Part shown: positions 1 through 64,000 of the stretch, one piece after another
How positions within the stretch are numbered: position 1 is the first letter of the stretch
Layout of the letters: each line of letters begins with the position of its first letter
Origin: Amylostereum areolatum
Lineage: Eukaryota; Basidiomycota; Agaricomycetes; Russulales; Stereaceae
Direction: 5' to 3'
Assembly: GCA_012932865.1 (NCBI GenBank)
Contig: SAXG01000083.1
Location: 116,137 to 180,136 of the forward strand
Length of the DNA: 64,000 nucleotides
Translations under genes and position numbers: made by a program
The notes under the pieces: generated by a model
What the model was told of the DNA's origin: nothing
Databases searched by the model: none
What the model saw: the letters and a program-made list of their open reading frames with translations, nothing else

Positions 1-1279
1 GACGAAAGTGAGTGTTTTCTGGTCATTCTCAACATATGGCTTACAGCGACTTACAGACTGGAAGTATTTTACTGTTCTGGTGAGTACATTCCACTGCGAG
101 GATCGTGATATCTTGGCTAAAGGTCGCCTTTAGGCCGCGATGCCAGAGTCTGCGCGACGTGCAAGTTCAAGCATCGTAGCCGTCGCATTTGAATCCATGA
201 CGAACCGTCAAAATAAGGGATACAGTGGCATCAGCCTGTACGCAATCGGTGGAGGGGAAAAGGCTCATCCTCTCGTTCTGCTCGCCTATGTACGCTCACA
301 TTCATGTTGATATTTACGTGGCTCACTTGACCCTTCAACAGGCCTGCGCTGGCTTCGCTATTAGCTTCACCCTTATAGTCCTGAGCCTGATTGTAGTCCT
401 GAGCCTGATTGTTGTGCAAACCCGTGAGTAGAAGGTTGTAACGGGGTTCAAAAGGTCGTCGAAAGCATGTCAAAATTCACTGAAATTATGTACACTGTAT
501 CTATGTACTACTATGCTGTCCGACAGGAGGAAATAATCCAAACTTACGACGCGTGGACTGAACACCCTCTCCGCGCGGCGCGCGATGTCGACGAGGAATT
601 TTCAGCGAACGCACTAAGCTGCTATGTGACCGTAGAATTGCACACCTCTGGTCCTGTACTTACTGAAGGATTTCGATCCGGAAGTTCGGGAATCAACGCC
701 GTCACTCCGTGCCAGTGAGAAGCCTGTGTACGATGACCTCGCACTCGGCTCTCAAATTTCGAAGCTCAAAAGCGTCACGCACCAGTGACCAGACCGCCAC
801 GCTGTCAGTTCCAACTTCGATGTCGCGCCTTCTTTGCTTTTCAATCTACTCCTCCATATGTTGCTTGCGCTGCATCGCTGCCGGCTCCCTAGTCTCACCA
901 CTCTCAAGACGCAACACGAAAGACTGCGTACGCCGTAGGTTGATGTAGGCATGTCGGAAATCCAGTGCGCCATGTATCGCAGTTGCGTTGTTATTCTCTG
1001 CTATCCTTATCTCCTTTGTCTAATTCAGCGTAGCTTCACGACGGTGTAGCGTATCCGCTCTAGATACCACTCAGACACCACCCATCCAAGCTTTTGCGCC
1101 AGAATCACAGCCGCACAATCCCTTCTTTCGGGCCCCCTTCAAGTCGGGAGATCCCAAACCGGACCCTGCCTTATACGCCACTCAAGAACCCCAAGCCATG
1201 GACAAAGGACATGAATTCAGTTCAAAAGGCGGTAGTCGACTACTGACCCAATCCCTCACCCATCCTCCATCCGAAATCG
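1..1279. other. No supported gene
   Basis: Only short overlapping frames on both strands, with no recognisable domain and no convincing splice pattern. A short direct repeat (gtcctgagcctgattgt, twice) lies near 378-412. The stretch probably includes the promoter of the MYND gene that follows. Confidence 0.5.
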
Positions 1280-1345
1280 GTAGGTATGTCCATCGCCTAC
1301 CGTTAGAATACCGACGTCTCATTGCTCCGGTTTCAGATCGACGGT

Positions 1346-2399
1346 ATGTCTGTCCTAGTCGATACCCTCGCCGAATGTATGGTGCCCCTCGACTCCACCG
1401 ACGTCGTTTATGAGCTTGGACTCATCTCTCACCAAGAACGCCGGGAACGACGCAAAGGAGAACCACTGGAGTGCTCGCATTGCGGTGCGTGCAAACGAAT
1501 GGAGTACCTTAAGTCCTGCTCGGGATGTAAATCCATCAAAGTGCGCTATCATATCCTCTCTTCCTCTATTTTTTCTCATCTTCCTTTCAATCAGGCGAGG
1601 TACTGTGACAAATTTTGCCAGAAAGCCCATTGGTGAAGGGTTTCTTCCGGGAGATATGCATAGCGCTGATCTCAGTGTATAGGCGGTTGCACAAGTCTAC
1701 CTGTATATCGATCCGCACTGCCAGCCCTGAAGCCCGGATGACTATCGACCTCGTTGAACGCGCCCTCGTCTTTCCTCTGATCCTCCTTGGCCTGGAGAAC
1801 ATCATCATCAGCAAACTTGGGTTGGTTTCTGACCCCTCTGCTGGCTGTACCAACTGTCTCAAGGTCGTCTGCGGATTGGCTTCCACCCGGTGGGAGAAGA
1901 ACATCGAACATCATCTCCTTGGTGCAGATACCGTTTCGGGGGAGGACTGCTGCCTAGCTTTTCTCTCTTTCTCCCGTGTCCGCCGGGATCAACTTCCAGG
2001 GATGTCTCGTATTGAGCCCTTTGCAAGCCGAGGCGAAACTCTCGTGACGGTATGGTTTGCCGTCGAAGAGACTGGCCGCGAACGATCCCCGGAGCAGTCT
2101 CTCCTCGACCTCTCGTTCGCCGCCACCTGGGCCATCTCTTCTAAGTCGATGACTGAGGCCGCGAAGAGACCTCCGGTCTCCCGCGATAGTCCAACGGCTT
2201 GGATCACTCATCGCATGTATGTAGGCTTTTGTATATTCGCTCAGCATGTGCTGATTAAGCTGGTTTAGTGTAATGAATCAATTCATCCAAGCTGACGTGG
2301 ACAACGACCTCCGCCTACGTGTGGTGAGCAAAATACGAGCGTATAAACATGCCATATTGCACTAACGCTTGTCACCAGAAACGCCCAGTCAGTACATGA
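1346..2399 (+). CDS. MYND zinc-finger protein, copy 1
   Basis: Five exons (1346-1540, 1595-1632, 1683-2216, 2269-2323, 2379-2399) join in frame to 280 aa. The N-terminal third holds a complete C6HC MYND finger, with Cys pairs CSHC and CSGC, then YCDKFC and HKSTC. MYND fingers bind proline-rich partners; the rest matches no domain I know. An intron 1280-1336 appears to lie in the 5' UTR, just before the chosen ATG. The finger is split by introns at exactly the positions used in the paralogue at 19495-20531, which supports the model strongly. The C-terminal part (about 190 aa) shares blocks such as MTIDLVERAL and LLDLSFA with the paralogue. The two genes lie in the same orientation 18 kb apart, with a 7-kb transposon between them. 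The target is unknown. Confidence 0.82.
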
Positions 2400-4045
2400 T
2401 CGGTATTTACACATGTATTGTCAGAATTATCCATGAACTTGTGTGCCGTGTTGCTCTACGTTGATTTCACTTCCCCTTCTCTTGCGAGGTAGAAAGTAAG
2501 ACATGTCGGTGTCGTTACATAGATGAGCGGCGCTTATCATTTCATAGTAGCATTAATGAGGACTTTTCAAACTCCGATGGTCAGGCAGCCCCGTCACAAC
2601 ACCAGGGCCAAATGCCTTCGAACCTCATCGGAACCGTTCATTCTCCTACCAGTCGGCGATATCGTCCACATTTTCCCTCAAGCCTTGCAGTTTTCACCCG
2701 TGGGGCTCAATCGAATCACTGGACCTGCACGACCCGCGCACCATGCACGAGTGTGACCTCGCAATCGTCTACCCATGACCCCCCAAAGCAGGTCCGTTGT
2801 CGGATAGCACCCGTGCTATACAAGCTGAACCTTTCTTTCTAGCCGTACTCATGATCTCCAATGGTATCTGACCGTGTTCTCGTGACGTTCTCGCGACGTG
2901 AACAACCCGAAAAATCTCCCCGGCGCCAACCAACGACCCCCGTCTTCCGTCCGTTTTCCTCTGCCGCGTTTACCCGCCCAAGCCCGGACAACATCCGCAG
3001 GCCTCAAACATTCGCCACCCTGCAGTCGTTGTCAGCCTCTTGACATCGGGCACGGGGTACCTAAAATGTACGCACAAGCCTTAAAGTTCGCCGACACGGA
3101 CCAAGGTGCCCTCTCTTTCCAAGATTATCCGTGCCCGGCGCGTCGTCTCCAGTACACGGCGATCTCGATCTCTACCTGGTCGTAATCCTCTATCGCTCGT
3201 CCTCCAACGGCGAGGGCAATCACGCGTCATGTTTGCTACGTTGGTCACGTCCGATATCCACCTCTCTTTCTTCTTCGCATACGAGTCTGAAAATAATACC
3301 CGCCGCTTACTTGTGATGCGGTTTCAAGACTCGGGTGTTCCGATATGTCGCTTTGCAATGGGTGCATGGGGGGTTCAATCCCCCCCAGGAGCGAATGCTG
3401 TTTGTGACGCACGATACACGAGGGAAAGGTTGGGGTACGTTTTTGCCTTTCTCTTTGATCAGCTGGATACTTACTCGGCCGTCCAGGTTCGGGAGGTAAC
3501 AACATAGAAACTAAGACGGACAAGACGGGTGGCGGAGGAGTAGCGCAAGGCGGAAGGCTGATTCTGAGGCCACTGAGGCGGAAAGCACCGCTCAGGAAGA
3601 GGCTCGTCGCGTGTGGGAGGAGCCAGCCTGCGGTGCTTAGGAGGACTATCGCCAGTGGGAGTATCGTCGCCAACAGGGGGAGTACGCCCGCAACACTGCC
3701 ACCTCCCGGTCTCGGCGACGAGATCTCTGACCCTGCCCGATGGTAACTTCTCTCTTTGCGGCGAGTCCTCATCGTGCTGAAGCTTGAGACCGTGCTGACA
3801 TCCGTCTGTGGTCCGCTCGTCGCGATACCGGTTGGGTAGAGTCAAACGGGCACTTCGTGAACCTTCAAATTTGACGACAATGGGGACGCTGTGGTTGGGA
3901 CGTGAGCACCGGCGTACTTACTGTACGTACTTCCTTGCACAATACCAGACCTTTTCTCGCCCATTTCAAGCTGGAGTCGTTCGTTTGACGATAGTCATAG
4001 CACCGGAGACAAATACATATTGATCTACACCAACTAACAAAACTT
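2400..4045. other. No supported gene
   Basis: Several frames of 60-175 codons exist on both strands but overlap each other, show no domain and lack consistent donor and acceptor sites. Two antisense frames near 3245-3845 are Arg/Pro rich and look like chance openings in GC-rich DNA. Confidence 0.4.
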
Positions 4046-5224
4046 TCAATCGTCGATGAGCTCCGTCTCAGTCGCCTCAACCACATCATCGTGCTCTTTC
4101 TTCCAGACCGTCCCGTCTGCCACGCGAATCCAGCGCTGCAAAAAACCGAGCCCTCCTTGCGTACTCGACCAAACCTCGAGACGGTTCAAAACTTGCACGT
4201 CCTGCACCCAGCTTTTGATGATGAGATCATCGGATTCGCCCAGGGACGATAGCGAGGTTGATATTTTCAAGACGAGGCAACGCAGACGGTCGAGTGCTGT
4301 GAGACCCGATACCCAACCATGGAGTCTCCAGGTGGGAGGATAGAAAAGTCCCTCGGTGTCCTTGAGTCAGAAATCAGCATGCTGCCGAGCACACTCCTGA
4401 TACGAACTCACCTTTTTGCAGAAGGGGGTTTCCACCAATTTGAGGTGGATGAGTTGAGGTGCCGCCGCGGCGATGCGAGCCATGACCCAGACGTCCGAGG
4501 GTTTGAAGTTGATGTGAAGGATGGTCAGTGTCGACAATGTCGGAATGGGTGTGAAATTGAGCAACAAGGAGAGGTCAAATTCTGCGTCGCGTCGATCGTG
4601 AACAATGGCGGTCAAGTTCCTGATGCGGGTGACCGGCGAGATGGCCGTAATACATTTGGGAGGGCAGGACAGCTCAGAGAGAGAGGTGAGCGATACGCCT
4701 GCCAGAGGGCATGTCGCCGACCCGCCGCATGGACCTATGGTCAACGCCTCCAGCTTGTTGTGCATCTGTAGGAACGGAAAGAGTGTTGCGTGGGGTAAAG
4801 TGGTGGAAAATGCGACCAAACGAGAGAACGGATTGGGAAGAGCCAAGAAAGAATGCGACTTGGTCGGGAGATCCAGGACCAGCTCCTCGACGGACGGTGT
4901 ACGTTCGAGAATAGCACGGATGGACGCCAGTGTGCAGGACGGGGTTTGAATGATCAGGGTTTCGACTGCCGTGGCGAGGGCCTCGTTGTACCCGCTGTGC
5001 AAAACAAAATTGTCGATCTGCCGAGACGACGACAGCGTGACGATGCTCTAAGCAAGAGAGTCAGGAAGAGGCGTTGCCTGTAAACACGGAGCTCACGTAC
5101 CTTGACCAAGATACGACCAGCCTCCTGCGGTCGTCGGTCAGTTTATCGTCCGTTAACAAGTCAAACCACGCACCTCTATCGCCTGGGCCTTGACGGCGCT
5201 ACGCGTCTTCATGCTCAGCGAGCC
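4046..5224 (-). CDS. F-box/LRR-like protein (5' end unresolved)
   Basis: Exons read on the minus strand as 5174-5224, 5101-5124, 4412-5047 and 4046-4360, all with phase-0 junctions and a stop at 4046. The 212-codon exon has regularly spaced leucine-rich segments (for example VEELVLDLP, LEALTIGP, LTILHINF, LIHLKLVE), the pattern of the LRR part of basidiomycete F-box proteins. Such proteins would pick substrates for an SCF ubiquitin ligase. I cannot see the F-box itself. Exon-like pieces at about 5276-5400 and 5420-5830 may belong to the gene, but no single splice chain keeps them all in frame. The gene may be longer or 5'-damaged. LRR character is clear; the F-box name is inference. Confidence 0.55.
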
Positions 5225-6482
5225 CTGTAAGTCAGTATCAGCATGCCGTGACAAAGGACGAAGTTTAAACACGAACACATGGGCCCGAAGACGACGTCGC
5301 TCGGGGCTTGTTGCATGTATTCGACTTCACGGGATTGGCCTCCCGGAAGGTCTTGCGGTTGGACTACGAGGGTCGTAAGCTCTCGCGCTCCAGGGAAGTA
5401 ACATTCCACCTACAGTCTTAGGGGTCTTGCGAAAGCCGGCGCCGCTGATGGACCGTGCAACGGATGGCGACCGACGCGCCTTTGTGGTGTTCTGGACAGC
5501 TGTTAGCGTCATTTGACGGTGCCAGAGCTCTCTGCGCGCACCTTGGTCGAACTTTTCTTCGCTTTGAAAGTTTGGGTAAGCATAGCAGGACACGTTGTTT
5601 ATGCGCAAGATCCGCAAAGGAAGGTGGTTGGGGGAGAAGAGAGAAGGACGTACATCTTTTTATCCACAAGTCCCTTGAGCCGTGCAACAAAGGACGGCGA
5701 CTACCGAGTGGCGGGTAGATGACGCGTTGACCCTCGAGGCAGCAGAGGTTGATTATGTTATCGACGGGGACCGTGGCCTGCGTAAGATCACAGTTGAGGT
5801 GAGATATCACAGTTATATTAGATGAAAGGGACGCTTACGGGGCAGATTACACGAAGAACACGAGGAGCAGAGGGCACTCGGTCGAGACGACGTTTGACTT
5901 TGTGTGCAGTTGAGGACCATGACGCTGCGTCGATACAAACCACAGTCAGTCCGGGCGCGGAAGGGCTCTGATAATGTCGAGAGAGGAGGTTACTAGTGGG
6001 GGTATGGGATTGCGTGCGATGCGACAACGGCATGGACTGTGGATAGGACGACTCAGACACGCGTGCAATGCGGCGCGTCGAGGCTATGTCACGTGACACT
6101 GCGGTGAAGGTCACGGCTGCGTTCAAGCGGTTGGTACTTCCGAATCTCCGATCGGATGGTCACTGGCACTTTTCCACTCCCACTTCAATTCGACTCGTAA
6201 TATCCGCTCTACTCACAGTCGACCGGATTCTCTCTCCAGCGTTGTTTCCGAGTGGACCTTTCACCTTTCTGAATGGACGCCATACTCGTGCTCAGAGCTT
6301 TGGCAAACGCCTTTCATCTGCGCGCTCTTTGACATGTGGACAATGCCGCTTCGACTCATTCGGTTGTGCTGTAAGTCAGTAGTTCCCGACACGGGTTTCT
6401 CCTTCACTTATATTTAAAGGGCCAGCGTCACGACCATATAGATCATCAACCTGATTCCACCAACCTCATCCACATCCCTCAA
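5225..6482. other. Possible upstream exons, unresolved
   Basis: Minus-strand openings near 5327-5420 and 5660-5960 have fair splice borders (for example a donor gtaagc at about 5836 and an acceptor at about 5777). They cannot be joined to the LRR gene without a stop. Plus-strand frames at 6068-6382 have no domain. Confidence 0.35.
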
Positions 6483-8037
6483 ATGCCACGCGACCGTTCG
6501 CCGCCCTTGGACGCCTCCAAACCATCTCGCTTCATCCCGTTCTACAAACACCTTTTCCCGGCCTGCAGCCCTTCCCCGCCACGGGTCCATACCGGGACTT
6601 GCGTCGTACCGGGCTGTACGTGCTCTACTATATCACATGTAAGCAACCCGTACCCTTCCATACATCTAGATGCTCCCCCTTTCTTACCGTCATCCTGCAG
6701 CATAATTTGACACGCTCTCCTTCTCTAATGTCACCCCAGGCGCCGATATCCGGCTTGCGCATACTCGCTCGGCAACGTATATCATCATCCCTCGGCCAAG
6801 GACACGATGGACTCTCGAAGTGTGTTTTCTCGCCGTATCACTGTCTTCTCAGGTTGACGAACTCTTGCTCAATCATAGAAACACCACGACCCGATTGTCT
6901 TCGACCTCCACGCGCCTTCTCCTCCCTCTTGCAACGCCCCACGAGGATGACTGCCGACAAGGACCACAAGCACCCACTTCGCCTTCAGAGCGCGTCGATT
7001 CATCGTGGACGGCTTTGTCCTCGTCGGATGGCTCCGCGATCAAAACATCTTGCAGTCCACGGTCTCCCCCATCGCATTTGGATTTGATGTCTCCTACTTC
7101 CTCTCATTCTCCTTCTTCCCGTTCCGGACTCAAATGCCGTCTCAAGTTCACCGTCGTATCTCAGGAGCAAGTGTCCCCTGTAAGCAAACGCCTCAGGCGA
7201 GGTTCCGTCCCGGTCGTGCCAAACTACACAACCACCTCCTACGCTCCTTCCTCCTCTCCCAACGAACGCGCATCAGCCTTCACCCTACCAGAAATCTCCC
7301 CCCTTTCGTCCCCTCCTTCGTCCCCTCCATCTACCTCCAGCAGGCTCACCAATGCGCTTGATTCCGCATCTACTCCCTCCAAAGCCACTCTCCTTGAAGC
7401 CGCTCCCCCTGAAGCCGCTCCCCTTGAAGCCGCTCCCCTTGAAGCCGCTCCCCTTGAAGCCGCTCCCCTTGAAGCCGCTCCCCTTGAAGCTACTCCAGCG
7501 CAGCCCGCTCCCGTCCAGCCCGCTCCCGCTCCCGCCCAACCCGCTCCCGCCCAGCCCGCTCCCGCCCAGCCCGCTCCCGCCGAGCCCGCCTCTATTGAAG
7601 CCACTCCCCTTGAAGCCGCTCCCGCCGAGGCCACAACCGTCACGCTCACTTTCGATGTCCCCGATCGTGTTGCAGACTTGTCTCTTGGGTCAAATGATGA
7701 AGAACCTTCGCTGAACATCCGCAAGTTTCCCGGGAAAATCAAGAACCTGAAAGAGAGCTTTACCTGGTTCGAGGCAACCGGCATCGACCCGCTCACTTCT
7801 GCCCCTTCCTTCTCGGCTCGTGTGGGCGATGTATTCCTGTACAAGCACAGGAGAGACTCTCGACCGCAAACCTGGGTTCGAGCCGCCGCCGGTGGCTGGT
7901 CGCCTATCGAGGCCGGAGGACCTCACCCGCGTTTTACACAGTATCGATTCCACCTCCTGTCCAACGGCGTGCCGAGTTGGGTCACGAAGAAGATGATCGC
8001 GACGTACAGGTCCAGAGACAAGCATGCCACGGCTTGA
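6483..8037 (+). CDS. Hypothetical protein with Pro/Glu/Ala repeats
   Basis: The main exon (about 6740-8037) is open for more than 400 codons. An upstream exon ending at 6638 splices to it with a good donor (gtaagc) and acceptor (ccccag), giving a join around YVLYYITCADIRL. That upstream reading frame has no ATG back to the nearest stop, while an ATG at 6483 lies in another frame, so the true start is unresolved. After a Ser/Pro-rich part comes a repeat of five-residue units (LEAAP, then QPAPA), then a conserved-looking C-terminal domain of about 110 aa with FPGKIKN, WFEATGIDP, GDVFLYKH and YRFHLL. The C-terminal domain looks like the selected part. I do not recognise the family. Confidence 0.5.
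7386..7607 (+). repeat. 15-bp coding minisatellite
   Basis: Two adjoining tandem arrays with a 15-bp period. About seven units of GCTCCCCTTGAAGCC (variants included) are followed by about six units of GCTCCCGCCCAGCCC. Both keep the reading frame and encode Glu/Ala/Pro and Gln/Pro/Ala pentapeptides. Confidence 0.9.
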
Positions 8038-9965
8038 GGCCAGCAAACGAGGTACGTGTGCTGTCTATCCTTCTACGTGCCCCAAGTTGACAGTGTGCTA
8101 CAGAGAATCTGTTCCAGTGCGCTGTTTCGGGTGTATGAGATCATGTATTTACCAGGCCGTAGACGATATCGACAATGTCATTTGAATAATTCTGACTACT
8201 GTATCTGTGGGCGAGTGCAAGCATGCAGCTTCGGAAATTTCGAGATGGGTGTCACCGGCGTGTGATGGAAAGTAAGCACGCGATTTGGCCTCCTCTTTTC
8301 TCTCACTCGCACCTTTCAAACCACGAGGGTACCGGTGCGTCTGAAGATCTGACTCCCAAGGCCAAGACTGCCATTGACCCATCTGTTGCACACCTTGTAA
8401 ATGGCGTTTCCGCCCGCTCTATCATCTCTCAACCCACAGCTACCGTACCCTAACCGTGTTGCATGACCAACGCAGAACGCGCTGTGATCCACGCCATTGG
8501 CATTCGCCTTGCCTAGGAACCAGACTTGGGTTTTACCTGATATTACCGTGTTCTGGACAGTACGTGCCCTTACGTGCCTTGTCTTGCCAAACTGTGTGCT
8601 TTGCTGACTATCCCAATCCGCATCTGTGCACATCTCGTCTCTGACCACAACGAACCTACGACTCCATCCCATCGGCGAGGGACAACCGGAACGGGAGAGA
8701 AAATGAAAACGCAAACGAGGTGTGTCCGTTCTCTTGTTCATCGTCCCCACCCATTTGTCCTTGGACTCCCTCACCGATACGATCGCTGACACCGCGCTTC
8801 GTCCAGGTATCCGCCCTACAACCACCGACCGGCTTCGGCATGCGCTCCGGCTCACGTTTCTATACGAGTGCGAGTCCGTCACCGAGTGGTTTGGGCAGAA
8901 CTCATCTGGGAACGCCATTGTCGTCATCGGAAGGCTATGGAACTACCTGATGCGTGTGTTCACAAACATTCTAATGCGACGTCGACTTATACTATCAACT
9001 TGGAACCTTCAGCACACTTTCACGGTCTCTCAGAACGTTACACAAGGTCAGATGTGCGACAAGCTCTCAAGATCGCAGTAGTGTACTGATTTCGACCAAG
9101 CTAGACCCGTCCTATCTACCCCTTCACGTACACAGTTGCCTCCCCACCACGAGTCTTCGTAATCACATTCTTTTCGCTCATTGCGCCGCGAGCTGTGCGA
9201 CAGAACCGACGGTGCGTCCTCTGTCTTTCATCATTTCCTCATATTTACGCCGCACGCAGGCGAATTGCTGAACAAAAGCCGCCTCAGGAATCCTCTCTTG
9301 GAGACCCCCTCCCCTGCGGATGCAGTGCGGGCGCGTTCACTACGAATACCACGCCATCGTCGCTGAACATGACAGCTCTCCACTCCGTCAATCCGTTGCC
9401 GACGCCCAAAAAGCTGACCCCTTCTTCTAGTTGTATCGTGCTGTGCGCTTCGTCGCCTTATATACAGTCTTGTGTGCTGGTGATCTGAAGGGGATATCCT
9501 CACATGCTTACGCTTTCCCGGGTTCAACAGCGGCGGGTTTCCATTCCTCCATTGGATCGTTCGTCACCGCGGTGTCTGCATGGGAATAGCCTTTCTGTGA
9601 CGAGAGGAGCACATTTAACATGTACCACTGAACAATTCTATTCTATTGCATTGCGTATCCCTACCACCTGCCACACTACGCAAGTACTCGATATACAGCC
9701 TCTCTGAGGGGCGCTGTGTGCAGCGACTCGGCATGGTCTGGTTTGCTTCGTATTGCGGCATTCCGATCCTGCTCCCGTTCCTCCCGTTCCTTCTCCCTCT
9801 CCCTTTCCCGCCATCTTCCAACTAGCCATCCCCTCTCCCCCAATATCCGTAGCGCTTCTTTCTATATATCCTTTCTCCTTCCTTCCGTCTCTGTCCCCCA
9901 CTGCACCGTGTTAGTCTGGCCTTGTACGAAGTTGTGTGGTAACAATGATAAGACTTATATACAAC
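8038..9965. other. No supported gene
   Basis: There are openings on both strands (for example minus 8316-8927 and plus 8722-9081). The plus-strand one has a hydrophobic stretch, but neither has a domain or a splice chain I can defend. Confidence 0.4.
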
Positions 9966-9983
9966 TAGAGCTCTTCACGAGTG
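9966..9983 (+). repeat. hAT left terminal inverted repeat
   Basis: Eighteen bases beginning TAGAG, identical to the reverse complement of 16951-16968. Confidence 0.85.
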
Positions 9984-10150
9984 GCTATACCCGTGAGTAC
10001 CTGTATGAGTACCTGTAAGGCACATCCGTGGGTATTGCTATCCCCGAGTACGAGTACTCGTCAGGTACAAACTCGCAGGGATGCGAGTATCAGTTCTCGT
10101 ACCACAGGTTACCTGTGCGGGTACCTGTCAGATACCTGTCAGGCACTTAG
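9984..10150. promoter_or_regulatory. hAT left subterminal repeats
   Basis: Dense copies in both orientations of a motif around GTACCTG (gagtacctg, cgggtacctg, tcaggtac, gatacctgtca). A similar cluster lies inside the right end at about 16745-16950. Such subterminal clusters are the usual hAT transposase binding sites; binding here is inferred. Confidence 0.65.
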
Positions 10151-10441
10151 CATTTCAGGGCTTAGTCAAGTCAGAATGTAAGCAACACAAAGTCCAGGTT
10201 TATTCAAGGGAGCAGGGTTTATGTATGTAAAGATAGTGGTGGACAGTTAGGTAAGCTATGGACATGCGAACAGTGGGATTACGGTGGCAGGGGGGAGGCG
10301 TGAGTAGATATAAAGCAGGTGGGGAGGGGGGAGGAGTAGTGGCAGCCGCAGACAAATGGGGGAGAGGCAATGCCAGGAGAGAACACGGGGGAGATCAAAT
10401 GGAGGGGGATAGTGGGGGGGGGGGCAGTGGTGTAGTATGAA

Positions 10442-13200
10442 TTAGTCCGACAGCTCCTCAACCTCAACTACAGTACCTTTGGACCTCTTCGACTTGTTGC
10501 GGAAGACGGTGAGCAACTCATCCTCGTTGACGAGCTCCTCAATGCCCGATGAGGCCCATGAACTGACGACAGTGGCAGCGCGGACGGACTCATCAGAAAG
10601 GGCATGGCGCCGCTTCGTGACAGTCAGGCCACCACGCGAGAAGCCCCGTTCAACGTCTGTGGAGGCGGCTAGATACGAGTTCCGTCAGTCTTGACACAAT
10701 GACAGAAAAGTCGGGACATACCAGGTGCAGTCAGGAAGTCAAGAGCCATCCGGGCAAGCGGGCTGGGAAGCAGCTGCCGCCAGTACTTGATGGGGTCGGA
10801 GACATGCCCGATGCGCGACGAGTTGAAGTATTCTTCAAGCTCATCGCCAGGGGCATCATCGACAACCATGTCGAACATGTCGTTGACAAGCTCATCCTGG
10901 AAGATACAACGTGAGTACCTGCAAGCAACACATGAAAGCGAGAGATACTTACTATAGGTGGCGCGACGTCGGAAACATCTGGCTTGTATCGTGCCCACTG
11001 ACCACGTGCAATCTTCTTGGCTTCGTCGATCCAGTCCTGTGGCCAGTCTTGCTGTACGAAGTAGCTGAGTTTGTACTTGGGGTGAAACACTACAACAAAC
11101 ATGAGTAGAATGAAGACGTAAGAGGAATGGCGACGTACTCATAGCCATGCGCGGCATAATGGATTCATCGGTCTTCGCATAGTACTTGTGGAGGATCTTA
11201 GCGCCACTTAACGCGGCCGCGCGCACGACAATGTTGAGAGATTTGTTGGAGCCGGTGTCCTCGAGACGGGCGGTGAGGATGTCGATGGCGGGAATGACTT
11301 GATAGAGGAGGGGCTTGCCCATTTGCTCCATGTGCTTTGTCGCCAAGAGGAAGTGCTAGGAGGAAGTCAGGATGATAAGCCTATGTCAAGCGGAAAGATA
11401 CACACCTTTAAGATTGGATAGAGCTGTTCTAGCATCAACCACTCGGCAGGTTGAAGGACACATTGGTGGAGCTTGTACTTGTCCTGGGCGACGAGCGCGT
11501 TGATTGGGGCTTTGATCTCCAGTGCACTTCCAATCATGTCCGCAGTCGAGTTCCAGCGCGTCGCAACGGGGCGGAGGAGGATCCTTTGAGGGGTGCGATG
11601 CTTAGCGCAGAGAGCAAGGAGGGCGATGCGGAGCTGAGGTGAGAAGTGGATGCGGGTGGAGAGCTTGGTGATCTTCTTCAGCGCCTGCCGCCCAGCCCGA
11701 GTGTCAGCCGAGGAGACCTTCAGCAGGCCAGCAACCTCCTTCTCGATCGCACTGATCTCCACCTCGTCGTAGGCACGACGGGCATCATCCTCCTCCTCCT
11801 CGTCCTCCGGAGTGAAGTCCTCCTCCTCCTCATACAGCTCAAGCTCGGGCATCACGTCGTCCTCGTCCTCGTCCTCGTCCTCCGTGTCGTTGTCGGTCGA
11901 GCCAGCTGCCTTGATCAACTTGGGCTTCGGCTTCGCCTTGCGGGTGAAGTTTCCAAGGATAGCCTGACACAGGTTAGTCATGAGACGGAAGGTGAGGAGG
12001 GTAAGTAAATGTACCTTGACAACCAAGTTGAAAACATGGCAGATGCACCGGACACGGGTCGTGGAGCCACCAACAGCGCCGTCGGGAAGAACAACATCGA
12101 GCTCTTGAAGCATGGTGTCGTTGTTCGACGCGTTGTCGAGCGCGAGAGCAATGAACTAGACGAGGATCAGTACAAAATCGACAACGGAAGCGGAAGATCA
12201 GCATACCTTCTCCTCAAGGCCGTACCTCTTCAAGCATATGTGCAGCTGCTCGGCGAGATACTCGCCAGTGTGCGCCTGAGTGAGGCGGATGAAGTCCAGG
12301 ATGATTGACTTCATCTCGCCGTTGTGGAAGAAGTACACGACGACACCGAGGAACGAGATTGCGTTCGGGCTCGACCAGCCATCGAGACCAATATGGTGCA
12401 TCCCGGGCAGGCTCTGTAGGCAATACAGTCAGTAAGATGCAGAACGACAGAAGATATGACATACCAAAAGAAATTCCTTGACATTGGCCTGGGAGATGGT
12501 GAAGATCTCCTTCACGTCGCGCGAAATGGTGCTATCCGACGGGATCACCGCGTTCGAGTTGAACATGCGCAAGATCTTGACCAAGTATTCATCGTCAATG
12601 ATAACAAAGGGGCGGTGCGAGCAAGCGACCCAAAGGTCGATGTACAACCGAAGCCTCTCGGGGCTGTACGTGCTCCCGTGAGCGAAGACGGCGATCGTGG
12701 ACTGATCAGGCTTTGTGATACCTTCGCAGGCACGGACATGCGCAAGTAGGTTGCTTGTCGAGGTGTCGGTCCGAGTGCGGATAACAACAACGGAGGGACG
12801 GCTAAAGATCGGTCAGCGGGAGGACTGGCTCAAAATACAGCACAGCCTACATTTTGCAGTGGAACTTATACTTGACTTTGCCGTTCTTGTTGTCGATGGT
12901 CGGCGGCAGAGTGTAGTGCTGGTAACACAACGATGACCAGGTCTTTATCTGCATCTCTGCATAGACGGTGAGCACATGTACATAGGAACAGATATTGAAA
13001 AACGTACCGAGAACCTCCTGGGGCGTGTTCACATCGACGCCGAACTTTTCATCAAACGTCTGCTTCAACTTCTTGGCTGGCGGCAACTCGTCTTCCGGCG
13101 GCGGCGAGCTTTGCGGCGTCGAGATGGACGACGTGCGCGAGACAGCGGATGACGACGAGGCCCTCGACAGACCTACTGCGAGCTGCTTCCGCTTGGACAT
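10442..13200 (-). CDS. hAT family transposase, apparently intact
   Basis: Ten exons join without a stop to 765 aa: 13008-13200, 12851-12956, 12465-12801, 12207-12413, 12015-12155, 11406-11963, 11139-11355, 10953-11089, 10722-10896 and 10442-10668. After a disordered, basic N terminus comes a BED-like finger region (YKFHCK, then DTSTSNLLAHVRAC). Next is the RNase H-like core, with HHIGLDGWSS and ALALDNASNN in the expected places, an acidic insertion rich in Asp/Glu, and ATRWNST. The C terminus has the hAT dimerisation block, with DVERGFSRGG and RRHALSDESV. Each intron is about 50 nt with GT-AG borders. The protein would bind the element ends and catalyse cut-and-paste transposition. It is transcribed away from the gene at 14536 from a shared 1.3-kb region. 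Confidence 0.92.
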
Positions 13201-13877
13201 GATCGTCGATCAAGGAGTTGAGCTCGGAGATGACGGTGCTGGGAAGGGACCAGGACGAAGACGGAGAAGACGGTGGAGGCGAGGGAGACGGAGACGGAGT
13301 ATGCAGACTAGGAAGGGAGTTTGTAGACAGGGACGGGGACGAGCACGGTGTAGAATAAGCTGATGAAGACACCGACGAAGACATAGAGGTGGAGGTGGAG
13401 GAAAACGAAGGTGATCTCGTCTGCATGAAACGTGCGACACAAGTGGAAAGATTAGCGTAGGGGAGAAAGAAAACGGGGAAAGAGAACGGAGGAGGGATGG
13501 ATGTCCTGGTCGAAACGCGCGGCTTTTTATAAGGAATGGGGCTGGCTAGTACTGAGGAATACTGAAGAACAGAATACATGTTAGATGTACGAGAAATCAG
13601 TATTATGCACGACTCCGTGCTGTCTTCGTCGGTGCTGGAGATCAGATGCGTCAGAAAGTAGTATATAGTATTATTATATAGCATACGTATCCAATTGGCG
13701 GGTGCGCAAGGGTGCGACGGTGTGCGTGAGCTCCGGCGGGCGTGAAAAGATCCCGGTCAGCGGGCCTCGGTTGTGGAGTCTCAGCCTCGAGGACGGAGAG
13801 ACACGTAAAATTTGACATACCATCTGCGAGGGATCCACGGCACTAGGCCAGATGGGGTCGTCTTTGTCGTGGGGCGT

Positions 13878-13975
13878 GGCCGTCGAGAGGGGGTAAACGA
13901 GGGGGGAGACGCACGGCGCGGCGCGGGCACACTATTGTGGAACCCGACCTGCAGCCGTGCGTCTCGGGACAGTGG
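13878..13975 (+). repeat. Inverted repeat, left arm
   Basis: About 98 bp, matching the reverse complement of 14288-14386 at roughly 80% by eye. Shared blocks include GGCCGTCGAGAG, AAACGAGGGGGGAGACG and ATTGTGGAACCCG. Confidence 0.75.
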
Positions 13976-14287
13976 ACGCTGTGTGAATGAAGAAGGTCGT
14001 TAGTCGGGCAAGCAACACAGAACGTGGAAGAGGGAAGGGGAGGGAGGGACGGGGGGGAAAGGTTGTGAGCTGGCACGGATATCCGTGCGCGCGCACAGGC
14101 CTGCACTTCGCGCGGAGTGTGAAACTTGAGCTGCTGATTGGCCCACAACTTGCGACTCGCGACTCGGACTTGCGCGTGGCAGTCTCAAGTCGCGACTTCA
14201 CCTCTCCCGGCATCCTTGCCCAGTCCTCGCCCTCCCTGTCTCGCCGTTCATATCCTTTTCTTTTCTTTTCTTCTCTCTCTTCCAGGT

Positions 14288-14386
14288 CCCACCGTCCCGA
14301 GAAGTTCTGTGGCAGGACGGGTTCCACAATTGTGTGCCCGCTCCACCCAGTTCGTCTCCCCCCTCGTTTGCCCGCTCTCGACGGCC
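14288..14386 (-). repeat. Inverted repeat, right arm
   Basis: Partner of 13878-13975, separated from it by about 310 bp. It may be the ends of a small non-autonomous element inside the hAT, or a hairpin-forming control region. Confidence 0.75.
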
Positions 14387-14535
14387 CCGCTCTCTTCGAC
14401 AACCTCCGCCTTTGACGGCCACAGCTTTGAGGAGAAACCTGTGGTAGAACTTCGTTTAGATTCTCGCGCTTGTGTTACAGGTGCGTATGTTGACTCGTAG
14501 CTCGTGTTACGGTGTAGCTAATGCGATGTTTCTAG

Positions 14536-16725
14536 ATGCCTGAGCCCTTCCCATATCCCTACGTCTACACGCACCCTTGGACGCCGACAACGACACTGAT
14601 CGTCGGCAACACGAACGTCGTCCCGCCGTCTCCAACTCTCTACCCGCCCCCCTGTGTTGGTTCTGACGGCTTATGGGGCCCACGCGAATGGACTGTCGTA
14701 CCCCAGCCCTTCGACCATCAAGCCCCGTACCTTGTCTTCCTGTGGGCGAAAACGTTCGGCCAGGAAGACACACCCCTCCTAGATGGTCCCATCAAGAGTA
14801 TGTGGCATCCCAACTCGACAAATCGCGGCGAGCATGTTTTGCGCGACGACGCCCGGCCTCCAATCCGCACCCTTCTTGACAACACACGTCGCCGTCTGGA
14901 CCAGCTTCGCCCGACCGTCTCCCACAGGGCATCAACTGACGCCGCCCTAGCTCAGGTTCTCGTCCCGGATCGCGCTATCGAACGGGCCACCGACGCGTAC
15001 GGTATCCTCGTCACCGGCGTCACGTCTTGGGCCGAGTTCGTTCAGGCATACCGTGCCTTCCAGCGTGGGCTTCTCGAGGTCCACGCGTTCTTTGACTGGT
15101 GGTCCGTCTATTACTGTGGTCAAGACCTCAGCTCGTTTTCCAAGTACGCAGTTCGCGGTGCGATCTTTTCCGAGCGCGACCTCCGGTTGTACGCGTCGTT
15201 TGGCCGTCGCGGCGTTGCTGTCTACGCGGAAGTCACGACGTCTGCCTGGGCCTTGGATCGCAGCAAGAATATTGGCGAGACTCGAGGACTCTCCCCAGCG
15301 CGTGCCCTTGAAAGTAAGTCAGTGATACACTGTTCTTTGCACAACTCTGACATAACTTCCTAGAACCTGGCACGCCACGCAATCTCGCACAGTGGTTCTA
15401 CTTGCCAACAAGTGCACGGTATGTGGAGCTGGAACGGCAGGCTCGTGGAGCGCTCGAGCGCACGGATCCCTGGGTGCCGTCCACGCGAACTGTCCAGAAG
15501 CAAGATGCGCTCCGACGCGAACGGGAGGGTAGGTCTTACCTACCTTTGGATTCACATGCCATGTACTTACATGTCCTTAGAGCGGGATCGTTTACGAAAA
15601 AAATACCCGATGTTCAACGGGTTCAAGGCTGGAGACCTGCCGTACTGGAGCGAGGAGTTGCGTCGTCTCGCCGACATGTCCCCCCGCCCCGCGTACATGG
15701 CCGCCCCCGTCGAATGCTACACGCGTGCCTTTGCGGATGTCGACCTCAATCATTTTCAAAAGGTAGAGGGCGCCCTTGCAACATACTTCCCTCTTGTCCA
15801 GACTCTGTGGGGGCCTACTTATCTGGGCAAACAACTACATTTTGTCTACCGCCTCATCACCCTCTGGCCCCACCTCCTGCGGCGAATCACGCTCGCACGA
15901 ACCGACCCTGCTGTCGCTGCGCTCACAACGACTGAGTGGCGTGCGATCCTCGGCGATCAATATTTCCAGTACGAGTGCCATCCAGTCAAGCAACACAGCT
16001 CACACTACGACGCCGACCTCTTCTTCATCCACGGTGGCCCCAAAATCTTTGGCACCGAAATGTCTACCGCACTGGCGCTCGATCGCGAGGATGACCCGAC
16101 CGGCACGCTGGAGTGCGGGTGCGATGCCGATGAAGACAATTTGGAAGGTGATCCCAGCCTTCTCTACGCCGTCGCGTTCCGAGTCGTCGACGAGTCCCTC
16201 CTCATCGATCTCTCGTCGTTGACCGCCGAAGGCTACCTTCCTCACCCTCACGACACCGCGTGCTACCTCAACTTTCATGACCCGGAGCTTGATCGAAGTG
16301 ATCCGTCGCGTCGTGCGGTGATGGAGGCCGTTGAGCGCATCGTCTTTTACAAGGGAAGGCAGGGTCCGCGTGGGTGGGAGTTGGAAGAGGTTGGTGAGCG
16401 GCGAGGGTGGGTGAAGGCCCTCTGCGATTTTTTCTCTGGGTATGTTCCAGGTTTCGATACATTTTACATTCTCGAGCAGATGGGCCTCAACAAAACCAAG
16501 TTCGATCAAGTGGATTTCAACGCAATTACGGACATGAAGGTCTTGGATTGGTACGAGCACGCTCTGTTGCAATTTTACGTATATTCCTGTTTTTGTCGTG
16601 GTTCCTTTCCTATGCCTTTCCTGCCCTCCCCTTTGATGTATACTTGGAACTGTTTGGCCTGCCGTACGAAGACTCACTAGCTGTATTATGTGTACCAGAA
16701 CGTCATGGCTTATCTCCCTCAGTGA
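14536..16725 (+). CDS. hAT-borne protein of unknown function
   Basis: Exons 14536-15313, 15364-15528, 15581-16578 and 16681-16725 join to 661 aa without a stop. The last intron is longer (102 nt); its acceptor overlaps the TAG that would end the unspliced frame. No catalytic motif is recognisable. Visible features are a Pro-rich N terminus, a segment with FFDWWSVYYCGQDLSSFSKY followed by RRGVAVYAEV, basic/acidic helices around residues 290-330, a middle block with TTTEWRAILGDQYFQ, and a Cys pair (ECGCDADED). The overall look recalls large hypothetical proteins I associate with agaricomycete repeats (from memory, unverified). It lies within the terminal repeats, divergent from the transposase, so it is probably element cargo or a second mobility protein. 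A captured host gene is also possible. Confidence 0.78.
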
Positions 16726-16744
16726 CAGCAGGGGTGTGAAGTAG

Positions 16745-16950
16745 GCGGTCCATGCGGATGCCAGATCCGTGAGTACTCGCAGTAAGTATGACATCATTAC
16801 CAGGTACGACAGGTACTTGCAATACCCGCACACTCACGGATATGGATACCCGCCGGGCGGGTACCTTTGTGCCTGGTACTTGCGCGGATGCGAGTATGGG
16901 CTTAGAGGTCACGGGTACCTGTCTCAAGGTTGCAGGTACCCGTAAGAGTG
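16745..16950. promoter_or_regulatory. hAT right subterminal repeats
   Basis: A mirror cluster of GGTACCTG, CAGGTAC, GAGTACTCG and GCGAGTATG motifs, matching in content the cluster just inside the left end. Probable transposase binding region. Confidence 0.65.
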
Positions 16951-16968
16951 CACTCGTGAAGAGCTCTA
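16951..16968 (-). repeat. hAT right terminal inverted repeat
   Basis: Eighteen bases ending GCTCTA, the exact reverse complement of 9966-9983. Confidence 0.85.
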
Positions 16969-18189
16969 CCGCTCCGCAATTCCCATTTTCGAGAGCATAT
17001 TGTTCAAGCATTTTGCTGAATTCATCCGGAGCGAGGTCGATGGTATGATAGCTTCAAAATACTCCCGAATATACCTGACATCACCATTATAGTGTATGTG
17101 CCGTACGTCTTCTTCATCCTCGCTCAAATGATCGAGGTGCGCTCCGATATGCCAGAGAGCTATCGAAATATCCTCCCTCTGCTTTGGTCGCAATCAGTGT
17201 GGAAGGAGAAAGCCACGATACCTGCATTGGTATCCCTACTACAGGCATTTATGCGCTGGGACTTCCTATTTGTGCAAGAAACATGTTTGGACAAGCTACT
17301 CGGGGTTGTACAACAACGGCTGATTCCGTCGAGTGTGGACGACTCCTGGGGGTTTCAGATACTGACGACGCTTGTGGATTCGGTTAGCTGGTGAGCGTTA
17401 CATTGTTTTCCGGGGAGCGCTACTGTAACAGCTACCAGGACTATGTTCCAGCCACTCGCTCGTCCAATCATCATGGCCCTCCTGAAACGCTTACAATGGA
17501 GCCCCACGCACGACTATAAACGCCACCTGGCGTCCTTTCTGATCCATGTATTGGCACACGAGTTTCCAGCTTCTTCATTCATACAGGAGTTTGAGAACAT
17601 ACAGCGAGGGTGCGTTCAGCCTATACATAGAGAAATGATTTCCGACGTCAACATCATTCATAGGCTTTGGATAAAGGTATACACAAGTTGCATACTACCT
17701 AACTTGGAAAGTCGACATATCGTGGAGCACGTGGATGCCGTCGTTGGTGTCATGCGGGCTCTGACAGAAAGCCCAGAGATGCTTGCGCTTGATAGCAACA
17801 TACGGTTAGTTATACATTGGGTTTCCCGACGAAGCCGCGGCTGATCAATCATATTCCTACGCAGAAACAACTCGTTGCTCGTCGCCTTGGAGCTCTATAG
17901 AGGCCTCATGAGAAAAAACCTGGCCATCGATCCCGCCGTAACAACCAAAGTGTCTATTCGCGATGCAGGCGGAATCGTATTTTGGAGTGACGAAGAAGGC
18001 TCCTCAGAGGTATCCCAAATCTGGATTACACTCCTCCACAATGGAAAGAAGAGGTTATTAGCTCCCGCGGTACGGGAACGGGTGGTTGCTATTTTTTCCC
18101 GGTCCTCATTGTCAACAGACGCGAGACGTTTGGGCAAGGAAGAAAGCAATACGCTGGCGGAATTCATGGAGATGTGCTTGGAGATATGA
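16969..18189 (+). pseudogene. CSE1/exportin-2-like gene, 3' fragment
   Basis: Four exons (from about 16969 to 17042, 17093-17390, 17439-17804, 17865-18189) read in frame to a stop at 18189. The protein matches the C-terminal HEAT-repeat part of CSE1/CAS, the exportin that recycles importin alpha. Examples are YVPYVFFILAQMIE, IPALVSLLQAF, QQRLIPSSVDDSWGF and FQPLARPIIMALLKRLQ in the family's order. About two thirds of the usual protein is missing upstream. Homology starts within a few codons of the hAT end, and the left flank of the transposon holds no CSE1 sequence. The remaining exons have no stop or frameshift, yet the sequence is divergent from the family. It is probably a duplicated fragment, with the functional gene elsewhere. 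A chimeric transcript from the transposon cannot be excluded. Confidence 0.75.
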
Positions 18190-18353
18190 CCTGAAGAGTA
18201 ACTGCTGCCATAGTATCTTATCTCTATTGTTGACTCTTGGTCAATCTCGCCTCACTCAATGACACTCTTCGATCGTACGTCGTACGTATTTCCAGAAGAG
18301 GAAGGAGCACGTGCGCGTCGGTTATGGTGGGGCAATGCGAGCCTTGCACTTAG

Positions 18354-18387
18354 GAGCTTAAATTTAAGATCTTAAGATCTTAAGCTC
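18354..18387. repeat. AT-rich imperfect palindrome
   Basis: A run of AAGATCTTAAGATCTTAAG flanked by GAGCTTAA and AAGCTC; nearly self-complementary over 34 bp. It lies about 200 bp upstream of the gene at 18591, followed at once by another small palindrome (accggccaccggt). Confidence 0.7.
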
Positions 18388-18590
18388 TTAAACCGGCCAC
18401 CGGTCCGTTTACGTTGCACGTGATCAACGTCATGCGGGCCGCGCACCTTGTCAGACTTGTCTTCGACTTCCAGTCTTCGCTACATAGTCCGCCGACGACC
18501 ATACGCCACTCTTCATCGTTGTTCACAAATCCTCGTTTTTCGGTGAGCCTAAATCCATCTCAACGTATTCGTATTTAACATCTTCTAGAC

Positions 18591-19197
18591 ATGGCTTTAC
18601 CACTTCGACGAATCACCGCAGATCGCAAGCTGGAGGAGACTATCCGTGAAGGTGTGATGCCTTTGTACCTTCATCTGAGGAGGTTCTTACGAAAGAGTAG
18701 TCAGCATTTTGACCGAGACAGCCAAGTTTGTAAAATCCGCGATGTTATCGGCGCAAGCAGAACCCTCTCCAGGTACCTCCCTCGATACCCTCCACAACGA
18801 TGCGCCCCAGGAGAGGGCCCCGTATGACGTTCGCGTTCTGGACGCGAAAATCAAAGATCTAGACGAGATCATAGGCTCACTACGAGACAGCCATTCCGGT
18901 CGTGTCGGTGAACACAATCATATCGACGAGGGGTACAGTTGGGTTGAAAGGCAATTCGCGCGCCTCAAAAGGAACGTAGAGATCACGACGCTCACAGTCC
19001 AGATGGCGCAGATGGATTCCTTGATCTTTGCATTGCAATCCCAGAACGATGAGGAGGAAAGGTTGAGGGTGCGAAGTGTTTGGGAACAAATGGGTGTGTC
19101 GAATATGCTCGGGACAGCTGTATATCTCGTTGCAGCTGTTGTTCTCATCATATATCTCCCTGCTTACCTTCGCTTATATCTCCCTTTACATCTGTAG
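18591..19197 (+). CDS. Small coiled-coil, tail-anchored-type protein
   Basis: Exons 18591-18651 and 18701-19197 join to 185 aa. The join keeps frame, and the intron is 49 nt with GT-AG borders. A further intron (18543-18588) probably lies in the 5' UTR, ending two bases before the ATG. The middle (about residues 70-150) is charged and helical, with heptad-like spacing (KIKDLDEIIGSL, WVERQFARLKRNVEI). The last 30 residues form one hydrophobic segment (AVYLVAAVVLIIYLPAYL) with a short tail. This topology suggests a tail-anchored or single-pass membrane protein. I do not recognise the family. Confidence 0.7.
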
Positions 19198-19360
19198 ACT
19201 GGTCATGATAATTCACATCGTCCTATGCTCGTCCCTCCTTCCCACCACGCCGGCTGTTGATGCCATGATACCACTCGCGATACGCCACTCGCGGAAGCTT
19301 CAACTTACAAAGGACACGCCACTCACGGCAATTTAGACTCCGAGTAACAAAGGAAGGAAA

Positions 19361-19367
19361 TATATAA
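19361..19367 (+). promoter_or_regulatory. TATA box of MYND gene 2
   Basis: TATATAA lies 134 bp upstream of the ATG and 60 bp upstream of the 5' UTR intron donor at 19421. The position fits a core promoter. Confidence 0.5.
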
Positions 19368-19494
19368 CAGTGCGTGACTGACCTCTCGAAGACCCCATCC
19401 CCTCATACCGTCGAGTTGCCGTGAGTGCTTCATGCTTCACTTACCACCACACAGATTGATATTGATTTTCGGTTTTTCGCCCAGGCCTTTCCGT

Positions 19495-20531
19495 ATGTCT
19501 CACACGCACCTTATCGAATGCACCATGCCTACGTTCTCGGGGGATACTGAGCTGAAGTCGACGCTAATTTCTAGTCGACGGCGTCGACGGTTACGTGACA
19601 AGGAGTGCTACCAGTGTTCCAACTGCGGCGTTTGGAAGCCTACCGCGCAATTGAGAGTGTGCTCAGGCTGCAAGACACTCAAAGTATGTCCCTTCCTCGG
19701 CTCTTTTTTGATGGGTGCTCACAATCGGTCAGGGATTATACTGCAACAAAGTCTGCCAGGAGGCCCACTGGTACGTCATCGCTCCTGCACGACCAAACAA
19801 CATCTTCTGATTGCGATCGCGCAGGTTCTCCCACAAGCCCACCTGCTTTTCCATCCGTGCCGCCAGCCATGAAGGTCGAACCACCATCCACCTAGTCGAA
19901 CAAGCCATCGTGGTACCCGTGCTTCTCAAGAATTTCGAGGCCATCATAATCAGGCAGCTCAAGCTCGGTACTCCCAACCCCATCAACCTGAGCCACGCAA
20001 CCAAAATCGTTTGCGGACTTACGTCCGTTGATTATCACACGAACATACATCAGCTCGTGGATGGTGGACCTTCCATGGCTGGTGAAGAGTGTTGCCTTAC
20101 TTTCCTTTCTTTTGCCGTCGCCCCTCTGGATTCTATACCTGCGACATGTTACACCCAGGTCTGTCCTCCCGACGACGATATCCCCGTCACAGTGTGGTTC
20201 GTCGTCGAAGAACTTGGCGATACGGGTTCCTCGATCACTTCCCTACTCGACCTTTCTTTTGCTGTTACGTGGAACATCGAGCCCCCCTCAATAGAAGAGA
20301 TAGAAGAAGCCCGTCGGGTTGAGCCCCCAAATTCTATATTTGATTGTCTGCGCTTGCAAGTACCCTTCTATCTTCGTCAGCTTGAAGGTGCTAACTCTCT
20401 CCACTCCAGTGGGGCGAACAGATACATCCGAGTTGACGATGAGAACCGACTCCGTCTGCGCGCTGTGAGTACTAGTATCCGCTGACTTTTTATTGGTCAA
20501 CTATTGATGTTACCTTTTCCAGAACCGTTGA
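19495..20531 (+). CDS. MYND zinc-finger protein, copy 2
   Basis: Exons 19495-19683, 19733-19770, 19825-20355, 20410-20464 and 20523-20531 give 273 aa. The MYND finger is complete (CSNC, CSGC, YCNKVC, HKPTC) and is split at the same codons as in copy 1; the second exon is 38 nt in both. The body aligns with copy 1 (TIHLVEQAI, KIVCGLTS, EECCLTFLSFA, LLDLSFAVTW). To keep frame and match copy 1, intron 3 must start with gcaagt, a GC-AG intron, where copy 1 has gtatgt. Reading on through instead would keep the frame open but add 18 unmatched residues. A 5' UTR intron (19421-19484) matches one in copy 1. The gene is very likely functional; its partner proteins are unknown. Confidence 0.85.
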
Positions 20532-21639
20532 ATCAACGTCTTTACTGCTTGCATTACATAAAGCCAATAGCCATTTAAATACCCATCACCGTGTTTTGAA
20601 CAATAGATCTTTTTTCGATTAGAATCTGACTTCTATTTCTCTTTCCCCTCTCCACCCCCCGGATCGTCGTCGTTGTCGCGTGAAAGGGTGACATGGAATA
20701 CGAGTATGAGATTGAGGAGCATCAGATCGTCATTTGAGAAGAAATGGTCGAAGACGTCTGGTCACGGGTGTGTCGACCATGCATGAACTCGGGGAGGAAG
20801 GAAACTAAATGTACACGGAGACAACGAGAGTTGGATCTCCTGTTCCGGGTTAATGCATTCAAAGATGGGCAGTAAGGGCAAGGCGCATCTCAACTCTCAA
20901 GCTCTCAAGATCTCAAGGCTTCGCGCGTCACGTCCCAGACCGCGGAACTTGGAAAGGTGCTTGTCTCACACCACTACCATTGTGCACGACGGTTTCTCAT
21001 GTTCCTACGACCTTTTGGATCCTGTTTTCGACTCTAATGGACGTCACCTCGTCTCTACCATTTCCTCAATAGGATCAAATAGAATGTCACGAGTGCGGAG
21101 GATGAGTATCGGTCTTTTCCGGACAACAGCGCGACGCCATAGCCGACCCAGGTGCTCTCGATTCGTGACAGTGCGTCGCATTATTCCTCGACAACAGTGT
21201 CGAAATCAATCTCGCTGGCTAGGCCTCTACCTCCACCTCCATCTACAAGTCCAAACTCCATGCCCGTGGAAGGACGTTTGCATGGCAAAGGTGAGCATAC
21301 ACGAATTTTCCAGATCAAACCATCGCTAAACCGACACTTGACTCTAGGGCGTTCCTTCACGGTGAATATCTGCGAGCCTCCGTCTCCACCGCCTTCAAAA
21401 CGCCATTGTACAACGATCAAAACATTCTGTATATGAATCATCTCTCGACTCGTCGTCGCGCATGGCTTATCGTGATTCGTCCTGGCCGTGGTATGGATCC
21501 CTCGACCTCGGGCAGATTCCTCAAACAACAGCCCCTCGCACAATCACAGAATGCCCAGCACTTGAGGCTTCTCATCATCCCCAGCGTCGGACTACCCCTA
21601 TCGCTCTCATCTTCAAACCCATACGCCGAGCCACCAAAT
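20532..21639. other. No supported gene
   Basis: A plus-strand frame at 20853-21329 and overlapping ones show no domain. The region is Ser/Arg rich when translated and has no consistent introns. Confidence 0.4.
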
Positions 21640-22098
21640 CTACTTTATCCTTGACCTCGGAGACTCGATTTTCCGTTTCCTGCGAGCACATCCTGTGCCC
21701 ATCTCTCCTCTGGACCTCCAGCCTCTCCTTCTCCCGGCGATCCATAGCAAGGAGCTCGAGCGCATATCCACTCAGTTCCTCCGGATGTTCGACAAAAAGC
21801 AAACCCACCCATTCCAAACACGAATGGGATAGGCTCGCACGTGGTACCAAAGGACGCGAAGAAGGAGAAAGGGCAGCAGATGGACAGGACCCTACCGAAA
21901 AACAACCTGGGACGCGAAGACGGGAAGCGGTGGGGTTGATTTACAGACATCATCGAGGCGACACAGGGCGCTGAAAGCCTCACATACCATCCCCGCACCG
22001 CTGAGACCCGCGAGGTCTGTGAACTCAGCGTCGAACGCGCAGCGCGACTCCCATCCATCCTCCCTATCTGCCTTTCCTCCTTTCTCCTCTCTCTCGCC
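21640..22098 (+). pseudogene. BRR2-like fragments upstream of the main copy
   Basis: Around 21695-21830 lies sequence resembling the second-cassette linker of BRR2 (PLDLQPL, then AIHSKELERI). About 21860-22020 is a degenerate copy of N-terminal BRR2 sequence found again about 384 bp downstream (DGQDPTEKQ, then DIIEATQ-like, then the PRTAETREV block). Order and copy number differ from a normal gene, so the locus was duplicated and rearranged. Stops and frame changes are frequent. Confidence 0.65.
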
Positions 22099-25000
22099 AT
22101 GTCTGGACGACCAGGGAAGCCCGATTTGTCTGGATACAGCTGTGTCGGCTTGACCGCTGAGCATTCGGCTTTACCACGACGAGACAAGGAGCCAGATGGC
22201 GCGCCCACCTCCTTGGCCCGCACGTAAAACGGAAGGATCTGGGGAAGAAGAAGAAAAGGGCTGCAAACGGACAGGACCCCACTGAAAAGCAGATTGCGAA
22301 GCAGAGGCAGGAAGCGGCAGGCTTTGGATTTACAGACATTATCGAGGCGACACAAGACGTCAAAGGCCTTACATATCGTCCCCGCACCGCCGAGACCCGC
22401 GAGGTCCACGAACTCATTCTCTCCTCCGTCCACCAAGCCCTTGGATACCAGGCCCAGGAGATCGTGCGTAGCGCCGCCGACGCCGTTCTCGAAACGCTCA
22501 AGAACGAATCGATGAAAGACTTCGACAAAAAGAAGGAGATCGAGGAGGTCCGGGCCCATCTCGAACAAGGTCATTTCCCAGCTTCTCAACCTCTCCAAAA
22601 AAAACCACCGACTACGGCGCCAAGGACGAAGAGATGGCGGACCCGGATTGGGAGAGGAAGGATGCCGAGACCAATGAGGAGATGGGCGTGGCGGTTGTCT
22701 TCGACGAGGAGGGCGAGGGTGGCGGAGACGAGGAGGGCGGCCCTGCTGTGGAAGGAGAGGAGGGTGAAAAACTTGTCATTGGTGGCGGCTCATCATGCGC
22801 GGCGCAGGGCAAGTCCAAGGCGGACAAAGACATGGTTTCTCCCCATTCCATCGACGGCTTTTGGGTCCAACGCCAGGTCTCCGAAGTCTACCCCGACCCC
22901 GTCACGGCCGCGGACAGGGCGTCCGCTGTTCTTTCCATTCTCGGGTCCGAGTCCAGTCTGCGCGACCGCGAGAACCAGCTGATGGAGCTTTTCGAATATC
23001 AAGGCTTCAACGTAATGGTGTACGAAGCTCGCGCGAAGCGATGCGGACGAACGAGTCAACATCGAGGTCGCCATGCGCGAAAAAGGCCCTGGGTGGATCC
23101 TGCGTGAGCTCGCCGGGGACCGGCAGGTGACCACCCGGGCGGACGACGCCATGGACGTGGACGGGCAAGCTCAAGGGGACGTGCCAAAGAAGGCGAATAT
23201 CGCGCCTGCCTCGGTCGTGCAGCCGAAGAAGGTGGTGGACTTGGAGAGCATGGCATTCATCCAGGGCGGCCACCTCATGTCGAACGCGGAAAAGGGCTAC
23301 GAAGAGGTCCACGTCCCAGCGCCGAAGCAAAACTGCGGCTGGCGACTTGGTGCCCATCACGGACCTGCCTGTATTGGCGAGGGATTCCCCGACATCAAGA
23401 CTCTTGACCGTGTCCAGAGCAAACTTTATCCCACGGCGTTTGGTACAGACGAACCGATTCTATTGTGCGCTCCCACTGGTGCCGGAAAGGTGGCTTGTTT
23501 CTTTCTTCTGCACCTCGACCACTTGCTGACGCTGCACGACCAGAAGAACGTTGCTATGCTCACGATCCTGAACGAGATGTCCAAGTACTGCGACGAAGCG
23601 ACAGGTACCTTCGACCTGGACGCATTCAAGGTCGTCTGCGGCGCGCCTATGAAGGTCCTGGTCCAGAAGATGGTTGGAAACTTCAACTCGCGGTTGAACC
23701 CGTTCAGGATCAAGGTTGGAGAGCTCACCCGCGACTCGCAAATGACGAAGCAGCAGATCGCGGAAACTCAAATCATCGTGACGACCCGGGAAAAGTGGGA
23801 CGTCATCACACGCAAGAGCTTGGACACGAGTTACACAAATCTCGTTCGCCTCCTCATCATCGACGAAATCCACCTTCTTCACGACGAGCGCGACCCCGTC
23901 TTGGAGGCAATCTCGTCTCCCGGACCATCCAACGCATGGAGCAAACTTCCGATTACGTGCGCCTGGTAGGACTCTCCGCGACTCTTCCGAACTACAAGGA
24001 CGTCGCTACCTTCCTCCGCGTCCACGAGTCCAAGGGCTCTTCTACTTTGACGCGTCTTATCGTCTCTACGCCCTCCAGCAACAGTTCATCGGCGTCACGG
24101 AGAAGGCGATCAAGCGGTACCAAGTCATGAACGAAGTATGTTATGAGAAGGTCCTCGACCAGGCCGGGAAAAATCAGACCCTCGTGTTTGTCCACCCCCG
24201 CAAGGAGACCGCGAGGACGGCCAAGTTCATCCGCGACATGGCCATCGAGAAGGAGAAGTTCGTCAAGCCCGACTCGGCTGTGCGCGAGATCTTGAACGAG
24301 GAGGCCAGCAACGTCAAGGACCCCAATCTTCGGGACCTCCTTCCATTTGGCCACGGCATCCACCACGCAGGAATGACCCGCGAAGATCGTGGTCTCGTCG
24401 AGGAGCTTTTTGCCGACGGTTCGCTCCAGGTCCTCGTTTGCACGGCCACGCTCGCCTGGGGCGTCAACCTACCCGCGCACACGGTCATCATCAAGGGCAC
24501 GCAAATCTACAACCCCGAGAAGGGCCGCTGGGTGGAACTGTCCTCGCAGGACGTTCTCCAGATGCTCGGTCGTGCTGGTCGTCCCCAGTATGATACGTAC
24601 GGTGAAGGTGTCATCATCACCAACCACTCGGAGCTCCAGTACTACCTCAGTCTGATGAACCAGCAACTGCCCATTGAATACCAGTTTGTCTCAAAACTCG
24701 CCGACAACCTCAACACGGAGACCGTCCTCGGAACCATTCGCAACCGCGACGAGGCCGTGCAATGGCTCGGGTACTCTTACCTGTAAGACCTTCGTTTCTT
24801 TGCTCTATTGGGTGATCGTTGAAGAGCCATTCGATAGGTATGTTCGCATGCTCAGATCTCCGGGCCTGTATAGTGTCGGCGTTGATTACCAAGAGGACGA
24901 CGGCGGGCTGAACCAGAAGCGCGCCGACATCATCCACTCGGCGGCGGCGCTATTGGAGAAATGCCACCTAATCAAGTACGAGCGATCGTCTGGCCGTTTC

Positions 25001-26640
25001 CAAAGCACGGAGCTGGGCCGAATCGCGTCGCACTACTACGTGACGTACAACTCCATGGCCACTTACAACCAGCACCTCCGCCCGACGATGACAGCTCTTG
25101 AACTTTTCCGTGTCTTCGCTCTCTCGAACGAGTTTGCTCTCGTCCCCGTTCGTCAGGATGTAAGTAGTAGTTTCTGTTTCGTTGGTGGATGCATGTGGAT
25201 AACGAGCTGATGATCACCATCTTCAGGAAAAGCTGGAGTTGGGGAAGTTGCTGGAGCGCGTTCCAATCCCGGTGAAGGAAGGCGTAGAGGACAAGACGGC
25301 GAAGATTAACGTTCTCTTGCAGGCGTACATATCCCAGCTGAAGCTAGAAGGTAAGCTTGATATCTTTCCATGTAGAATATGACTTAGCCTCTCGATCAGG
25401 TTTCGCTCTGGTTGCCGACATGGTCTTTGTTCAGCAATCGGCTGGACGGTAATTATCTCTTTCATGTCGCTCTCGTAAAGGTCATATTGATACTCGTGAT
25501 AGAATCCTGCGCGCCGTCTACGAGATTTGCTTGAAGAGGGGTTGGGCCGTCCCCGCCCGGGCAGCACTGGACATGTGTAAGATGGTTGAGAAGCGAATGT
25601 AAGTCTACCGCATCGCGTTCTCGTATTGACGTCTAATGCATCTTGGTAGGCGGGGATCTATGACTCCTCTGCGGCAATTCAAAGGAGTCCCCTCCGAAAT
25701 TGTTCGCAAGGCCGAGGGGAAACAATTTGTATGTAAACAGTCGGTCTTTACCGTGCGTTGCTGATCGTCGTCTTTTATCTTAGCCATGGTACAGATACTT
25801 CAACCTCGTAAGTGACTCTTCTTATCTCTCGGTCAAAATCTTGCTGACACGCAGATGTAGAACCCTCCGGAAATCGGTGAACTTCTCGGAATCTCTAACG
25901 CTGGACGTCTAGTCCACCGACCAGTGCATAATTTCCCCAAGCTCACGTATGTACCCTCGCAATATATACCTTACTCTGAACTAATCTTTTCGACAGGCTG
26001 CAGGCCCAGGTCCAGCCGATCACGCGCTCTCTCCTGCGTATCGACCTCACTATCATGCCGACTTCCGGTGGGACGAGAAGATCCACGGCTTTGCGGAGAC
26101 CTTTTTTGATTCTCGTGGAGGACGTCGATGGCGAGATTATACTTTTTAGCGACTCATTTGTGCTGCGCCAACGCTACGCCGAAGATGAACACAATATCAC
26201 CCTGACTGTTCCCATGTTCGAGCCCGTGCCGCCGAACTATTACATCTCTGTCATCTCCGACTGTTGGCTCCACGTGGAGACCTGCCTCCCGATCTCCTTC
26301 AAGGCTTCAAGCATCTCATCCTTCCCGAGAAGTTCCCTCCGCCCACTCCACTCTTGGACTTGCAGCCTCTCCCTCTCTCGGCGCTCCACAGCAAGGAGTT
26401 CGAGAGCATATATGCCCAGTCTCTCCAGACCTTCAACCATATCCAAACACAAATTTTCCAAGCTCTGTACACGTCCGATGAGAACGTCTTCATTGGCGCA
26501 CCCACCGGAAGCGGGAAAGCCATTTGCACCGAGTTCGCCCTCTTGAGGCTCTGGAGCAAGCGCGAGCAGCCCTGGGCTGTTTGTATCGAGCCTTGGCCGG
26601 AGATGGTGTAGCAACGTGTTGCGCTCCAGTGCGGAAAGGC
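22099..26640 (+). pseudogene. BRR2-like U5 snRNP helicase, disrupted
   Basis: From an ATG reading MSGRPGKPDLSGYS, the sequence follows BRR2, the Ski2-like helicase that unwinds U4/U6 in the spliceosome. It covers the N-terminal region, the first helicase cassette with [29 protein letters not shown] and [17 protein letters not shown], the following Sec63 region, and the start of the second cassette (APTGSGKAICTEFA). It breaks off near 26620. Frameshifts occur near 22220, 22605, 23030 (with loss of coding sequence), 23910, 24040 and 26060-26100. At 23482-23540 an intron separates GAGK from the next codon, which is Lys instead of the Thr expected after Walker A GxGK. Splice sites survive at about 25160-25870. 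The second cassette also has Ala where Thr is expected (SGKA). It cannot encode a working helicase. Confidence 0.88.
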
Positions 26641-26885
26641 AACTGTGGGTCTTACAGGCGAGACGAGCGCAGACCTCCCATCAGGCCAACTTTTCCTCCG
26701 TAAAAAACCAGAAGACCCCAGTATCCTAATTCACCACAATGGACATACGCGTGCGACATATACATTCAACTGTCAGCACAACCTCAAGCGGCACCGGGAG
26801 ACGCATTCGGGAGAGAAATTCTTCCTGTGCAACGGAGGGTGCGGAAAGGCATTCACAAGGACCCACTGAAGAGGCACCAGGTTTG
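26641..26885 (+). pseudogene. C2H2 zinc-finger fragment fused to the BRR2 remnant
   Basis: After the last BRR2-like words (TGETSADL, about 26655-26680) the frame runs on into CQHNLKRHRETHSGEK and CGKAFTRTH, then a stop. These are parts of two adjacent C2H2 fingers with the standard linker. The second finger lacks its last His pair because of the stop; the following bases still read KRHQ-like in frame. Two unrelated gene fragments are therefore joined without a gap. Confidence 0.7.
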
Positions 26886-27189
26886 TCCCTTGCTACCTCC
26901 AGTTCCAAAGCAATGATGAAAGATGGAAAATGGTCTAGTTTGTCAAGCGCTGTGGGTCCGAGGAGGCCTAATCAATTCGCAATCATCTCTGTTTATCGCT
27001 ATAAGTGTCGACCATCTCATTTCAGCAGGAGGAAAGCTCACCGCTGTATAGCTCGTCTGTTGTATAGTATTCTACATTATCATACGCTTTCATCTGTTGT
27101 TTGTGTTTTTATCAGCGTGTATTATTCGAGTTTAGTCAGGGAAGGAGCCCCACACTGTGCACATTCCAGTAGCTACTGACAAACATTTT
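26886..27189. other. No supported gene
   Basis: AT-richer spacer between two BRR2 remnants, with no domain in any frame. Confidence 0.5.
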
Positions 27190-27800
27190 TGGTACAGGAA
27201 CAAGCTGAAAACACGTACCGATCCGGGACAAGGAGAGCGTTGAGGACAAGGCAGCCAAGATCAATCTGCTCCTGCAAGCGTTAAAGCTAGAAGGTACGCT
27301 GCGTGACTTTAGTTCGAAATTGGAGGCTTAACCTTGCGGGCAGGCTTCGCCCTTGGTTGCCGATATGGTCTTCGCTCAACCACTAGCTGGACGGCGAGTT
27401 CTTCTGCTTTCTCGAGGACATCATACTGATGCTCGTGAAAGAATCCTGCGAGCCGTTTACGATGTCTCAAGAAAGGCTTGGGGGGTTCCCACCCGCGCGA
27501 CCCTCAAGATATACGAATTGGTTGAAAGCCAAATGCAGAGTTTTTTTTGATCGTTCGTCCCATACAGTGCAACCGCAACCGCGACAATGCCGTCCAGTGG
27601 CTCGGGCACCGTTACCGGTAATTTCTTCGCTGCTTCTCCGTTTAATGATCATTGACGAAGCATTGATAGGAACGCTTACATGAAGGAAGTCCCCAAGCCT
27701 GTACAACGTCGGGGTTCATCATTAAATTGAGCTAAACCCGGAGAAAGTAGAGCTGCGGAGCGCGGAGCGGTAGAAGAAATGAAATTGACCTACTCATCGC
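27190..27800 (+). pseudogene. Second BRR2-like remnant, scrambled
   Basis: Short matches to parts of the main copy appear in altered order: VEDKAAKIN (27238), then VADMVFAQ, then ILRAVYDVSRKAWGVP (27440-27500), then an NRDNAVQWLG block at 27575-27605 that lies upstream of these in the true gene. Stops separate them. This shows rearrangement, not simple tandem duplication. Confidence 0.65.
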
Positions 27801-28728
27801 GGACGAGGTGTAGCTGGTCCGCGGAAAGGTTGGTCCGACGCACAAATCATCGTCTTGCGGACTCGCTACGTATGGGCCCAGACCATGAGCAAAGCTCGCA
27901 TCGTTGCTTGTGGCGTTTCGTCGGCCAATGCTTGAGGCCTCTGAGAGGGTTGGACGCTCTGTCCCATGCTGCTTTGAACTGCCCACCAACGTGCGTTCTG
28001 TGTCGATTTGTGCAAGCGAAATCTACTTACTTATGTTTCTAGCACTCGGCTTTATAAACCGGTGAATATGTCTCATATCTCAGCGACATTGAGCACCAGG
28101 TCTTCCGCGTGTCAAGCCTGTCATACGCGACCGTCAATGTCCGCTCGTGCGTCGCACGCGGCGACACATTCGGCCGTGTTCCTGTAATCGACGAACACGC
28201 CACGAAACATCTTAGTGTGAAGAATTATGGGTAAGCTTCCTGCTCCGCCCTGTATCGAAACGAAAAGAAAAACTTACTCGGCCATCTACAGACGTATGCG
28301 GCTGCGTTGCACTGCTATACCATCCCGTCGATGCTATGGTGGCCTCGAGGGCCACAGTTGGTGCGGACGCAGCATTTGTTTTGCGTGCCCCAAGTCAAGA
28401 TTGCGAAGGAAGGAACCACATGCGGGGGCTGCGTAAGATGGCGGCGGGTGTGCGTGCCCTTTACAGCCCCAGTGGATAACCGAGAAGAGCTCATGGAGGC
28501 ACGACCCTTCCCTCCCCTTCGCGTTGGGCGCACAGACTCACCATCAACCACAGCACGGACGTCCACGCGGCTTTGCCATGCTGCTTAGAGGCGGATGATC
28601 AGACGACGCGCTCGTCGAACTTGTCGTCAATTGGTAAAAGCCGAAACTACACCAGTACACGATGATCCAGTTCACGCACAAGATACTCTCTCCACGCATG
28701 CACAGACATATACTCCCACCCACCCTCC
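27801..28728. other. No supported gene
   Basis: Short frames on both strands, none with a domain. The part downstream of 28500 is the 3' flank of the minus-strand gene that follows. Confidence 0.4.
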
Positions 28729-29150
28729 TCACGCGCGGGCTCGGGCCTGTCGGCGCTCTTCGAAGTCCTTGACGAATTGGTTCCACGCAGCTTGCCTGTC
28801 TTCGGCGGTGAAGCTAGCTTTGATGGGGACGTGCACGATATCCAACTTGGTGCGGGAATCGATGTGGCGGAGCGCGGGGCATTTTGCGCTGTTGTTGGGC
28901 TGCAGAATGAGCCCGCGGGAGGTCGCACCTTTGCCCATATCGGCCCAGTCGAGACGCAGCCCCATCTCGGCCTGAAGTTTGGTGCCCACCGGCCACGCCG
29001 TCGTTCCCATATTCGGGCGCCCCGCATTTCTGAGGATGCTATCAAAATCCTACTCGTGTGTGTTTGTAACGCCTTCAATCGCGAGGGGGACGTACGCACC
29101 TTCTCGAGTCGCTCGAAGAATCTGACCTTCTTGAAGTGTCTGTTCGACAT
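28729..29150 (-). CDS. Small conserved-looking hypothetical protein
   Basis: Two exons (29100-29150 and 28729-29049) join at phase 0 over a 50-nt intron and give 123 aa. The first encodes a basic start (MSNRHFKKVRFFERLEK). The second reads smoothly through motifs such as WPVGTKLQAEMGLRLDW, KCPALRHIDSRTKLDIV and AAWNQFVKDFEER, ending in an Arg/Ala tail. No domain is recognised; the basic ends would suit an RNA-binding or ribosome-associated protein, but that is only a guess. An in-frame stop upstream of the ATG supports the start unless a further exon exists. Confidence 0.6.
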
Positions 29151-32100
29151 TTCGGGACGTCACGGCCTGTACAGAAGTTATGGGGAAGCCCAGGATTGAA
29201 CTACGACCACTCACGTTTGCTGTGGTGGGGATGGTTTGAGGAGACGCCAGTCTGAAGAGAGCGAGGTTGGGATGTGGAAGGAGCGAGCGGTTGGGCTCGA
29301 TTCGAAAACGGTAATGTGCGTCTTTCATATCTTCGGCCGTCTATTCACGCGACTCGAGGCCACGGATTCATTCTCAAACTCGTCTGCGCTTGTCGTACTT
29401 ATTTGCGTAGGATCTTCGACAGTAGTAATTGTAGACTAAGTAGTAACATTATAAACTCGAGCGGTCCCCCGGCGTTTCTCTTGGACAATATGAGTATCTC
29501 CCGCAGACCACTCAGGTTCTCGAAAGACCAGAGACACGTCTCGTCTTAAAACTTTGAAGCTTGAAGCTGTGTTATCTGTGAGTTAGGTAGCAGTTGAGGA
29601 TTGAGTATGTATCGACGCGCTCGTCACGTGATGACAGAAGCGCCAGAGTCAACAGTCAACATGAGATCAACAACCAACCGCATGTACATAACTCTCTCCC
29701 GACTCTCCGAGACCCCCTCGACTGTCCTCCGACTTCGAAGAAATGACTACGACCACAGCCCAGCAGAATCAGGCACATGATGTGTTTTGAATCGCTTCGC
29801 CGACCGTGGCCACGTCTAGGCAACACTTCCTGAGCATGCGTGTGCGTTTTGCTGACGATTGCAGTAGATCTCGTCACCCTTCCCGCGCGCCAGTCGCGCC
29901 TGCTACTTTACCCCCTCTCGGACGACGTTTGGGAAGGAGGGGATTCGGAATGACCAACGATAATTATGGTGCGTCGTTTTTTATGAATCAACCTCCCTCA
30001 CGTTGGCTTACCGTTTCTTTTCCAGGACGTCTTCTTCGCAATGGCAAACTCGTGCTACCCCCTGGGACTCATCCAGCGCAGCCAAATCCAGTCCACGATC
30101 ATCACGGCCGAGTATGTTCACCTCAGCGTCTCATGAAATGCCTGTTGACCCTACCTTGTAGGACCGAGCACCCGAAATCAAGGACGAATGTAGCGGCCGC
30201 TCTGAGCTTACCACTACGAGGCTCCATGATTTTGGTCATAGTGCGTGTTTCCTTGACCTTTTCCAGGTGTCCTTCTCACAAGGATGAGTAGGACTCGTCC
30301 CGTCCTCCTCCTCGTCATCCACCGCCCCACTTCCTGTCAGTTTCAGCCTCCTCTAACAGACGGCTGACGGAGACGTTTACCCAAGTCTGTGACAAGGTCG
30401 ATAGTCGTCCCGCCGCCCCAGCCAACGCGACGGGCACCGTTGCAACGTGCGGCGCACGAGCGGACGTTGTTCGTCGCGTACACGGGGGGCGGGGCGACCT
30501 GAATTGGAGAAAGCTGCAATGGGAAAAGGTAAGGTTCTCTTCTGCTCTTCGAATACGCGGAGAAGACGGGCTTACCTTTCACGTATAGACTCCCCCATTC
30601 TCTGCGCTACCGCGTCGACTAGATCGCGGCGGAGGCGACGGTACTGCAAGACCCCGACCTCCTCGTATGACTGTAAGCCCGCGGTCAATTCGTATATCTT
30701 CCTACTACTCTAACTTTGATCTTCAGAGTCTCTCGTCGATACTGCTGCTGGTGCTCGCCTGCGCTGCCGCTGCCGCTGCCGCCGCCACCGACGCTGCTGC
30801 TGCCGCCGCCGCCGCTGTCTCTGCCGCCGATGCCGACGCTGCCGCGACGCCGCCGCTGTCTCTGCCGCCGCTGCCACCGCCGCCGATACGCTGACGCTGG
30901 GGTGCTGACGCTGGTGCTGGGGCGCTGACGCTGGGGCGCTTACGCTGGTGCTGGTGCTGGTGCTGGGAGCTTGTCCAGGAAATAATATGTTTTAGAGTCA
31001 TGGGCGGGGGAGGGGTGATCTCCTTCAAATAAATTATTTCCGGGCTATGGCCAGGGGTCGGATTATGTCAGGGAAATTAATCATCTGCGTGACATCATCG
31101 GCTGCCCGGGTATGAATCTAGAATAAGATCTATCCGGAGGCTTGTCGGTGCCTGCCAAATGAATCTGAAAGATTTTGATTCCGGCATCTACACGTGGCGG
31201 TGGGCATGAGCTGCAAAGAACATATTTGCGAGACCTCCTCCGAACCCTGACCACGCCACTCGAAGAGTTCTTTTGTGCCACCCCCTCGACGGCGCTGGCA
31301 TACGTCTCAAAGGACTTATTTGCGATCGATCCACGCGCCGATGAAGCTCGATCTCATTGTAATTAAGGTAGGCAACACGAGGAACCAGCACCCCTTATGT
31401 AATCAGGCACAGGTCACGTGGGCGGCAAATCTGGGAGGTATAGGTCCGACCCGGTTTTTTTTTTGATGAATAAACTTGGGCCACAGTTCGGAATCCTCAA
31501 ATGGCTTTACCCTGCGTTTCTTGATGCACCATTTAGCACGTATAATGCCGTTTTGAGCCTGGTTTCGTACCTACCTAGTACCTACGGCCAAATAAGGCAG
31601 GCAGTAGGCACGTGATGTGTTTAGTAAGCGGCAAAATCTGCGAGGTCGTCGTATACGAAATTTTTTAAATCAGGTTGGCTGAGCTGCTAAGTGCATTTTG
31701 AGGTGTTTTCCGACTTTTACTTAAAGATTGTAATAACTCTCCCGGAATTTATTTTTTCAAAAAAGTAGCTGCAGAGACAATATCATACACCCCTCCTCTA
31801 TGCATCTCCGGAGTCAGAATGAGCAAAGGATGGATGTTGTGGAACTTATTGAGGCAGCGAGACGGGGTCGGGGATGCTTATATAAGGGGGTGCTGGTTCC
31901 TGGTGTCGCCTACCTTATTTCATCCACATTTTAGCACCTGTCCCTACCGCGTGGAAATGGGTTGTTTGTGATCCATCTTCGTGGCCCGGCCCGTTCCGTG
32001 TAAATGATTTATTTTCCGTGTATAACGGTGCTACCCAGGATAGATTGGATATGTCTTATTTCCAAGACATAAAGGTTCAGCCCGGTATCCGTATCTAAGC

Positions 32101-32344
32101 ACTTATTTCACACCTATCCGCACGTTATCGTCCGTTGCGGAATACCCGTCAATGCCAGTGGTGCGCGTGCTAATGGGATCTGGACTTGTGCAATTTCGAT
32201 GTGTTCCACATCCCACGGGCCGTCCGCGGCCCCGGCAGTTGCCGCACCTCATAATTCCAGGACGTGTCCGATGCGCCCTTGCCCTTCCACCTCTCCACTT
32301 CATCCACTTCCACCCACGACCAACCTCACTGCATCTTCCTCGCC
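29151..32344. other. Long stretch without a supported gene
   Basis: Frames near 29806-30290 and 30447-30700 have splice-like borders but no domain or coherent chain. A GC-rich trinucleotide-like tract lies at 30737-30970. From about 31400 to 31800 the DNA is AT rich with many stops. TATATAAG at about 31879 may be a core promoter for the gene starting at 32345, though it is 460 bp away. Confidence 0.45.
30737..30975. repeat. GCC/GCT trinucleotide and GCTGACGCTGG repeats
   Basis: A tract of ctg/gcc/gct triplets (30740-30890) passes into tandem copies of gctgacgctggggt and gctggtgctgg (30890-30970). Long alanine, proline or leucine frames here are artefacts of the repeat. Confidence 0.85.
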
Positions 32345-35300
32345 ATGTTCTCCGCCCTCGACGAATTTCTTGCCTCCCACCCTCATTCCGCCGTCATTTG
32401 CAGCACCCGCCTTCAGCTGGCTCTCCATGCCCTTCAAGCCTCACCGACGGATCCGGGGGTGCCACTCGCCACTCAATTCCAACGCGAGATCGTACGTTCT
32501 CCCTCCGTAATGTTCAGTAAACATACCTGACAATGTTCATCGCACAGTCCATGGTCATATGCCGGCGCCTGATCGGGGCACCCGGTGCCCCAGCCTTCCT
32601 CAAGTGGCTCTTTGTGAACATCGTACAGCCGGCGACATCACGCAAGTCCGACGGCAAGGCATCAATGGATCCGATCACCCTGCAAGACCGCATCCGCACT
32701 CAAGTTTCGACAGCGGACGCCCCGTCACTGCACGGAGATGAGTTGGGCCCGAACTGGTGGTGGGAGACCCAAGGTGCACCCCCCGCATCTTCATACATCT
32801 ATCTCCATGTAACTAACATAGGAATGTTAGCTCAGAAACCGCGGGCGCCGTCCCATCCTCCAGTGGCCACCATACTCTCCGCCCCAATGCACCCATCGCC
32901 CAGCCCCTCACCCGCCCCCCCTACCCCTGGACCCACCGATCCACCGCCCACCTGCCCCCCTCCTCGTCCCCAGCCCGTCAAGTTGACCACGGCCGTCATT
33001 TCCTCTCCCCCTCCCCCCGGCCCAAGTAGCTCCAATGTTGCCAAGCCCGCCCCGAAATTTTGGCATTTGAAGATCAGGGCTCCGCGCCCTTCCAATGAGG
33101 AGGACGATGAGCTCCTCCTGAGCCCACCATCGAAGCCCGCCGACAAGGGGAAGAGCAAGGCCAACCTGAAACCGGCCCCACCACCAGACAACGATGACCT
33201 TCTGCCCACGCCCCCTTGCAAGACGACCACCAAGCGGTCGTGCCTGTTCTACGAAGACTCTGACGACAACGACCTGCCTCAGATCCCCGCCCGCATGCCT
33301 CTCCGGACATGTACCGTCATCACCCCCGGCACGATCAGCTGGTGACTAGAGAGCTTGTCGAAAGGCGACCGGCAACGCACCAAGACCCCCCCCGTCAAGG
33401 CCCCCACCTTCAAGGTTGGCTCCCCCAAACCCGCCAAATGCCCCTGGACATCCAAGTCCCAGCCCCGCGCAAGTACCTCCGCCCGCCCTCTCGCCCCCCT
33501 GATCCAATGCACGGCCGCCAACAAGCTCATCGGCCCTGGCAATATGCTCCGCCCTGGCTCAAATTTCAGCGTCAAGAAGGTGGAGGGCAAGGTCCGCCTC
33601 GAGGGGCAGAAGAAGGGCAATGGCGAGTTCATCCCCGTGGTGAACGGCTTCACCAGCAAGACCGTCAACCTCAAGCACAAGCAGGCGGTTTACTTAGCCC
33701 CTGGAACCGCTGGCCTCTAGTCCAACCACCCAACGACTCCATATGTGTGTTTTTCCTTTACTCATTCGATGTTTGCTTATGGTGTTCTCCACAGCAAACT
33801 TGTGTCGCCTGCTTTCGATGCGGGGTGCCGTGCTGGTGGGGCAAGAACAAATCTTGCTTCACCTGCTTCAAGCTCCACAAGCCCTGCCAGATTGCACCCT
33901 TCCCTCCTCTCCCTTGCCGATTCTACCCGGATGACCACATTCGGTATCGAATGTGGGTTGCGAACAGCAAGAAGACAATCCTGAAGGCCATGTCGGCCAA
34001 CTGCAAGGATCCCATAGGTATGTGCCTCATATTTTCCAGCTCTGACAAACTCATCTCTTATGTCGCCAACAGATCTTAAAAAGCTCCCCCTCGATGCTGA
34101 ACTCTCCCCCCTAACCCCCACTCGAAATCGTACTTCGAGAAGAAGTTGGGCATCACGTTGCCCCCCGTCAGGAAAGGTGACGCCAGCCCTCCACTCCCCC
34201 GGGGATTGGCAAAGGCGGCGAAGGGCAAGGTCGTCGCGAAGGGCACGGAGAAGGCGAGGCAGGGCAAGGGCAAGACGGTCGACAAGGGCAAGGGCAAGGC
34301 GGATCGCAAAGGCAAGGGCAAGGCAGTTGAAGAGACCGAGGACGAGGACAAGGAGGACAAGGTCCACGACGACGATGATGACGACGACCCCATTCAAGCC
34401 ACCTGGCCCTCGGAAATCCCATTGGCCAACCTTGCCGACCATGCCGTCCCTTCCACCTCCTCCCTCGCGAATGCCTCCGCCAAGTCGCTCGTCATCAAAA
34501 TTCCCCCGCTCAAGTCCACTCATCTGTCGGTAGCAAGCACCTCCCAGGCTGAAAACAATGAGCCCATGGACACCGAGCCTGTTGCTCATCCCAAGCGTGT
34601 TCGCTCGCATGTCGAACCCACTCGTCTGGGGGAGTTCTCCCCTCTGCAAGCCCACACACGTGCATCGCCTCCTTTTCTCACACAACCCTTTCACTGACCT
34701 TCAGTATAGCTCACCTTGTCGAGGACCCACCAATGGAAGATGTCCATATGACGGACGATCACCTCGCCTCCCCTCCACCTGTCCCTTCCCCTCGCGCTCC
34801 AACCCCTCGTCCCGTCCGCTCTCCCTCCCCATCGACAAATGTTGGCTTCCCCCCAGCACTCATTGAAGAGCTCAAGGCGGCGACCTCCGCGGTCAGGGAC
34901 CTAGAGCCCCGCCTCGGCGACGTAGAGCATCTCATGCTGTCGGTTGATGACCTCGCAGCCCGCGTCCTCGCCATCGTGAAGAGCAACACTGTGGAGCTCG
35001 GCCTCCCACCCACCGTTGACATCGATGACATCGTCGCACGCATACAAGCACGCCTCCCATCTGTCCCTCAAGCCCACCCACGACAGATGGAAGACCGTGG
35101 AGTACAGGCCCCGGAGGCCTCTCCCACCATCACTGCGGTGCTGCAAGACCATGCGGTGCAGGTTCCAGAAGACGCACCACAAGATGTCGCCGTGGAGGGT
35201 GCAGGACGTGTTGCAAAGGGCGACATCGACGCCATGGACGTCGATTCGACGGCGGAGACCGGGATGGAAGGAGGAGGGCCCGGGGAACACGAGGAGCGGA

Positions 35301-35788
35301 GCATGCAGGAGGACGAGGTGAGTACCAACCCGCACGTTCCCTCGACCATGGGCCACCGCGACCCTGACGCGTCCTTCTCCGCATCTCAGGTCTTTGACAT
35401 GGAGCGGTGCACCAAGGACCTGTGCGGCCTGGACCCCCTCCCTCGTTCGACCCCCACCCCACCACCTCCCCCTCATCCCCCCTTCAACATCCCCATCGGC
35501 AATGACCAGTCGCCCGTCACTTTGACGGCCAGCTTCCCTTTGATATCCACGCCCCTCCATCGGTTCGTTGTGCCCCAGCCAGCCGCTCCCCCTCACCCCT
35601 ATAACCTGTTGTCCGGGTTGCTCACCACGCTGAGCATGTACATCCAGTCAATCTCGTTCGCGAGTACCGTGACCCACGCCAGCCCCAGCAGCCCATCTCC
35701 GACGCTATTGCGATCTCCCACCGCTCCACCTCCCACCGCTCCACCTCCTACCACTCCACCTCCCACCATGGCTGATGACGAAGAGTGA
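32345..35788 (+). CDS. Pro-rich protein with cysteine cluster
   Basis: A multi-exon reading begins at ATG 32345 (exon to 32491; next from 32548). It continues with a Pro-rich block (residues with SPSPSPAPP, PPPRPQPVK), a basic segment, then a Cys cluster spaced as C-x2-C-x4-C-x7-C-x2-C-x6-C (33800-33890: VACFRCGVPC, SCFTCFKLHKPC). Next come a Lys/Gly tract (KGKGKADRKGKGKA), an acidic run and a C-terminal part with a likely coiled coil (LIEELKAATSAVRDLEPRL). The Cys cluster looks like a small zinc-binding module. At about 33310-33350 and 34100-34130 the frame changes without a clean intron, so the gene is either mis-spliced in my model or broken. It may be cargo of a mobile element in the following island. 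Confidence 0.5.
35720..35770 (+). repeat. Short Pro/Thr-coding tandem repeat
   Basis: Three to four copies of a 15-bp unit (CACCGCTCCACCTCC and variants) near the end of the preceding gene. Confidence 0.8.
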
Positions 35789-36691
35789 GAGGACCCGTTC
35801 GTCCTCTGCCCGGACTCACCTCTCACTCCCCGCCCCCGTTCTCCCTCCTCCGCTCAGAGTCAGCCGGTGGCGGGTCCCAGTCGGTGCACGCAAAACTCCC
35901 GCCCTCCTCGGCTGACAGATTGCTGAAGCTGCCAACAGGATAAGGACGACGAGGCTGCAAAGAAGATGGGGTAGTGGTGGCATGGACTTGTATGTACATT
36001 TGCGCAGTTTTGTTTGGACACGTACGTTTGGACACGTACATTTAGCCTTGTACGTTTTGTGTCGTATGTTTTGACTTGTACATTTTGCCGTGTATGCTTT
36101 GACACAGGTTTTCTGGTTTTACTTGCTTCTCTTAGGGTTTGAATTTGTACGTTTTCCTTAGGTCTCTTTCTTGATGTACTTATACCTTTGACACAATTGA
36201 TGTATACATATCTTGTGACTGGTGTGAATGGAAAGTCGGACCGTGGCATGTTGGACGGATGTTTAGAGTGAAACAGAAGGGGGCTGAGCTAGCCTCCTAC
36301 TACCCAGTAATAGATACACGGTTTTACATCAGCTCTAATCATACTCCAACAGGTCTTCGCAGACACCGAAACAGATCCTGGATGAAACAAGCTCACAAGG
36401 GCCAACACAATCACTCTCCAGGGGCGTGTGCATAATCCGTGGGCCAACGGCGAAAGCCAACCCTTGGGAGACACCCCCGGATATATGGAGATGACACCGC
36501 TCCCGGGGGTCATGCGCCCCCGGATCAATTGCCCTAGACTTGTTTCCCAGTTAGAAGTGGGTAGACAATTAGGTGATTTATTTCTTTAAAAAATGTAAGG
36601 TAAATTGAGTAATGTAACAAATGAAAACCCACTATGGCGAAAGGTATTTCAAAGGATGGTAAAGTACGCAGAATAGTCTACAATTACCCCG
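35789..36691. other. No supported gene; TGTACGTTT-like repeats
   Basis: Between 35990 and 36180 are several diverged copies of a motif like ttgtacgttttg, ttggacacgtacgttt and tgtatgctttgac. Otherwise no coding sign. Confidence 0.5.
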
Positions 36692-39600
36692 TCAAAGCTT
36701 GTCCCACCTTCTCCGTTTGCCTGCCTTTGAACAAGTGGTGACACCCTCTGTGGTTGATCTGGTGCCTATCTTGGTAGGAGATCCTGTTGCCACCTGTTGG
36801 GCGGGGGCTTTCTTTCCTTGGGGAGGCCCAGTAGGGTTCATCTTGGGGGCTGCAACCTTCTTCCGTTTCTTCGGTGGGCCAGTACGCACAGGGGCGGCTT
36901 TCCGTTTACCAGGGCACACCACTGGGCCAGGGACCTCGTCCACTATGCCCTCATTCACTCCCTCTGGTCCTGCATCCCATAGCCCCCCCTCATCCTCATC
37001 CCCGTCAGATTCCACAACGTCAGCTCACGCCTGCTGTATAAGTCCCAATTGCTTCTGGGCGGGAGAAGGAGCGGTAGGTGGCGGAGCTCTTGCAGCATGT
37101 TCTCCAAGGGGGGTTCTTCCTCGTCCGCATCAGGGTCTTCCTCCATTTCCGCCAGTTCAGCTTTCGTGAAACCTGCTGTGTCCTCCGGGGAGCTGGCCGT
37201 CCCACCTTTCCTGCCACTGCCCTTCCGCCGATTGACAGTGAATTGGGTGGACAACGTGGCCTATCCGACAAAGTATTGCCCTGTTTTGGATCCACCTTCG
37301 ACTGGAGCTTTGGCCGCAAGCACAATCTGGGCCAAGGACATGGATGGTGGGGGGGGTATGCTTGGTACCTGCAGTGCAGTACATGCAGATGTTCCTGGTT
37401 GGGTGCGTTGTTTCCTGGGGATGACTGGTTTGGGGGCGGATGGTGCGGGAAGTGGAAGCTGGAGTGGTGGCGCCCTCTGTATAGGAGCTTGGGGCGGAGG
37501 AGGGAGGGATGGGGACAACACTCGTGGAGATGGACGGGGGCGTTTAGCTCATTTTTCCATTGCACGACACCCGGGTTGTGGCTCAAGGGAAGGATGTGCC
37601 TTGAGAATGTCGGAGACTAGGCACCTCCATCCATCATCGAGCTTGCCAAGGACTTCCACCGCACTGGGGAATGCCCTCCAAAGACATGAGTCATCTATAG
37701 TTGACCTTGTTAAGTCGCTCCATGTCAACTCCAGTTTGGCTTGATTAACGACAAGTAAACAGTCCCGAGCAGCTGCCCCCGAGCGAAGCAGATACTCCAC
37801 GACAAGCTCTACACCGCTGAAGGTTCCCCCCGGAGCCCAGCTAGCCTGAGTGGACTCGTCGATGAGCATCCGAACGGTGTTGGCCTTCCTGTGGGTATCG
37901 GGAGGTAGTCCAGCCTGTCCTATACTCCCAGTATCAAAATCTCCCGGACGCAGAGCAAGGCGATGCTTCATGTAAAGGTCAATCTCCACTTTTGTAGACT
38001 GGAAGATGTCCGTCAGACGCGCGACTAGAGATGATAAGGCGGAAGAAACGCACCTCAACCTGCATGATCAACTTGACCGCCCGGTGAAAGTTGGGGGCAT
38101 CGTGCAACCAAAGGAGGTACTCCTCCTCAGTACCTGGACACCCCATGGGACCAACTCCTGGCCACGCCCACAGTTGCAGGCATTTGGTCAGGAACTTTAG
38201 ACAGATATCCCATTCCTCTTCAATCCAGCGAAAATCGGGATCGTCCATGACATGGCCTGCTTTCATAATAGCCCGGACCCAGTGTGCGCTCTGCATGGTG
38301 ACCGTGGGGTTGTGTCCAAGGGTTTGATGTGCCCGAAGGTCGTGGTGGTAAATCACCGTGACACGCAGAAACACGTGGAGATGTGCGAAACCTGCATACC
38401 CAAGGCCGTCCAGATAAGGGCGCTGCGCAACCCACCGACGCAACTGGGCAATAGCCTTAATCTTCTGATAACCTTCTTCAATCCATGGGTATTGGAAGTC
38501 GTCGGGGACCCACAAGGCAAAGTCCTCGCCGACGGGACAGTCATTGTCAGACTTCCTTGCCTACTCGACACCATGGTGAGAAATACGCCGCAAAGATCGT
38601 ACACGATACTCACCGGCATCTTAAACACCACCTCCACAAGGTCCATGAGGGTCTGGTTACCGCCGGAGACCCGATTCCGCCACGCTCTGTATCCTGGTCC
38701 TGACTCATCTTGTATCCACGAGCCAGGCCAGCTGCTTGACAAGGAAAAGTCTCCAGAGGAGTCGTCGTCATCGGCAGATGTCGTCATATTTGCGGTGTCA
38801 AGCGATGCAATGACAGGTCTGGGGAGGTTGTCGTGGGCCTCTTCATCAGAATCTTCTCCATTGGCAGCCCTATTTTCAACGTAGTCCTCGTCGTCGAATG
38901 CCGTGGACACTGCTGGGCTCTCTACTCGCTGTGTCCGTCCAGTCCCCTCCAAATGTTGGGCCTTCTTTGGTGGTCCTACCTTGGGATGTACAGGACCTTC
39001 AGTCCGTGGTAGGAGCATGGTGCAAACATTGACGAAGCTCGACAATGGGAGGGGGGAGGGTCAGGTGCACCTATATTGGTATGAGGAGGGGCAGGATGTG
39101 CTCCGGCAGTCGTAGCTGGCTGGCCCCCGGGAAGGGGTAGATCCACCTGGGGTGCAGGTGGTTTAGGTGTCTTGATAGGATGGGTATTGACGTGGCTGCC
39201 GTGAGGATGCCAGTAGCGACGATTGAGCGCAACAGGCTTGCGGGGCTCGTCGTGCTGCTTTCCTTGGTATTAGCAACATGCGTAAGGGGTCTGCGGTTCT
39301 TGTCCAATGCAGGCAAAGCACGCTGGAGACTGTCTCAGGACATCTTTTCAGGATCCTTGATAGTGTCGTAGACCTTCTCACCGTTTACAAGGAGAAAAGG
39401 CCTAAAATCCTCCGGGACAAAGATCTCCAGGGCTCCTTCCATGTTGGTCCACCCCATCCGCATTGACCCATGAGGAGATATCGACCCTGAATGAGCAATA
39501 ATGAGTACAAACCCCATCTGTACAGAATTCATAAACATATGATACACCAGTGTCCACATTCAATGTACGTATGTTGTGACTTCATCCTGAGACATGTCCT

Positions 39601-40949
39601 TCCAGGCATTCCGGTCTTCGAACACCAGTTGGCCCTTCTTGCCTAGCCAGATTCCGCTGGTCGTGATGTGCTCACAATGTTGGATTTTATCCGCAGGTTG
39701 TGGTAGGGCACCTTCAATTATACCTTTCTTCACTGAACTCCAAGGGCAGAAACATTCCATGCGAGGAACCCGAAGGAAAGGACACACCAAGGTATAGCAT
39801 GACATGGGCATTAAATGTGTCGCCCGCCTCCTGGAGAAGTGCTTCTCCCTTGGGCGTGTCGTTGAAGTTTTCGTCCAATAACCCCATTTCCTGGTGAAAC
39901 TCAGTGGCTGCCCGCCGTGGTGAGTAAAGGGTGACACGTGTAGGAGCAATTGTAAGACGTACATCTGTCCCTTGATTTCTCCCAGATCATCCACCTCTGC
40001 TGTGATGGTCAGGGTGTACGTGTTGAGATCCCGGGCGTTATTCGCGGCCAACACTTTGCACTGGGGCTTGAGACGCTTCTTGGCCTTCCTGGAATGAAAG
40101 TCAGCCAGCTGAAGATAGTGCTCGTGGTCGTCATTACTCACTTTGCTTTCATAGCTGGGGGCGCCCCGACTGCATTCCACTCCTCAGCCGTCTGCTCCAG
40201 AACCTTTCTGTCCGCGGCAGACAGCTGCTGGACGCCGAGAGTCGTCGCTCGCTGTGTAGAAGACCGCCTTGGGCATCTTCGGATTTGGGTCCTCGCCATC
40301 TCCATCCGTCGAGGTCGGGTTGTCGATACACCACTGGACGAGCGTCTGTTGGTACTCCGGATACAGCTCCGCCCATACAGGATCTTGCTGTCCACGCAGA
40401 CCCACGGCTCCACTTCACGGCCGCACACGACGTATTCTTCTGGCCCTTCATCGCAAACCATGTCATGAGAGTCTATGGATGGTAAAGGGGAAGAAGCGTC
40501 CACAGTCAGCATTGTGAGTGGAGAGTATGTAAGACATTGAGTCTACATACCTTCTTCACCTTGTGATACTCCGGGTCGTCCGTCTTCGTTGGTACGTCTC
40601 CCTGAATGTCAAACTCCAGGTGTGTCAGCTTCCAGATTGCCTTCATCTCCTCGTTGAACCATGTGGGACAGTCAGCCTGAACAGTGCTGATAAACTTGTC
40701 TAGGTCTTCCTCCATGGCGACGAACTGTTCAGCGGTGAGAAGGGGCAGTGGAGGAACTGGGGCGGGGGGGAAGGGGACCGCGACATTGTTGCAGAGAACC
40801 GGGAACGGTCGGCGAGGGAAAGAACGGCGTGGATGGTGAGTGCAGCCGGAAAAGCACCGGAGGTAGTCGAGTATGAGCCAAGGGGTGACTGTGGATGAAG
40901 CGACAAGAGATTGCGCAGTGGAAGTCAAGTCATGCAGGTCTCCAATCAA
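36692..40949 (-). pseudogene. Large hypothetical protein of the accessory island, frameshifted
   Basis: Protein-like sequence runs on the minus strand from about 40949 (an ATG at 40715) to 36692. An early exon ends at 40551 with a good donor. Later parts include REVEPWVCVDSKILYG, ELYPEYQQTLVQWCIDNPT, AEEWNAVGAPPA, LADFHSRKAKKR and a late basic tail (GPPKKRKKVAAPK). The two neighbouring blocks near 40375 lie in different frames with no room for an intron, and further frame changes occur near 37015. The pattern of an acidic N terminus followed by a WxxYxxxLxxWxxxNP-type block recalls proteins repeatedly met in agaricomycete transposon islands (from memory, unverified). Function unknown. It is probably inactive here. 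Confidence 0.5.
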
Positions 40950-41629
40950 CTTGGACTCCCAAATTTCGAACCTAGGGGCCCATACCCTGGTACTTGGTTG
41001 TGTAGATCTGCCCCCCAGATGTTTCGGGGGCGAAATGGGCCCGGTTGCAAGTTGTATGGCCCCATCTGTGATCGCAAATTGCCAACCGATGTCGCGGACA
41101 TAGTTACCAATGGAAAGGACAAGCTGGTGGCCTAGAAGCGTCCGGTCGACAACCAGTGGGGCTGTCCGTCAGTGCAAGATGTGATTAGCTCCAATCCACT
41201 TGCCCGCTGCGGCGCCTCTGGCCGTGTGCCCCCGGAGACTGGGCCGTTGATCCGATGGGAGGCACCGGACCACGATAGGCTGAGATCTATGGCGGCATGA
41301 TCGAAAGCAGGCCTGCTTTGTCAAGTCCTAACCTAGATTTGAGTTGATCTCTTGACATCGGCCACTGACCACATCGACAATATGAACAATGGTCGTAAAA
41401 GGTGTAACAATCATAGAGATCGTCCCAAGTAATCCATTGTGATGCTACAGGCATTGCTTGGGTAAGCACAATGCAGGTTGATGTATTGATCACCACTGTT
41501 GACAAATTTGAGAGCACTTTCGTTTACAACACCCTTCGTTGTCCGTCCTCAGTCTCCTGTACCATCCACCCTCATTTGCTCTCCTCCCACGCCTCACCAG
41601 GGTCTCCTCCACAAATCCGGGTCATCCCC
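40950..41629. other. Intergenic, between divergent island genes
   Basis: No gene seen. The minus-strand hypothetical and the TET/JBP-like gene point away from each other, so promoters of both may be here. Confidence 0.5.
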
Positions 41630-42949
41630 ATGGCGGTCTCTGACTCTCCCCTGGACGATGTGCCACCGCACTGGGCACTTCGGAACCTCGATGATGCCAC
41701 AGCATATGGACATTTACTCCTGGGGCACGCTCGTCAAAGACGTGCGGGGATTGTCGTGTCAGAGCCCACAGATGTATTCCCCTCCCTGTCCCCGGTGGTG
41801 AAGGCCGACCTAGCATTGGCCGCGATGGTCATTGCGAGTGCATTAGAGAATCGAGGTGCGTCCTCGGTAGTTGATCTATTCGGTCTCTGAGCGATCTCAC
41901 TGTTCTTCAAGTCGTGTTATTCTGGTCAATGTCAGACTATGCGGACACGTGCGGCTCACCCAGCGGGGACAACATGGTGTTCAAAGCTGACCTGCGAGTG
42001 TGCTTTCTACCACCGGAGATGGATTGTGCAGTAGCGGACCCGATCTCTATATGGGACAGCGAGGGGAATATCGTCGGATGGTTCTTGCCCGGTATACTGA
42101 CCGAACGGCGACAGGTACGTCTTGGTCTGTTCTTCGTAGTGGAACACGACTTACTGATACTAGTAGGACTTTCTCTCGGAGACCGTCTGAATGAGCAACG
42201 CCATGGACAACTGCATGCCTCACGACATCATCCTTTCACTCGCCAGGTGGAGGCAAAGCCGCCATCTCTTTCGCGAGGAGGAGGACTGCCTCACAATTGG
42301 GCCAGGCTGCATGACACTCAGCCCTGGATGGATGGCTACTGGTCATTGGAAGGTGCGTAGTATCTGGCCACGGGTTGATCCATTACTGACCTGCTAGATT
42401 GTCAATGTCTCTTTGCAGGACCAGGACAAGGGCATCAGTCCGTCAAAAACGATGCAGACATTTCCTACCACTCACTTGTGGTTAAGGAAAGTCCATGAGC
42501 ATGCAATGGTCGCCAGTGCAATCTTGGCAATGGTGCACCCGGAGATGGCGCACCTTTGCCGCCAGGCTCTCATTGAGATGTGTACGACCAACGAACTCGA
42601 CAAGTTGCTCCAGATCTGGGGGTTTTACACACCGATCGTTTCCGTCATTGCGAACCGGGAGTCTCTGATCCATTGCCACACCCATAGCTCGCACCGTTGT
42701 TTGTATGACATGCTGGTTTCATGCGGCGGATGCGCGTGGGCTGTCCTCAAACTACCTACGTTCAGATTACGGTGTCAATACATCCCAGGCTCGATGTCCT
42801 TCTTCTCCGGTGTTGTCGTTGCCCACGGGGTGTCGCGCACTGAAGAAGATCGACTGTCCATCGCCGGGTACATGAAGCTCGAATTGCTTGACCACCTCAG
42901 AATTTCTCGTCCAACCTCTTATGTTACCATCGACCTCCTCGCGTCTTAA
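41630..42949 (+). pseudogene. TET/JBP-like 2-oxoglutarate dioxygenase, probably inactive
   Basis: Exons 41630-41855, 41912-42114, 42167-42352 and 42419-42949 give about 381 aa. The last exon has the C-terminal core of the fungal TET/JBP family, which oxidises 5-methylcytosine or thymine. VSVIANRE is followed by the expected metal-motif site, then YDMLVSCGG, YIPGSMSFFSGVVVAHGVS (distal His, 42824-42826) and an Arg three residues into DRLSIAGYM (42851-42853), the 2-oxoglutarate contact. At the HxD position the sequence reads His-Cys-His (42671-42679), so the metal-binding Asp is missing. An in-frame TGA (42188-42190) also lies early in exon 3. The gene is 1 kb upstream of a KDZ transposase, an association known for this family in basidiomycetes. 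The family call rests on motif order and context. Confidence 0.62.
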
Positions 42950-43629
42950 TTGGCCTTTCTCCCTGTAACCGATGAGGTATATTGCTGGTACACATCTCCC
43001 ATCCTCCTCCCGCCCGCTACCATACGATACTGCTACACCCCCTACGCTGTTACAATCTGAGGCCTAATCTAGCCTTTCCTAGTTCCCTGTACCCTCCTCC
43101 CTTTCACCAGCAGCAGCCCTGTTCAGATTGTCAGTGAAAATGAAAACTGACTGGGGGTATAAACACACAATGTCACATGGGCTGCATGACGGGGAGGGAG
43201 ACCCATGTCGTGCAAGAAATTGCTGTTCAGTCTCCAGACCCGTGGAGATAACAACGACAGGTTGATGGCTTGAAAGGTGGTACAGGCGGTGCGGCGGCGG
43301 GTGGTATACTGACGAGTGACATGTTGCCATGCAGTTTCGCACATCTCCCCGTCGTTGATAGGAGTTCTACCGGGGATAAGTTTCAGAACGAGCAAAAACA
43401 ACGTGTCACGCACCGCACGGATGCCCATCGGGTATGCTCACACATATGAATGAGCATGATTGTCGATCGGATGGAGGGAATCCTCTCCAAGAGAGAGGCG
43501 AAGCTGCTGCCAGCATGTCGTGAATGATACCGTTTCGGGCATCCCGGACATCTCGGGGACCTCGGGGATATTATCCCAATTCATTTTCTTTTCTTCCTTT
43601 ATCTGACACCTTATCGTTTAGTCATACTC
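42950..43629. other. Intergenic
   Basis: Nothing coding seen. The short repeat cggggacctcggggat lies at about 43550. Confidence 0.5.
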
Positions 43630-43635
43630 CGCTGC

Positions 43636-43790
43636 TCCGCTCCAGACTTGGCTCATCTTTATTGTCTTGCTTACTGATCCCACTGCGCATTACATCATAG
43701 TACTGCGCATGACATCATATCGCTCCGGACCCGGCTCATCCTTATTATCTCGCTTACTGATCTTGCTGCGCATGTATTTATACTTAGCTT
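43636..43790. repeat. Direct repeats in the KDZ upstream region
   Basis: Two to three diverged copies of a roughly 70-90-bp unit containing GGCTCATC, TTATT, TCGCTTACTGATC and CTGCGCAT(T/G)ACATCATA. Confidence 0.65.
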
Positions 43791-43841
43791 TGCTTACTGA
43801 CCGCTGTGTGTCGTGGCTTACTAAGTGACTCCGCCTCGTAG

Positions 43842-43849
43842 TATATAAA
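43842..43849 (+). promoter_or_regulatory. TATA box of the KDZ transposase
   Basis: TATATAAA lies 96 bp before the ATG at 43938; spacing and the pyrimidine-rich leader suit a core promoter. Confidence 0.55.
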
Positions 43850-43937
43850 GGCTCCATTCCTCCTGTACATATTTCTCATCTCGACCTGGTCAATACTACC
43901 AACCTTATCCTTCATCGTCCCTCTTCGCTTGTGTCAC

Positions 43938-45740
43938 ATGTCATCACCTAGTGCTCGTCCGGCCCTCAGAACAGCCATCGATGTCGAGGGTGCAAGGTGG
44001 CTTCAGCAGCCTGGCGGTGTCTGGAATGCCTATCCGGATGTGACATGTGCGAGCCCTGCTTCCGCGCTGCACACCAGTACCTCCTCTTCCATCGTGTAGA
44101 GCAGTGGTCTCCCCGAGGGTTCTATGCTCCTTCCTGGTTGCGGAATGCAGGGCTCGTGGTTAAGCTCGGCCATGGGGGCGACTTCTTCCCCTTCTACCCA
44201 GTAGTTCCCGGCCATCGCACAGGCAAAGAATCCATGCAGTTTGGAACCTCCAACCAATCATCTAGGGCAACATCTCCCACTCTAAGGACTCATTCCCGGT
44301 GGTCATCCCGTTCGTCTTTTGCTTCCAACGATGATATCATTCCTCAGGATGCATGGGACGTCCCGGCGACTTCCAGCCCGACCTCTTCCTCCTTTTCGGA
44401 CGGCGCTAGCAACTACACAAATGGTGCTCCTGCTCCACATGCATCCACATCACGACCTTGATCTCTGTCTCTTTCTCCTCTCCAGGCCGGCCAAGGAGGG
44501 AGGGGGAGCCCCACGGGCGACGTCCACGACATCCTGAGACAGCGACAATGTTACACTGGTGGAAGAGGACCAGGCCGCAGATCGCAAGAACATGACGGAA
44601 GAGCCGGAGAACACGTATGTCCACGGAGCTCCCAACCGCACTGGAGCCCGAGATGAGCAAAATAACAAGATATATGTCATTGTCGAATGCAACGGTATTC
44701 ACGAAGTCGGGATGCAATTCTGCCACTGACCTGGGGCCCTATCTCATGACCTGCAACTCCTGGACCTCCATCTCTTCCCTGCGACTCAGAACATCCCAAG
44801 CACCGCGTTCACGTTCAACTTGATGGAAGACACTATATTGGAAAACCTGGAATGCAAGACTGTTGGCAATGCCTATATGCACAAGCTTCAACGGCTGACA
44901 AACCCCCGGGATCTAGATTCAGTCGCAGTATGTTGTAGATCCCGCTTCAGGTCGTGGGACTAACTTATCTTTTCTATGCAGTCGCGCTACAAGGAACTGC
45001 TTCGGATCACCAGGCAGTGGCGTCTCTTGCAAAACTTGATCACCTTCGGCTATGCTCACCCAGGAATTCTGAAGACACTGGGCCCATGGGAATCAGCATG
45101 GTTCTGCATTGCCTGTCCCCAAGACAGTTTCAACATCCCTGCTGATTGGAAAACCCACAAGGATTTGTACATTTGACTCGAGTACACATTGATCCTTAGT
45201 GACGTCTCCTTCAGGTGGAAATATGTCCGAACCATCGGGATCAATGCCAACTTCCATGCCCAACATGTTGCATCGTTGACTTTGGGGCAAGATGAATACA
45301 TATCCACGGGATCAGGATTCATAGTAACCCCCGGCCCTTTCAACGACTATCTAAAGAGGGCTGGTGCATACGACAAACCAGAGGTGAGCTTGAACGATTC
45401 CAGGGGTGCGCACGCCTAACTTGAATCTAGGCAAACCTCCCGAAATGTCACTCCCACCATGCGGCGAGCAATCAAAACCTTGACCGGATGAACTTGGATG
45501 TTACGGGCATCGTCTCTGTCTGCTGCGCCTGCCACGGGTGTTGGTACCCACATTTCTGTGCAGACCTCCAAAAAGGAGAACAGTATGTGGGCGTCTGCAC
45601 CCCCGGGCCCCTGCTTTCTAACCATAGATGTTGGCAGGCATATCAATGTCGACTACGTTGTGAACCAGGCTCTGACCTACAAGATAGACAATATAGAGCG
45701 CGTTCTCATGCTGTACGACATCATGTGTCAATACGATTAA
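43938..45740 (+). pseudogene. KDZ transposase with CxC-type finger, truncated
   Basis: After a short lead exon, sequence of the CxC2-KDZ type appears: WRCLECLSGCDMCEPCF with AHQYLLFHRVEQW, LGHGGDFFP, then VIVECNGIHEVGMQFC and DLQLLDLHLFPAT, NLECKTV. Exons follow with YKELLRITRQWRLL, FCIACPQDSFNIP, GINANFHAQH, GIVSVCCACHGCW, DLQKGEQ and LYDIMCQYD. Introns at 44936-44980, 45167-45213, 45382-45430 and 45582-45638 (approximate) keep the frame. A TGA interrupts at 44727-44729. The first acidic site of the family (DANF or DGNF) is Asn here, and the usual CARHG motif reads CACHG. The frame ends at 45738-45740, where about half of the protein, including later catalytic parts, is missing. KDZ enzymes are DDE transposases of fungal DNA transposons; this copy is dead. 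Confidence 0.82.
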
Positions 45741-45872
45741 GCAGTGTGAGAGGCATAAAGGACGTGACAGTAGCAGTCATGAATAGGCAGAATATATGGT
45801 AAGTTGAGAAGAGATAAGAGCAAGGTGGCATGTAGATATTTGGGAGGAAGCAGGGATATCATAGAAACAGAC

Positions 45873-48800
45873 CTAGATGCTGACCGGAGATGCAATTATA
45901 ACAGCACCCGACAAGTTGAGGCTTGCCATCTCCAAGGATCCCTTACCATTCTTATCTTTTGCAGTATAGAGAGACACGGTGTATAAGCACATGATGAGAG
46001 TGTGCAACGGTAAGTTGCCTGTCCAGAGTGGAAGCTTGGCTTTGCCCTTGGCAGTGAGCATATCGCTGAGCTTAGGAAACTTTCCAGTGTAGCCCTTCTT
46101 GTAGAGTTTGCGGGCATCCCAAACTGGAACTGAAATATGCTCGAGTCAAAGAGATTGTGTAGCATATTCAGTATATACTACTTGCCTATCTCCTCTGTGC
46201 TCAAAGCACGCTATTGAAGCAGATTGGAAAGCCCAGGAGCAGGCTTAGACCGTCCACCTTATTTGGCGATGGCCTTGCTGAAAAGGTTAGACTGGCCTAT
46301 GGTAGGCTCATCCTCAACTTCTGTCAACAGTATGACATCAATTTGATGGAAAGAACACATAAGACGTCGATTACATACCAGCTTCCTGAATTCTCGATAT
46401 CTCGGCCCACTTGGTTGAAAATGAGACAAAACCCTCCGGGTTGGTGTAGTAGCCAAGGTTGCACTTCTTGAAGAAAGTAGCAAGGAAGGCTTTCCGATGC
46501 TCTGAGTGCTGATATGCAGCAGCACCGTAGATTGCCTTGAATTCTCGCAGCTTGTCCGAGGTGAGCTGCAAGGAATCTATCTCCAAGTTGCTCTGGATGA
46601 CCCACATGGGCTCAAAGAGGAGCATAGGAGTGCCCTTAGTACACAGGACTAAACTGCCTGTACGACCTCCTAGCTTCTGCAGGCTGCACTCCCTGGGATC
46701 ACCAAACACAGAGCTGACTAGCTTCTCTTCCTCACTGCCGCGATAGCACATAGTATCCATGATTTGACTTATACTTCGTTAGAACAATAGGAACACATAT
46801 TAGGAGAGTCACTCACTCAATGTCATACTCGTTCCTCATGTCCCACTCCAAGTTTTCAAACCCGTAAGCCGTCTCCTGGAAGGTACCCGTACAATTGACG
46901 GCCCTAATATATATAAGCCTTTAGGCACACGGAGCAACAAATGTGGTAAACTCACGTGGTATAGCTGAAAACATTGTTCCAACGACTTTTTTCGAGATGA
47001 CTTTGCATATCCTTGCTAGTATAGTAGCACCTGAATGTATGTGAGTACACGCTAATAGAGTAACACTATGAAACATACTGTGGCTGCTCTTCCTCATTGT
47101 TGTTGTTGCTTGCTGAATCCTGGTCTGGCTTCTTGACGATTTCTTCCTCATCACTCTCCGTCGCAACAGTCATGCCCTTGGTAGCTGCGGTCTTGTTTTG
47201 TTGGACCAAACACTTCATACCAAGGATAGCATTGCCATCAGCCCGGCCCTTGCCTTTGTTGGACTTGGCCTCCTTGGCTGCCCGTGCTGCGCTGGTGGGA
47301 AATGTGTAAGTAGGAATCATGATTAGAAAGTTGATCACAACATACAGCTTCTCATCATGCTCATCATCAGCAGCCGTCCTCTTGCGCAACTTCTTTGGCT
47401 GTACAGTCCTACATGTCATTCCGATTAGTTATAATCCAATCAATGATAGCAGGAGTACGCACTCCAACTTGTCCTCAGAGACGATAAAGCCCTTTAAGTT
47501 GTCGTCAGAGTCAGCATCTGAATCAACATCCATGGGCTCGTCCATCGACTCTTTGGCTTCATTGTTGACCAGAGATTTAACACATTTAGCCTTGGTCCCC
47601 TTTACATCCACATCCATCTCATTGTCTTCAGAGGCATCGTCATCCTTATCATAGTTGGCCTGGACAGGATGTGGAGTATCCTCCCGGCTGATACCACATA
47701 TATTCTGTCAGTAGAACCCTTATAAGATATATACTAAGTGCGACATACACTTTCTTACGCCTCTCGATAACAACCTCAGCTCTGTTAGAGATGATGTGTT
47801 TGATACCAGGAGTGCTAAACTTAGAGTTAGCATAAGTGAAAGCACGCAGAAGAACAACAGACTTTATCTTTGCCTTTGCCTCTTTCTTGACCTTGACCTC
47901 CTCATCTTCATCTGAAGAATCGATGCTGATCACTTGGACTTTAGAGGGTTTGTTCTCCTCATTGTGATCCCTAGAAAGAATTAGAATCTATCACTCACAC
48001 TACTAGATAAAGAGCTTATACCAAGTTTTCCGCTTTGAAGCGCCTGTAGGCTTATCCTTTGCCGAGAACTGACTGGCCTTCTTGACTCCCTTTTGGGTCC
48101 TAGCACGAACTCTGATATGTGGTTTCAGAAGAAGATACATGGTAATGCATACCAAGTGCTCACCTTTTGCCACCTTTCTTTTGCACGGGCTGAGCCTTGC
48201 TATTAGATGGTCCAGCCTGAGGAGAGTCATGATCCGATGGAGTGTATGACGGCACAAACCAGCTAATGCCACCGCAATTGACTTACGCAATATAATATAA
48301 CAAGAGAAACTCACGCATGCTCTGGAGTGCAGGGCTCATCTTCACCATCTTTGCCAGAACGTGTGGCATGGACTAACTGTTTCACCTTCATGCGCACGAC
48401 CACTCCTGTCTTTGGGTCGATGACCTCTTTGATCACCTTGAAAGGAGTGCTAGTAGTGTGTCAGTGTATGGATTAAAAAGACTAAGCGTACAGGAAACTC
48501 ACTCCTTGTTGGGATTCTCCTTCAGATACTTCTTTCCTGCCTTGTGGATAGAAGCATCAGAATTGATGAGAGTATCGTCTGATACATTAGGAGAGCTAAG
48601 TCATATATAAGCATCAATGTGCATTAGAGACAGCGATTACATACGTCTTCTTATTGGCCCGTTTAGCCTGTTTATCATGGAGGGGAGGAGCATTCCTAGA
48701 ACCCAGTAAGTCGCCGTCACGAGGAGAATGAAGTCCGACATACTTTGCGTTTTTCCCCGTCTTCTTCTGAAGATGAGTATCGGACATCTCATCGTCCTCT

Positions 48801-49040
48801 CCAGATGACCTAGAAAATGGGTGGTGGATGAGATGGTTAGGAAGTGTTATTGATAGAAGAAATCCAAAAACATACACAGATGGCTTGCGGGCATTCTTAT
48901 TCTTGCTGGTCAGATCAAGGGGCTTGACTCTACGTTAAAAACAAAAATAATAAGTGCCCGGAGACTTTATTTCCTTGACCTTGACAGCAGTGCGGGGAGA
49001 AGTAGAGGTCTTGGGTTTAGTCTGAGTACGTGAGCTGGTG
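45873..49040 (-). CDS. Multi-exon hypothetical nuclear-type protein
   Basis: Minus-strand exons, each 40-130 codons, are separated by AT-rich introns with GT-AG borders. From the N-terminal side: SRTQTKPKTSTSPR, LDLTSKNKNARKPS, GEDDEMSDTHLQKK, a Lys-rich piece, VISIDSSDEDEEVKVKKEAKAK, an Asp-rich piece (MDVDSDADSDDNLKGF), KGKGRADGN, then a longer folded-looking part with ILRAFTY, EFKAIYGAAAYQHSEH, FLATFFKKCNLGYYTNPEG. The last exon contains VPVWDARKLYKKGYTGKFP and ends at 45873. The start was not found (no ATG in the first exon-like piece near 49030). The acidic/basic alternation suggests a nuclear protein. I place it with hypothetical genes common in such fungal islands (from memory). It converges with the KDZ remnant. 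Confidence 0.5.
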
Positions 49041-50356
49041 CGGCGAGAAGGAGCTATTGGTGAAGGTTGAAAGGGGTGGGGGGGCAAAGAAAGAGATCAG
49101 TGAGGACAGGAGCGTAGAGTTGTGTCTGGAAGTCGGGGAAAGACTAGGACGGGTTGAACATCTAAGTTCTGCCGCATTCTTTTATACATGGATGGGGAGC
49201 AACTGTGGAAATACTAAGTCAAAATTCTTTTAGGAGGTGGATTTGCTCACCGATATGCTATGGACAGGGAATCCAGCCCGCCTATACCGAGCCTTGGTCT
49301 CCTCTTTTGCGATGTCATTGCAGCCCCCAATGAGCCCATATTCTGGCCTCGCTAAGGAGATTGATGAATGACCACAAGTCATTGGAGGGTGGTAGACAGT
49401 TGTGCAAAGAAGCTGAAGCCCCTGTCAACACAGAGACGGTAGAACCAGGCTAGACCATTGAAGCCAATTGGACCCTTCAACTATGGGAAGGCACATATCT
49501 AGATGTTAAGATGATCGACTTTTCAAACTTCACAACTACCTCTGCCATAATCTATAGTACTTCTCCTGCAAAACTGGGCTGTTCACTCATCTCAATCCAA
49601 TTACCAGATAATAACATTTTGTGCTTGAAATGCAAGGAAAGGCAACATTTATCTGCTGAGCGGTTCTCCTCAAACTACTCTTTACAAAGGACATCAGCTA
49701 GAGGTGACAATGGAAGCAGGAGACAAACGGGCTTGAAATAAAACTATGTTGGCAAGGCAGTTCTAGGCCCTCATTTAGACATGGACTTGGTCCATGGAGA
49801 AAGAGTTGGTCTTCATACTTTATCCTTCGAATCTACGGGGTCTCCTCACTTTTCTGTTTCATACTCCTTTTCCCCCAGACTCTCTTTCTCACCTCCTCCA
49901 TCTCTATCTTGTCGGTAATGGACTCTATCATTGAATTCTTCTCCAAAGAGCAGTACGGTGTATATGTCAAGTTAATATCATTTGACCCCTTTTAACAAGA
50001 TCTATCCTAGTGGAGCACTTGCATAATCTCACGTCTCAGTATATAGATGAGCGGGAGCCTCCAACTCTGCTTAGTATACTTCTGACGGTGCATTTATAGC
50101 CCACTTTGCACAATATCTTTATATACCTAACATGTACCATGTAGCTTGACCTATCTACATGTGGTAGTATTGTGGTGCAAAAGGATGTCGATGGTGCTGC
50201 ATCCACCCATACTCGAAGTGAAGGCGGCTTAGAGGAAGGTGTATACATCGTTCATGGCTTAGTCGCTGCCCTTAATCTCCCTCCTATCACGCATAAGTCT
50301 CAGTGAGTTGCATTCCCTTTATGCATAACTCTGATGACTGACGGCTATCTAGACTC
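49041..50356. other. AT-rich spacer, no supported gene
   Basis: Frames are short. Upstream promoter of one or both flanking genes possible. Nothing else seen. Confidence 0.45.
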
Positions 50357-50993
50357 ATGCCAAAGCCTGCCTGGGCCAAACAGAGTGTATCTATCATTGG
50401 CTTAGGCACACCTGGCTTTGACAAGGCGGTAGAGGGCCAGATGCTCATTCACGACCAGCTTAGGACCACGTATCGTCCAGGCTGCTTTGAGAATTGGTCG
50501 CCATCTCATTATGGCCCCTTCTTCGCACTGGAGCTCTCTAATCACTACATGACAAGGAGCAGTTCCATCCGAGGGCAGCCAGTTATTCCCTTCACACAGC
50601 AAGTTGACCCAAATGGAGTCATGGCAGACATTTTGTCATCAGCTGGCACCCATCTAGATGACAGCAGGGTGCAATATTTCCGTCGTGATCCTACTTCGTA
50701 TGCCCTATTCTGTACTATTGATCACTTGTGATGTCTCTGATCATATTCAATAGAGAGGATGGCTTTGTAGCTGAAGATCCAGCTCTCTTTTGTATTGGCC
50801 AAATTGTTGAACTTCAAGTCTCATTCACTTCAGTACTTCTCTGGGGACGTAAAGGCATGTTTCGTATGGCGACCAAGCTCCGCGCTATAGCTATTCTGGA
50901 TACCTACCTCCAACAAGTCAGTTTTTTAGGTTGTAGCTCTCAGGAAGTTGTTAACATTTTGCAGGAATACGAGCAGCATCTCAGGAAAGTATG
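50357..50993 (+). pseudogene. Hypothetical accessory-island protein, interrupted
   Basis: An open part (50357-50731) reads EGQMLIHDQLRTTY, WSPSHYGPFFALELSNHY, VIPFTQQVDPNGVM and ends in TGA. Homologous-looking sequence goes on in the next frame (EDGFVAEDPALFCIGQIVELQVSF, then WGRKGMFRMATKLRAIAILD), ending at 50993. The IPFxxxxDPNGV and IGQIVEVQxSF arrangement recalls a protein type that I have met with the minus-strand neighbour in agaricomycete repeats (unverified). A frame change near 50730 breaks it, unless an unrecognised intron bridges it. Function unknown. Confidence 0.5.
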
Positions 50994-51366
50994 ACTCATG
51001 GAGTTGACAGCCGTCGCGCCCCCTATCACAATCAAGCACAGAGTTGGTTATGGGAAGGATAGTGGATTCAAGAGGGTCAAGGTAGTGGGAGGAAATAAAG
51101 CTGCACAGCGAGAAGGTGGTGAGGATCATATGGATGAGGATTTATTGTCTGTGGAGAAGGGTATTGGGGCAGTTGCTTTTAGAAAGTAGTATTATGGACG
51201 TGAACAATAGATGCAATGTGGACGGAAATTTTTGATAAGACATAGATGTGAGGAGTGATTGAGGTGTATCAAAGGGTTTTGTAGACTTCCAAGGAAGATA
51301 TAGGTGCAGAAAGACGTCAATTGAGAAATGAAAAGCCCAGATTTCTGGTGCGAATGTCCAACATTA
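50994..51366. other. Intergenic
   Basis: No gene seen; 3' flank of the F-box pseudogene. Confidence 0.5.
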
Positions 51367-52326
51367 TCAAAAGCCCCCAACGGCATTGTAACAAGGAGAA
51401 ATTGTAGTGAGGGGAATACCATTGGAAACTATACCTTGTGAATCTATGAATGCGTGGCACCGTATGCCGTGCAGCACCCCAAACCGCCACATAACTCCTT
51501 CATCCTTGGCCCTAAAAAACATTCCATCTCCTCTCATTGAAACCCGCAGACCGCCCAAGTCGCGAAAGGTCCGGTATGAACCCATGCAATGGGCTTCCCG
51601 ACACCAAGGTGTATGCTGGTGGGGGATAGGAGGAAGGACATCTGGCCAACTGTAACCAAGGTATTTGAACACTGCAACAACTTGAGCAAATTCTGGAGGG
51701 GAGGATAGCTCTGCAGTGTAAAGAGCAATACTGGAGAGGGTGTATTTGGGATATGGGACATAGAGAGTGTTGGCGGTGAGGAAGTTCATAAGTAGTGTGT
51801 TTCCACAGTGGGTAAGGCTGAGGGAAGGTGGTCCAAAAGTGGTGACGGTGACATTGATGCGGGTGCCGTTAGCGCGTCAAAGCTGGTAGATATATTCGAC
51901 GCCCACAATGAGACCAGGGATTGTGGGTGGAATCTCGCATATGACTGTATATCCTTCGCTGGCTGGCTGTAGGAGATGGGAGAGAATAATGTTAGCACTG
52001 CCTTTGAGTGCAAAGATATCAAGAAGGTCCGTCTCCCACCTCCCCCAGTCTTCATTCATGGATAGGAGCGATAGGAGAGCAGAGCCACCAATGATGCCAC
52101 TGGTAAGGCGAAGGACAAGGCGGAAGTGTGGGACTTTGTACACCCAACTCCCAAAGAAGGACGTCAAGCGGTCTTCAAGGTGATCTTGGACCAGGACTTG
52201 TAGTTGTTTTGACACCGTGCAGAGAGAGAGAAGATCTCTGATTGATAGAAAGGTGAAGATGTATAGGTGGATTTGGTCACTGGGAATATCATCTGTTTGG
52301 GGTTCACTTTTAATAGCGAGAGACAT
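51367..52326 (-). pseudogene. F-box protein paralogue A, one nonsense codon
   Basis: From ATG 52326 the frame reads an F-box-like N terminus (IPSDQIHLYIFTFLSIRDLLSLCTVS in two overlapping stretches) and a long body to 51880, then TGA (51877-51879), then continues in the same frame to 51367. Downstream sequence (LLMNFLTANTLYVPYP, HTPWCREAHCMGSYRTF) aligns with paralogue B, so a single codon interrupts an otherwise complete gene of about 319 aa. The paralogue has Arg at the site, consistent with CGA to TGA. F-box proteins recruit targets to SCF ubiquitin ligases; the target is unknown. Confidence 0.72.
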
Positions 52327-52520
52327 AACGGTTAGAAGGAATGGAAGATGGGAAGCAGGGAGGCAGTATGTCGCTTGCAAAATGAACAGTCATTCTCATG
52401 CCTGAATACTTCCCAGGGTAAAAGAGCACTACTTGTAAAAATCTCAAGCAATTCCAACTCTATCTCTGAGTCGTGACATATGTTAAAAGTTAAGTTCAAA
52501 CCGGATACATGCTCTGAGTC

Positions 52521-53393
52521 CTATTCCATCCCACCGTCCTTCTTCAAGACCCCAACGCATGCAATCTCATCCCAGATAGAGAACCTCCATACCACATTAT
52601 GATCTCTGATATCTGGCAAAGCCATATCATCTCGCAACAATGTCCGTAAGATGCCTTGATCATTGAAGGTCCGAAAGGAACCAAGGCAGTGGGATTTACA
52701 ACACCAAGGCGTATGACCAGGGTGCATTGTGTTCACCGCAGCCTGGACTTTGTATCCAATATGGTGGTATGTTAAATACCCTTCACCGCCTCCATATTCT
52801 TGAGGTATCTTGACAGTGATTCCCTTGAGGGTGAAGTTGGGATATGCCACATAGAGGGCATCAGCAGTGATAAAGTTCATGAGGAGAGTTGAACCGGTGT
52901 GAGGAAGAAGTGTGGCAGCAGGTCCTCTAGACACTTCTGTTAGGGAAATTTGACGCCCATCTGGACGGCGTAAGGTGTGGACCATCCAGGCACTGCCATT
53001 GGTGCAACCTATATAAGCGCTAGATATGCTCGATATGGTCTTGTATCTTTCCCCGGTGGGGCCTTCGAGATAGGATAGGAGGATGTTGGTGTAATGAGGG
53101 GGTATGTATACGTCTAGTTTCCCAGACCATGGTATTTTGCTCCAAGGCTGATGTTGGCATATAAAAGATAAAGCAGCTGGGCCAGACATAATGCCATTGG
53201 CATGACGAAGGGCGCAATGGAAACCGGCAGGGTTGTAGAACCAATGTGCGAGGAAAGAAGTGAGGCGGTCGACCAGGTGGGCTTGGACTAGTGTATGAAG
53301 TGTACGGGATGTAGATTGCAGTGCAAGGAGGTCCGCCAAAGGCATATAGGCAAATATCTTGTTGTGAAGGCGGTCTGCCTCAGTGGCTTCCTA
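52521..53393 (-). pseudogene. F-box protein paralogue B, 5' end cut by LTR
   Basis: An open frame runs from the LTR border at 53394 to a stop at 52521. It begins inside the F-box (RLHNKIFAYMPLADLLALQS) and covers the same body as paralogue A (LLMNFITADALYVAYP, HTPWCCKSHCLGSFRTF). The start codon and about 15-20 residues are missing; an in-frame TAG lies at the junction. The two genes are tandem, same strand, about 200 bp apart. The body shows no stop, so the retrotransposon insertion may be recent. Confidence 0.75.
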
Positions 53394-53815
53394 TCAGAAA
53401 CGCAGTTTACGAGACCGATAGAACCGCCTAAGTCGCGACAATGGGAGGAGCGAGAGAGAACAAATGAATTTGAGAGTGTCAGGCCTAGGGTAGTGCAACA
53501 CAGGCTACAGTACCGTACGACGAGATGGACAGTCTGGGGAAAAGGGAAGAGAAACACTGTCCTTATATACAGGTAGGAACGATGGTGCAATGTGATGCAA
53601 TAGTGGTGCGAGCGGGGGGAGACAATAAGAAAGGAGTCATGGGGTGGAGGATGGAAGTCCGGAGCGATGATGTCATAGATAAGGGGATGGGGTTCCGCTC
53701 AGAAGTCCGGGCAATGACGTCGTTGGAGCATGTGATGTGAAAGAGAGTCATGTGCTGTGACACGTCGTGTGTAGGAGGTCTGTAAACGAAGAGAGAAATG
53801 GAGCGATCCGTGACA
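53394..53815 (-). repeat. Chromovirus 3' LTR
   Basis: 422 bp. On the element strand it starts TGTCACGG directly after a purine tract (AAAGAGGGGGTAA) and ends TTTCTGA at 53394. A TATA-like box (tgtatataagg) lies near 53566-53576 on the minus strand. About 96% identical by eye to the second copy over their shared 300 bp. Confidence 0.85.
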
Positions 53816-55490
53816 TTACCCCCTCTTTAAGATGCGCTTTCGCCTGGAGCGAGATGTCATCTGCAAGGGTAGATGCGAGAAAATTGTCAAAGGAGATGCC
53901 GAGGGAACGCACGGGGCGGGGCACATTTGGGTGACGCTTGTGGAAGGCATCGATCATGTCAGTAACCTTTGAGAGCGACGAACGCGGAAGCCAGGTGTTT
54001 TCGGAGTCGGGATAGCTGGCCCACTTGACAAGGTACTGAATACCTTTCTTGTTACGAGTTGGCTTGGAGTCGACAATGTCTTCAACGTCATATTTTTCTT
54101 CGTCGTCAATGAGGTCGGGTGGTGGCTGTTCGTAGTTTGGCCCGTGAGCGGTTGTCTCCTTGTACGCAGTGAGCAATGAGGCATGGAAGACTGGATGGAT
54201 TTGCCACGTCTTTGGCAGCTTCAAGCGGTAGTTGACTGGGCTGATGACGTCAATGATCTTGAAGGGTCTGAATCGTTTGGCGGCGAGCTTAGCTTTTGGT
54301 CTTGTCATCTTCAGATTCTTGCCTTCTAGCCATACTTTGTCTCTGACGGCAAACTGCGTTGACTTGCTGACCGTGTCGCCGTTGTAGTGCTTCATCAAGT
54401 CCGATGCGAGGGCGAGGCTGGCCTTGATCTCCTGTCGGACTTCTTCAAGTTGACGGAGGTGTTCTTCAACTGCAGGGACCTTTGAGGATGGGTTGACAGA
54501 TGGGTACATCTTGGGGAGGAAACCGTAGAGGACTTCAAAGGGAGCCTTTCCAGTAGCTGCATGGGTGCGGGAGTTGTGAGAAAACTCGAAGAAGGGCAAC
54601 CACTTCACCCAGTCGTCTTGACGGTAGTTGCAGAATACTTGCAGGAACTGCTCGAGGTTCTGGTTCTCGTGTTCGGTCTGGCCATCTGTCTGTGGGTGAT
54701 ACACTGTGCTGAGGGCAGACTTGATCCCGAGCTTCTCGTTGAGTGTACGCATCACCTGTCCAGCAAATTGGGGTCCATGATCCAAGATGATCTTGTCTGC
54801 TAAGCCGTAGTGTCGGTATACCTTGTCAAAGAGAATGTCGGCCGTGCCATCGCTGGTGATCTTCGTTGTACATGGGGTGGTAACCACCATCTTGGTGAGG
54901 CGATCGACCACGACGTTGACGGCGTTATAGCCTTCGCAGTCAGGGAGCTCGACAATGAAGTCGGTAGAGATGACACTGAATGGTTGATTAGGTATTTCGT
55001 TTGGGATCATGTCAATGTGGGGTTGGCTGCTCTGCATCTTCGTCGACTGGCAGATTGCGCATCCTGCTACAAAGTCGCGGACAAAGACAGACATGGCAGG
55101 CCACCAATATTCACGACTCACAAGTTCGTAGGTCTTGAAGCGACCAGGGTATCCAGCCAGGGGCGATTCATGGTACATTTTGACAATGTTGCGTCACAAC
55201 TCGTCATCTGCGGGGACGTATATCTTTCCTCTGAATAGGACCAGGCCTTCTTTGTAGTTCCACTCTTGGAGATTTTTGACGAGTGTATGTGGCCCATTCC
55301 GTAGGATGGCATCCAGAGCTTGAACAACCTCAATGTCCTTGGTCTTGCAGTCGTGGATCCGTCGTCGGAGTTCAACATCGCCGAGGGAGGTTACTGCTCC
55401 TGGCCTCGTTGCGCGTATCTGGAAGTATTTGGGGTCAAGCAGGACACGCTCCTTGTTGTCATTCTCAACGCCGTGTTTTTGATCGGGTTA
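53748..55490 (-). pseudogene. Chromovirus integrase with chromodomain
   Basis: Includes the H2C2 region (HESPLAGYPGRFKT, CAICQSTKMQ), an integrase core (STDFIVELPDCEGYNAV, YHPQTDGQTEHENQ) and, near the C terminus, a chromodomain (YDVEDIVDSKPT, YLVKWASYPDSENTWLP). The chromodomain marks the chromovirus branch, whose integrases target heterochromatin. The frame passes through the purine tract and ends about 68 nt inside the LTR. Upstream it is separated from RNase H by TAA (55488-55490) and by TGA (55194-55196). Confidence 0.88.
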
Positions 55491-57842
55491 TCGAGACATC
55501 GGGTCCGGGCGATGGGATACTCCTGGTTTGTGAACGAGCGACAAGTCAAATCGGGTGAGGAAAAGAGCCCAACGCGCCTGTCTGCGGCTCAGCTTCTGCA
55601 CCATCTTGAAGTGCTCTAGGTTCTTGTGATCCGTCCATATTTCAACAGTGTCCGGGGCTCCTTCAAGATAGTGGCGCCAGGCTTCGAGTGCGCATATGAT
55701 TGCGAGCAGTTCTTTGTCGTAGATGTCGTAATTGTGTTCCGGTTCCGATAGGGCCTTGGACAGATATGCCACCGGATGCCAGCGGCCGTTGTTACCTTTC
55801 TGAGAGAGTATACCTCCTGTGGCAAAGTCTGAGGTGTCGACTTCAACGAGGTAGGGCTTCTTTGGGTCAGGCATGACTAAGACAGGGGAGGAGGTGAACG
55901 CAGCTTTCAGCGCGTCAAATGCAGTCTGACAGTCCATCGACCAATTCCATGTGCAGTCCTTCTTTGTCAAGTCAAACAGAGGTCGTGCAACCTTGGAGAA
56001 GTCTTTGATGAAGCGTCGGTAGAAATTACCAAAGCCAAGGAAGGATTGTACGTTCTTAACCGTTTGAGGTGTCAGCCAGTCCTGAATACCCGCTACTTTG
56101 CCAGGGTCCATTGTGATCCTGTTGTGCGAGTTAATGAGCCCAAGGTATTCAACGGAGTCTTGCTCAAAGACACATTTCTCCGGTTTGAGAAACAGGTCGT
56201 TGTCTTGCAAACATTGCAGAACCTGTCGTACTATGACGTGATGTTCTTCCATGGTTCGAGTAAATACAAGGATGTCGTCCATGTAGATGATGACTTTGCC
56301 CGAGTCGATGAGATCCTTGAAAAGCTCGTTCATCATTGCCTAGAATGTCGTGGGAGAGTTCATAAGGCCGAAAAACATCATCGTAGGTTCAAAGAGGCCA
56401 CAATTTGTCTTGAACGCAGCCTTCCACTCGTCGCCTTCCTTGATGCGGACATTGTTGTATCCCCAGCGGACGTCCATCTTGGAGAAGATCTTCGCACCTT
56501 TGAGGCAGTTGACGATTTCTGAGATCAGCGGCAAGGGATACTCGTTCTTAACGGTACCCTTGTTCAGCTCTCGATAGTCCTGTACAGGCCGCAGCTTCCC
56601 ATCCTTCTTCTTGACAAAGAAGAACGGACTTGTCTGCGGCGACTTCGACGGGCGGATGTAGCCCTTCTTCAGGTGGTTGTCGAGGAAGGTATCGAGCTCG
56701 ATCTGTTTGGAGGGGGAGAGTGGATAGATCTTGCAGGGCTTGGGTTCGAAGCCGTCCTTCATGTCGATGGCATGATCCCACGGTCGTCGGTCGGGTAGTC
56801 GTTCAGAGGTTTTCTTGTTGAATACCGGTGCGAAGTCGCGGTATGGAGGGGGAACCAAGTCTTCGAAGGTTTGCGGGCGCGCATTTTCCTTTGAGTGCCC
56901 TGCGAGTTCTTGCGCCTTGGTGAAGCCCGCACGGATCGGCACTGCCTCTGGGTTGGGGCCATCAGTTCCAGGAAGGATCCCAGCACAACGTAGGCCATTG
57001 ATCTCCCAGTCTCCGAAGACCATGGGTCGTTTGTCATTGTCCTCAGTAAAACACTGGGCAGGTAGAGGTGAGAGATGGAATGTACGGATGCGAACACCTT
57101 TGACCCTGCACGCGGGAATGGCATACGTAGGGATCGGGGACCAGGAGACATACATTGGTTCTGGGAAGGGATTGTCCGGGACTCGAGGCACTTTGGGGGC
57201 TTTGTCAGCTTGAACCTTTCGCTGTGATCGGGTCGACAATGGCTTTTGCGGCTTTGTTGTAAGGTTTGTCACTATCAGTTTGGAGAGGATGCAGGAGGGA
57301 GGGCAGCGGAGCATGTCAACACAATCTTGCTGCCAGTCTATGGTGGGGTTATGCTCATCGAGCCAGTCTGTTCTAAGGATCATATCGTGATCACCAATGT
57401 CGGTGATAAAGAACTCAGCTTCTTCCTCATGGTATGCCTTTGAGTCTTGCGAGTATATCCGGATTTGCTGGGTCGTTGTGTCACGTACCCAACCCATGAT
57501 GTTCTCGGTGCCGTCTACGTTACGCATGGGGAACGGGTTTTCTAGTTCTCTCGTGGTCAGCTTCTTGCCTTCAGCAAAGCTTCGATTGATGATGATTCCT
57601 TCTGCACCACTGTCAAGCAGTGCATCTGCGTCGATTTGTTGGCCTGTCGCTTGTCCAATCATCTTGACTCTGAGCATTATCGAGGGTGTTTGCCTGTTCT
57701 TTGTGACAGTAGAGAGGTGCACACACAATGGATATGATTGCTCACATAAAGTCATGGATGATAGTACAGAAAAGCGATTGTAAGATGCCAATAATACAAG
57801 TCCTTTGCCTCCACCAGACGACGCGACTGGGGGGTGTTTCAA
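55491..57842 (-). pseudogene. Chromovirus protease, reverse transcriptase, RNase H
   Basis: The protease shows [16 protein letters not shown] and [16 protein letters not shown] follows with [40 protein letters not shown], then after a TAG (56340-56342) IYMDDILVFTRT, which holds the catalytic YMDD box. RNase H contains VEVDTSDFATGGILSQ and YDKELLAIICALEAWRHYLEG. The stop inside RT, replacing the Gln of the usual NSPxTFQ, blocks polyprotein synthesis. Confidence 0.88.
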
Positions 57843-60066
57843 AAATCCTGTGACTCCAGAATATCCTTCAATAGTGCCACTGCCTGTTCCTTACCTTCCA
57901 CGTCCAGATCCTTCAGCTGGCGGGTGATTGCCGCGATGGTCTTGGACGGGTCGGGGGTCGCTTTCGCAGTGGGCGGAGCCGTGTTCATCGGCAGGGGAGG
58001 GGCCTTGGACCCAGTCTCTACTGCGCCTACCCGTCGCGCGCTCGAGTTGTGGTTGGGGCAGTTGCGAGAGACGTGACCAGCCTATCGACACATGAAGCAC
58101 TTGCCTTCACGCATCATCTTTGCGCGTTCGTTGTCCGTCAGCTTTGCAGGGCGGGTCGAGGTGTTGGTGAAGGCGCCGACTTGGCGCAACAAGGAGTCGT
58201 TGGCTGAACCATTTGAGGTGAGCGCGACAGCCCCCTTGGACTGACTGCTCTTCCTCTCCGGGTTCTCTTCGAGCCACTGGTGGTTGATGCGGCGGGCGCG
58301 CTCCTTCCACTCCGCAAGGTTGGTGGGAAATGGGTACAACCGGGCCACCTGCTTGCCAAGGTCACGCTGAAGTCCCTTCTTGAAAAAGTGGATTAGCACC
58401 TCGTTGTCGTACCCTGACATGGTTGCCAGCATCTCAAACTCGGTGATAAAGTCAGTGATGTACCAGGTGGTCATTGCGAGCTTGTTGATCTTACGCTGAG
58501 CCTCTATCTTCGGATCGACGGGCACAAAGTTTTTGCCGAACCTCTCAAAGAGCTCTTTGTAGGAGCTGTAGTGGAGCATCGGGGGCGTGAGGCCAAGGGT
58601 TTCGGTGTCTTCCTTCTTTTCTTTGTCGTCGAAGAGTTCCATGTGGCAATGCGTGGCCCAGGCTTTCGCCGTGTCGTCCTCCATCAAGCTGAGGAGGAGC
58701 ATCATCTTGGCGTCGTCTGTGGCATAAACATCCTTGTTAACACGCAGGAACATACGGAGCTTGAGGGAGAACCAGAGGGTGTCGCGTCTATCGCCTTTGA
58801 AAGGCTTCAGTTTGGGGCCGATCTCCTGCTTGGAGACGGCAGGCTTGGATTCGGTGTCGGGCATGGTGTCGGGGAGGGCGATGTCAAGGGATCGGTTGAA
58901 GGCTTCTTCTTCTTGGCGTCGGTGTTCCTTACGGTTTTCTTCAGCTTCGTCAAGCTCAATTTGGACTTCGCGCGTGACTTGGAATTCGAGAGGGGTAACG
59001 AGTTCCTGGCTGTGTTTCCAAAACCAGAGATCCTGAACGGGGTTTGTGCTAGAAGGTTGCCACTCAACTACTGTGCACCCTGGTGTTCCTTGCCGGTTTT
59101 GTCGATACGCGTACCACTTCCTGGTGACATTGTCGAACTTGATTCCCTTGGGGGGGAGGGGGACGGTGGATCGGCGGGGCGGTGGGGAAGAAGATGAAGG
59201 TGGGTCGTAGAAGGCGGCGAGGAGGTCGGCAGCGGTGTCGAAGTCGTCGTCTATGAGGTATCTGCCGTCACTTTCGTAGAGGGTACCAGTCTTGCCTGCT
59301 TTCTTCGGGGGGGTTATGGGCCCAGTGTACCAATTTCTTGGTTTCCAAGGAGGTGAGAATGCAGTATTCGTGTAGGAAGTAGTTGCGGAAGATGCCCAGG
59401 GGAAACTCGGGGGTAGAGGGACGGGTGAAGGGTTGGGAAGCGATAGTTCTAGAAGAAGTCAGCCGCGACGGGGCGACAACCGAGGAGTTTCTGGGTGAGG
59501 TAGCCGGCTTTTAATGCCTGGCGGACCTTGTGTTTGTGGTGGCGGCGGCAAAGGGTCTTACCCTTGACGGTGGGACAGAGGACTGGTGGCGGGGTGGATT
59601 CGGGGGTCCAGCGATTAAACTGGGAGACGGAGATGAAACTGGTCTGGAGGATCGGGTTGGGGGCGTTCTGGATGAGATCCGTGTGGTAGGTGGGGGCGTG
59701 GAGGGTGAACTCGAGGCGTTCAAGATCTATGTTGATGCATGTAGTGATCCGAACGTATAGAGCGAGGACGACAGTACCGTGATCCTTATGCCACCTCCAC
59801 TCAAAAATGCGGAAGTTGAGGCCGTGCGCGGTTCAAGGATCCTTTTTGCAGAGGTTCTGTACGGGGATGAGGCAGTTGACAGTGACGGCGTTGGACCAAG
59901 GGTAGGGGAGTGGTGCATCGTCGCGGGGGGGTGATTGGCTTTCCGTTGAACGGGAGGAAGACTGGTGCATTCGGGAGGTCCGTGGTGGGAGGTTTTAACG
60001 TCGTAGAGACGGCAGAGGTAGATGGAGAGAGGGGTGCGAGGTAGGCGTAGGGATAGACTGTCCAGG
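57843..60066 (-). pseudogene. Chromovirus gag with CCHC knuckle
   Basis: Gag sequence runs from the LTR border: a Pro/Ser-rich N part, a folded part (FRIFEWRWHKDHGTVVLAL), then LYESDGRYLIDDDF, IELDEAEENRKEHRRQ, capsid-like sequence from 58864 (LWFSLKLRMFLRVNKD, FITEFEMLATMSG) and a zinc knuckle CFMCR-stop-AGHVSRNC. Breaks seen: TGA at 59833-59835, TAG at 59449-59451, TAG at 58082-58084 inside the knuckle, and frame changes at two C7 runs near 59926-59932 and 59310-59316. The 58864-58082 frame is the longest intact part. Confidence 0.8.
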
Positions 60067-60068
60067 CG

Positions 60069-60372
60069 TCAGAAACGCAGTTTATGAGACCGATGGAACC
60101 GCCTAAGTCGCGACAATGGGAGGAGCAAGAGAGAACAAATGAATTTGAGAGTGTCAGGCCTAGGGTAGTGCAACACAGGCTACAGTACCATACGACGAGA
60201 TGGACAGTCTGGGGAAAAGGGAAGAGAAACACTGTCCTTATATACAGATAGGAACGATGGTGCAATGCGATGTGATGTGATGCGATAGTGGTGCAAGCGG
60301 GGGGAGACAATAAGAAAGGAGTCATGGGGCGGAGGTCGGAAGTCCGGAGCGATGATGTCATAGATAAGGGGA
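60069..60372 (-). repeat. Chromovirus 5' LTR, partial
   Basis: Matches 53394-53697; the match stops at 60372, one base before the second element's LTR. The outer 120 bp of the LTR must lie beyond that insertion, outside this window. Confidence 0.85.
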
Positions 60373-60373
60373 C

Positions 60374-60911
60374 TGTTAAGGACGGTCCTTATCACGTGAC
60401 AAGCGGCTCAGGCTACAGTACTCTTACGCGTGAGAGGTGGGATCAGGTGATCCAGACGTCTCGGTTATACGAAGGTAAAGGTCGATAGACGAAGCAGTAA
60501 GTCTTCGCGGAAGACTTAGGCGAGTCTATCAACTTAGTTGGCTTAGGATTCTCTTTAGTGCTTTAAGAGGAGGTTCTATTAAGAACAGTCCTGTATTTAC
60601 AAAGAGAACGAGCTGAGGAATAGCTCGCTCGTTGAGCCTCCTTTTATAGGAAAGGAGGTCGAGTAAATATATGTACATTCGGCGACCGTTGCATCAAGTA
60701 TCTACGGAGACGAGCTGTGGCACTGTCGAGGCTATGCCGTTGGGACGGTGACGATCTGTGGCACCGTCGAGGCTATGCCGTCGAGACGGTGACGATCTGT
60801 GGCAGCGTCGTTGAGACGGTTACGAACTGGGGCACGGTCGTAATCCGTCGTTTAGCGACGTCCTTCCTAGTAAGGAAGTGGAAAATGAAGTACCTTGGGC
60901 AAGTCGTAACA
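60374..60911 (-). repeat. LTR of the nested element
   Basis: Ends are the 5-bp inverted repeat TGTTA/TAACA. The internal side is followed by the complement of AGAGAGGGGGATAG, a typical polypurine tract. It contains a tandem array at about 60712-60835. Confidence 0.82.
60712..60835. repeat. About 45-bp tandem repeat inside the LTR
   Basis: Two full copies and one shortened copy of a unit with TGTGGCACCGTCGAGGCTATG and GAGACGGTGACGATC-like sequence (about 45 bp). Confidence 0.8.
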
Positions 60912-61141
60912 CTATCCCCCTCTCTAGAATCTACGTCCCGTAGATTCCTGAATCGAAGTGGTTCTAGAGGAATGTCTTGAACGTGTTGTTGATCGTTCGC
61001 TCTTTGCCATTGGAGAAGGAATATAGTTGATGCGAGGAAGGTGAGGATTGTGAGTCCTACGATGACGCCGATGACAGGGATGAGCCAACGTGGAGTGGGC
61101 GTATTGGAAATCACGAGATTGGGTGATTGAGTGGGCTGCAT
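60773..61141 (-). CDS. Small single-pass membrane protein ORF of the nested element
   Basis: From ATG 61141 the frame gives 122 aa and runs into the LTR. The first 25 residues are polar and Pro/Thr rich; a strong hydrophobic segment follows (WLIPVIGVIVGLTILTFLAS, then TIFLLQW) and then a basic/polar region. This predicts one membrane span with a short N-terminal domain. Its place, just upstream of the 3' LTR, is where retroviral-type elements carry their third gene. No envelope similarity is visible and the size is far too small for a fusion protein, so the role is open. The last 45 residues are encoded by LTR repeat DNA and may be non-functional. Confidence 0.45.
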   Translation of the reverse strand: MQPTQSPNLVISNTPTPRWLIPVIGVIVGLTILTFLASTIFLLQWQRANDQQHVQDIPLEPLRFRNLRDVDSREGDSVTTCPRYFIFHFLTRKDVAKRRITTVPQFVTVSTTLPQIVTVSTA

Positions 61142-61215
61142 CACGCTTCTGAGTCCTCATGTTTTGATGTTCACTCCTTTTATCCTTATCCGGAATCGAG
61201 CGATAGAATTCTATT

Positions 61216-61599
61216 CTACCGCTTTAACAACGCCTCTACTACCTTTACGTCCTCCCCATCCATTGTGGGAGACCCTAACCGATGCCCTATCCTCGTCGTC
61301 GTCGCGTGATCCGGGCTCTTGAACCGAGGCCCGCGTTTTCGGAAGAGTCCCTTGATGCCGCATCTTCCCTTCGACTCCTGCATGGCTTCTTCGTCTAGGC
61401 TCCTCGGCCTCTTCATGGCGCGAGCGACGTCCGGACGGCTTAGGAGTTCCGTGACTCGTCTGAGATGACGAAGAAGTTCTTCGTCTTGTGGGTCTGGCGT
61501 GGGAGTGCGCGAAGGGACGGGTGAGGGAGGAGGAGTGGTAGGGGGAGTGTGGTCGGTGGTGGAGAGGTTGCGCGATGAGGAGGTGAGGGTGGAAGACAT
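61216..61599 (-). CDS. Hypothetical ORF of the nested element
   Basis: From ATG 61599, 127 aa. Ser/Thr/Pro-rich N part (SPVPSRTPTPDPQDEELL), a short helix (LLRHLRRVTELLSRPDVARA), then a basic patch (GIKGLFRKRGPRFKSPDH). No domain. It lies between the zinc-knuckle ORF and the membrane ORF on the same strand, so it could be part of the element's transcript. Confidence 0.4.
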   Translation of the reverse strand: MSSTLTSSSRNLSTTDHTPPTTPPPSPVPSRTPTPDPQDEELLRHLRRVTELLSRPDVARAMKRPRSLDEEAMQESKGRCGIKGLFRKRGPRFKSPDHATTTRIGHRLGSPTMDGEDVKVVEALLKR

Positions 61600-61989
61600 T
61601 TGGTTGGTGTGGGTGGTGCGAGTGGGTTTGTTTAGACGATGTCTGAGGGTGTTGTGGTCTTTGTAGCTTTCCCTTTTATCCTTACGATGCGGAGGGGCAA
61701 TGATGTAATCATTGCCAGCAATCGTAAGCGATGATTCGTACATAATCAAAACTGAGTCGTAAGCAGGCGACGCGTCCAGCGCGTCACGGGGAGAATATCA
61801 AGCGTTTCGCCTTCCTCGTAGCGATAGAAAACCGGTATAGTAGAGAAGTCCGAGGAAAATATGCGTGCGGATGAGGGCGCAGTCCGTGATTAGTCCAAGG
61901 AGTGTCGTAAGCGATAGATGCGAGGGCGTAATGACGGGGGAAGAGGGAAAGTCCGAGTGCATGATGATGGGTAAAGTCTGTCTGCGCGC

Positions 61990-62760
61990 TTACCAGGGCT
62001 CCGGCCAGTGAACCTTCGACTCCTCCGCTTCCTGCAAGTCCCAATCTTCCTTTTTCCAGAAGAGATCGTTGACGCGCCAGGAGTGATTGAAGCACGAGGG
62101 GGGTTCTTGCTGAGTGCGGAGCATGGCGTCCTCCCAGTACAACCACTGTTCAGTGGCGTGCTGGGCGGCTTCGTGCGTCAGGCTCTCGCGTCGCGTGAGG
62201 AATCCCAGGAGCTGTCGGTGGGCGCGGGGGCGGGGGGTAGCGTCGGTACGTCGGAGGCGGGGGTGGGACATCAGTGTTCCTGGACCGTAACTGATATCCG
62301 GACGGTCCGGGCGAGGGTGAGGGGGAAGAGTCTGTGGTCGAAGGGGATGGTAGGACCGAGATTGGGGGAAGTGAGGGGGAGCGTTCTTGCGACGGGGGCA
62401 GTCTCGGCGGAGATGGCCTCGCTTGCCGCATTTCCAGCAGCGTTTCCGCGGCTTCGAGGGAATCGCGTCCCACTCTTCCTGCGTCCACGTGGTCGGCTCG
62501 TTGCTCCATGGGTCCGGGGATTCTCGGCTGCTTCCTTCGTCTCGTCGTCCTTCTCCGATCTGTCCGTCGAGCTGTCCGATTCGTCCGCTGAACTGTCCGA
62601 CTCGTCCGTTAGGTTGAGTTCCTGTCTCCTGCGAGCGCGCTCCTCCATCATCCGATCGACTATCCTCTTGAGTTCTCTGAAGTTCTTCCTCTGTTCCTCC
62701 ACCATCCGATCGTCTCTCTAGCAATGTCGACCACCCCCGCCTCGTCTGCACCGAGTTCAC
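61990..62760 (-). CDS. Gag-like ORF with CCHC zinc knuckle
   Basis: About 255 codons, ending at 61990. The N part is charged and repetitive (RIGQLDGQIGEG), then WTQEEWDAIPSKPRKRCWKCGKRGHLRRDCP gives a canonical CCHC knuckle (C-x2-C-x4-H-x4-C) in the middle, followed by an Arg/Pro-rich stretch and an acidic/aromatic end (WEDAMLRTQQ, EEDWDLQEAEESKV). The knuckle indicates nucleic-acid packaging as in retroelement gag. No ATG heads the frame, so the start must come from further upstream or a splice. With no pol in the visible 3 kb it may be a gag-only, non-autonomous element. Confidence 0.55.
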   Translation of the reverse strand: MNSVQTRRGWSTLLERRSDGGGTEEELQRTQEDSRSDDGGARSQETGTQPNGRVGQFSGRIGQLDGQIGEGRRDEGSSRESPDPWSNEPTTWTQEEWDAIPSKPRKRCWKCGKRGHLRRDCPRRKNAPPHFPQSRSYHPLRPQTLPPHPRPDRPDISYGPGTLMSHPRLRRTDATPRPRAHRQLLGFLTRRESLTHEAAQHATEQWLYWEDAMLRTQQEPPSCFNHSWRVNDLFWKKEDWDLQEAEESKVHWPEPW

Positions 62761-63174
62761 ACACTCTCACAGGAACGCGCCCTCTGCGGAGACTGCTTCA
62801 TCGCTCGACGCAGCAATCCTTGCAATAAGTCATACCTTCTTCTCGTCTAGGTCAGGACCAGACGGAAAACAGAACGAAGAGCAAGGGTCAAGCCGCTTAG
62901 AACACACAGAAGAACCCTAACTGAAGCACCCGATTCCTCACGGTGCTAATGCAATCCCCGTGGCCCGGACTACGGAAGTCCACACCACCCGATTTCCCCG
63001 ATCCTAGAGAACCAATAGCCCACATGATAGCCGAGTATCGATCGAACAGGCCAGGCAGCGGATCGACGACCTCAGGAGGACGCGCCGACGTCCAGGGCAT
63101 CCTGTAAACCCACACAAGATCTCGACGAAGACCTCCACCTGCTGGACTTGGGTACCTGACTCTCGTCGACCGAA

Positions 63175-63567
63175 ATGGAGGAACGAGAGTTCAAGCTCCT
63201 TCGACGATTCATGAAGCTAGCGCAGCGGCTCTATATCAACGTCGCAGAACTCCGAAGGTTCCTCACTGAAGTCGGACTCAGAGTCAACTGGCTTACTGGG
63301 AAGACACACCTTCCGCGCCGCCTACGAAGGAGAAATCCTCCGAAGACGATGGAACCTACTGGAGTTCCCCATATGTCTTCAAGGAAGGCCCCGACATCGA
63401 CCTTATCTTCCATGGACATCACAATCTCCCCCCTCTACCTGTTCACCCGATCCATCGCATCCGCCCTCACCAGACCCCCGTTCCTTCCTAACGGCCCCTC
63501 CACACCCTTCACCCCCCCGCCCCTACGCCACCAGGAATCCTTCCCCTCCCCGCATCACCCCACTTAA
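63175..63567 (+). CDS. Doubtful plus-strand ORF
   Basis: From ATG, 130 aa with a helical start (EEREFKLLRRFMKLAQRLY) turning into Pro/Ser-rich sequence. Two other plus-strand frames here are also open for long stretches, so the choice is uncertain. It lies antisense to the nested element. Confidence 0.25.
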   Translation: MEEREFKLLRRFMKLAQRLYINVAELRRFLTEVGLRVNWLTGKTHLPRRLRRRNPPKTMEPTGVPHMSSRKAPTSTLSSMDITISPLYLFTRSIASALTRPPFLPNGPSTPFTPPPLRHQESFPSPHHPT

Positions 63568-64000
63568 CCACGTCCAGCCCCCATCGTTAGAACGGATTAC
63601 CCGAGAGCAGTTCAAACAGCCCCTGCCAAGAGAGCTATCGGGACAGTCCCTGGTCCTTCCAGCCCGGACAATCAACCGGACGACCGCCCAGATCCGCGAC
63701 CGGTACCTTAGGACACCTCCTCAGCTGCCCGCCGTGCATAGAACCCAACACCTCCATTCCCACTATCTGCTAGCGACACTTCCCATGCTCGTTGGCACGA
63801 AACCACGCCCCTTAATCCTCATTCCCCACTCCGCACCCCGACTACGCTCGAAATCCGTCGCCCAGGACCCCGAGTTCACCGCACATCGACTGTAAACATG
63901 CATTCTAAGTCTCAATCTATCTAAATATACTACACCGGAGACCAACGAAAACCAGTCCAGCGGATCAGCGAGTTCTCTCCGTCCCCAACTGCACATCGGT

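Follow-up and report, generated by a model that had tools for sequence, protein, structure and literature searches.

Most DNA transposons have a single gene, and a second gene that purifying selection has maintained across deep divergence signals a requirement beyond what the transposase can supply. The window analysed here, a stretch of 64,000 nucleotides from Amylostereum areolatum, contains at positions 9966-16968 a hAT element of 7,003 bp in which a transposase gene and a divergently oriented second gene are both uninterrupted. Amylostereum belongs to the Russulales. The original prediction, made from the window alone, took this locus for a hAT element with a genuine but unrecognised second gene. 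Is this gene an inherited part of the element, and what could it contribute? Such questions can be tested within one genome, where recently moved copies of almost the same sequence occur together with a related element that lacks the gene and with paralogues that stand alone.

Architecture of the window element

The features of the element, in window coordinates, are as follows.

9966-9983, plus strand: left terminal inverted repeat, TAGAGCTCTTCACGAGTG; exact, and also present in the other three full copies and in many short ones
9986-10165: left subterminal region with TACCTGT/GGTAC motifs as direct repeats
10442-13200 (with stop), minus strand: hAT transposase gene, 10 exons, 765 aa, GT-AG introns, no internal stop; exons 13200-13008, 12956-12851, 12801-12465, 12413-12207, 12155-12015, 11963-11406, 11355-11139, 11089-10953, 10896-10722 and 10668-10442 (with stop)
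13201-14535: 1.3-kb intergenic stretch between the divergent gene starts, presumably the shared promoter region of both genes; this head-to-head layout is repeated in families A-D
13874-14390: inverted repeat within the intergenic stretch, arms 13874-13975 and 14289-14390, 83% complementary
14536-15313, 15364-15528 and 15581-16680 (with stop), plus strand: second gene, 3 exons, 680 aa, no known domain (from gene models; 12 head-to-head loci keep the gene)
16745-16950: right subterminal region with GGTACC/CGGGTA repeats
16951-16968, minus strand: right terminal inverted repeat, exact reverse complement of the left end

The terminal inverted repeats are short and begin with YAG, a hallmark of hAT elements, and the perfect 18-bp ends of the original prediction are exact on both sides. 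The intergenic inverted repeat is not a general feature, since only shorter ones occur at two other loci (L020 and L012) and none at a third (L014). An Rfam scan of window positions 9500-17500 gave no match.

The 765-aa transposase is likewise intact as predicted, and an alternative acceptor would give a product of 761 aa. All nine introns lie at the same alignment columns in the window element and in two family C elements (L013 and L014). The 765-aa model contains the hAT C-terminal dimerisation domain (PF05699, Dimer_Tnp_hAT; 27.5 bits against a cut-off of 21.4, E 2.6e-6). A BED zinc finger was not matched in Pfam, either at E up to 10 in a model with some intron read through or at E up to 0.01 in the 765-aa model; this N-terminal domain is frequent, not universal, in the hAT superfamily.

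For the second protein, the predicted intact reading frame stands, free of stops, and the predicted length of 661 aa gives way to 680 aa in the present model, a difference that perhaps arises from an exon edge or the 3′ end. Its lack of a recognised domain is borne out by database searches. Pfam gave no match to the protein itself and only one weak match (DUF1156, E 0.51) among nine family members, while sequence searches of the PDB returned two chance-level matches (best E 0.12), and none in a further search or in a profile search. AlphaFold2, with input limited to the window exons and two Amylostereum chailletii proteins, yielded mean pLDDT values of 44 and 37 and no usable fold. These two hypothetical proteins, OF83DRAFT_1088842 and OF83DRAFT_1088027, are the only homologues found in protein databases by a word-filtered search, which reaches close relatives only; neither carries an annotation, and each is 54% identical to the second protein. 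OF83DRAFT_1088027 also matches part of the copy on contig C139 at 92% identity (172 aa) and the copy on C148 at 85% identity (462 aa).

Across nine second-gene proteins, the invariant positions are occupied mostly by Pro, Gly, Trp, Arg and Leu, together with two Asp residues and a CxC pair. Conservation is complete at Asp294 (16 of 16 aligned rows), and both Cys of the CxC pair occur in all 14 filled rows. The iron motif of 2-oxoglutarate dioxygenases of the TET/JBP type is HxD...H. Among the nine proteins there is no invariant His and no conserved HxD, and the only His conserved to at least 90% in ten rows from families A-D is His412 (8 of 8 filled rows), within an HLL stretch. Identification as a TET/JBP dioxygenase is ruled out by the missing HxD, and Pfam gave no match to such an enzyme either.

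Copies, families and relatives without the second gene

The search of the species' own genome (57 Mb in 182 contigs, designated C) found four full copies of the window element, here family A: the window copy, two on C126 and one on C161. They are 99.63-99.93% identical over alignments of 7,004-7,013 bp, which argues for recent movement. A search for further copies with both genes had been proposed in the original prediction, and all four full-length copies found carry the second gene. According to the gene models, two of them (the window copy and C126:58-65k) keep both genes uninterrupted, while the second gene at C126:31-34k and the transposase on C161 look disrupted.

No target-site duplication flanks the window copy (TATACAAC on the left, CCGCTCCG on the right). 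Within 16969-17844, a coding match to the CAS/CSE1 C-terminal domain begins about 115 bp past its right edge, with longer matches on C33 and another fragment on C140. Part of the left flank (9400-9708) is duplicated, at 98% identity and on the other strand, at C165:72395-72703. The missing duplication, the CAS/CSE1 fragment and the C165 duplicate together suggest that the flanks were rearranged after insertion. Elsewhere in the window, at about 53390-60804, lies an LTR-retrotransposon-like stretch with a similarity of up to 92% to copies that sit within or next to several hAT elements.

The exact 18-bp end occurs 144 times (69 + 75) in the 57-Mb genome, against no occurrence of a control pattern read backwards. 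Among the matches listed (100 of the 144) there are at least 40 adjacent plus/minus end pairs; 35 of these are 634-668 bp long, and two correspond to full 7,003-bp elements. Half of the 144 ends corresponds to roughly 70 short, MITE-type copies. Of 40 candidates scored, 36 were 82-83% identical to the first 183 bp at the element's left end. Nineteen places match the C-terminus of the second protein, from residue 634 onward (to 669-676), and at least 11 of them fall inside short-element end pairs among the matches listed; the lost parent of the MITEs therefore also had the gene. The original prediction would have counted against itself any copies that share these ends but not the second gene; the only such copies are the short, MITE-type ones, and none is among the full-length copies found.

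Both genes were modelled by splice-aware alignment at the loci fetched, and the head-to-head pair was found in four element families (A-D), with transposases 27-33% identical between A and D. It is present at 12 of the 15 transposase loci found of this clade (A 4/4, B 2/2, C 3/3, D 3/5, and 0/1 for a single element on C107). Transcription is divergent at these loci, in the same layout as in the window element, and at two of the 12 loci (C85 and C139) the later part of one gene is inverted or displaced. Beyond family A, the families comprise the following loci.

Family B: C165:22-28k and C85; ends not found
Family C: C137, C105 and C139; on C148, a second gene without a transposase in the 9.9 kb covered
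Family D with the pair: C131, C129 and C108

The 8-bp target-site duplication of hAT elements is perfect at the three other full copies of family A (TAGCCCGA, CCTCCCAT and TGCTGGAC), at all six MITEs inspected, and in C137 (CCGCACCC), C129 (CGTATGCG) and C108 (GAGGCGGT), where ends and duplications enclose both genes and further insertions lie inside each element; it matches at seven of eight bases in C105 and was not found for family B. C137 and C105 share their flanks and are counted as one insertion. Their second genes contain two and five stops, respectively, and their transposases none; the second gene can therefore decay first, which speaks against a strict need for it. Two 8.4-kb pairs of family C-type ends (C96:404417-412783 and C9:38645-47007) were considered as larger cargo elements and rejected, as each is a short element with a gypsy-like LTR retrotransposon inside, identified by visual inspection of the reading frames. 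The two are 97.6% identical, flanks included, and hence represent a duplication.

Three loci of the clade are without the second gene. It was not found beside the D-type transposases on C124 and C133, both of which are copies cut by other insertions. The third, at C107:64562-68280, is a hAT element of 3,719 bp with ends TAAGG..GGGCACGGG and a perfect duplication (GCTACTAC); it contains only a transposase with one stop, 41% identical to family D, and the second gene is absent from it. Genome-wide, at least 58 matches to PF05699 were obtained, none of those listed being a family A-C copy; five lie in D loci with the second gene and three in the clade loci without it (C124, C133 and C107). None of the remaining 50 is within 20 kb of a second-gene match, as judged by comparing places by eye.

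Ancestry and constraint of the second gene

Trees of both genes recover the same families A, B, C and D, and transposase and second gene have been co-inherited head-to-head in at least four element families. In the transposase tree, C107 joins family D (96/96) on a long branch whose placement was flagged as unsure by the program. If this topology holds, the second gene predates the split of the A/B/C line from the D line and was lost in C107, the alternative being separate gains. A second-gene intron lies at one alignment column in all ten models from families A-D (phase 1 in nine), and a phase-1 intron lies near it in all six modelled paralogues described below.

Purifying selection acts on the second gene as it does on the transposase. 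For the family D pair C129 and C108, dN/dS is 0.109 (0.08-0.14) for the second gene and 0.092 (0.07-0.12) for the transposase, at dS values of 1.04 and 1.01; for the family B pair, the values are 0.175 and 0.167. Wider comparisons of the second gene give 0.20 (window against C148) and 0.19 (window against C165), where dS is high. Four close pairs gave 0.47-0.70, as decaying copies would, and the window and C126 second genes gave 0.21 with an interval of 0 to 1.23. With the pair present in families A-D and this constraint, the central claim of the original prediction, a hAT element with a genuine second gene, is supported.

More distant relatives of the second gene, at 22-33% identity, were found on C101 (two), C98 with a duplicate on C73, C120, C146 and C13. 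The 9.9 kb surrounding each of them yielded no related transposase, and the gene family is therefore wider than the transposon. The possibility that the gene is a stand-alone host gene, raised in the original prediction as an objection, is thus borne out in part; one of these paralogues (C120:34500-44400) adjoins eEF1A. Beside these two genes is an open frame that looked like a TET/JBP dioxygenase, although it has no Pfam match. At C98:705000-714900, a Plavaka transposase (PF18759) adjoins a 5-kb stretch 99.6% identical to one on C73, with the paralogue inside; terminal repeats were not seen in the two 60-bp ends of this duplicate. The second-gene tree inserts C101:117k and C98 between family D and families A-C, a position that is weakly supported (84/87), and the four other paralogues stand apart, so that the transposon-borne copies form no clean clade. 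The data fit either the uptake of a host gene by a hAT ancestor or the reverse direction.

Candidate roles and comparison with known systems

We favour, with some reserve, the reading that the window element is a recently moved, autonomous-looking hAT of a two-gene lineage whose second protein raises the fitness of the element as a dedicated accessory factor. As the related C107 element has moved without it, the 680-aa protein probably stands outside the cut-and-paste chemistry, and counter-silencing or regulation is the more likely task. The protein would act on the element's own DNA or chromatin. It may bind the repeated subterminal or intergenic motifs and so oppose host silencing, or it may instead tune transposase expression. 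GTACC occurs 15 times in both terminal 200-bp stretches combined, against seven times in the middle 6,003 bp. These noncoding GTACC/ACCTGT repeats could equally be transposase binding sites, since hAT transposases also bind subterminal repeats.

A further-reaching proposal, which we put forward tentatively, makes the second protein the first member of a new class of counter-defence factors encoded by transposons in mushrooms and related fungi. Such a factor would be of non-TET type, bind the repeated motifs of the element and lift the silencing of element and MITEs alike. Its source would be a fungal gene family from which a hAT ancestor acquired it; free-standing members of that family, including the one adjoining eEF1A, may serve the host in related chromatin functions.

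Among other explanations, it is possible, if doubtful, that the second protein is a transposition co-factor that binds the subterminal repeats and aids transposase assembly or target choice. Second proteins of CACTA, MuDR and Harbinger elements provide a precedent, and the co-inheritance and equal constraint of both genes, the repeated motifs and the invariant CxC pair would all suit such a role. However, C107 moved without the gene, Pfam recognises no DNA-binding domain in the protein, and the repeats may serve the transposase alone.

That the second gene encodes a repressor or copy-number regulator limiting its own element is unlikely. The four full copies in 57 Mb, compared with roughly 70 short ones, and a divergent layout suited to co-regulation are in keeping with it, but autonomous DNA transposons commonly occur in few copies. 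It is very improbable that a captured host gene travels as passenger cargo without benefit to the element: the paralogues without a related transposase nearby (C120 adjoining eEF1A, C146, C13, the two on C101, and C98) would suit this reading, but a passenger should have a dN/dS of about 1, whereas this gene was kept through four families, with orientation and intron conserved, at values near 0.1 in family D and at most 0.2 more widely. Finally, two nested elements stuck together, as the intergenic inverted repeat and the missing duplication of the window copy might suggest, are refuted by the same composite in families A, C and D, each with its own ends and target duplications; the lack of such an inverted repeat in L014 also speaks against them.

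We found no description of this pair of hAT transposase and second gene in the open-licence literature. The claim of an undescribed system was nevertheless too strong, as a hAT element with a second gene, encoding a different protein, is in print (Kojima 2025, PMC12730594). Within the same genome, C107 resembles the window element in its hAT ends, 8-bp duplication and related transposase, and differs in its length of 3.7 kb and its single gene.

VANDAL elements are of the MULE type. Their VANC anti-silencing proteins act via non-coding, often tandemly repeated targets (PMC5735166, PMC10398659). The accessory factor favoured here may work in a similar mode, or in that of the TET/JBP accessory genes of other transposons, though there is no sign of a TET/JBP enzyme. 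The repeats at the ends of the present element recall those targets, as far as these accounts describe them, but may instead serve the transposase; the comparison with VANC is one of analogy, VANDAL being plant elements and the present one a fungal hAT. If the second protein does oppose silencing, it would represent a TET-independent escape route for fungal DNA transposons.

In the available excerpts of Kojima (PMC12730594), TET+ Kyakuja is the only such element reported from the Russulales, and counter-silencing or regulation is argued for, over chemistry, for the TET/JBP genes of fungal transposons, hAT7 included. The nearest precedent in print is the hAT7 TET+ group of rust fungi, many families of which carry a TET/JBP dioxygenase gene beside the transposase (Kojima 2025, PMC12730594). 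Both are fungal members of the hAT superfamily with an accessory gene next to the transposase. In the hAT7 families described there, the duplications are of 7 bp and the TET/JBP gene lies upstream in the same orientation, whereas the present element has 8-bp duplications, a head-to-head arrangement and a second protein without HxD.
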